Shown: piece after piece, positions 1 through 34,667 of the stretch
Numbering within the stretch: position 1 is the stretch's first letter
How the letters are laid out: the number at the start of each line of letters is the position of its first letter
Assembly (NCBI GenBank): GCA_009778965.1
Contig: WRFE01000011.1
Coordinates: forward strand, 1 to 34,667
Reading direction: 5' to 3'
Source of the DNA: Candidatus Endomicrobium labiotermitis
GTDB taxonomy: Bacteria; Elusimicrobiota; Endomicrobiia; Endomicrobiales; Endomicrobiaceae
DNA length: 34,667 bases
The notes under the pieces: model-generated
Told to the model about the DNA's origin: nothing
Seen by the model: only the letters and a program-made list of their open reading frames with translations
Databases searched by the model: none
Made by a program: the position numbers and the translations under genes

Positions 1-2060
1 TTACCGCGGCAATTATGAAAGCCGCAGAAGTTACAAAAGAATTCGACGCGCAATCCGCAGAATTTTTAACCCACGCTACAGTATCACTGCTTAAAGCCAA
101 ACACGGTCTTCTTAATCAGCCGAATATTGAAGAAATACAGGATGTTGTTGAAGAAGTCTTAATGGCTTCCCAGTATAAAAAAACCGCCAAAGCCTACATA
201 ATTTACCGCCAGCAGCAGTCAAAAATAAGGGATTTTGTATCAGCATCCAACAATGACATGGTTGACGAATATCTTTCCCAGCTTGACTGGCAGGTGAAAG
301 AAAATTCAAATATGTCTTATTCGATACAAGGGCTTAACAATTATATATCTTCAAATGTAAGTAAAAATTACTGGCTTAATAAAATCTATCCTACGGAAGT
401 AAAAAAAGCGCATCTATCAGGAGATATTCACATACATGATTTAAACATAATATCAGTTTACTGCGTAGGCTGGGACTTAAAAGATTTGCTTATTGAAGGT
501 TTTAAAGGCGTAAAGGGGAAAGTAGAAAGTTCGCCTGCAAAACATTTCCGTACGGCGCTCGGGCAAATGGTAAACTTTTTATACACAATGCAGGGCGAAT
601 CCGCGGGCGCTCAGGCTTTTTCAAATTTTGATACATTGCTTGCGCCGTTTATCAGGTATGACAATCTTAATTATGAGCAGGTAAAACAATGTTTGCAGGA
701 ATTTGTTTTTAATATGAATGTGCCGACAAGGGTCGGCTTTCAGACGCCTTTTTCAAACATAACCATGGATTTAAACGTGCCAAGCTACTACGCCGACCAA
801 AGCGTTATAATAGGCGGAAAATTTCAGGAACAGACATATAAAGAATTTCAGCCTGAAATGGATATGATAAACAAAGCGTTTTTTGACGTTATGATGAAAG
901 GCGACAGTGCGGGCAGAGTTTTTACTTTTCCGATACCTACCTACAATATAACTAAAGATTTTGACTGGGATAATAAAAACATCGAAGGTCTTTGGGAAAT
1001 GAGCGCAAAGTACGGAATCCCTTATTTTTCGAACTTTATTAATTCCGACATGAACCCGGAAGACGCGCGTTCAATGTGCTGCAGGCTTAGAATTGATAAC
1101 CGTGAACTTGAATACAGAGGCGGCGGGCTTTTTGGTTCCAACCCTTTGACAGGTTCTATCGGAGTAGTTACGTTAAATCTTCCTAAAATAGGCTTTTTGG
1201 CAAAGAGTAAAGAAGAGTTTTTTGATCTTTTAAAAGAACGCATGATTCTTGCGAAAAATTCTCTTGAAATAAAGAGAAAACTGCTGGAAAAGTCTACTGA
1301 CAGCAATTTATATCCTTACACAAAATTTTATTTAAGAGGCGTAAAAGAACGCTTTGACGTTTATTGGAAAAATCATTTTTCAACCATAGGGCTTGTAGGC
1401 ATGAACGAAGCCTGCGTTAATTTTTTAGGCGAAGATATAGCAAGCACCGCCGGATATAAATTTTCGCTTGAAGTTATGGATTTTATGAGGAAACTGATAA
1501 CGGAGTTCCAAAAAGAAACAGGAAACAATTATAACCTTGAAGCAACGCCTGCCGAAGGCACAAGCTACCGTCTTGCGAAATTAGATAAAGAAAATCTTAA
1601 AGACATAAAATGCGCTAATGAGTTTGAATATACCAAAAGCAAAGCCTACCCTTATTACAGCAATTCAACGCAGCTTCCCGTAAATTATACCGATGACATT
1701 TTTGAAGTTTTAGATCATCAGGATGAACTCCAAACCAAATATACAGGCGGTACGGTAGTCCATATTTTTGCCGGCGAACGCATCCGCGACAACGAAACAA
1801 TGAAAAATCTTGTAAAAAAAGTCTGCGGCGCTTATAAACTGCCTTACTTTACTTTTTCGCCGACTTTTTCCACATGCCAAAACCACGGATATGTTTCGGG
1901 AGAACACGCGAAATGTCCTCATTGCGGCGAACCTTGCGAAATTTATTCAAGGGTTGTTGGCTATATACGCCCCGTAAATCAGTGGAACGAAGGAAAACAA
2001 AGTGAATTCCACGCAAGAAAAACATATAAAATGGGAGAAGCGCAAGCTATTCTGATATGA
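1..2060 (+). CDS. nrdD: Anaerobic (class III) ribonucleoside-triphosphate reductase, 5' partial
   Basis: Glycyl-radical enzyme that reduces ribonucleoside triphosphates to deoxyribonucleotides under anoxia. The frame is open to the left edge, and the residues before the first in-frame ATG (base 15) read TAAI, continuing into MKAAEV as in the middle of an ATP-cone domain. The true start therefore lies outside the window and roughly the first 15-25 residues are missing. Numbered from base 15: remainder of the ATP cone to about residue 70, catalytic barrel, a Cys-Cys pair at 355-356 (SMCCRL) at the expected thiyl-radical position, a four-cysteine zinc site near the C-terminus (STCQNHG, then CPHCGEPC), and the radical loop RVVGY with Gly649 followed by PVNQWNEGK. 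It overlaps the activase gene by 4 bases (ATGA), so the two are translationally coupled. No NrdR box can be judged because the promoter is off the window. Identification is firm. Confidence 0.96.
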   Translation, partial: TAAIMKAAEVTKEFDAQSAEFLTHATVSLLKAKHGLLNQPNIEEIQDVVEEVLMASQYKKTAKAYIIYRQQQSKIRDFVSASNNDMVDEYLSQLDWQVKENSNMSYSIQGLNNYISSNVSKNYWLNKIYPTEVKKAHLSGDIHIHDLNIISVYCVGWDLKDLLIEGFKGVKGKVESSPAKHFRTALGQMVNFLYTMQGESAGAQAFSNFDTLLAPFIRYDNLNYEQVKQCLQEFVFNMNVPTRVGFQTPFSNITMDLNVPSYYADQSVIIGGKFQEQTYKEFQPEMDMINKAFFDVMMKGDSAGRVFTFPIPTYNITKDFDWDNKNIEGLWEMSAKYGIPYFSNFINSDMNPEDARSMCCRLRIDNRELEYRGGGLFGSNPLTGSIGVVTLNLPKIGFLAKSKEEFFDLLKERMILAKNSLEIKRKLLEKSTDSNLYPYTKFYLRGVKERFDVYWKNHFSTIGLVGMNEACVNFLGEDIASTAGYKFSLEVMDFMRKLITEFQKETGNNYNLEATPAEGTSYRLAKLDKENLKDIKCANEFEYTKSKAYPYYSNSTQLPVNYTDDIFEVLDHQDELQTKYTGGTVVHIFAGERIRDNETMKNLVKKVCGAYKLPYFTFSPTFSTCQNHGYVSGEHAKCPHCGEPCEIYSRVVGYIRPVNQWNEGKQSEFHARKTYKMGEAQAILI

Positions 2061-2752
2061 TGTCTTTTGTGATAGGCGGTTTGCAAAAAACCTCTTTACT
2101 GGATTATCCGGGAAAATTGTCGGCAATAGTTTTTACGCAAGGCTGCAATTTTAAGTGCGGCTATTGCCACAATCCCGAATTAAATAAAATTAAGACCCGC
2201 CCGCTTTATACAGTGCCCGCGATTTTAGAATTTTTAAAAACAAGAATGGGAAAACTCGACGGTGTTGTTATTACCGGAGGGGAAACCTGCATACAAAAAG
2301 ATTTAAAAAGTTTTGTTGCGGAAATTAAAGGTATGGGTTTTTCAGTAAAGCTTGACACAAACGGTTCAATGCCGGAAGTTTTGGAAGATTTGCTCGAAAA
2401 CCGTCTGCTTGATTATATAGCAATGGACATAAAAGCTCCGTTAGATAAATACTGCCGCATAACAAAAACAAATATTGATACCGAAAAAATCAAAAGAAGC
2501 ATTAATATAATCATGAATTCCGGAATTGAATATGAATTCAGAACAACCGCGATTAAAGGACAGCTGGAAGAAAAAGATTTTATCGAAATCGGCGACTTGA
2601 TCAGCGGCGCGAAAAAGTATTATCTGCAAAAGTTTGTTCCGACCAAAATACTTGACGCGGATTTTTTTGATAAACCTACTTTTTCGGATATGGAATTCGG
2701 AAATATTGTAAGTTTTTTAAGAGGGAAAGTAGAATTAATTTCAGTCAGATAA
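2057..2752 (+). CDS. nrdG: Anaerobic ribonucleoside-triphosphate reductase activating protein (radical SAM)
   Basis: Radical-SAM activase that installs the glycyl radical on NrdD. The cysteine motif CNFKCGYC (Cys30, Cys34, Cys37) binds the [4Fe-4S] cluster, and VVITGGET is the SAM-contacting GGE segment. At 231 residues it resembles the longer NrdG2-type activases (TIGR02495 style, N-terminal GGLQKTSLLDYPGK) rather than the roughly 155-residue E. coli NrdG. The start overlaps the nrdD stop. Two ATG codons lie in tandem (2057 and 2060), and the GGGAG at about 2033 is too far away for a classical ribosome site, so coupling to nrdD translation is likely. The gene is followed by about 300 bases of palindromic repeats. 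Confidence 0.95.
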   Translation: MMSFVIGGLQKTSLLDYPGKLSAIVFTQGCNFKCGYCHNPELNKIKTRPLYTVPAILEFLKTRMGKLDGVVITGGETCIQKDLKSFVAEIKGMGFSVKLDTNGSMPEVLEDLLENRLLDYIAMDIKAPLDKYCRITKTNIDTEKIKRSINIIMNSGIEYEFRTTAIKGQLEEKDFIEIGDLISGAKKYYLQKFVPTKILDADFFDKPTFSDMEFGNIVSFLRGKVELISVR

Positions 2753-2763
2753 ATGTACATATT

Positions 2764-3036
2764 TGTCATTTCGGAAAGCAGGAGTCGGATTGTCATCCCG
2801 TTGAAAAACGGGATCCATGTTCGTAGTTTAAAGACATGATAAAGAGATTGCGGGTCGGTGCCCGCAATGACGATAATAGTAATAATGGATTCCGCATCTA
2901 GTGCGGAATGACACAGCAGAGTATTATAGCGACTTCGCGCAGGGTGACAGCATGGGGTAAGGATTAGATTGCGGATCAAGTCCGCAATGACGATAATAGT
3001 AAAATGGGTTCCCGACTAATACTTTCGGGAATGACA
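2764..3036. repeat. Cluster of short palindromic repeats between nrdG and the cobalamin genes
   Basis: The 300-base spacer holds no gene and is almost wholly made of palindromes: 2764-2790; 2792-2818 (GTCATCCCG / CGGGATCCA arms); 2846-2880 (GATTGCGGGTC / CCCGCAATGAC); 2887-2913 (GGATTCCGC / GCGGAATGACA); a fragment near 2930-2950; 2967-3000 (GATTGCGGATC / GTCCGCAATGAC) and 3006-3036 (GGTTCCCGA / TCGGGAATGACA). The pairs 2846-2913 and 2967-3036 are two copies of one composite unit joined by the connector atgacgataatagt. No convincing promoter for the following operon is visible. Confidence 0.85.
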
Positions 3037-3052
3037 AATAAACGAGGTAATC

Positions 3053-3568
3053 GTGATAATCGTAAACACAGGTGACGGCAAGGGTAAAACAACAGCTGCT
3101 ATAGGGCAGATTATACGTTCCTTAGGACAGGGTTTTAAAGTCTGCTTAATACAGCTGTTTAAAGGCGAGAACTTTTACGGTGAACAAAATGTCCTTACAA
3201 AACTGGACGGGTTAGATTTTTTCTCGTTTTCCAAGGAACATCCTTTTTGCATAAAAGACGTTACAATGCAGGAAGCAGCTGAAAGATGCAAACCCGCAAT
3301 CTCAAAAATAAAAGAAATAGTAAGCAGCGGGAAAGTCTATGACCTTATAGTATTAGAAGAGTTTTGTATTGCTTTAAGAGAAAATTTTATAGATAAAACC
3401 GAATTTATTAAACTTGTAAAACTATTGTCCGAAAAATCAGACGTTATTATAACAGGCAGAGGCGCTCCGCAGGAATTAATAGATACGGCGGATTTGGTTA
3501 CCGAAATGAAAGAGATAAAACACCCGTATGCCAAAGGCGTTAAATCCAGAAAAGGAATAGAGTTTTAA
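3053..3568 (+). CDS. cobO: Cob(I)alamin adenosyltransferase (CobO/BtuR family)
   Basis: Transfers the adenosyl group of ATP to the cobalt of reduced cobalamin or corrinoids, giving adenosylcobalamin in the cytoplasm. The N-terminus carries the family P-loop GDGKGKTTAA at residues 7-16, followed by the CobO-type segments LIQLFKG, YDLIVLEEF and ITGRGAPQELIDTAD. At 171 residues it is slightly shorter than E. coli BtuR (about 196) because the N-terminal tail is absent. The start is GTG at 3053, six bases after GAGG at 3044-3047; the first in-frame ATG would remove the P-loop. It is the first gene of the cobalamin locus and presumably works on B12 imported by the four downstream products. Confidence 0.93.
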   Translation: MIIVNTGDGKGKTTAAIGQIIRSLGQGFKVCLIQLFKGENFYGEQNVLTKLDGLDFFSFSKEHPFCIKDVTMQEAAERCKPAISKIKEIVSSGKVYDLIVLEEFCIALRENFIDKTEFIKLVKLLSEKSDVIITGRGAPQELIDTADLVTEMKEIKHPYAKGVKSRKGIEF

Positions 3569-3595
3569 TACAGATTGAATATTGGAGAGTGAAGA

Positions 3596-4537
3596 GTGAA
3601 ATTAATAACGGCAATTACGAATTACGAATTACGAATTACGAAAAATGTTTTGTTTTTCTCGTCATTGCGAGGAAGAATACGCAGTATTCTGACGCGGCAA
3701 TCCATTTTGTCATTTTTCTTATTGTTTTTTGTATCTTTTGCGTTTGCGGACTATAAGCGCATTGTTTCTCTTGCGCCTTTAGTGACTGAAAGTCTCTATG
3801 AACTCGGTATGGACAATGAAATCGCCGGAATAACTACGTATTGCCCTAAGGGAAATCATAAAAAAGAAATAGTCGGCACGCTTCTGGAACCGGATCTTGA
3901 AAAAATAGCCCTTATGAAGCCCGATTTGATAATTTCCACAAAAGACGGTAATAATAAGGCAGCCGTAGAAAAGCTTATGCGTTTAGACTTTAACGTCTAT
4001 GTTATGGAAACCTCAGAAAATTTTGACGCTATATGTTCTAATTTTCTTGCTCTTGCAAAAGTTGTAGGCAAAGAAAAAGAAGCGGAAAAAATAATTTCGG
4101 ATTCAAAGGAAAGCGTCAAAAAGATAGAAAAGCGATTAGCTCCGCAAAAAAAGCAAAGCGTCCTTTGGCAGGTGGGCGCGAAACCGCTTTATGTGGCTGC
4201 CGGGGAAAGTTTTGTAAACAGTTATAACTATTACACTAAAACCTTAAATGTTTATGCGGATGTAATGCTGCGTTACCCGGCTGTGGAAATAGAAAATGTT
4301 CTGCAAAAAGATCCGGATATTATTATTCTTGTAAATATGGGCGATATAACGCCGCATGAAATAAAATTTTGGAAAAAATATAAAAATATAACCGCTGTAA
4401 AAAACGATAAAATTTTTATGATTGACGTGAACGATATGTTTACGCCCACGCCTTCAACTTTTGCGAAAGGCGTAACGCTTTTGGCGCATACAATATATCC
4501 GGATGTATTTGAAGACGATTACGATGATGATGAATAA
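3596..4537 (+). CDS. btuF: Periplasmic cobalamin/corrinoid-binding protein of an ABC importer (BtuF-like)
   Basis: Helical-backbone (type III) periplasmic binding protein. The mature part begins YKRIVSLAPLVTESLYELG and contains LEPDLEKIALMKPDLII, both typical of the BtuF/FepB superfamily. Cobalamin as ligand is inferred from cobO upstream and btuC, btuD and a riboswitch-linked btuB downstream; a siderophore binder would otherwise be possible. A hydrophobic signal core (SFFLLFFVSFAFA) ends near residue 52. Start choice is difficult: GTG at 3596 has GGAG about 8 bases upstream but gives an unusually long N-region, and residues 23-36 (SLRGRIRSILTRQS) are encoded by a dispersed palindromic repeat. 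TTG codons nearer the signal core, such as that at 3713, are alternatives. The C-terminus is a short acidic tail. Confidence 0.88.
   Translation: MKLITAITNYELRITKNVLFFSSLRGRIRSILTRQSILSFFLLFFVSFAFADYKRIVSLAPLVTESLYELGMDNEIAGITTYCPKGNHKKEIVGTLLEPDLEKIALMKPDLIISTKDGNNKAAVEKLMRLDFNVYVMETSENFDAICSNFLALAKVVGKEKEAEKIISDSKESVKKIEKRLAPQKKQSVLWQVGAKPLYVAAGESFVNSYNYYTKTLNVYADVMLRYPAVEIENVLQKDPDIIILVNMGDITPHEIKFWKKYKNITAVKNDKIFMIDVNDMFTPTPSTFAKGVTLLAHTIYPDVFEDDYDDDE
3661..3704 (+). repeat. Dispersed palindromic repeat inside the btuF reading frame
   Basis: GTCATTGCGAGGA at one end and GCGGCAATCCA at the other, with an inner palindrome agaatacgcagtattct (3674-3690). The same family lies in spacers at 4639-4676, 23390-23424 and (inverted) 23438-23479. 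Here it is read in frame as part of the N-region before the btuF signal sequence. Confidence 0.8.
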
Positions 4538-4547
4538 TAGGCAGCAT

Positions 4548-4891
4548 TGTCACCCTCTCCTTTATCAAGTAACGTGGATTGCGGGTCGGCGCCCGCAATG
4601 ACGACAAAAACTACAATGACGAAAATAACCGGCAGTATTGTCATTGCGAGTCTGCGAAGCAGGCGTGGCAATCTAGATATGAATATGTCGTTTCCGTTAG
4701 CTTTCCGGATTGAAGTGGCTGTCATTGCGGACTTGATCCGCAATCTATTTCTTTGTCACCCTGAACTTGTTTCAGGGGTCGCAGTGCGACGAATAAGGAG
4801 CACAAGCCTGCGACGGGTGCGAGATGTTAGTGCCCCGGAACTGGTAGTTCATATTTTTAAGACTAGATGCTGAAACGAGTTCAGCATGACA
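4548..4891. repeat. Palindromic repeat cluster between btuF and btuC
   Basis: The roughly 390-base spacer contains at least five elements: 4577-4604 (GATTGCGGGTC / GCCCGCAATGAC), 4639-4676 (TGTCATTGCGAG / GGCAATCTAG), 4721-4747 (GTCATTGCGGAC / CCGCAATCTA), 4755-4780 (GTCACCCTGAAC / TTTCAGGGGTC) and 4864-4891 (TAGATGCTGAAA / TTCAGCATGACA). A reading frame runs across it on the plus strand, but its predicted residues are merely the translated repeats. No other gene is seen. Confidence 0.83.
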
Positions 4892-4931
4892 TGCTTTATA
4901 CAAGGCCGCAATGGCGGCTAAGGAAAAATAA

Positions 4932-5918
4932 TTGAACAAAAAGACGGTTTTTACATTTATAATTCTCATTTTACTGCTGTTTGCCGTAGTTCTGATATCT
5001 TTATCTGTCGGTTCAAGCGGCATTTCTTTTTGGGAAACTCTCAAAGCGCTTTTCGGAAAATCCGACGAAAACACGGTCATGATAATACAACAAATAAGAC
5101 TGCCGCGCGTTATAATGGCGGTAATCGCAGGCGCTGCTCTTGCCGTAAGCGGCTGCGTTTTTCAGGGCGTATTAAAAAATCCTTTGGCGGATCCTTTTAC
5201 TCTGGGTATTTCCGGCGGAGCGGCTTTCGGAGCCACTGCCGCTTTTGTTTTCGGTTTTGCGGCTTTAAGCAGATTTTTCGTGCCAACGTTTGCTTTTGCA
5301 GGCGCCTTAATTTCGGTATTTATAGTTTACCTTTTAAGTTCCCGCAAACGTTTCGGCGCGGATTCAATGATTCTTTCCGGCGTAATCATAAGCTATATTT
5401 TTTCTTCAGCAGTAATGCTTCTTTACGCGTTATTTTATTCCAATCATATTCAGGCTGCTTTTATGTGGCTTATGGGCAATTTGTCGGTTGTTGACGAACG
5501 CCTGCTTGTTTATGTGTCTGTAATCGTAATCGCGGGAGTTGTGGCATTATGCTTATGCGGAAATATAATCAATATGCTTTCTTTGGGCGGCGATAAATCA
5601 AAAACTCTCGGAGTTAATGTAGAAAAAACAACGAAAATATTATTTTTAACGGCGTCTCTTATTACAGCGTCGGTTGTTTCCATTTGCGGCGTAATAGGCT
5701 TTGTCGGGCTTATGATACCGCATATTATGCGTAAAATAAGCGGCGGTGATAATTCGTCATTAATACCCGTTTCGGCTGTTGCCGGAGCGGTTTTTCTTTT
5801 ATTTTGCGATACATTAAGCAGAGTGTTATTTGCGCCTGTAAATATTCCGGTCGGTGTAATAACAAATATAGCAGGCGGCGCATTTTTTATTTTTCTTTTG
5901 GTAAGTTCAAAAGAATGA
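4932..5918 (+). CDS. btuC: Cobalamin ABC transporter permease (BtuC/FecCD family)
   Basis: Inner-membrane permease of the B12 importer. The 328-residue length and about ten hydrophobic segments fit the FecCD family (about 330). Typical signatures include RLPRVIMAVIAGAALAVSG, GVLKNPLADPFTLGISGGA, and near the C-terminus GVIGFVGLMIPHIMR, the coupling segment that meets the ATPase. The start is TTG at 4932, preceded at about 8 bases by AAGGA; the first in-frame ATG lies deep inside the conserved region. It would work with the binding protein upstream and the ATPase downstream, from which it is separated by a long inverted repeat. Substrate is inferred from context, since FecCD permeases of siderophores look alike. 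Confidence 0.92.
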   Translation: MNKKTVFTFIILILLLFAVVLISLSVGSSGISFWETLKALFGKSDENTVMIIQQIRLPRVIMAVIAGAALAVSGCVFQGVLKNPLADPFTLGISGGAAFGATAAFVFGFAALSRFFVPTFAFAGALISVFIVYLLSSRKRFGADSMILSGVIISYIFSSAVMLLYALFYSNHIQAAFMWLMGNLSVVDERLLVYVSVIVIAGVVALCLCGNIINMLSLGGDKSKTLGVNVEKTTKILFLTASLITASVVSICGVIGFVGLMIPHIMRKISGGDNSSLIPVSAVAGAVFLLFCDTLSRVLFAPVNIPVGVITNIAGGAFFIFLLVSSKE

Positions 5919-5956
5919 TAAAAGTTAATTAAGTCTGTAGGTTATTCGTTTTGTTC

Positions 5957-6079
5957 CCTTCGCCCCTTGCGGGAGAAGGACTTGCGAAGCAAGAGGATGA
6001 GGGGTTGCTGTTGTCAATTTTTTGTACATAGTTAGAAACGACAACCCCTCACCCTGCCCTCTCCCGCAAGGGGAGAGGG
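5957..6079. repeat. Long inverted repeat (CCCTCACCC...GGGAGAGGG family) between btuC and btuD
   Basis: The left arm 5957-6007 (CCCCTTGCGGGAGAAGGA to TGAGGGGTTG) pairs with the right arm 6042-6079 (CAACCCCTCA to CTCCCGCAAGGGG) around a loop of about 35 bases. Relatives sit at 9123-9171 and 22032-22080. The strong hairpin could attenuate transcription between the two transporter genes, but it has no T-run. Confidence 0.8.
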
Positions 6080-6108
6080 AAAAATGATTGATACGTGGGG
6101 AATAGATA

Positions 6109-6912
6109 GTGGATGAAATGAAAAACATTATAGAACTCAAAAATATTTCCGCGGGATATCATAAAACTGAAATTTTAAAGAATATCGGTTTAGATATACG
6201 CCGCGGTTCTTTTACGGGGATTATCGGCAGAAACGGCGCGGGAAAAAGCACTTTATTGAAAGTTATATGCGGACTGCTTAAACCGTTTTCAGGAACTGCT
6301 GTTCTAAACGGCAAAAATATAAATTCTTACTCAAAAAAGGAGTTTGCCCTTACAACCGCTTTTATGCCGCAAAATGTTGATACGTCTATGCCTTTTAGCG
6401 TTGAAAGTTTTGTAATGTTCGGCAGATACCCGTATATGAATGCTTTTAAAATTCCTTCTAAAAAAGATTATGAGGCTGTTGCAGAAGTTATGGAAACTGC
6501 TGGAATTATGGATTTAAGAAAAAGGAATATCTGTGAGCTTTCAGGCGGAGAAAAACAAAGGGTTTTAATAGCCCAGACAATAGCGCAGGGAACAGAAATA
6601 CTTATTTTTGACGAACCGGCGTCCCATTTGGATATAGGCAGCCAAAGCGATATTATGCGGCTGCTAAGAATATTAAATGAAAAACATAATAAAACAATAG
6701 TCGTAACGCTGCACGATTTAAACGCAGCAGGGGAATTTTGCGATACTCTTGTTCTTATGGACAGCGGTAAAATTAAAAACACCGGCAGTCCGCAGGAAGT
6801 TTTAAACTATAAAGATATTGAAGAAGTATATAAAACTACGGTAATAGTGAAAACAAATCCTATTTCAAATAAACCGTATGTTATTCCGGTAACAAAAAAG
6901 AGTGAAGATTGA
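6109..6912 (+). CDS. btuD: Cobalamin ABC transporter ATP-binding protein (BtuD-like)
   Basis: ATPase subunit of the B12 importer, 267 residues. Walker A GRNGAGKST is at residues 40-48, the ABC signature LSGGEKQ at 144-150, Walker B ILIFDEP at 164-170, and the H-loop in TLHDLNA. The order and the segment FMPQNVDTSMPFSVESFV match the FecE/BtuD branch. GTG at 6109 is chosen because GGGG ends 8 bases before it; ATG at 6118 is a possible internal alternative. It follows btuC in the same direction and is followed by an inverted repeat and then the cobalamin riboswitch, which lies downstream and therefore does not control this gene. Confidence 0.93.
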   Translation: MDEMKNIIELKNISAGYHKTEILKNIGLDIRRGSFTGIIGRNGAGKSTLLKVICGLLKPFSGTAVLNGKNINSYSKKEFALTTAFMPQNVDTSMPFSVESFVMFGRYPYMNAFKIPSKKDYEAVAEVMETAGIMDLRKRNICELSGGEKQRVLIAQTIAQGTEILIFDEPASHLDIGSQSDIMRLLRILNEKHNKTIVVTLHDLNAAGEFCDTLVLMDSGKIKNTGSPQEVLNYKDIEEVYKTTVIVKTNPISNKPYVIPVTKKSED

Positions 6913-6919
6913 AGAGTTA

Positions 6920-6962
6920 AGAGTTGAGATAAGATGTATCTTCACTTTTCACTCTCAACTCT
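6920..6962 (+). repeat. Inverted repeat after btuD, possible terminator
   Basis: AGAGTTGAGA (6920-6929) pairs perfectly with TCTCAACTCT (6953-6962), with an inner AAGAT/ATCTT hairpin. The sequence belongs to the AGTGAAGATTGAAGAGT repeat family also found at 29905-30033. It may end btuD transcription before the riboswitch, though no T-run follows. Confidence 0.5.
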
Positions 6963-6974
6963 AAAATCTGCTGT

Positions 6975-7060
6975 TAAGCAGGGGAATCCCGTGTAAATCG
7001 GGAACAGTCCGGCTACTGTGATAAAACGCATAAAGCGTTTTTAAGTCAGAAGACCTGCAA
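6975..7060 (+). promoter_or_regulatory. Cobalamin riboswitch aptamer
   Basis: The conserved order of the B12 aptamer is present: GGGGAA (from 6981), GTGTAAA, CAGTCCGGCTACTGTGA (B12-box region, normally GCCACTG, here GCTACTG) and the 3' segment AAGTCAGAAGACCTGC (7043-7058). GCAGG at 6978-6982 can pair with CCTGC at 7054-7058 to close the core. It is followed by GCCCCAAGGAGGC, a small hairpin containing a perfect Shine-Dalgarno (AAGGAGG, about 7075-7081), which suggests translational control by ligand-dependent occlusion of that site. The regulated gene should be btuB, but repeats now lie between the two. Confidence 0.9.
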
Positions 7061-7085
7061 AATAAAAACGCCCCAAGGAGGCAAA

Positions 7086-7118
7086 ATGAAAAGACAATTA
7101 ATAATCAATAGTGAATAG
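7086..7118 (+). CDS. Ten-codon minigene directly after the cobalamin riboswitch (likely vestigial start)
   Basis: ATG at 7086 follows AAGGAGG by about 5 bases, the best ribosome site in the locus, and reads MKRQLIINSE before a TAG. The sequence after the fourth codon resembles the short AATTAATAATCAATAG-type filler found next to other repeats (for example near 21990). The simplest reading is that this is the original regulated start site of the receptor gene, cut off when repeat DNA was inserted. A functional leader peptide cannot be excluded. Confidence 0.45.
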   Translation: MKRQLIINSE

Positions 7119-7132
7119 AGTTAACTTTTGCC

Positions 7133-7248
7133 GTCATTACCGAAAGTCGTTATCGGGAATCCACGTTATAAGGAATAGATTGCGGATCGAGTCCGCAATG
7201 ACGATAATAGTGAAAATGGATACCCGACAAAAACATTCGGGTATGCCA
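7133..7248. repeat. Palindromic repeats separating the riboswitch from btuB
   Basis: 7133-7163 is a GTCATTACCGA / TCGGGAATCCA palindrome. 7178-7248 is a third copy of the composite unit seen at 2846-2913 and 2967-3036: GATTGCGGATCGAGTCCGC, the connector atgacgataatagt, then a GGATACCCGA / TCGGGTATGCCA palindrome. No gene is encoded. Confidence 0.85.
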
Positions 7249-7286
7249 CTACTCTTAGATTGGTTAAGATAAAAAAGGAAAAATAA

Positions 7287-9107
7287 ATGAAAAAAATAAT
7301 ATCAGCATTGTTGCTTACAGTTTTCGCGGCAAATATTGCTTTTGCGCAGCAGGAAGTATTTTTAACTCTTACAAAATATGAGGAAGCGATAGAAAGATTA
7401 CCCACTAATGTTACGGTTATTACGCAGGAACAAATAGAAAAAAGCAACGCCGCTTCAGTCGCGGATCTTTTACAGAGCGAAGTCGGTATAAACGTCAGAC
7501 AATACGGAAGTATAGGCTCCGCGGCGTCGGTTTCAATAAGAGGCGCGGATTCCAAACATACTTTGGTTTTGCTTGACGGAAGAAGAATAAACGACGCCGG
7601 TCTCGGAAGCGCGGATTGGACAGCTCTTCCGCTTGTAAATATCGAAAGAATCGAAATTATAAGAGGAGCGGGAGCGGCTGTTTACGGAACGAACGGTTTT
7701 GGCGGAGTAGTAAATATAATTACGAAAAGAGCGACTCCCAAGTCTCCTTTAGTTGACGCGAATATTTCCTATGGAAGTTTTAATACTTTCACCGCCTCTT
7801 TAACAGGCGCATATTCCGATGAAAAACATGCCATACTTGCCGCTGCGTCGAATATTTCAAGCGACGGGGACAGAGAGAGTTCTAATTTCAGAAATTTCAA
7901 CGGTTTTTTTAATACTTCGTATAATGTTTCGGAAAAAGTTCAATTTAATTTAACCGGAAACATTTATGAAGGAATACTTATGACTCCGGGATCCGCATTT
8001 TTTGCTCCTTATGAAGCGCGCCAAAACGATTCCAGCCGCTACGCAAAACTAGACTCCAATATTTTGCTTAACGAAGATTCGTCTCTTCTTGTTTCGGTAT
8101 ATGGTTCCGCAGCTGAAAGAAGATATAGAGATACGTACGGTTCGGATGATAATTATACGAATGAAACCGTCGGAACACAGGCGGATTATGTCTGGAAAAA
8201 GTTATTGGTGGGAGCGGAGTGGTGGAACGAACAGTATGAAAAAAAAGACAATATAGTGAATGTCATTATGACCGACAAGAGCAGGGTAAATTCGGCGGTT
8301 TACGCCCAATATAATCTTGAATTAGGAAAATTTTCTTTGATACCCACTTTGAGAGGCGACAGCAATTCTTCTTTCGGCGAAGTTTTTACGCCGGCAGTGT
8401 CAGCTGTTTATAATCTAAACGAAAAAATAAAGTTTTCCGCGAATTCCGGGAGAGTATGGAGAGCGCCGAGTTTTAGCGAGTTATACGATGATTATATTTG
8501 GGGAATGCCGGATTGGGATTTTTACGGAAACCCTGATTTAAAGCCGGAATACGGCATTTCAAGCGATATAGGAGCAGAGTATGTTTACAAAAGAATAAAG
8601 TTAGTTGTTTCGGCTTATTATATAGCTACTGACAATTTAATCAATACGGATTTTATTCCTTCTTACGGAACTACGTATGTAAACGTTGATAAAACGCGCC
8701 AGTATGGTTTTGAATTTGCCGCGGGTTATATTACAAACTCATGGCTAAGCCATAATTTCAACTATACGTATCTGAAAGCCGAAGACGCAAAGACCGGAAA
8801 AACGTTAAGCTACAGACCGGAAAGCACCATTAATTATGATTTAACGGTTAAACCCGTAAAAGATTTGTCAATTACCGCGTCAAATTTTTACAGAAGCAGC
8901 CAGCTTACCGGCGAATATACAGGTTCTCCGCGTCCGCAAAAACTGGACGGCTTTTATACTCTTGATTTAAACATAAATTACTCGGTGGATAAAAATTTGG
9001 GTTTGTGGCTGAAAGGACTTAACTTAACAAATACTAAATATGAAATGATGTCGGGTTATCCTATGCCGGGAGCGGTTGTTTACGGGGGAGTAAGATACGC
9101 TTTCTGA
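7287..9107 (+). CDS. btuB: TonB-dependent outer-membrane receptor, probable vitamin B12 receptor (BtuB-like)
   Basis: 22-stranded barrel with an N-terminal plug that imports its ligand across the outer membrane using TonB energy. A signal peptide (MKKIISALLLTVFAANIAFA) is followed by a plug domain at about residues 25-145, with NVTVITQEQIEKS, VSIRGADSKHTLVLLDGRR, IERIEIIRGAGAAVYGTNG and GGVVNIITK. The barrel follows and ends in the aromatic terminus GGVRYAF expected for Bam-dependent insertion. The 606 residues match E. coli BtuB (about 614). The cobalamin riboswitch 230 bases upstream and the btuFCD/cobO neighbours point to B12. Its ribosome site is a modest AAGGA about 9 bases before ATG at 7287. 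No tonB/exbBD genes are present in the window. Confidence 0.92.
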   Translation: MKKIISALLLTVFAANIAFAQQEVFLTLTKYEEAIERLPTNVTVITQEQIEKSNAASVADLLQSEVGINVRQYGSIGSAASVSIRGADSKHTLVLLDGRRINDAGLGSADWTALPLVNIERIEIIRGAGAAVYGTNGFGGVVNIITKRATPKSPLVDANISYGSFNTFTASLTGAYSDEKHAILAAASNISSDGDRESSNFRNFNGFFNTSYNVSEKVQFNLTGNIYEGILMTPGSAFFAPYEARQNDSSRYAKLDSNILLNEDSSLLVSVYGSAAERRYRDTYGSDDNYTNETVGTQADYVWKKLLVGAEWWNEQYEKKDNIVNVIMTDKSRVNSAVYAQYNLELGKFSLIPTLRGDSNSSFGEVFTPAVSAVYNLNEKIKFSANSGRVWRAPSFSELYDDYIWGMPDWDFYGNPDLKPEYGISSDIGAEYVYKRIKLVVSAYYIATDNLINTDFIPSYGTTYVNVDKTRQYGFEFAAGYITNSWLSHNFNYTYLKAEDAKTGKTLSYRPESTINYDLTVKPVKDLSITASNFYRSSQLTGEYTGSPRPQKLDGFYTLDLNINYSVDKNLGLWLKGLNLTNTKYEMMSGYPMPGAVVYGGVRYAF

Positions 9108-9122
9108 CGGCAAATACGAATT

Positions 9123-9171
9123 CACCCTCACCTTTATCCTCTCCCTGATTAGGGAGAGGGCAGGGTGAGGG
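9123..9171. terminator. Palindromic repeat after btuB, possible terminator
   Basis: CACCCTCACC...CTCTCCCT GATT AGGGAGAG...GGGTGAGGG is a nested hairpin ending in TTTATAATT. It belongs to the same CCCTCACCC/GGGAGAGGG repeat family as 5957-6079 and 22032-22080. It may stop btuB transcription, but its repetitive nature makes that uncertain. Confidence 0.5.
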
Positions 9172-9279
9172 TTTATAATTAATAAATTTAACGGTTAAGG
9201 CATATTAATTTTTGTTTTAGCCGTTGTTATTCTATCTGATAAAACCACGCTGTCAGCGTCAAGTTTTGGCGCGATTGTC

Positions 9280-9353
9280 GTCATTGCGGTCTCCGAACCG
9301 CAATCTAATAATAAGCAATAGATTCCGGGTCAAGCCCGGAATGACAATAATAG
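9280..9353. repeat. Two palindromic repeats in the btuB-lipoprotein spacer
   Basis: 9280-9307 (GTCATTGCGGTC / GAACCGCAATCTA) and 9320-9353 (AGATTCCGGGTC / CCCGGAATGACAATAATAG). The rest of the 350-base spacer holds a weak hairpin (AACGGTTAA at 9190-9198 with TTAGCCGTT at 9217-9225) and T-rich DNA, and no gene. A poor promoter candidate is TTAGAC (9387-9392), 17 bases, TATTTT (9410-9415). Confidence 0.75.
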
Positions 9354-9459
9354 CGTTTGTTTTTTGTCCATTTTTTTGATTTAATTTTAGACATTAAGGC
9401 ATTTATATGTATTTTTTTGTAATTAGTAATTTGTGATTGTCGTTAAAAAGGGGAATATA

Positions 9460-10185
9460 ATGAAGAAACTAATTTGTTTTTTGCTTTGCTTTTGTTTTGC
9501 CATTGTTTTTACGGGCTGCGATGAGAGAAATCTTTTTTCCTGGGCGCACAATCCGGGAAGCGGGGATTATGAGTCTCTTATGTCGGACGGACAAGCCGCA
9601 ATGAATGCTAGAAAATTCGGTCGCGCCGCGGGTTTTTTCAAAAAAGCCATTAAGATAAGACCAAAGTCCAATGAAGCTATTTATGCCTACGCGTCCGCTG
9701 TTTTTGCAGATATTATACAGCCTGTATTTTCTGAAATTCTTACCGCGTTAATCTCAAGCAACACCTCATCCGTAGAGTCAACTTTAAACAATTTGCAAGG
9801 ACCGCAAGGGCAGAAAATTTTAGAAGCGTTAAAAGAATTAACAGGTCCTAATATGCTTGGTCAGATTATTAACAGCCAAAATGGTTCTGTGGATCAGTTT
9901 TTGAATATAGCTCTGCTTTACATACTTTCCGGACTGCTTGCCGCTTTAAATGACCCGGACATACAGGCAATAGGAAATGTAATACTTAACGGCGACTTAA
10001 GTATTGATGTTGTCGGAGATATAGCCAGCATCAAGGATAAATTGATAGCTATATTTGGTCCCATATATACGGCAGTAAAGCAATGCCTTGCAATTTTAGC
10101 GTCAAAGGGTATTAGTAACGATATTACGCGGGCTATAGATGATAATATTGATAATATATGGAATTCCGTACTCGCTTTGCCGTAG
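9460..10185 (+). CDS. TPR-like lipoprotein of unknown function
   Basis: A 241-residue exported protein. The signal sequence ends in the lipobox VFTGC, making Cys20 the lipidated residue. Residues around 35-75 (ESLMSDGQAAMNARKFGRAA, then FFKKAIKIRPKSNEAIYAYA) read as one or two tetratricopeptide repeats; the remainder is hydrophobic helical sequence with no recognised family. The +2 residue is Asp, which in enterobacteria retains lipoproteins in the inner membrane; whether that rule holds here is unknown. ATG at 9460 is preferred over a GTG at 9433 because AAGGGG lies about 6 bases before it and the signal peptide starts there. The next gene, for a PorV-like barrel, begins 24 bases later, so they are probably co-transcribed. 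Confidence 0.8.
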   Translation: MKKLICFLLCFCFAIVFTGCDERNLFSWAHNPGSGDYESLMSDGQAAMNARKFGRAAGFFKKAIKIRPKSNEAIYAYASAVFADIIQPVFSEILTALISSNTSSVESTLNNLQGPQGQKILEALKELTGPNMLGQIINSQNGSVDQFLNIALLYILSGLLAALNDPDIQAIGNVILNGDLSIDVVGDIASIKDKLIAIFGPIYTAVKQCLAILASKGISNDITRAIDDNIDNIWNSVLALP

Positions 10186-10209
10186 ATATTTTTATAAAAA
10201 GGATCAAAG

Positions 10210-11616
10210 ATGAAACTAAAAATTATTTTTTTAACCGCAGTTTTACTTACTTTTAACGCTTTATTTGCTTATGCTAATGAAGATACTCCGGCAAGACTTA
10301 ACGGTTTGCGCCCCATGAGCATGGGCGGAGCGTTTACAGCCGTAGCTGATGATGAAAACGCATTTTTCTATAACCCCGCAGGGATAGCCTACAGACAAAG
10401 CTGGATGCTTCAGATTTTGAGTTTAGACGTTTCAATAAACCAAGACTTACTGGATTTTGTGAAGTTTTTTACGGATAATCTTGACGATCTGAAAGATTTT
10501 AATGATTTAACCGATGAACAACAGACTGACATTATAAATAAAATTAACAACGAAATAGTCGGTAAAACTCCCAATGTCGGGATTTCCGTACCGAATATAG
10601 CGTTTATTTCAAGCCCGATTCAAATGCCAAAAAATAACAGTCTTTCATGGGGGCTTGGAGGATTTTCTTACGCGCAGGCGCAGTTTAGATTTAACAGAAG
10701 CCTTCTTGTTCCGAGTTTAAGCTATTTGGCGCAGGTAACAGGCGTTGTGTCAGTTCCGGTTGCTTATAAAATAGATTCTCTTGAAAAAATAAAACTTCCC
10801 GGAAAATTGTCTGTCGGCGCGACTGCAAAATATATTATCAGAGGGCAAACCAAAAATGATGATTTGTCCGTAGCGGAATTTGAGGATTTTGACTTTGATT
10901 TGCAATTGGGAAAAGGATACGGGCTTGATTTCGGCGCGATATACACTCTGAATTCGCAATGGAGTTTCGGAACTGTACTGACGGACGCTTTTTACACAAA
11001 TATTAAATATGAAAGTTTAGATATTGACGGCAGTCCTTCGGCATCCAGAGAACCTTTTACAGCCTCAATCCGTCCCAGATGGAATATCGGCGTGGCTTAT
11101 GTTCCTGAAAGGATTTACTTTTGGCCCGGAAAATATATCAATACAAATAACAGATTTCTTTTTGCCGGAGATTTAACAGACATAGCAAATTCAGATGAAA
11201 CTTTGACGGGTTCATTTTTCAAAAAGACTCATTTCGGAGGGGAATACAGACTTAACCCGCTTGTAGTAAGAGCCGGATTTAATTCGGGCTATCCTACAAT
11301 AGGGTTCGGCCTTGTTTCCAACGTTGTTCAGTTTCAATACGCTTTCTACGGAGTTGAAGAAGGCAGATATTCAGGTCAAAAACCGTCATGGTTTCACAGA
11401 TTTGTTTTCTCCATTAAAATAGGTCACAACGACGGCAGAGTTTACGGCGGAGCCGCGAAAAAAGAAAGACAGGAAGAGAAAAAAGCAGAAGATAAAAAAG
11501 AACAGGCTGCAGAAGATAAAACTGAATTGAAAGAAGAAGAAAAACCGGTTAAAGTTTCCGGCGAAGATAAAAAAGAAATAAGCAATGAAGCAGAAATAAC
11601 TAAAGTAAACGAATAA
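10210..11616 (+). CDS. PorV/PorQ-family outer-membrane beta-barrel protein
   Basis: A 468-residue protein with a signal peptide (residues 1-22, ending ALFAYA). The mature N-terminus carries LRPMSMGGAFTAVADDENA followed by FFYNPAGIAY, the hallmark of the PorV/PorQ and FadL-like (UPF0164) barrels. Alternating strands follow to about residue 410. The last 50 or so residues are a highly charged Lys/Glu tail (KKERQEEKKAEDKKEQ and similar), probably a periplasmic extension, which is unusual for a barrel that normally ends in an aromatic residue. PorV proteins act as outer-membrane shuttles for type IX secretion in Bacteroidetes, but no other such component is visible, so only the fold is claimed. 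AAGGATC about 6 bases before the ATG serves as ribosome site. Confidence 0.82.
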   Translation: MKLKIIFLTAVLLTFNALFAYANEDTPARLNGLRPMSMGGAFTAVADDENAFFYNPAGIAYRQSWMLQILSLDVSINQDLLDFVKFFTDNLDDLKDFNDLTDEQQTDIINKINNEIVGKTPNVGISVPNIAFISSPIQMPKNNSLSWGLGGFSYAQAQFRFNRSLLVPSLSYLAQVTGVVSVPVAYKIDSLEKIKLPGKLSVGATAKYIIRGQTKNDDLSVAEFEDFDFDLQLGKGYGLDFGAIYTLNSQWSFGTVLTDAFYTNIKYESLDIDGSPSASREPFTASIRPRWNIGVAYVPERIYFWPGKYINTNNRFLFAGDLTDIANSDETLTGSFFKKTHFGGEYRLNPLVVRAGFNSGYPTIGFGLVSNVVQFQYAFYGVEEGRYSGQKPSWFHRFVFSIKIGHNDGRVYGGAAKKERQEEKKAEDKKEQAAEDKTELKEEEKPVKVSGEDKKEISNEAEITKVNE

Positions 11617-11618
11617 GA

Positions 11619-11710
11619 TGTCATACTGAGCGATATACTGTTAAAAAAGACAGATGTTTCGAATTCGCAACTGTGTTGCGGAGTTTACCCTCGAGGGGCT
11701 CAACATGACA
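11619..11710. repeat. MITE-like 92-base element with imperfect terminal inverted repeats
   Basis: It begins TGTCATACTGAGC and ends GCTCAACATGACA, inverted with two mismatches. The interior includes AGATGTTTCGAATTCGC. It resembles the element at 25137-25231 (TGTCATGTTGAGCGAAGT ... ACTTCGTTCAGGATGACA). No reading frame is present. Confidence 0.7.
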
Positions 11711-11720
11711 ATGCGAAATA

Positions 11721-11776
11721 ATCAGATAAAAGCCAAAGTCAGCCATTAAAATGGCTGACTTTGGCTTTTATCTGAT
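11721..11776. terminator. Perfect 25-bp stem hairpin, probable terminator of the PorV operon
   Basis: Bases 11721-11745 and 11752-11776 are exact reverse complements around the loop TTAAAA. The stem contains A-rich and T-rich edges (AGATAAAAGCC / GGCTTTTATCT), so it could act in both directions. It is not followed by a clean T-run. The stem is longer than needed for intrinsic termination and belongs to none of the dispersed repeat families here. Confidence 0.6.
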
Positions 11777-11833
11777 AAGTTATGCAATAAAAAACGTGTT
11801 TGATGCGTTAATGTAATAAGATTCGGGATTTTT

Positions 11834-11863
11834 TTGATAATACCTATACAAAAATGTTATACT
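11834..11863 (+). promoter_or_regulatory. Sigma-70-type promoter with extended -10
   Basis: TTGATA (11834-11839), an 18-base spacer, and TATACT (11858-11863) preceded by TGT, giving an extended -10. Predicted transcription start is near 11870. No gene with a ribosome site starts directly after it; a terminator follows about 100 bases later. Confidence 0.6.
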
Positions 11864-11869
11864 TTCAAA

Positions 11870-12000
11870 ATAATACAATGCGGCAAAACAAGGCCAAAAT
11901 ATGAGAAACACACAATATAAATGTACCATGTTTTATAAAATTATTGTTGAAGATAAAATAAAGCCTTTGTCTGAAAAATTCAGACAAAGTCTTGTTTTTC
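11870..12000 (+). ncRNA. Candidate small RNA (or terminated leader) of about 130 nt
   Basis: The span lies between a good promoter (11834-11863) and an intrinsic terminator (11966-12000), the layout of a free-standing small RNA. It does not match 6S, SRP, tmRNA or RNase P in its visible motifs. A 42-codon frame (11901-12029) crosses the terminator and has only a poor ribosome site, so coding is unlikely. It lies about 125 bases upstream of the autotransporter gene and could alternatively be an attenuated leader of that gene. Confidence 0.4.
11966..12000 (+). terminator. Rho-independent terminator
   Basis: CTTTGTCTGAA (11966-11976), loop AAA, TTCAGACAAAG (11980-11990), then TCTTGTTTTT. A perfect 11-bp stem with a T-rich tail on the plus strand. 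Confidence 0.75.
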
Positions 12001-12125
12001 ACTGGTGTAGGCGAAATTGGAGTTCGTAAGGGCATAGTGACGGGTTGCCGTAGTTGCTGTCGTACTTGCGAAAGCTGGGATTCATATATATTACATTTTT
12101 AATGTTTTTAAAAACGGAGGAGAAA

Positions 12126-15100
12126 ATGTTCAAGAAATTAAAAATCAAAACGCTGGCGGTTATGGTCTTTTCATTTTGTTTTTACGGAGGATTGTTTGCT
12201 ACCAATGTCAATAACTGGGCTGATTTGAACAACGCGGTTAATTCAAAAGACACAACTATAACATTTACAACAACTACGCTACAGTTTAGCAATAAGCTTT
12301 CGACGGTAAATTATTCGAATTCAATCAATTTTTACGGCGATGTAACGCTTGACGGCAACGGTCTTTGCAGAGCATTTTACTTTAACGATGCGCCGTTTAT
12401 TAATACAGCGGTTGTATTTAACAGCGATATAAATTTTGTAAATTTTACGGCAACAACCGGCGTAGTGCTGTCTCAGTTAATCGGCGGAGTGATATTGTCG
12501 TCAAATTCAACGGTAAGCTTTGCCGGCGCTGTAAACTTTAGCGGCAATACGGCGGATTTTTGCGGCGGAGCTATATATTCAGATATGTCAATAATGAATT
12601 TTAATACAAATAATAAAAATATAATATTTGATTCAAACCGCTCAAATTTTGAAAAAGGAGGAGCGATATATATAATCAGGTCAGTTTCGAGTTTCAGCCA
12701 GTCGCTTATGAATTTCTCCACGGTAAACGGCGATATTATATTCAGTTCAAACTGTGCGGGTTATGGCGGCGGAGCGATATATGCGTCTAAATCAACAATG
12801 AGTTTTACCGCAACTAATGGGGATATAATATTCAGTTCAAACACCTCAACATCCAGCGCCGGCGGCGGACGCGGCGGTGCGGCATATGCGGATCAGTCAA
12901 TAATGAATTTTAATGTTTCAACCGGTAATATAATATTCAATTCAAATGCTTCGTTTTCTCATGGCGGAGCGATAGCCGCAGAGCAGTCGAAAATTGATTT
13001 TAACGCGATAAACGGTAATATAATATTTGATTCAAATATGTCCAATTTAGACGGAGGAGCAATACATGCAAGTCAGTCGACAATGAGTTTTAGAGCGACA
13101 AACGGGGATATAGTATTCAATTCAAATGTTTCGCTTTCTCACGGCGGAGCGATATATAATACTGATAATTCAACAATAACTTTTTCAAACGCAAATGTAA
13201 TTTTCAGCAGCAATGCGGCAATTTCCGGCGGAGCAATACGTAATTATGATAATGCAAAAATGACTTTTAAAGACGCGAATGTAATTTTCAGCAACAATGC
13301 GGCAGGCGTATACGGCGGAGCTATAAGTAATTATGGTTCTATATCATTTATCGGAAGCACGGTAATCTTTAGCAGTAATAGCGCCAGAGCGATATACAAT
13401 AGTAATTATGGAGCAACAATAACGTTTATAAATGCAAATGTTACTTTTAACGGAAATAGCGGTGCAATATGCAATTATTATCATTCAAGAATATTGTTTA
13501 CAGAAAGTACGGTAACTTTCAGCGGGAATACGGCAGCTTATGGCGGAGCGATATGGAATTACGGAAGCGGTGATATCGTCAGTGGTTCGTTAATAACCTT
13601 TTCAAACAGCAATGTAATATTTGATGGCAATGTCGCTTTAAGTTCAGGTGGCGCGATATTCAATCAATACAGGTCAACAATAACTTTTACAGGCGCAAAT
13701 GTAATCTTTAGCGGCAATACGGCAGATAATGGCGGAGCGATATACAGCAATGGCACAGGTATTTTAAATTCTATAATAAACTTTACAAACTCAAATGTAA
13801 TATTTGACGGCAATATTGCTGCAAGTTCCGGCGGAGCGATATACAACAACAACCACAGCAACAGCAGAATAAATTTTGAAACGGCATCAGGAATCACAAT
13901 AACATTTATAAATAATTATGCCGCTTTTGGAAATGATATATACAACGACGGAATAATAAATATAAGCGGTGCTGGCAACATAATATTCGGCGGCGGGATA
14001 GAAGGCGCCGGAACAATAAACAAAAGCGGTACGGGAAACGTATATTTTGAAGCAGGTTCTAAAAATGATTTCGGAATTCTTAATTTAACCGGCGGAAATG
14101 TACATTTTTCAACGTCTGCAAAAATAAACAGCATGAATGTCGGAGCGGCGGGAACGTTATCTTTAGATGTAGATTTTATAGGTTCGCTGACAAGCGTGCT
14201 GTATTTTGACAATATAACTATAAGCACTACAAACAGTAAGCTGAATATTAATGATATATCGGCAGGAGCGGTATCGCAAGGAGCAGAGAGAGCTATATTT
14301 TATTCAAACACGCAAAACAGCGGAACATTCGGAGCCGGCAATATATATGATTTGTCAAGCGGAAGCACGACAAGTTATAAATTGTCATGGGTGTCCGGAC
14401 TTTATGACGGCGGATACAGTTGGATGGGACTTTTAACTTATGGCAGCCTGGGTCAGTGGAACACATTTGCAGCGGGATATAAAGCGGTAACTTCAGGAAA
14501 TACGATAAATTTAACAAGTAATATAACTGCAACAAGCGGCGATGAAAATCCTTTTGGTTTGCCGGGATACAATAATATTACAATAGACGGATTAGGAAAT
14601 ACTATTGACGCTGACGGAAGAGCAGGGCTTGGTTTTATTTTTGATGGTTCATCAATAACATTTAGGGATATAAATTTTGAAAAATTCATTACAACGGCAA
14701 CATATGGTGGTGTAATATCTTCATCAAATTCAATAGTAAATTTAGCCGGAGCAATAACATTTAGCAGCAATACTGCGCTGACTGCAGGCGGAGCGATATA
14801 TGCGGCATACGCGTCAGGAATGATTTTTGATGCGGCAGAAGATGATATAATCTTCAATTCAAACAGAGCTGATATATTCGGCGGAGCAATATATTCACAA
14901 TCCTCGGCAATGAGCTTTAACGCAACAAACGGTAATATAATATTCAGCTCAAACAACGCGAATTATGGAGGCGGAGCAATATATGCCGCTCAGTCAACAA
15001 TAAGTTTTACAACAGATGGCAATATAATTTTCAGTTTGAACACAAGCAGTTCCGGAGGAGCAATATCTGCGCAGCAATCAATAATGAATTTTAATGTTTC

Positions 15101-17699
15101 AACCGGTAATATAATATTTAATTCAAATGTTTCGTTTTCTTCCGGAAGCGCGATATATGCGGCATACGGGTCAATGATGAGCTTTAACGCAACAAACGGA
15201 AATATAGAGTTTAATTCAAATACTGCAGGCTATTCCTATTATGGCGGGGCGATATTCGTAAATCAATCAATGTTGAGTTTTAATACAATATACGGCAATA
15301 CAATCTTCAGTTCAAATAGCGCTGGAGCCGGCGGGGCAATATATTTACAATCTTCAGTAGTGAATTTTACAGCAGGCGGTAATTTAATCTTTAATTCAAA
15401 CATCGCAAACAACTTCGGATATGGCGGAGGTATATATGCATGGCAGTCAACAATGACTTTTACAGCCTATAACATAATATTCAATTCAAACAGCGCAAAC
15501 GGCAATGGTGGAGCAATATATGCTATGTATTCAACAATGAGTTTCGTATCAACAGGTGGTAATATAGAATTTAATAGTAATACGACATCATATGGTGAAG
15601 GCGGAGCGATAGATGCTCAAAATTCAATAATGAATTTTACAACAGATGGCAATATAATATTTAGTTCTAACAGTGCAACATATGGTAGTGGCGGCGGAGC
15701 AATATTTTCAGTAGTATCAAAAATGAATTTTGCGGTTTCAACAGGAGATATAATATTCAACTCAAACAGCGCAAGACAAGGCGGAGCGATAGATGCTCAA
15801 AATTCAATAATGAATTTTACAACAGATGGCAATATAATATTTAATTCAAACAGTGTAACATATGGTAATGGAGGAGCGATATCAGCATCGTTTTCAACAA
15901 TGAGTTTCAAAGTAACAGATGGCAATATAATATTCAGTTCAAACAGTGCAAACTATGTAGGCGGAGCGATTTATAATACAGCTAATTCAAAAATAATTTT
16001 CACAGACTCAAATGTAATTTTTGCCGGCAATATTGCGGTAAGTTCCGGCGGTGCGATTTATAACGAGGGGGAATTATATTTTATCGGCGGCGCTGCTGAA
16101 TTTAAAAATAATAATGCTGCGCAGGGCAAGGATATTTATAATACTGGAACGATAAATATTGACGGCGGTGTTTTAAGGTTTCATTCGGAAATATCCGGCA
16201 ATGGAACTATAAATGTCCTTAACGGCGGCGTTCTTAAATTAATGGATAACGCGCAGTTGTCAGTCGGTGATATATTTGTTTCTTCTACAGGCGTTCTAAG
16301 CGCGCAAAACGGAACATTCGACGTTATAACTGTTGATAATCTTACTCTTTACGGATTGCTGGAACTTGACGCCAGCCAAACAGAAAATGATAGAGTAAAC
16401 GTCGCAAATACGGCAAATATCAACGGGCGTTTAAACGTTAAAACAGGGCTTGGCGTTTATAATGACGTTCAGCTTGAAATTATGAATTACGGTTCTCTTA
16501 TAGGCGGGTTTTCTGAAGTTTCAGCAGGGAATTTGGATTATTTGACATCTTATGAACATGACAAATTGGTTTTGACTCTAAATTCAACAGGAACGGCAGC
16601 GCCCGTATTTTCCGCAGTTTCCAATCTTAATTCTAACGCTTCCGCCGCCGCAAAAGCATTAGACAAACTTATAAATACAGAAAGTTACGACAGTCCTATA
16701 ATGCAGGTTGCAAACGTTATAAACGAGATGGAAAGCGAAAGCGCCAAAGCGCAAGCCGTACATAAACTTGCAGGACATTTTCTTGCAAACGTGATAAGAA
16801 ATGCGGCGGCAGACAGCCCCAATAACGAAATATACGATAAAATAAAGAATAACGGCGAAGGACACGGAAGCTGGGCGCAGTTAAAAGGCGGCGTAGAGAC
16901 CTTTAATTCCGACGAAAATTCGCCTTATCACTATAAAGACCATTCCGTGGGAGTTATGTTCGGCTATGATAAATATTCAGAACAGAATAATATCATATAC
17001 GGAGTTTACGCGAGATTTAATAAAGATAATATAAGTTATGGAGACAGCGACAATAAAGCCGAAGGCGTAAAAAAAGGGCTTGGTTTTTACGGCGGTTATC
17101 TGAAAGAGAAATATGAATTAAAGGCAATGCTTTTGGGCAGTTATGACCAGTTTGAAACTCAAAGAGACGTCAGAATAGGACATCTCGGCGGTATAGCAAG
17201 AGCCGATATTAACGCGTTTACTATTAATGCCGACGCTGAAGCTGCTTTGAGATATGCTGTGAAAGAGGATTTAGCGGTAAAACCTTATGTGGGTTTTGAA
17301 ATGGAAAATACTAATTATGGAAGTTTTAAAGAAAGAGACGCCAGCGGAGTAAATCTTGAAGTCGACGGCGGCACTTATTTGAGAACAGCCGTAAGAGCGG
17401 GAGTGGGCGGGGAATACGATAATAAAAAGTTAAACGCTTATACAAGGCTTGAAGGCAAAGTTATTACCAGCGGGAGAGAACCTGTGACGTCAAATAGTTT
17501 CGAGAATACAAGCGTCATTTTTGATTCTGTAGGAAGTGAGGAAGGAGCGCTCCAGATAGGCATAGGCGGCGGAGCCGAATTGAAATTGACGGGAAACATC
17601 AGCGCTTTTGCAAATATCCAAACCTATTTTGCAGCCAGATACAGCAATGTTTACGGTAATTTGGGTGTAAGATATATGTTTGGTAAAAACAGAGAATAA
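12126..17699 (+). CDS. Pmp-like autotransporter with duplicated GGAI/FxxN passenger
   Basis: A type V secreted surface protein of 1857 residues. A signal peptide (MFKKLKIKTLAVMVFSFCF and on, ending near GGLFA) is followed by a very long passenger made of short repeats with GGAI (about 25 exact and several degenerate copies) alternating with FSSN, FNSN or FSGN. These are the two motifs that define Chlamydia polymorphic outer-membrane proteins and imply a right-handed beta-helix. The passenger has two similar halves, each with a Trp-containing header, the GGAI array and a closing DIYNxGxINI segment. The last 280 or so residues (from GHGSWAQLKGG) form the autotransporter barrel, ending GVRYMFGKNRE. 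ATG at 12126 is preferred over the upstream TTG at 12054: GGAGGAG precedes it by a few bases and the signal peptide begins there. Role is probably adhesion or surface variation, inferred from the family. Confidence 0.92.
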   Translation: MFKKLKIKTLAVMVFSFCFYGGLFATNVNNWADLNNAVNSKDTTITFTTTTLQFSNKLSTVNYSNSINFYGDVTLDGNGLCRAFYFNDAPFINTAVVFNSDINFVNFTATTGVVLSQLIGGVILSSNSTVSFAGAVNFSGNTADFCGGAIYSDMSIMNFNTNNKNIIFDSNRSNFEKGGAIYIIRSVSSFSQSLMNFSTVNGDIIFSSNCAGYGGGAIYASKSTMSFTATNGDIIFSSNTSTSSAGGGRGGAAYADQSIMNFNVSTGNIIFNSNASFSHGGAIAAEQSKIDFNAINGNIIFDSNMSNLDGGAIHASQSTMSFRATNGDIVFNSNVSLSHGGAIYNTDNSTITFSNANVIFSSNAAISGGAIRNYDNAKMTFKDANVIFSNNAAGVYGGAISNYGSISFIGSTVIFSSNSARAIYNSNYGATITFINANVTFNGNSGAICNYYHSRILFTESTVTFSGNTAAYGGAIWNYGSGDIVSGSLITFSNSNVIFDGNVALSSGGAIFNQYRSTITFTGANVIFSGNTADNGGAIYSNGTGILNSIINFTNSNVIFDGNIAASSGGAIYNNNHSNSRINFETASGITITFINNYAAFGNDIYNDGIINISGAGNIIFGGGIEGAGTINKSGTGNVYFEAGSKNDFGILNLTGGNVHFSTSAKINSMNVGAAGTLSLDVDFIGSLTSVLYFDNITISTTNSKLNINDISAGAVSQGAERAIFYSNTQNSGTFGAGNIYDLSSGSTTSYKLSWVSGLYDGGYSWMGLLTYGSLGQWNTFAAGYKAVTSGNTINLTSNITATSGDENPFGLPGYNNITIDGLGNTIDADGRAGLGFIFDGSSITFRDINFEKFITTATYGGVISSSNSIVNLAGAITFSSNTALTAGGAIYAAYASGMIFDAAEDDIIFNSNRADIFGGAIYSQSSAMSFNATNGNIIFSSNNANYGGGAIYAAQSTISFTTDGNIIFSLNTSSSGGAISAQQSIMNFNVSTGNIIFNSNVSFSSGSAIYAAYGSMMSFNATNGNIEFNSNTAGYSYYGGAIFVNQSMLSFNTIYGNTIFSSNSAGAGGAIYLQSSVVNFTAGGNLIFNSNIANNFGYGGGIYAWQSTMTFTAYNIIFNSNSANGNGGAIYAMYSTMSFVSTGGNIEFNSNTTSYGEGGAIDAQNSIMNFTTDGNIIFSSNSATYGSGGGAIFSVVSKMNFAVSTGDIIFNSNSARQGGAIDAQNSIMNFTTDGNIIFNSNSVTYGNGGAISASFSTMSFKVTDGNIIFSSNSANYVGGAIYNTANSKIIFTDSNVIFAGNIAVSSGGAIYNEGELYFIGGAAEFKNNNAAQGKDIYNTGTINIDGGVLRFHSEISGNGTINVLNGGVLKLMDNAQLSVGDIFVSSTGVLSAQNGTFDVITVDNLTLYGLLELDASQTENDRVNVANTANINGRLNVKTGLGVYNDVQLEIMNYGSLIGGFSEVSAGNLDYLTSYEHDKLVLTLNSTGTAAPVFSAVSNLNSNASAAAKALDKLINTESYDSPIMQVANVINEMESESAKAQAVHKLAGHFLANVIRNAAADSPNNEIYDKIKNNGEGHGSWAQLKGGVETFNSDENSPYHYKDHSVGVMFGYDKYSEQNNIIYGVYARFNKDNISYGDSDNKAEGVKKGLGFYGGYLKEKYELKAMLLGSYDQFETQRDVRIGHLGGIARADINAFTINADAEAALRYAVKEDLAVKPYVGFEMENTNYGSFKERDASGVNLEVDGGTYLRTAVRAGVGGEYDNKKLNAYTRLEGKVITSGREPVTSNSFENTSVIFDSVGSEEGALQIGIGGGAELKLTGNISAFANIQTYFAARYSNVYGNLGVRYMFGKNRE
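15598..15843 (+). repeat. Two identical 66-base blocks, 180 bases apart, in the autotransporter gene
   Basis: Bases 15598-15663 and 15778-15843 are identical (encoding GGAIDAQNSIMNFTTDGNII) and offset by exactly 180 bases, or 60 codons. The interval thus contains two recombination partners that keep the frame. The flanks of the two copies are also similar but not identical. Confidence 0.85.
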
Positions 17700-17730
17700 T
17701 TTTAGCCAATAACAAAAAGAGGAGAATAAG

Positions 17731-18153
17731 ATGAACAAGTTTTTTGCGGTAGCCGGAATTGTGATGTTGGGAATGTCGTTTTTGATAGCAGGCTGCTCAA
17801 ACGACAAGGAGAAAAGGAAAATACTCGGAGACTTTACCCCGAACGTATATGATATGACAATTTATCCCGCAGACGGGACTTCTTTTAACGCGGGGACAAC
17901 CTTTAAAATTTACGCGGTTACAACGATTAACGGCGTTGAAAGTGATAACGAAAGTCTCGGCAGTTTTCAGCTGGCGCGTTCAACTGCTCCTGCGGCAGCC
18001 TATACTATGGGCGGAGTTTTGCAATATTCGGGCGAAAGTAAAGGCGTAAACTTAACTATTAACGGAAGTTCGGAATCAGGCGGCTGGGTTAGCGTGACAA
18101 TAGGCTGGGTAAGTAAAAATGTTTCAAAAACCGCAAAGTATTACGTGAATTAA
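17731..18153 (+). CDS. Small lipoprotein, unknown function
   Basis: A 140-residue protein with a lipoprotein signal ending LIAGC, so Cys22 is the acylated residue, with Ser at +2 (outer-membrane sorting by the enterobacterial rule). The mature part is rich in beta-prone residues (NVYDMTIYPADGTSFNAG, VTIGWVSKNVSKTAKYYV) and may be an immunoglobulin-like beta-sandwich, but no family is recognised. It starts 31 bases after the autotransporter stop with GAGGAG before the ATG, so it is probably co-transcribed with the autotransporter. Confidence 0.78.
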   Translation: MNKFFAVAGIVMLGMSFLIAGCSNDKEKRKILGDFTPNVYDMTIYPADGTSFNAGTTFKIYAVTTINGVESDNESLGSFQLARSTAPAAAYTMGGVLQYSGESKGVNLTINGSSESGGWVSVTIGWVSKNVSKTAKYYVN

Positions 18154-18201
18154 AATATACTATAAATGAGTTTATATTAATAACAATTTAACGGAGTTTT
18201 T

Positions 18202-18882
18202 ATGAAAAAGATTTTAATTTGTTTTGCGGCTTCTGTTTTGTTTGTTTCCAATGCTTTTGCCGGCGCAGGTTTTTACGGGGCTTTATCAACGGGTAATACG
18301 GATAATAATTTTGGCGGTTACGGTTCGGGTTATCAGACTGTCGGAAGTAGCACGAGGTATAGCGGCGGACCGTTTATTTCAGGGGCGTCATTTATAAAAT
18401 TCGGCGCTTTTTATGAATATAATATCAAAGAAAATAAATATCTGGGTATTAAGGTCGGTTACGGCGGGCTTGGCGAGATTTCCTATGAATATGCATTATA
18501 TGATGATACGTATAATTTTGCATTTGAATTGTCTTCCAAGGCCAGCGAAATTCCGGTTATTCTTTATTATAAATACAATGCAAACGAAAAATTTGCTTTT
18601 AAGGCAGGCGGCGGCGCAGCGTATGTAAATAATAAATGGACTCTTGATTTTAACGGACAAAATTATTCTGAGGAAACAACAAAATTGATGCCTATGGTTG
18701 ATGCGGGCATTGAGTGGCTGTTTAGCAGATATGTAAGTCTTGGCATAAATTTATCATATGTGCTTAACGGTAAAATGGAAGCTCCGTACGATTTGCGTTT
18801 GACTCAATCCGAAGAGTTTTTATATAGAGATTTAAGCGGCGTAAGATTTATGCTGTCGCTAAACGTTTATGTTTTGCAATAA
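18202..18882 (+). CDS. Small outer-membrane beta-barrel protein
   Basis: A 226-residue protein with a signal peptide (MKKILICFAASVLFVSNAFA). The mature part is rich in Gly, Tyr and alternating hydrophobic residues (AFKAGGGAAYVNNKWTLDF, VSLGINLSYVLNG), typical of OmpA/OprF-like eight-stranded barrels, and ends in SLNVYVLQ. ACGGAG lies about 6 bases before ATG. It lies 48 bases after the small lipoprotein gene and before a clear terminator, so it is likely the last gene of the autotransporter operon. Function beyond the fold cannot be stated. Confidence 0.78.
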   Translation: MKKILICFAASVLFVSNAFAGAGFYGALSTGNTDNNFGGYGSGYQTVGSSTRYSGGPFISGASFIKFGAFYEYNIKENKYLGIKVGYGGLGEISYEYALYDDTYNFAFELSSKASEIPVILYYKYNANEKFAFKAGGGAAYVNNKWTLDFNGQNYSEETTKLMPMVDAGIEWLFSRYVSLGINLSYVLNGKMEAPYDLRLTQSEEFLYRDLSGVRFMLSLNVYVLQ

Positions 18883-18910
18883 GGCGTTTTAAAGACTTGA
18901 TAGATAAACA

Positions 18911-18950
18911 AAGCAACGGCAATCATTACAATATTACCGTTGCTTTTTTG
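18911..18950 (+). terminator. Rho-independent terminator
   Basis: AAGCAACGGCAAT (from 18911) pairs with ATTACCGTTGCTT (from 18933) with one mismatch, followed by TTTTTTG. It closes the autotransporter/lipoprotein/barrel gene set. Confidence 0.85.
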
Positions 18951-18970
18951 TTTGGATTAAATGATGAAGT

Positions 18971-19045
18971 TGTCACACTGCGCGAAGTCGCAGTGTCTAT
19001 GAATTTATAGATTCTGCGATTGCTATATGCAACGCAGAATTGACA
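18971..19045. repeat. Two palindromic repeats
   Basis: 18971-18999 (TGTCACACTGCG / CGCAGTGTCTA) and 19008-19045 (TAGATTCTGCG / CGCAGAATTGACA). Both have the TGTCA/TGACA-type outer end shared with the other families. Confidence 0.75.
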
Positions 19046-19067
19046 TAAGAATGCTTTATTAAATAAC

Positions 19068-20063
19068 TTAAATAATTTTTATTATTGTACCCTGGGAATG
19101 TACCGATACAGCCGTGATTTTATGGCTGTCAATAACAAGTTCTGTTTCTTTTCCCGGATTTTCTGCAGCGGTGTTGACGATTTCTATTATTTTGGGATTT
19201 AATGACGATTCGACTATATGTTTTCCTGTTTCAAAACCTTTTTTAAGGAATTTTTCAGTTTTGTCATAAGCAAAAACAATATTGTCCGAAGCGTTGAGTA
19301 TTATAAACGCCTGATATTGTTCTCCGGACATATATGAGTATTCTATAATTTTTGCCAGACTTTCATTGTCAGTTTGTAAAGTTTTTATTGTTTTTCCGTA
19401 TTTATCTCTTTCCGTGGCAAAAATATCGGTAATTTCGTTGTACGCGTCTTTTTTTATTTCTTCAGCCGTATGTTTCTCAAGAGATTTTTTCATTCTGGCA
19501 AAAGGCCAAACAATAAAAAGCTTGGCAAGAAAATAAAATATTGCCGTTATCAAAAATAATGTACCGGCGGCAATAGTGAAATATTTTATTCTCCAGAATC
19601 TTGAATCGTCTTGCGCTTTTTGAATTGAAAATACGCAGCATAACGTGTAATCTTTTACGAGATGGGAAGAAAATAACATAGAATTGCCGTCAGTCATAAT
19701 TTGCGTAAGTTCGCCGTCATAATTTATCGCTCTGTCATAGGTGCTGTCTTTTTTTACCGAGTTCCAATCGTTCGTATTATTGTGTATAATTACTTTGTTG
19801 TTTTTGTCGAGAATAAAACACGATGAAATGTTTTCAACTTTCGCGATGCTTTCTATAGCGTGAAGAAGAGCCAAATCGTCGGATTCTTCAATGGCTTTAT
19901 TTATAGTCCCGATATTAAAATTTACCACGGCGCGGGCTTTTTCTACGGTAAGGTTTTCTAAATCCGATTCTTTATTATTGGAAAGCAGACCGGTTAAAAA
20001 ATAGAAAATTCCGCCGACAGCAAGAAACGCAAAAAAAGTTAATACGATAATATTTTTTTTCAT
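19068..20063 (-). CDS. Two-helix membrane sensor-like protein with PAS-like C-terminus, unknown function
   Basis: A 331-residue protein. An N-terminal membrane helix (IIVLTFFAFLAVGGIFYFL) is followed by an extracytoplasmic region of about 130 residues, including CFILDKNNKVIIHNN, which reads like one half of a Cache-type sensor domain. A second helix (about 165-195) leads into a charged coil and a C-terminal domain with YQAFIILNASDNIVFAYD, a PAS-like beginning. No histidine kinase, GGDEF or methyl-accepting domain follows, so it looks like a sensor lacking its output. ATG at 20063 is chosen over a TTG at 20078. No ribosome site precedes it; TATAAT at 20075-20070 lies 7 bases before the ATG, which suggests a leaderless transcript. 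It is divergent from the DUF192 gene 19 bases away. Confidence 0.72.
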   Translation of the reverse strand: MKKNIIVLTFFAFLAVGGIFYFLTGLLSNNKESDLENLTVEKARAVVNFNIGTINKAIEESDDLALLHAIESIAKVENISSCFILDKNNKVIIHNNTNDWNSVKKDSTYDRAINYDGELTQIMTDGNSMLFSSHLVKDYTLCCVFSIQKAQDDSRFWRIKYFTIAAGTLFLITAIFYFLAKLFIVWPFARMKKSLEKHTAEEIKKDAYNEITDIFATERDKYGKTIKTLQTDNESLAKIIEYSYMSGEQYQAFIILNASDNIVFAYDKTEKFLKKGFETGKHIVESSLNPKIIEIVNTAAENPGKETELVIDSHKITAVSVHSQGTIIKII

Positions 20064-20082
20064 AAAAGGATTATACAAAAAA

Positions 20083-20370
20083 ATGAATATTATAGAAAAT
20101 ATTAAAATTGTACAGGCAAAAACTTTTTGGCAGCGTTTTTACGGTTTTATGCTTAAAAAAGACGCGGATTACGCATTGCTTTTTCAAAATTGTTCCAGCG
20201 TACATACATTTTTTATGCGTTTCAATATAGACGTTTTATTTATTGATAAAAATGATAAAGTCATAAAAGTTAAAAACAATGTAAAACCGTGGCGTATAGT
20301 AATGCCTGTTAAAAATGCCGTATCCATTATTGAAATTCCTTCAAGTTTAAATAAAACAAAAATATTCTAA
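20083..20370 (+). CDS. DUF192 (UPF0127) family protein
   Basis: A 95-residue protein. AKTFWQRFYGFMLKKD, ALLFQNCSSVHTFFMRFNID, VLFIDKNDKVI and VSIIEIPSS correspond in order to the conserved blocks of the DUF192 family (ART...ERxxGLM, FxMxxTxIPLDxxFID, VLELPAG). The domain usually runs to about 110-120 residues, so the C-terminal block is abbreviated here. There is no signal peptide, though many relatives are exported. AAAGGA is about 12 bases before the ATG. Biochemical role of the family is not established. Confidence 0.8.
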   Translation: MNIIENIKIVQAKTFWQRFYGFMLKKDADYALLFQNCSSVHTFFMRFNIDVLFIDKNDKVIKVKNNVKPWRIVMPVKNAVSIIEIPSSLNKTKIF

Positions 20371-20411
20371 AAACAGATTGATTTTTTAGGCAGAATCGCA
20401 AAATTATAATT

Positions 20412-20441
20412 TTGACTAAAGAGTCAAAAAAATGCTATATA
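20412..20441 (+). promoter_or_regulatory. Probable promoter of lysS
   Basis: TTGACT (20412-20417), an 18-base spacer, and TATATA (20436-20441) preceded by TGC (extended -10). Predicted start near 20448, leaving a leader of about 40 bases before the lysS ATG at 20491. Confidence 0.65.
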
Positions 20442-20490
20442 TTAAAGGTTTAAAACTATAATTCTAAATTCTAATAAAAGGTGATATAAA

Positions 20491-21984
20491 ATGCAGAACA
20501 AAGAACAGACGTCAGCAGAGCAAAATCCGACGGAAAATGCGGCTCCTATCGAACAGATAATGCAGCAGAGAAAACAAAAAGCCAAAGATTTGGCGAAAAT
20601 GGGAATAGATCCTTATCCGGCGCGTTATAAATGCGAAAAGAATATATCGGCGCTGCAGCAGGAATTTTCGTATCTTGAAAAAGAGCAAATGGCTGAAAAT
20701 ACGCATGTAAAAGCGGCAGGCAGAGTTATGACGTACAGAAATATGGGTAAGGCTGCTTTTATCGATATACGCGACGGCTATGGTAAAATACAAATTTATG
20801 TCCGCGCAGATAAATTAGGCGCAGAGCAATATAAGCTTTTTAAAGATATGGTTGACCTTTCCGATATTATTGCGGTTGAAGGTATGCCTTTCAGAACAAA
20901 AACCAATGAGTTAAGCATAATGGTTGATAAATGGCAGATGCTTACAAAAGCGTTCAGGCCTTTGCCCGAAAAATGGCATGGTCTTAAAGATATTGAAACA
21001 AGATACAGACAAAGATATCTTGATTTAATAGCAAACAATGAAGTCAAAGACGTTTTTATAAAAAGAGGTCAGATAATTTCGGCAATAAGACGTAAACTCG
21101 AAGATCTTAACTTTATTGAGGTGGAAACGCCTGTGTTGCAGTCTTTGGCCGGCGGAGCTAACGCAAGACCTTTTGTAACGCATCACAATGCTTTAGATAT
21201 CAGTTTATTTTTGAGAATAGCTCCGGAATTGTTTTTGAAAAGGCTTGTTGTCGGCGGAATGGAAAGAGTTTTTGAAATGGGCAGAAATTTCAGAAACGAG
21301 GGGATAGACAAAAACCATAATCCCGAATTTACGATGATGGAACTTTATCAGGCTTATGCCGATTACAACGATATGATGGATATAACCGAAACCCTTATAA
21401 AAACCGCCGCTGAAAAAATAGGTTCGCAGGTTAATCTTAATTTCAGACGCGCAAAACTGTTTGATTTGATAAAAGAATATACCGGGCTTGAGTTGCTTCA
21501 ATATGTGGAAACAGGCAAAATGTATGACGTTGTTAAACATTTGAATCTTGATTTGCCCGAGAACGCGCCGGACAAAAAAGTTTTAGATCAGGTTTTTGAC
21601 GAAAAAGTCGTGCCGCATTTAACCGAGCCGACTTTTGTTATGGATTATCCGGCGATATATTCGCCGCTATCAAAAGTTAAGTTTGAAAATCCCGAAATTG
21701 CAGAAAGGTTTGAGCTTTATATAAGAGGCATGGAAATAGCAAACGCGTATTCAGAGTTAAACGATCCGGAACTTCAAAAACTCCGTTTCTCTCAGCAAAT
21801 GGAAGCTAAAAAGAAAGGCGATGATGAAGTTATGCCTTTTGACGAAGATTTCATATTTGCTTTAGAACAGGGTCTTCCGCCTACAGGCGGGCTTGGCATA
21901 GGAATAGACAGGCTTGTTATGATTTTGACGGGAGTGGAGTCAATACGTGAAGTAATCACATTCCCTGCGATGCGGCCGGAATAA
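20491..21984 (+). CDS. lysS: Lysyl-tRNA synthetase, class II
   Basis: Charges tRNA-Lys with lysine. A 497-residue class II enzyme. The N-terminal OB-fold includes [20 protein letters not shown], followed by [12 protein letters not shown], motif 2 around residues 260-275 ([20 protein letters not shown]) and motif 3 around 467-477 ([13 protein letters not shown]). Length matches the bacterial family (about 490-505). AAAGGTGAT precedes the ATG and a good promoter lies at 20412-20441. It is followed in the same direction by lolE and lolD, a neighbourhood known from several other Gram-negative lineages. Confidence 0.97.
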
Positions 21985-22031
21985 AGGCAATTAACAATTA
22001 ATAGATAATAATTAATAAATAACGACAAAGG

Positions 22032-22080
22032 CAACCCTCACCCTTCCTCTCCCTCGTCAGGGAGAGGAGTAAGGAGAGGG
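22032..22080. repeat. Palindromic repeat (CCCTCACCC/GGGAGAGGG family) between lysS and lolE
   Basis: CAACCCTCACCC at the left, CTCTCCCT-CGTC-AGGGAGAG in the centre and GGAGAGGG at the right. The right edge carries AAGGAGAGGG, 17 bases before the lolE ATG, the only Shine-Dalgarno-like sequence available to that gene. Confidence 0.75.
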
Positions 22081-22096
22081 CGAAAAATTATAACAA

Positions 22097-23323
22097 ATGA
22101 AACTTCCGACGGAAATTTTTATAGCAATAAGATATTTAAAAGCCAGAAAAAAAGGTTTTTTCTCGGTTCTTACTACATTGATAGCCGTGGGGGGAACAAG
22201 CCTCGGCGTTGCCGCGCTTGTAATAACCTTGGCGATTATGACCGGTTTTCAAACCGATATAAGAGACAAAATACTCGGTATTCAGCCGCATATAGTTATT
22301 ACAAGAATTGACGGAGAACCTTTTAAAGATTATGACGCTGTTGAAGAAAAGCTTAGAGAAAACAAATCGGTTGTAAGTTATTCGCCCTTTGTTTATAAGC
22401 AGGGTCTGATAAGGGGTCTGGTTTCGTCGGCTTCTACGGGAATAATACTTAAAGCCATAGATTTTGAAGCTGAAAACAATATAGTAAATCTTTCAAAACA
22501 GATAACGGTTTCGGATATGCGTTTTGACGGCACAAGAATAGGCGAAAAGAGCATAATGCTCGGAAGCGAGCTTGCCAAAACGCTTTTAGTTACGGCAGGC
22601 GATGAAGTTGTTTTGGTGTTTCCGGGAAATTTTGCGAGTATTCCTAAAATGTATAAATTTACCGTATCAGCCGTGATACATTCCGGAATGTATGACTATG
22701 ACTCTTCTTTAGGTTTTATGGATTTAAGCGAAGCCCAGAGGATGTTTGCAATGGAAGGGGAAGTCAGCGGTATAAGCGTTCATACGGATAATTTTGATAA
22801 AGCCATAGCAGTAGCGGAAAAACTTCAGGATTCGATTTCCTTTCCTTACAGAGCGAAATCCTGGATTGATTTAAATAAAAACCTGTTTTCTGCGCTTAAA
22901 CTTGAAAAAATAATGATGTTCTTAATTTTAGGACTTATAATACTTGTCGCGGCGTTTAACATTATTTCGAATCTCTTGCTGCTGAGTGTTCAAAAATCCA
23001 AGGAAATAGGAATAATGTCGGCTATGGGATTTTCGAAGTTTTCAATAGCCAAAATATTTTTCTATGAAGGGATGGTCGTAGGTTCTATAGGCACGGTGTT
23101 AGGTATTATTGTCGGTACGGGAATAAGCCTGATACTTAAATATTTTGAAATTTTTAAACTTCCTCAGGGCATATATTATGTTGACAGGCTGCCTGTCGTA
23201 ATAATGCCTATGGATATTTTAATGGTAGCCGCAAGCGCTTTTGTAATAACTGTTTTAGCGGGCATTTATCCCGCTTATCAGGTTTCAAAGCTAGATCCGC
23301 TGGAAGCGATAAGATACGGATAA
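22097..23323 (+). CDS. lolE: Lipoprotein-releasing ABC transporter permease (LolC/LolE family)
   Basis: Inner-membrane permease that extracts mature lipoproteins and passes them to LolA. A 408-residue protein beginning MKLPTEIFIAIRYLKARKKG, the family N-terminus, with a first membrane helix at about 20-48 (GGTSLGVAALVITLAIMTGF), a periplasmic MacB-PCD-like domain, and three C-terminal FtsX helices (from about 275), ending in VSKLDPLEAIRYG. Only one LolC/E gene is present, so the complex probably uses two copies, as in the LolF-type systems outside the gammaproteobacteria. It is separated from its ATPase gene by about 170 bases of inverted repeats. Confidence 0.92.
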   Translation: MKLPTEIFIAIRYLKARKKGFFSVLTTLIAVGGTSLGVAALVITLAIMTGFQTDIRDKILGIQPHIVITRIDGEPFKDYDAVEEKLRENKSVVSYSPFVYKQGLIRGLVSSASTGIILKAIDFEAENNIVNLSKQITVSDMRFDGTRIGEKSIMLGSELAKTLLVTAGDEVVLVFPGNFASIPKMYKFTVSAVIHSGMYDYDSSLGFMDLSEAQRMFAMEGEVSGISVHTDNFDKAIAVAEKLQDSISFPYRAKSWIDLNKNLFSALKLEKIMMFLILGLIILVAAFNIISNLLLLSVQKSKEIGIMSAMGFSKFSIAKIFFYEGMVVGSIGTVLGIIVGTGISLILKYFEIFKLPQGIYYVDRLPVVIMPMDILMVAASAFVITVLAGIYPAYQVSKLDPLEAIRYG

Positions 23324-23389
23324 TAACAGCAGAAGATGAGAAGATGGGATGATGAGAAACTGAGTTAAAACAAAGGCTGTCTCGTTGTC

Positions 23390-23479
23390 GTCATTGCGAG
23401 GAATGAAATGACGAAGCAATCTAGAAAATAAATCTCTGGATTGCCGCGTCGGAAACAAAGTTTCCTCCTCGCAATGACA
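23390..23479. repeat. Pair of inverted palindromic repeats between lolE and lolD
   Basis: 23390-23424 (GTCATTGCGAGGAATG / GACGAAGCAATCTAG) and, in opposite orientation, 23438-23479 (TGGATTGCCGCG / CCTCCTCGCAATGACA). Together they form a large fold-back between two genes whose products act in one complex. Confidence 0.82.
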
Positions 23480-23495
23480 TACAAAAAGAAATAAT

Positions 23496-24191
23496 ATGAA
23501 TATAAAAGCGGTTAATTTAAACAAACATTATAAGAAAAACGATTCTCCGGATGTCGAGGTTTTAAAAAATATAAACCTTGAAATAAAAGCCGGGGAAAAA
23601 GTCGCTTTTACCGGTCCTTCAGGGGCGGGAAAAAGCACTCTTATACATATTCTGGGACTGATGGACAGACCTACTTCAGGCAATGTCTTTGTAGACGGAA
23701 AAGACTGCTTTGCTTCAAATGACAGTTATTTATGTTCAATGAGAAAAGAGAATATAGGTTTCGTATTTCAGTTTCATTATTTGCTAGCCGATTTCACGGT
23801 TTTGGAAAATGTTCTGCTTCCGGTATGGAAAGACAGAGCTGAAAAGTTGAAAAAGGCTGAAGCGGTTTTGGAAAAAGTCGGTCTTTTACATAGAAAGAAT
23901 CATTTTCCTAACGAATTGTCAGGCGGAGAGCAGCAAAGAGCGGCATTGGCAAGAGCGTTGATAAACGACCCTAAAATTATTTTTGCTGACGAGCCTACCG
24001 GAAATCTGGACAGAGCTACCGGATTAGAAATAGAAAAACTATTGTTTGAAAGTTCCACGGAAAGAAATGCGACGCTTATTTTAGTTACGCATAACGAGGA
24101 ACTTGCGGCAAAGTCAGACAGAATAATAAAAATGCAAGACGGAAAAATAAACAACACAGCAGAGGAGAAGAAACATGAAGATTTATCTTGA
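23496..24191 (+). CDS. lolD: Lipoprotein-releasing ABC transporter ATPase (LolD)
   Basis: ATPase powering lipoprotein release, 231 residues, the usual LolD length. Walker A GPSGAGKST is at 40-48, VFQFHYLLADFTVLENVLLP is the LolD-type Q-loop region, the signature LSGGEQQRAALARAL begins at 141, and Walker B IIFADEPTGNLD follows at about 161. The MacB/LolD branch is indicated by the Q-loop and DEPTGNLD. The 3' end overlaps the aminotransferase gene by 17 bases in another frame, so the two are probably co-transcribed. No strong ribosome site precedes the ATG. Confidence 0.94.
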   Translation: MNIKAVNLNKHYKKNDSPDVEVLKNINLEIKAGEKVAFTGPSGAGKSTLIHILGLMDRPTSGNVFVDGKDCFASNDSYLCSMRKENIGFVFQFHYLLADFTVLENVLLPVWKDRAEKLKKAEAVLEKVGLLHRKNHFPNELSGGEQQRAALARALINDPKIIFADEPTGNLDRATGLEIEKLLFESSTERNATLILVTHNEELAAKSDRIIKMQDGKINNTAEEKKHEDLS

Positions 24192-25050
24192 CGGAAAACT
24201 GGTTGAGAAAGCGGACGCGAAAGTATCCGTTTTTGACCATGGTTTGCTTTACGGAGACGGAATTTTTGAAGGAATCAGAGCTTACAACGGCAGAGTGTTC
24301 AGGCTTAAAGAACATTTGGACAGGCTTTGGATGTCGGCTAAAGCGATTAATCTTAAAATACCGATAACAAAAGCTGAAATGGAAAAAGCCGTAATAAAAA
24401 CTCTTTTGGCTAACAAAATGATGGAAGGCTATTTAAGGCTTGTAGTTACAAGAGGGGTAGGCGATTTAGGTCTTGACCCGAAAAAATGCACGCATCCGCC
24501 TTCAATAATTATTATTGCCGACAAAATAACTCTTTATCCTGAAGAAATGTATGAAAAAGGCGGCGAAATCATAACTGCAACAACAAGAAGAATCCGCCCG
24601 GATTCTTTAAGCCCTAACGTAAAATCGCTAAATTATTTGAATAATATTATGGCGAAAATGGAAGCCACAAGAGCCGGCGTTATGGAAGCTATAATGTTAA
24701 ATTCCGAAGGATATGTCGCGGAATGCACCGGCGATAATATTTTCATCGTTAAAAACGGAGTTTTGTACACGCCTCCGGCTTCGGAAGGCGCTTTAATAGG
24801 CATAACCAGAGACACAGTCGTTGAACTTGCCAAAAATAAGCTTAAAATACCGGTAAGAGAAGAACGTATGACCCTTTATAACGTTTATACGGCGGATGAA
24901 TGTTTTCTTACGGGAACAGCCGCGGAAGTTATACCGGTAGTATGCGTTGATTCAAGAGAAATAGGCGACGGGAAGCCGGGCAAAATTACTACGAAACTTA
25001 TAAAAGAATTTCATGCTTTGACAAGACTTACGGGTGTTCCTATTAAGTAA
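24175..25050 (+). CDS. ilvE: Branched-chain amino acid aminotransferase (class IV PLP)
   Basis: Transaminates Leu, Ile and Val or their keto acids. A 291-residue fold-type IV PLP enzyme: VFDHGLLYGDGIFEGIRAYN (N-terminal signature), VTRGVGDLG, PLP lysine at residue 150 within SPNVKSLNYLNNIMAK, then EGYVAECTGDNIF and FLTGTAAEVIPV. These fit BCAT rather than D-alanine aminotransferase or aminodeoxychorismate lyase. The start lies inside the 3' end of lolD with GAGGAG about 7 bases before the ATG. There is no functional link to lipoprotein transport; the overlap suggests operon compaction. Confidence 0.92.
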   Translation: MKIYLDGKLVEKADAKVSVFDHGLLYGDGIFEGIRAYNGRVFRLKEHLDRLWMSAKAINLKIPITKAEMEKAVIKTLLANKMMEGYLRLVVTRGVGDLGLDPKKCTHPPSIIIIADKITLYPEEMYEKGGEIITATTRRIRPDSLSPNVKSLNYLNNIMAKMEATRAGVMEAIMLNSEGYVAECTGDNIFIVKNGVLYTPPASEGALIGITRDTVVELAKNKLKIPVREERMTLYNVYTADECFLTGTAAEVIPVVCVDSREIGDGKPGKITTKLIKEFHALTRLTGVPIK

Positions 25051-25136
25051 TATGACTGCCGCGGTTTTGAAAGAAATAATTTTCTCAGCCGCGGCGTTAT
25101 TTAGTTGCCGGTAATTTATTGCTTAATGTTTTTTGT

Positions 25137-25231
25137 TGTCATGTTGAGCGAAGTAGCAAAGTTACGAAGTCGAAACATCTGGCTGTTAATTAATGATAAA
25201 AGGCAGATCCTTCACTTCGTTCAGGATGACA
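25137..25231. repeat. MITE-like 95-base element with terminal inverted repeats
   Basis: TGTCATGTTGAGCGAAGT at the left and ACTTCGTTCAGGATGACA at the right are inverted with three mismatches. It is related to the element at 11619-11710. Before it, GCCGCGG near 25057 and CCGCGGC near 25088 can form a short stem after the ilvE stop. Confidence 0.75.
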
Positions 25232-25246
25232 AATAAGTGAAATAAA

Positions 25247-28200
25247 ATGCGAAAATATATAAGATACACTATCTATATAGCCGTTATTGCAGCGGTTATC
25301 GCCGCAGGGTATAGCGCGCGAAAATCGCTTTTAATTCCGTATCTTCAAAACTTCATACATAAACAAACAGGCAAGAATATAAAATTTGATAATTTCCACA
25401 TTTTGCCTTTTCAAAACAGAATCGTTATTACGGATCTCAATTACGAAGATAAAGTTTCCGTAAAAAAGATTTCGGCAAGAGTCAGTCTGTTTAGGGTATT
25501 CAGACATATTAAGACCCCTGTAAATTATTTTAAAAGCGCGGAAATTTCAGATATCAATATATATCTTGATAATTTCCGGCAAACAGCCGAACCGGCTGAA
25601 AATATTGTTTCGCCGCCACAAAATAATGCTTTTGCTATTCCGCTGCCAAATTTACCGATAGACATACATGCGAACAGAGTATCTCTTATAACAGGTGCAA
25701 ACCAAACGGATATCAACAATATCCAAATAATTGTTTCCCGTCCCGCTATAACATTTTCAGCGTCATCTTTTATTTTAAACTCGTCAATTACGGTTAATTC
25801 TTCAATGATTCTCAGACAAGACAGCTTGTATGATTTTAATTCTTCTATATTGTCGGAAGGGGATATAGACGCCATAATAAGCGCGAACGGAACCGCCGAT
25901 TTAGTTACCTTTGATTTAGACCAAAGCATAAATATTGAAAAAATGTCTTATATGACTTTTGATATAAGCGAAACATCCGGAATACTGGTAAAAAAAGGCG
26001 GCGATTTTAAATTTGAGTTAAACGGTAATTTCGGGAAAATTGAAGTTATTTCCAATACTCCCGGGGAATTCGAAGCTTCGGCAAGTATTGATTTGGCAAA
26101 AATTAACAGAGAAATGGAAGCGCTTCTGGATATTGCTTTTTCGCATAAAGCTTCTGTAAGCAGAATACATATTAAAGCCGGCTCCGTAAAAACTTTTAAT
26201 TTTGCCGTAAGAGATTTTAATATTACCGGAGAACGCGGCAAAGACGGAAATTATAATATCTTGCTGGATTACGGCGTAAAAAGTAAAATTTCAATAATTT
26301 ATTCGGGCGGCGGAAATTACACCGCAAAACTCGTTTCCGACGGCAAAACCGAAGGAACTTTTACAGGAAATATCATAACCGGCGAATTTAAAGCCGATAT
26401 GAAAAATGTTGATATTCACAGACTGCCTTTCTCATCGCTTCTTGATGAAAATCCACAAGGGAAAATCACAATAGAAGGCGTAATTGACGAACACCGCGGT
26501 AAAATCAACGTTGTTTTAAAAGATTTGCAGTTTAGAAACATGGATAAAACCAGCGTTTTCGGTTCAGTTATCCGCAATGAAGATACATACACTTTCAATT
26601 TTTATAACAGCGATAATTCGGCGGTTTTCAACAGCGTTATAAAAAGCAGGACAATTCTGTCCACTGATTTTAAATTTGTTAATACCAATATTTCAAATGT
26701 TTTAAGGCTGTTCGGCTTTTCGGCAAGCGATATTCAGGGCATTGCAAGCGGGCGTATAAGATATGAAAAAGACGGCACAACGGAATTTGACCTAAAAGCC
26801 GTTAACGGCGTTATATACAATAATAAATTCAAAACCCTTGAAGCTAAAGGCGACGTAAACTTAAAAAGAGTTTCGATAGAACACTTTATATTAAAAGATG
26901 ATAAAAACGTTACGCGCGCGTCTCTGAAAGCATTGCTTGGTTTTACGGAAAGCAACCCGGATTCATCTTTAGATATGGAATTAAAAGATATTAATGTCGC
27001 CGGAGCAAAGCTTAACGGCAGAATCTCATTTAAGGGTATTCTTTCCGGCAGCAATGAAGTTAAAGGTAAATTTACGGGTGATGATATAAATATTTCCGGT
27101 GTTTCTTTTCCTAAGCTTTCTGCTGACTCCTTAATTTCGACAAAAAGGTTTGTCCTGTCCGAGCTGCAGTCTAAAAACGGATTATCCGGAAATTTTAAAG
27201 CGGATTTTGTAAAGAAACGCATGATAGGAACAATAAATTTAAAAAACACAGATCTTACAGGCCTTTATGAGGATTTAACCGCGGCTGTAAATGCAACGGT
27301 AAAGGTGTCAGGAAGCTTTCAAAAGCCGTCGGCTAAGATTACGGCAAACATTAAGAAAGGTACATTTTCAGGGCTTCAATTTGTCTTTGACGGAGATTTT
27401 ATATTTGAATCCGGAAAAATAACCGTTAAAAAGCTTGATTTGGTTTCCGAAAAAACAAAAGTATTTATTGAAGGCGTTTATTCCAGAATCGGCAAACTTA
27501 ATGTTGTTTTTGAAAAAATTCCGGATATGCTTATAAATAAATTCGTCGGATTTGTATCACCCGTTAAAGGGGATTTTTCAGGCAGCGGAACGCTTATTCA
27601 AAACCGCGGCAGAAAACATCTTAAAATGGTTTTAACAAGCGAGAATATGTTTGTAAAAAATGTAAAAGTAAATAATTTCAAATCGAATCTGGAAATACAT
27701 GAAAACTGGATTTCTTTAAGTTCGGCGACGGCAAAAATTGCCGACAGCGAAATAAGCGCTCCTAAAGGAAACTTTAATTTCAGGAACGGCAAATACGGGC
27801 TTGAACTTAAACTTGTCAATTTCCATGCAGGACCTGTCGACTTATTCGGCAACATAACTTTATCGGGAGTTATGAATAAGAAAAAAGGCGGTTCCGATTA
27901 CACCGGGACAATAAACCTTAATAATATCTGGATAAACAGATATAAACTTCCGCAATCGGAGTTCAAATATTTAATCCGTAATAAGACATTTGAATTTAAT
28001 AATACCGGTTTAAAACCGGATCTGTTTAACGCCTCCGGAGCAATAACTTTCGGAGAAAGTCTTATAATTAAAAATTTTACCGTTAACAACAAGGATTCTT
28101 CTTTCATTATGAATTCCGACATCGGCGATGACAATATAAGAATATCCGTCAGAGGGAAAAAATTAAGTCTGGACTTTTTAACCGACGCGCTGGATGTTCC

Positions 28201-29893
28201 TGCGGATTTGTCAGGAACGGCAAATATAAGCGTTGATTTCGCCGGAAATCCCTCAAATCCGTCTGTTCTTATAAAAGGGCAGTCTACGGGCGGTTCGATA
28301 ATGGAACTTCCTTACGATAATTTTGAGGTTGAAATAGTGTCCGAAAACAATAAAGCCGAAATAAAAAAAGCCGTTATTTATAAGAAGAACGAGATTAATG
28401 TTTCCGTAGGCGGTTTTTTCCCTTTTTGGATAGATTCAAGTTTAAGCGGGGAATTGAGAAAAGCGCCTGTCGATATAAGTTACAGTATAGAAGACCCGAA
28501 ATTGACCATTCTAAAATATATTGCCGAAGACTATTTAAAACCGCTGTCAGGCAAAATAAGTTTAAAAGGTTCGGTTAAAGGAACTTTTGATAAAATTTCA
28601 AACAACGGCAGGTTCACGGTAACAGGCGGTTCTTTTGAATCAAAAAAATATGTCGACAGAGTCAAAGATTTTAACGCTGACATTTCGATTGTGGACAATT
28701 TAATTACGTTAGGCAAACTTTCGGCAAGCGTCGGATCGGGTAAAGTTAACGGAACAGGGACGGTTCTTCTTGACGGTTTTACGCCTCAAAACTTTGATTT
28801 ACGGTTTTATACTGACAATAAAGGCATTCCTATTAAAGTGCCGGAGCTTGCTATGCCCGGTTTGATATTTCAGGATTATTCAAGCGGCGAACCCCGTTTT
28901 GACATAACTTTTCAAGGTTCGGCAGAAAGACCTAAAATCGCGGGCTGGGTGCTTTTGGAAAACACGCGTTTTACTTTCCCGTCGGCAAATAAATCTTCAG
29001 GCGGCGGGGATTTTTCTTTACCCGAAGGTATGGAATTTGATATAGAACTTAGAGCTGCGAAAAATACCAAATTTGAGAATACTTTTGCCACGGCCTGGAT
29101 AAACGGAAGCATATTTTTGAGGGGTACAAAAGATCAGATAAAAGCAAACGGCATTATTGATACGCAGAGGGGAGCTATACACTATTTGGGCATAGAATTT
29201 AGCATAATTAACGCTAAAATAGAAATAATCGACAATAATACCTACATATCCGCAGAAGCGGAAAAAGAAGTTTTTTCCATAAACAGATCCGTGCCCGAAA
29301 TAATAAAACTTATAATAGACAGGTCTGAAATAAGCGATTTAAGCATAAGGTTTTATTCAAAAGAAGACCCGACTGTGGATTCTCAAACGGCTTTGGCTAA
29401 AGTCACAAAAACCGAACAGAGCACTAACCGCCGCCCCAGAGACAGAATTTTGGGTATAGTAACGGAATTTGATTTAAGACAGCAGGCTTTGCGTCTGTTT
29501 GATACAAGTTTTGCCACGCCTCTCGCAAGATCTGTTTTAAGACGCACCGGGCTTGTCGATAATTTCAAAGTTTCATATGTCGCGCCGGACAGGGACCCCA
29601 CAATGCTTGACGATACGTCTTTTGTTAATTTGATACTAGGATCAAAATATTCTTTTGAAAAGAATCTTACTAACCAGTTTTTGCTGGGTTATTCGTTTAC
29701 TTTTGACCATTATGACCAGATGGAGAACAGGCTTGATTTAAAACACGAAATAGAAATGAAATACAGGCTTACGGATAATTTGTTTTTAAGCGGAAGTTAC
29801 GAGCTTGAATCTGAAAAATCCATGCATCAGCCGGACAGAAAACTGATGCTGCAGCATCAGATACGTTTCGGACAGCCGGCTAAAAAAGACTAA
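25247..29893 (+). CDS. tamB: TamB/AsmA-like envelope protein (DUF490 C-terminus)
   Basis: A 1548-residue protein anchored by one N-terminal membrane helix (YTIYIAVIAAVIAAGYSA), followed by an AsmA-type start (NIKFDNFHILPF, VSVKKISARVSLFRVFRH) and a very long beta-rich region expected to form a lipid-carrying groove across the periplasm. The C-terminal 300-350 residues, including ILGIVTEFDLRQQALRLFD and VSYVAPDRDPTMLDDTSFVN, match the TamB/DUF490 terminus and end near the outer membrane. TamB-like proteins are linked to phospholipid transport and assembly of outer-membrane proteins including autotransporters, of which one is encoded in this window. No tamA/bamA is adjacent. ATG at 25247 lacks a strong ribosome site. 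Confidence 0.85.
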   Translation: MRKYIRYTIYIAVIAAVIAAGYSARKSLLIPYLQNFIHKQTGKNIKFDNFHILPFQNRIVITDLNYEDKVSVKKISARVSLFRVFRHIKTPVNYFKSAEISDINIYLDNFRQTAEPAENIVSPPQNNAFAIPLPNLPIDIHANRVSLITGANQTDINNIQIIVSRPAITFSASSFILNSSITVNSSMILRQDSLYDFNSSILSEGDIDAIISANGTADLVTFDLDQSINIEKMSYMTFDISETSGILVKKGGDFKFELNGNFGKIEVISNTPGEFEASASIDLAKINREMEALLDIAFSHKASVSRIHIKAGSVKTFNFAVRDFNITGERGKDGNYNILLDYGVKSKISIIYSGGGNYTAKLVSDGKTEGTFTGNIITGEFKADMKNVDIHRLPFSSLLDENPQGKITIEGVIDEHRGKINVVLKDLQFRNMDKTSVFGSVIRNEDTYTFNFYNSDNSAVFNSVIKSRTILSTDFKFVNTNISNVLRLFGFSASDIQGIASGRIRYEKDGTTEFDLKAVNGVIYNNKFKTLEAKGDVNLKRVSIEHFILKDDKNVTRASLKALLGFTESNPDSSLDMELKDINVAGAKLNGRISFKGILSGSNEVKGKFTGDDINISGVSFPKLSADSLISTKRFVLSELQSKNGLSGNFKADFVKKRMIGTINLKNTDLTGLYEDLTAAVNATVKVSGSFQKPSAKITANIKKGTFSGLQFVFDGDFIFESGKITVKKLDLVSEKTKVFIEGVYSRIGKLNVVFEKIPDMLINKFVGFVSPVKGDFSGSGTLIQNRGRKHLKMVLTSENMFVKNVKVNNFKSNLEIHENWISLSSATAKIADSEISAPKGNFNFRNGKYGLELKLVNFHAGPVDLFGNITLSGVMNKKKGGSDYTGTINLNNIWINRYKLPQSEFKYLIRNKTFEFNNTGLKPDLFNASGAITFGESLIIKNFTVNNKDSSFIMNSDIGDDNIRISVRGKKLSLDFLTDALDVPADLSGTANISVDFAGNPSNPSVLIKGQSTGGSIMELPYDNFEVEIVSENNKAEIKKAVIYKKNEINVSVGGFFPFWIDSSLSGELRKAPVDISYSIEDPKLTILKYIAEDYLKPLSGKISLKGSVKGTFDKISNNGRFTVTGGSFESKKYVDRVKDFNADISIVDNLITLGKLSASVGSGKVNGTGTVLLDGFTPQNFDLRFYTDNKGIPIKVPELAMPGLIFQDYSSGEPRFDITFQGSAERPKIAGWVLLENTRFTFPSANKSSGGGDFSLPEGMEFDIELRAAKNTKFENTFATAWINGSIFLRGTKDQIKANGIIDTQRGAIHYLGIEFSIINAKIEIIDNNTYISAEAEKEVFSINRSVPEIIKLIIDRSEISDLSIRFYSKEDPTVDSQTALAKVTKTEQSTNRRPRDRILGIVTEFDLRQQALRLFDTSFATPLARSVLRRTGLVDNFKVSYVAPDRDPTMLDDTSFVNLILGSKYSFEKNLTNQFLLGYSFTFDHYDQMENRLDLKHEIEMKYRLTDNLFLSGSYELESEKSMHQPDRKLMLQHQIRFGQPAKKD

Positions 29894-29904
29894 TAAATAA
29901 AAAC

Positions 29905-30033
29905 AAAGTTAAAAGTGAAGAGTGAAAAGTGGAGATATTGAAATTCGGCAGAGCCGAAATCTAAATTATAGGTTTTCGCAAAGCGAAAACACTTTATTTT
30001 AACTCTTGACTCTTCAATCTTCACTCTGTAGTT
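29905..30033. repeat. Cruciform-type inverted repeat between tamB and mscL
   Basis: Outer arms of the AGTGAAGATTGAAGAGT family (29905-29933 versus 30000-30030) enclose two hairpins, TTCGGC-AGA-GCCGAA (near 29942) and GTTTTCGC-AAA-GCGAAAAC (near 29973). The family also occurs at 6913-6965 and just before btuF. Confidence 0.75.
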
Positions 30034-30049
30034 AAAAAGGGGATTTAAA

Positions 30050-30514
30050 ATGTTCAAATCATTTTTTAAAGAATTCAGGGATTTTGCAGTAAAGGGAAAT
30101 GTAATAGACATGGCGGTCGGCGTAATTATAGGTGCAGCTTTCGGAAAAATTGTAGATTCGCTTGTTAAAGACATTATAATGCCGCCAATAGGCGTATTGC
30201 TCGGGAACGTCGATTTTACAAATTTATTTGTAGTATTAAAGCATGGCAAAGGTTCTGTGGAAGGCGCTCATTATCTTACTCTTGCGGCAGCGCAGCAGGC
30301 AGGCGCGATAACCATCAATATAGGCATATTTTTAAATACGGCAATATCTTTCATTATAGTGGCTTTCTGCGTATTCTTACTGATCAAGGGGATTAATAAA
30401 TTGAAGCATGCCCCTGCTCCCAAACCTGTAAACACAAAAAGCTGCCCTTTTTGTTTTACGGACATACCTTTAAAAGCAATAAAATGCCCTAATTGTACCG
30501 CTGATTTGAAGTAA
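30050..30514 (+). CDS. mscL: Large-conductance mechanosensitive channel, with C-terminal zinc ribbon
   Basis: Pentameric inner-membrane channel that opens under membrane tension to release solutes on hypo-osmotic shock. A 154-residue protein: N-terminal amphipathic helix (MFKSFFKEFRDFAVKGNVID), TM1 pore helix (MAVGVIIGAAFGKIVDSLVKD, starting near residue 21), loop, and TM2 (INIGIFLNTAISFIIVAFCV). The C-terminus carries CPFCFTDIPLKAIKCPNC, a two-CxxC zinc-ribbon-like module where E. coli MscL has a helical bundle; such tails occur in other MscL proteins. AAAAAGGGG precedes the ATG. The gene stands after a large inverted repeat and may be transcribed separately from tamB. Confidence 0.95.
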   Translation: MFKSFFKEFRDFAVKGNVIDMAVGVIIGAAFGKIVDSLVKDIIMPPIGVLLGNVDFTNLFVVLKHGKGSVEGAHYLTLAAAQQAGAITINIGIFLNTAISFIIVAFCVFLLIKGINKLKHAPAPKPVNTKSCPFCFTDIPLKAIKCPNCTADLK

Positions 30515-30531
30515 GAACCCCATTATAGAGG

Positions 30532-30571
30532 GAAGACACGACCCCTGCATTCCAGCAGCGGCCGTGTCTTC
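30532..30571. repeat. Hairpin between mscL and the minus-strand nuclease gene
   Basis: GAAGACACG (30532-30540) and CGTGTCTTC (30563-30571) are perfect arms, with CTGC/GCAG pairing inside. It sits between two convergent genes and could be a shared terminator, but neither side has a T-run. Confidence 0.5.
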
Positions 30572-30590
30572 TGAAAAGAGTATAGCGAAA

Positions 30591-30983
30591 TTATTTTTTA
30601 AAATCAAGCAATTTTTTTGATTTTGTTATTATAAGCAAATATTTGATACTTTTCGAGAGAGAAAATTCTTTTTTTAATTTGTTTATGCAGTTATCTTCCG
30701 GCATTGAATTTCTTCTCAAATCAAAAATAATATTTTGAGATTGCCTTAACGCTTCTTTGAATGCGTGCTGAAAAGTATATTTGCTATTGCCTTTTGGCGC
30801 TTTAATTTCCCAAAAAATTCCTTCCATTTTTATATCAGGTGTTTTTATATGATTTTTATCAGCAGGAACTAAAAACTCAACATCCTTGCCAATATCGTTT
30901 AAAAACCATGCGGTATTTAGTTCATGTCTTTCGGGAAATGCGCCTTTTGGAACAATCGTCTCGCCGTGTTTTGTTTTATTCAT
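30591..30983 (-). CDS. Free-standing CdiA C-terminal-like tRNA nuclease domain protein
   Basis: A protein of about 130 residues that in its entirety resembles the CdiA_C tRNase domain (Pfam CdiA_C type) found at the end of contact-dependent inhibition toxins and in some phage/conjugative-element proteins. The visible nuclease core is TPD...FWEIKAPKG (Asp and E-x-K of a PD-(D/E)XK active site), followed by YTFQHAFKEALRQSQNIIFD, LRRN and the closing ITKSKKLLDF. There is no toxin delivery region, signal peptide or recognisable immunity gene alongside. A strong promoter (TTGTAA-17-TATAAT) ends 8 bases before ATG 30983, leaving almost no leader; the in-frame ATG at 30989 would precede the predicted transcript start. 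Activity is inferred from family resemblance only. Confidence 0.72.
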   Translation of the reverse strand: MNKTKHGETIVPKGAFPERHELNTAWFLNDIGKDVEFLVPADKNHIKTPDIKMEGIFWEIKAPKGNSKYTFQHAFKEALRQSQNIIFDLRRNSMPEDNCINKLKKEFSLSKSIKYLLIITKSKKLLDFKK

Positions 30984-30991
30984 AGACATAT

Positions 30992-31020
30992 ATTATACAC
31001 AAAAAACAGTAATATTACAA
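30992..31020 (-). promoter_or_regulatory. Promoter of the CdiA_C-like gene
   Basis: On the minus strand TTGTAA (31020-31015), 17-base spacer, TATAAT (30997-30992). The predicted start near 30985 nearly coincides with the ATG at 30983, implying a leaderless or near-leaderless message. Confidence 0.65.
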
Positions 31021-31103
31021 ATGTATTCCTGTGCAATAAATAAAATAATATTTTCCGTTATATTAATATGCTTAATATATAACTAAAAAGGAAAATATTA
31101 TTT

Positions 31104-31466
31104 ATGAAATTCATTAAATTGTCTTATGTTTGTGCTGTTTTTATATTTATTACTTTAATTTGCTCCTGCGGTGGCAGAGGAACGCTGTATGAAGTAAAAT
31201 ATGAAATAGCAGGAACTACTTCGTCAGTAGATATCGTTATAGAAGTTGACGGAGAAACATATGAATATAATGATATCGATTTACCGTTTCAAAAAACTTT
31301 TAATGTATTACGTAAAGGCAGATCAGCGGTTGTATTGGATATTTATAAAAATAATTACGGGACAGCTATGGCAACAATATATATAGACAAAGATCCTGCC
31401 TGCTCTGCGATATATGAATCAGGAAGAATGGGATATACCCGGCTTGAAACTGTAATAGGATATTAA
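31104..31466 (+). CDS. Small lipoprotein, MmpS-like beta-sandwich suspected
   Basis: A 120-residue protein with a lipoprotein signal ending LICSC, making Cys22 the probable acylated residue with Gly at +2. The mature part (LYEVKYEIAGTTSSVDIVIE, then LPFQKTFNV and ATIYIDKD) has the layout of small exported beta-sandwich proteins of the MmpS type (YEV...G...LPW.K), a weak resemblance. AAAAGGAAAA lies about 10 bases before the ATG. Its stop codon overlaps that of the convergent PHP-helicase gene by 3 bases. It is divergent from the nuclease gene but is a lipoprotein, so it does not look like a cytoplasmic immunity factor. Confidence 0.7.
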   Translation: MKFIKLSYVCAVFIFITLICSCGGRGTLYEVKYEIAGTTSSVDIVIEVDGETYEYNDIDLPFQKTFNVLRKGRSAVVLDIYKNNYGTAMATIYIDKDPACSAIYESGRMGYTRLETVIGY

Positions 31467-34417
31467 AACAAATCAAGCTGGCGGGATTGTTCTTTTGCTT
31501 TAAGCGCTTTTTCAATTTTGCTGAACTTTAACAAATCATTTTCAATTTTTTCCAGAAATGGCGACGGAGCCAGTTTTTTATAGGTTCCGAGCCATTTTCT
31601 TTTTATTGAACGCGTCAAAAACAACCTTTGTTCCGCTCTTGTCATACCTACGTATAACAAACGCCTTTCTTCTTCTTTTTCGTCTTGGGTTTTAGCGCGA
31701 TAAAAAGGAATAATGTCCTGCTCAAGCCCAACTATAAAAACACATTTAAATTCTAAACCTTTTGAAGAATGTAATGTGAGTAATGAAATCCTGTCGGCTC
31801 TTTTATCAAGCGTGTCTATTTCGGACAGCATAGAAACTTCATGAATAAATTCATTTTTAGTTGTATAAGTCTGTGCAAGTTTTGTAAAGTATTGCAAAAT
31901 ATTGTCATCTATTTTATCGGAAAATTCCTTATTAAGCTTGCCTAATTGTTCAATAACCGGTTTTTCGTCGGTTAACAAGCTTAACAGTTTTACAACCGGT
32001 TTTTTGTCGCACAGCAAATCGTTAGATAACTTTACATAAGGCATTCCGGATCTTTTTAAAGCTTCAATAATTGGCGGCAGCTGTGAAGCGCTGCGGTATA
32101 AAACGGCAAAATCCGAAAATGAAAGATTAGTTTCTTCTCCGGCAGATCTGTTTGTATCAATAGAAAAGAAACTGTGCCCTCCTATCATTTTTTCAATAGT
32201 GCTTACAACGAATTCGGCTTCCGCTTTGTCTGTCGGCGCAGTATGTATGGTAATTTTTTCGTGGGGTCTGTCATATTTTGCAATTATATTATGCGAATCA
32301 ACTATCTGGTTTGACGCATTTACAATAGTCTCTGTGGAACGGTAATTGTTTTTTAAATTAATTATCTCTGCGTCAGGGTAATCTTTGGTAAAGTTGTTAA
32401 AAAACTTTGAATCTCCTCCGCGGAAACCGTAAATCGCCTGATTCGGGTCGCCTATTACGCACAAATTAGCGTTTGAATGCGTCAATAATCTGATTAATTC
32501 ATACTGGGTTTCATCAATATCCTGGTATTCATCAATCGAAATATATTTAAACGTTTCTTTATATGATTTGGCAATATCAGGATTATCATTAAGGAGTTTC
32601 AGCGTAAGGCTTATTAAATCGTCAAAACCCAGCATATTATCATCGGATTTAGATAAACTCATCTCCTCTTTGCTTGCCACCTTAAAATCGAGGTTTAAGC
32701 CTGCTTTAGAGGCATTTTCTTTTAGAATGGAAAAACATAGAGAATGAAAAGTATGTACATTAACATTTGAATAATTTTTAGTAAGCAGCAAATTAAGTCT
32801 GTCCTGCATTTCTTTTGCAGCTCTGCGCGTAAAAGTTATGGCAAGGCAGTTTTCAGGGGAAATATTATTTTCCGAAACAGCAAAGGCAATGCGTTTTGTT
32901 AATACTGTAGTCTTTCCTGAGCCGGGTCCCGCTATGATTAAAAGCTGCTTTTTATTGTTTTTTACAACGCTTAACTGATATTCGTCAAGTCCCGACAGAA
33001 TGCCTTTGTCATTATAAGACCTAAGAGTTTTGTCATCCCCGAATGTCTGTATCGGGGATCCATTTTTAAACGTGGTTTCCCGATAGAAACCCTCGGGAAT
33101 GACAGACGAAGTAGTTTCTTTATCTTTCTTCTTCGGCTTCGCAGAAACTGCCATATCAAACATCAAATTAGTGCTATTCAGTTCGTCCTGCTCAAACAGC
33201 TTTATCACGCCGTATTCGCCGTCAAAGCCCGCTTGTCTTATAACTTTGCCTGCTCTTAAGCGCGATATTGCTTCTCCGAGGAGCGAAGAATGATTTTTTG
33301 ATATTTCGTTTACAGGAATTTCTCGTAGTATAGATAATTCAGGTCCTAATTTTTGTATTAAGTTTTCATACGCGTTATTTACCGCATTGCTTGAAACTCC
33401 GACCTGTATAATTTCCGAAAGAATTTCCTGTAAAGGCACAAGGCTGAATGTTTTGCCTGCCGTTTTAGGAATTATCAAATTGCTGCCTTTACGGTCGGCT
33501 AATTCATTGACTCTGTTAAGAACTCCTATTGTCAGAGGTTTGTTGCATACCGGACAAATTCCTTTAAGTTTTACCGTTTCTTCGGGACTTAAACAAACAT
33601 TACATTTTCTGTGTCCGTCTTCATGATATTTTCCCTCTTCGGGGAAAAATTCTACTGTACCGACATAGCCTTTACCGGTTTGCAATGCTTTCATTATGGA
33701 AAAATAGTCAGGGTCAGTATCAAAAACAGTGGCTTCACGGGCAAGTTTAGAGGGAGAATGAGCGTCGGAATTAGATATCAGTCTGTATTTATCAAGGCTT
33801 GAAACCCTGTAGTTCATTTCCGGATCTGATGATAAGCCTGTTTCTACTGCGAATATATGGTCTGCAAGGTCTGCGTAGCAATCTTTTACTGAATCAAAAC
33901 CAGACTTTGAACCTAATACGGAAAACCACGGGGTCCAAATATGCGCAGGAACTATAAACGAACCCTCACCGGATTCTAAAGTGATTTCCAGAAGATTTCT
34001 TGAATCAAGCCCCAGTATAGGGCGTCCGTCTGAAACGATATTCCCTACGGCGGAAAGTTTTTGTCTCAGCTTTTCTGCGCTGTTGAAATCCGGAACAAAT
34101 ACTATATGATGGACTTTTCTTGTTTTATCGCCTTTTTTATAGATGGTTGATATTTCAACCGATAAAACAAATCTGACAATTTTGTTATCTTTTACAATTT
34201 GTTTTTCTATATCGTCTCGTAGTTTAAAAACGCCGGGACCCGCGGGAACAAGCTTTTCTTTTATTTCGGCAAACCAGGCAGGATGGGTAAAATCGCCCGT
34301 TGTTATTAGGGTTAGTCCTTTCTTTTGCGCCCATATAGCAAGCTCTTCCAAATTACAGCTTTTGCTTGTGGCGCGTGAATATTTTGAATGTATATGCAAA
34401 TCCGCATAAAAAAACAT
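31463..34417 (-). CDS. PHP-domain/UvrD-type DNA helicase fusion protein
   Basis: A 984-residue two-part protein. Residues 1 to about 300 are a PHP metallo-phosphoesterase-type domain of the TIGR00375 group: YADLHIHSKYSRATSKSCNL at the N-terminus, ISNSDAHSPSKLAREATVFD, and a zinc ribbon near 272-296 (CNVC...CPVC). A helix-hairpin-helix-like segment follows. From about residue 475 it is an SF1A UvrD/PcrA/Rep helicase: Walker A AGPGSGKTT (about 495-503), SIDEYQDID, VIGDPNQAIYGFRGGDSKFF, LKNNYRSTE, LLTLHSSKGLEF and YVGMTRAEQRL. A DNA repair or replication-restart role is inferred. Residues of about 438-463 in the linker are encoded by two dispersed palindromic repeats. ATG at 34417 has AAGGG about 6 bases upstream on its strand. 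Confidence 0.93.
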   Translation of the reverse strand: MFFYADLHIHSKYSRATSKSCNLEELAIWAQKKGLTLITTGDFTHPAWFAEIKEKLVPAGPGVFKLRDDIEKQIVKDNKIVRFVLSVEISTIYKKGDKTRKVHHIVFVPDFNSAEKLRQKLSAVGNIVSDGRPILGLDSRNLLEITLESGEGSFIVPAHIWTPWFSVLGSKSGFDSVKDCYADLADHIFAVETGLSSDPEMNYRVSSLDKYRLISNSDAHSPSKLAREATVFDTDPDYFSIMKALQTGKGYVGTVEFFPEEGKYHEDGHRKCNVCLSPEETVKLKGICPVCNKPLTIGVLNRVNELADRKGSNLIIPKTAGKTFSLVPLQEILSEIIQVGVSSNAVNNAYENLIQKLGPELSILREIPVNEISKNHSSLLGEAISRLRAGKVIRQAGFDGEYGVIKLFEQDELNSTNLMFDMAVSAKPKKKDKETTSSVIPEGFYRETTFKNGSPIQTFGDDKTLRSYNDKGILSGLDEYQLSVVKNNKKQLLIIAGPGSGKTTVLTKRIAFAVSENNISPENCLAITFTRRAAKEMQDRLNLLLTKNYSNVNVHTFHSLCFSILKENASKAGLNLDFKVASKEEMSLSKSDDNMLGFDDLISLTLKLLNDNPDIAKSYKETFKYISIDEYQDIDETQYELIRLLTHSNANLCVIGDPNQAIYGFRGGDSKFFNNFTKDYPDAEIINLKNNYRSTETIVNASNQIVDSHNIIAKYDRPHEKITIHTAPTDKAEAEFVVSTIEKMIGGHSFFSIDTNRSAGEETNLSFSDFAVLYRSASQLPPIIEALKRSGMPYVKLSNDLLCDKKPVVKLLSLLTDEKPVIEQLGKLNKEFSDKIDDNILQYFTKLAQTYTTKNEFIHEVSMLSEIDTLDKRADRISLLTLHSSKGLEFKCVFIVGLEQDIIPFYRAKTQDEKEEERRLLYVGMTRAEQRLFLTRSIKRKWLGTYKKLAPSPFLEKIENDLLKFSKIEKALKAKEQSRQLDLF
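33032..33104 (-). repeat. Palindromic repeat pair inside the PHP-UvrD reading frame
   Basis: On the plus strand GTCATCCCCGAA / TATCGGGGATCCA (33032-33062) and TTTCCCGATAGA / CCTCGGGAATGACA (about 33076-33104), the same families as the spacer elements at 2792-2818, 3006-3036 and 7133-7163. Translated on the minus strand they give about 24 residues (IPEGFYRETTFKNGSPIQTF region) between the PHP and helicase domains. Confidence 0.82.
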
Positions 34418-34445
34418 ATAAACCCTTATCTTTTCCGTTTATACT

Positions 34446-34637
34446 GCGTTACACGCAGGCTCACATACGGCGCTTCGCTCCAAAGTATGCTTCGCCTGCG
34501 CGTGCCTTGTCTAAACGAAAAATATTTTGTTTTTAGTATTGCTGTGTCACCCTGAACTTGTTTCAGGGTCTATTATCGTCATTCCGGGCTTGACCCGGAA
34601 TCTAAACGACTAGATGCTGAATCAAGTTCAGCATGAC
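34446..34637. repeat. Repeat cluster upstream of the PHP-UvrD gene
   Basis: The last 250 bases contain no gene. 34446-34505 is a large imperfect palindrome (GCGTTACACGCAGGC / GCCTGCGCGTGCC). 34545-34604 joins GTCACCCTGAAC / TTTCAGGGTC to GTCATTCCGGGC / GCCCGGAATCTA through ctattatcgtcat, the reverse of the connector seen in the composite repeats. 34611-34637 is TAGATGCTGAAT / TTCAGCATGACA. Confidence 0.8.
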
Positions 34638-34667
34638 AAAGTGTTTTTAACCTCAAAATTATAGCAA

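Follow-up and report, generated by a model that had tools for sequence, protein, structure and literature searches.

A minigene lies between a predicted cobalamin riboswitch and btuB in Endomicrobium and its relatives

The window, a stretch of 34,667 nt, makes up contig C11 of a genome of 1.89 Mb, to which the closest named relatives are metagenome assemblies of Endomicrobium and Endomicrobiaceae. In the window, a predicted cobalamin riboswitch is followed by a Shine-Dalgarno (SD) sequence that belongs to a 10-codon ORF, here called the minigene, and the btuB gene begins only after a further spacer (Table 1). This layout is old, is found across the phylum, predates the repeats present in the spacer, and is not damage caused by them. 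It is probable that an OFF translational riboswitch acts on the ribosome site of the conserved minigene, the translation of which would license btuB, likely at the RNA level. A wider proposal, of a phylum-old design in which a distant gene is controlled purely by ribosome occupancy of a tiny ORF, at the RNA level and with no start-site masking, coupling, or intrinsic terminator, is put forward tentatively.

The genes of the locus are in the order nrdD, a radical-SAM activase, a cobO/btuR-type adenosyltransferase, a btuF-type binding protein, btuC, btuD, the riboswitch, and btuB. Because the btuD stop codon is 38 nt 5′ of the aptamer start, the riboswitch is probably intercistronic, between btuD and btuB. 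No intrinsic terminator was found on the + strand of the leader; the two terminator-like sites both lie on the − strand. The aptamer, which scores above the curated RF00174 cut-off of 31.5 bits (Rfam), is the sole match to this family in the genome; it is a predicted cobalamin riboswitch, with B12 binding presumed from the match. An inverted repeat, AGAGTTAAGAGTTGAGA / TCTCAACTCTAAAATCT, at window positions 6913-6969 overlaps the aptamer match at its 5′ edge, in the part where pairing of the RF00174 outer stem is poor. Elsewhere in the window (12054-17699), an 1881-aa ORF with tandem repeats of approximately 84-93 nt resembles a repetitive surface protein. An earlier sequence-only reading had described an aptamer followed by AAGGAGG and an ATG, a 10-codon frame, and a weaker ribosome site before btuB, all of which are present as described, the btuB site with an SD core of just AAGGA.

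Table 1. Features of the btuB leader and its neighbours, in window coordinates
Feature	Position	Strand	Basis
btuD-like ABC ATPase, upstream of aptamer	6109..6912	+	PF00005, E 9.4e-32
Cobalamin riboswitch aptamer	6951..7076	+	RF00174, 40.2 bits
UCC of loop L5, which may form a kissing loop with GGA 7077-7079 in the SD hairpin	7008..7010	+	Sequence comparison; inferred
P13-type hairpin G-C-C / G-G-C, predicted to mask the minigene SD	7070-7072 with 7080-7082	+	Flanking-pair covariation
Minigene Shine-Dalgarno AAGGAGG	7075..7081	+	Sequence; GGAGG invariant across family leaders
Minigene (leader ORF) MKRQLIINSE*, 10 codons, ATG at 7086, TAG at 7116-7118	7086..7118	+	
Spacer, minigene stop to btuB start, 168 nt	7119..7286	+	
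Interspersed repeat in spacer, 116 nt	7133..7248	+	80 % identity to G000:C57:5989-6106 across the unit
btuB translation initiation region: A-rich, with SD core AAGGA and predicted to be open	7266..7286	+	Unpaired 0.88
btuB, TonB-dependent receptor, 606 aa	7287..9107	+	PF00593 (barrel) and PF07715 (plug); translation

Among the 29 riboswitch-btuB leaders sampled in the order, 22 have GGAGG 4-9 nt before the ATG of an ORF of 4-10 codons, with btuB farther 3′, and it is to this short ORF that the riboswitch-masked SD belongs; the SD serves btuB directly in the other seven (G002, G004, G005, G007, G008, G014, and G018). Likewise, in f26, from a second class of the phylum, the masked SD is that of a minigene in all six btuB-type leaders examined. 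Among the peptides encoded are MKRQLIINSE (G000 and G003), MERKLIINSA (G082), MERQLNGS (G001), MIFYYQRQ (G015), MIFYYKRQ (G023), and MIKFYQTE (G081). Genus g10 has MKQSFIIDG and variants, g7 has MIFNT and MTILT, other families of the order have MTVNSE, MSTK, MNDG, and MIVIDDR, and f26 has MKIKT, MQIKT, MQVKS (twice), MQIKSS, and MKKLIR. The gaps from minigene to btuB in the order are 51-445 nt, with none shorter and none overlapping, a range that excludes values of 44 nt (G085) and 52 nt (G015), both from an upstream in-frame ATG; with the later start the G015 gap is 70 nt. Spacers of 51-75 nt that lack the repeat of the window are seen in G081 (51 nt after MIKFYQTE*), G009 (58 nt after MIFNT*), G019 (59 nt after MTILT*), G015, and G023.

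Apart from L158 and L161, the leaders in a 58-leader cross-phylum set are, as judged by eye, mostly of the direct SD-btuB or intrinsic-terminator types. In these two deltaproteobacterial MAGs (L158 and L161), btuB riboswitches precede short ORFs that come after the SD (MMRKDSISQAL* and MKKAVNKNPP*), and each locus has a second cobalamin riboswitch approximately 2 kb upstream. In L101 (Endomicrobium sp. Po218_bin97) and L102 (Endomicrobiellum dinenymphae), btuB is a few nucleotides after btuD with no riboswitch between them, an apparent riboswitch loss. A second cobalamin riboswitch precedes an ATP-cone ribonucleotide-reductase-like gene in six loci (L033, L034, L035, L036, L037, and L039), in which a conserved element resembling a hairpin is approximately 60-80 nt past the riboswitch; it is built around AAGAAA(A)CCAGGGTGC with complementary arms on either side, and it matches no Rfam family at the gathering threshold.

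In the family leaders, the SD is within a short hairpin of the form N-CC-loop-GG-N′, the flanking pair of which is Watson-Crick in 23 of 25 leaders (U-A in 11, A-U in 8, and G-C in 4; shuffle P approximately 1e-4 with each combination of genus and pair type represented once). The pairing is held in minigene and direct leaders alike. Because the flanking pair covaries across the family leaders, the hairpin predicted to hide the SD has been preserved in leaders whose SD serves a minigene. In loop L5, UCC faces the SD GGA in the family and CCC faces GGG in other families; at three pairs only, the L5-L13 contact is suggestive. The idea that the riboswitch gates the minigene, raised in the sequence-only reading, is supported by the hairpin covariation together with the conserved layout (22 of 29), and it is most likely that the riboswitch does gate this putatively translated ORF.

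Codon variation in the minigene is mostly synonymous, as in coding sequence. The peptide MKRQLIINSE* is identical in G003, of the same genus, but is followed there by a different spacer, and the three sites that differ between the G000 and G003 minigenes are all synonymous. With three clades pooled, 7, 2, and 12 variable sites fall at codon positions 1, 2, and 3, and a hand tally gives 12 synonymous sites out of 21 (binomial P 0.0002-0.009 for null rates of 0.20-0.30), on small counts of sites that are not independent. The chance that one ATG meets a stop within approximately 11 codons is 46-73 %, therefore a single short ORF is uninformative; across 10 genera or families, the short length is weakly non-random (product approximately 0.004). 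Both the synonymous bias and the short ORF length could partly reflect shared ancestry.

In the mechanism proposed, the L5-L13 contact would stabilise the P13 hairpin when B12 is bound and so hide the minigene SD, as the covariation suggests. Without B12, a ribosome would load at AAGGAGG and read the 4-10-codon ORF; its presence would limit Rho-dependent termination or RNase E-type decay between btuD and btuB, licensing btuB, the translation of which would then begin at its own open ribosome site. Unless ribosomes use the minigene, the interval of approximately 374 nt from btuD to btuB would go untranslated, and genes for Rho and RNase E/G are present in the genome. Against licensing, the minigene spans 33 nt only and most of the spacer would be ribosome-free in both states. 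Rho is not specifically supported by the sequence because no rut-like composition was found in the leader, where C-rich stretches are not enriched (maximum C/G 1.0, window median 1.38). Protection from an RNase J-type 5′ exonuclease is not favoured, since no RNase J was found above the cut-off. Control of btuB at the RNA level, by polarity or decay, is likelier than direct masking of the btuB start or tight stop/start coupling, because of the long gaps, the open site that btuB has of its own, and the lack of bridging ORFs beyond chance, of an internal promoter, and of a + strand terminator.

Translational coupling, in which a ribosome that has completed the minigene would scan onward and start again at btuB, has been proven for uPPE2-PPE2 in M. 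tuberculosis (PMC11260477). The shortest spacers (51-75 nt) are compatible with it, as is the f26 leader G279, where an in-frame ATG is 1 nt past the minigene stop, although translation of btuB likely begins 52 nt away. Coupling is nevertheless unlikely here, given that gaps reach 445 nt and are never below 51 nt in the order, the opposite of the AUGA overlap at ppe2, and that an SD core precedes btuB itself in 20 of the 21 leaders measured and is GGAGG-like in f26; a stop/start overlap with an SD-less main gene is absent. Two further routes were considered and rejected. A chain of small ORFs bridging to btuB is at the level of chance, with bridging ORFs ending at btuB in 14 of 22 leaders where 13.2 are expected. 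A conserved hairpin locking the btuB ribosome site was not seen, as the start region across the leaders (with G085 left out of the accessibility calculation) is 0.58 unpaired compared with 0.60 for shuffled spacers, showing no extra hiding.

Less likely again is the first option of the sequence-only reading, that btuB has escaped control, with the riboswitch a relic and btuB translated constitutively from its own site. Such escape would fit the predicted openness of that site in the window (0.88), the low Rfam score of the aptamer (40.2 bits), and the apparent loss of the whole riboswitch in two relatives (L101 and L102), yet the aptamer, the SD hairpin pairing, and the strong SD have been kept across families and in a second class. 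An internal promoter from which btuB might escape was also sought, and there is no promoter-like site within 6850-7400, including the interval between aptamer and btuB.

It is improbable that the peptide itself acts, for example through ribosome stalling on a second signal to give a two-input leader. The synonymous bias speaks for it, as does the conservation seen inside single clades, where g10 has SFI(I/V)D, g1 and G082 have LIINS, and most of f26 has M(K/Q)(I/V)K(T/S). Against it, no motif is shared from clade to clade, lengths range from 4 to 10 codons, and several lineages keep the riboswitch without the peptide. Least credible of all is that the minigene is a by-product of a repeat insertion that displaced btuB and orphaned a start: a repeat is indeed present between minigene and btuB, but minigenes occur in leaders that lack such a repeat, their state is ancestral on the BtuB tree, and the minigene precedes the repeat.

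The history of the arrangement was followed on a maximum-likelihood tree of BtuB, the root of which was set by an outgroup on a long branch. The minigene is carried by four genomes from other families and by the entire g10/g11/g7 clade, and the minigene or direct label changes four times on the tree. The minigene state is reconstructed as ancestral, and the direct SD-to-btuB leaders as derived, with more than one origin. In G002, the direct start ATGAAAA aligns with the minigene ATGAAAA, and this leader looks as it would if a deletion had run from one copy of ATGAAAA to another. The BtuB tree does not represent the species phylogeny; because the G000 BtuB pairs with that of G082, from another genus, while the G000 leader resembles that of G003, exchange of btuB or its leader between lineages is possible.

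Repeat insertion as the origin of the minigene is ruled out by this tree and by the leaders of relatives. The sequence-only reading had proposed that repeats cut the riboswitch off from btuB, orphaning a start, and that the minigene might be a new leader peptide. Comparison with relatives whose spacer lacks such a repeat, set beforehand as the case that would count against it, finds the same kind of minigene there (G081, G009, G019, G015, and G023); the start was not orphaned in this way and the peptide is not new. Its figure of about 170 bases of repeat holds for the length of the spacer (168 nt), of which only 116 nt (7133-7248) are repeat and 52 nt are ordinary leader. The repeat, which starts 14 nt past the minigene stop, did not create the minigene; it was inserted into an older spacer of approximately 52 nt, lengthening it in this lineage. 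The unit has approximately 50 partial matches across the genome, and more copies are at window positions 2842-3036 and 4721-4753, in or near other gene junctions.

Riboswitch surveys usually assume that the masked ribosome site is that of the gene after the aptamer. Here it is that of a minigene, which falls below the length that normal annotation picks up, and the layout has endured throughout an order as well as in a second class. If btuB control does pass via the minigene, annotation as a translational riboswitch misses a layer, and the minigene and direct leaders of one family would be a natural comparison set for polarity versus coupling. Repeat-bearing leaders should be compared with those of relatives before being called broken.

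The established layout in E. coli has no minigene between riboswitch and gene, and it is the SD of btuB itself that is masked, in contrast to the window leader with its intervening minigene. The RNA class and the target gene are the same, and in E. coli the AdoCbl riboswitch of btuB lowers mRNA through Rho, linking the translation block to mRNA loss (PMC11162775). Synthetic ribo-attenuators likewise have a riboswitch driving a leader ORF whose translation sets the downstream gene, however these are engineered, with a 150-bp leader whose junction is TAATG and a hairpin that covers the second RBS (PMC5496857), and no such hairpin is found in the Endomicrobium-like leaders. In the case of the iraD leader ORF blocked by CsrA (PMC5574718), a regulator also acts on a short upstream ORF with the main gene following, but it is a protein rather than a riboswitch, and the coupling proposed is translational. 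In a search of the openly available literature, no report of a riboswitch-minigene-btuB arrangement in Elusimicrobiota was found. The nearest known case is ppe2 of M. tuberculosis, where the SD masked by a B12 OFF riboswitch is that of a short uORF and not of the main gene that follows, and PPE2 requires uORF translation, with termination-reinitiation at the AUGA overlap between the uORF and a ppe2 without an SD (PMC11260477). The leader described here shares the logic of ppe2, btuB being proposed to depend on minigene translation as PPE2 does on its uORF, and lacks its stop/start overlap, having instead an ORF of 4-10 codons, a gap of 51-445 nt, and a ribosome site belonging to btuB itself.

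Follow-up and report, generated by a model that had tools for sequence, protein, structure and literature searches.

An in-frame palindromic dimer, probably of the CGTC-tagged REP type, in the linker of a PHP-UvrD helicase gene of an Endomicrobium relative

CGTC-tagged REPs are characterised by an unpaired TGTC or CGTC tag at one end, a stem of 8-9 bp opening with AT, a loop of 4-5 nt (other loops occur in a few species), a CCA tail and an arrangement in HH dimers (PMC3733652). They lie mainly in spacers, they have no dedicated transposase, and dimers located within genes, including those for a UvrD/REP helicase and DNA polymerase I, code for 20-30 amino acids; the survey lists them in Proteobacteria, Chlorobi, Bacteroidetes, Spirochaetes and Thermotogae, and not in Elusimicrobiota (PMC3733652). 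In Rickettsia, RPE-4, RPE-6 and RPE-7 are in-frame inserts with an ATGAC signature whose hosts include DNA repair and replication genes, and in R. japonica the same loci in orthologues were reported to hold different RPE groups, the choice between an insertion hotspot and divergence of a single insert being left undecided in that paper (PMC3767692). RPE-1, as cited in these papers, is a separately named group of ORF-internal, frame-keeping palindromes of the 100-150 bp class (PMC3733652, PMC3767692), while REPINs are inverted doublets of GTAG REPs that have been described as miniature mobile DNA and have a RAYT transposase (PMC3116915, PMC2817692).

The DNA analysed here (the window, 34,667 nucleotides) is contig C11 of genome G000 (1.89 Mb in 107 contigs, 99.97% complete), which appears to come from a relative of Endomicrobium (phylum Elusimicrobiota); G003 denotes a sister species, the other G-labels genomes of relatives and the L-labels loci. 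According to PMC11257099, E. proavitum is the sole Endomicrobium isolate. A repeat within a helicase gene of this window shares with the CGTC-tagged REPs the TGTC tag (on both of its units, and family-wide), the CCA tail on both units and an 8-bp stem in unit 1 (ATCCCCGA/TCGGGGAT), the outermost pair of which is missing from unit 2. It differs in its 9-nt loops, although many other units in G000 have loops of 4-5 nt (GAAA, CTTGA). By description it is also like RPE-1, which is longer. The resemblance to RPE-4 and RPE-6 is seen in behaviour: an in-frame insert is present at the same locus in several species, sometimes as another subtype (helicase of G000 and G003, PolA of G000, G001 and G003), and the Endomicrobium repeats appear to work like these elements, without membership being claimed. 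The ATGAC signature is common to both, and genes of DNA repair or replication are again among the hosts. Differences from RPE-4, -6 and -7 are the phylum, the 1.9 Mb genome and the occurrence of unrelated heptad-type repeats in some of the same loops.

The helicase dimer and its repeat family

The host gene encodes a protein of 984 amino acids with UvrD-helicase (4.7e-64) and UvrD_C (1.8e-38) domains by Pfam, the UvrD/PcrA-type part beginning at about residue 471. Residues 5-405 match TIGR00375 (E=4.9e-51), under the curated cut-off of that family, and this region is taken as PHP-like. Full-length orthologues with 77-87% identity were found in G003, G015, G023 and G020, and further named ones among Endomicrobium and Candidatus Endomicrobiellum records; the gene is thus conserved.

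Positions 33031-33104 hold a pair of converging palindromes (GTCATCCCCGA..TCGGGGATCCA and a TTCCCGA partner; Table 1), with their TGTC tags pointing outward and the reading frame free of frameshifts and stops. In the helicase frame unit 1 reads G-S-P-I-Q-T-F-G-D-D and unit 2 V-I-P-E-G-F-Y-R-E-T, and the dimer as a whole codes for about 25 residues (approximately 438-463). The original prediction had placed such repeats in frame between two folded domains, and this was borne out: the residues fall between the PHP-like region and the helicase, in a stretch (416-470) modelled as coil throughout with pLDDT below 50 (AlphaFold2, 30 sequences; mean pLDDT of the protein 76.6). The dimer is predicted to fold as a single strong hairpin (-37 kcal/mol). 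By sequence, the segment is best described as a CGTC-tagged REP "HH" dimer, and the tract adjoining unit 1 is possibly the remnant of an older REP end, the corresponding place in G003 reading CAATGACAAAGG, a REP end of the TTGCGAGG type.

Table 1. Positions in the window of the helicase gene and of the repeat features within it
Feature	Position	Strand	Description or basis
PHP-like (TIGR00375) and UvrD/PcrA-type helicase fusion gene, 984 aa, repeat host	31463..34417	-	Pfam and TIGR00375 profiles, orthologues
Disordered inter-domain linker (predicted), residues 416-470, repeat within	33008..33172	-	AlphaFold2
Tract GTCATTATAAGACCTAAGAGTTT adjoining unit 1	33008..33030	+	Sequence, alignment with G003
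REP unit 1	33031..33062	+	TGTCATCCCCGA-ATGTCTGTA-TCGGGGATCCA: tag, 8-bp stem, 9-nt loop, CCA tail; scored as REP hairpin
REP unit 2	33073..33104	-	TGTCATTCCCGA-GGGTTTCTA-TCGGGAAACCA; repeat family D19; same base in sister G003

The helicase segment gave 24-35 matches in its own genome, itself included (E of at most 1e-3), among them full-length dimer copies such as the one at C39:8370-8447 (81% over 78 bp, E=5e-13). A strict REP pattern identified 235 units in G000 (1 with the reversed-pattern control), 128 in G003 (control 0), 217 in G023 and at most 10 in each of G015, G020 and G010; an earlier permissive hairpin scan, with 36 found against 10.8 expected by chance, was superseded by these stricter scans. 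The highest number of strict matches among 41 genomes was observed in G017 (492; 2.2 Mb, same family). Among 131 sampled units picked by their outer bases only, the arms paired at variable stem positions in 78-97%, against 34-54% if they were independent (in G000, 97% vs 53% expected for pair 1 and 80% vs 34% for pair 6). Neighbouring pairs less than 100 bp apart were predominantly convergent and tag-outward (92/107), the HH arrangement of the CGTC-tagged REPs.

The repeats had been thought to lie otherwise in spacers, and the census agreed with this for the most part. Within the stretches around listed copies, an incomplete sample of the family, 22 of 159 units in G000 and 15 of 118 in G003 lay inside ORFs of at least 100 amino acids, though such ORFs made up 86% of the sampled DNA in G000 and 86-89% over both genomes; the 22 in G000 were mostly in short ORFs or N-terminal ORF parts. 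REPs were also seen within or close to the 5' end of the longest ORF at loci encoding PGK (L175:2068-2146), an ABC substrate-binding protein (L171:8912-9017), SerS (L208:1700-1727) and a putative DNA repair protein of the TIGR03915 family (L256:2542-2643), where they may lie upstream of the real start.

No gene for a Y1/RAYT-type tyrosine transposase (PF01797, Y1_Tnp) was found in G000, in keeping with the CGTC-tagged REPs and in contrast to the REPINs with their GTAG tag and RAYT as described in the sources cited; G001 and G003 have one PF01797 gene each. No target-site duplication was recognised.

Other in-frame copies, empty sites and changing fillings

A search for other coding copies was productive. 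Among the sampled loci, internal in-frame REPs were identified in KsgA/RsmA and PolA of G000 and, in G003, in PolA, MurJ, PrmC and FolK, in a U32-peptidase-like gene and in an ORF of 1027 aa that falls in no recognised family. Together with the helicase copy they display the RPE-like behaviour that had been proposed, in-frame palindromes making new peptide segments. The accompanying suggestion that they are tolerated in linkers only did not hold, as inserts interrupt the RrnaAD domain of KsgA, the MurJ domain of MurJ and the HPPK domain of FolK. The inserts of PrmC and KsgA resemble intergenic dimers, spacer included (85% over 93 bp and 83% over 101 bp, respectively), and clean filled/empty pairs of congeners were obtained for three genes, the protein lacking the insert being contiguous from query residue 240 to 273 for MurJ (G000), 88 to 126 for KsgA (G003) and 115 to 148 for PrmC (G000).

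As to the proposal that the repeats are or were mobile, their dispersal and the empty sites speak for it, rather than any insertion caught in progress; a PF01797 transposase gene is missing from G000. Relative to the published CGTC-tagged REP survey, the empty sites in congeners are here seen directly.

The same loops were found to be filled differently from species to species. In KsgA, G000 has a REP dimer in the loop, G001 about 70 residues in which heptad-like repeats are mixed with palindromic ones, G002 a tandem of REP-like and heptad-like parts and G003 a short remnant of heptad-like type; the loop is empty in G015 and G010. In MurJ it holds an AT-rich repeat plus a REP in G003, GGAGTCA heptads in G001 and a short tract in G000, and is empty in G002, G015 and G023. 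PolA of three congeners (L196:1900-1995 in G003, L264 in G000 and L263 in G001) carries repeat-derived residues between the 5'-3' and 3'-5' exonuclease domains; the inserts of G001 and G003 are homologous (alignment score 66.5, shuffles at most 48), so that shared old inserts do occur, and that of G000 combines a different REP with a TTACGAA repeat. A second repeat class, which has heptad-like arms (AAAGTGGAAAGTGG, GGAGTCAGGAGTC, TTACGAATTACGAA) and several times has TTAACGGC after them, is in frame in the KsgA and MurJ loops (L292-L297, L310-L316) or the PolA linker of G001, G002 and G000. Because unrelated repeat classes and empty sites are both present, these comparisons favour a hotspot with turnover over divergence of one insert, some inserts probably being ancient and shared.

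Origin of the helicase segment

Between two chosen anchors the linker measures 68 aa in the window, 64 in G003 and 58-65 in repeat-free Endomicrobiaceae. The repeat residues, expected as an insertion of about 24, are indeed absent from the ten close orthologues without a repeat (G015, G023, G020, L078-L082, L094, L096), which carry other residues there, so that a linker conserved independently of the repeat, the finding that would have spoken against the original prediction, was not encountered; a clean addition was not seen either, since the window linker exceeds the repeat-free ones by 3-10 residues only, which points to replacement of the native linker rather than addition of 24 residues. 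The insert is not unique to the window species: the flanks in G003 are homologous, and the hairpin that comes first in gene order begins there at the identical base (CTTCGYC|TGTCATTCCCGA) and encodes VIPEGSNRE in place of VIPEGFYRE. An assembly artefact was ruled out by related inserts in the independent genomes G003 and G001. Over the window as a whole, G003 aligned at length in the helicase gene alone, and spacer copies common to both could therefore not be compared.

The reading preferred here, to which a probability of about 0.85 is given, is that the segment is a CGTC-tagged REP dimer which entered the linker in an ancestor shared with G003 and was later reworked, with similar events in other tolerant loops (PolA, KsgA, MurJ, PrmC). 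The element would be a non-autonomous, dispersed dimer of about 75 bp, occasionally inserted by some enzyme; in the PHP-UvrD linker it would have survived because both units can be read through in this register and lie in a disordered stretch, leaving the helicase intact and the new peptide probably neutral, and gene-breaking insertions would have been purged, hence the preponderance of spacer copies. Native residues would then have been lost and the second hairpin become species-specific; exchange with other REP copies (recombination or gene conversion) or a renewed insertion is the most likely route. In G003 this second hairpin is of a different REP subtype (TGTCATTGCGAGGA...CGCGGTAATCC) with its own dispersed copies.

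The evidence bearing on alternatives comes largely from the same comparison. That similar dimers entered one hotspot independently in the two species is doubtful, though it has some appeal: the window dimer can be aligned from end to end with an intergenic dimer of G003 (84% over 77 bp), but with the G003 helicase insert in the first hairpin only, the loops of the shared hairpin differ, and the KsgA and MurJ loops are filled by different repeats in each species. The identical starting base after homologous flanks argues instead for one insertion, and the PolA inserts of G001 and G003, with their alignment well above shuffles, show that such sharing occurs. Between the window and G003 the shared hairpin has no stem changes in 16 positions and loop changes in 5 of 9 (Fisher p=0.002), a pattern suggestive of maintenance or homogenisation and not of decay alone. 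It weighs against the preferred reading, as do the missing PF01797 gene, the missing target-site duplication and the replaced, not cleanly enlarged, linker.

This intact stem, like the folding energy of the dimer, would also fit a hairpin retained for a task in the DNA or mRNA of the helicase gene (pausing, mRNA stability or protein binding) with the peptide incidental. Such a role is unlikely, however, as the stem conservation concerns a single shared hairpin and thus a very small sample, the second hairpin is of another subtype in G003, orthologues at 77-80% identity have none, and in PolA of G001 the tendency is opposite, with REP stems eroded. Selection of the peptide for altering a repair enzyme, following the mutator idea put forward for REP-carrying repair genes (Di Nocera 2013), is more improbable still. 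Two of the interrupted genes do serve repair (PHP-UvrD and PolA), matching the published UvrD/REP helicase and DNA polymerase I (PMC3733652), but KsgA, MurJ, PrmC, FolK and the U32 peptidase are not repair genes, the residues vary among species and disorder is predicted at the helicase site.

Since repeats, alike or not, occur in sister species both in this gene and elsewhere, the event is of a known kind, and protein segments made from repeats, for which Rickettsia is the best-known case, are extended to a phylum missing from the CGTC-REP survey (PMC3733652). The filled/empty pairs and species-specific fillings allow the spread of REPs without a known transposase, and REPs as a regular source of peptide, to be tested. 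A more tentative extension is that some loops of conserved Endomicrobium proteins might be standing docking sites, where one repeat family takes the place of another through recombination or re-insertion and each species rewrites the same segments with the repeats it has; new linker peptides would then keep arising from REPs and would not be rare accidents.

Elsewhere in the window, clusters of REP units whose stems fall into several subtypes, GTCATGCTGAACTTGATTCAGCATCT and GTCATTCCGGGCTTGACCCGGAATCT among them, were observed in the spacers at 2792-3036, 4575-4891, 7133-7248, 9252-9346 and 34546-34638. A 1881-aa ORF at 12054-17699 contains many repeats of about 90 nt with GGAI...FSSN motifs and, from its sequence, looks like a Pmp-like autotransporter repeat protein.
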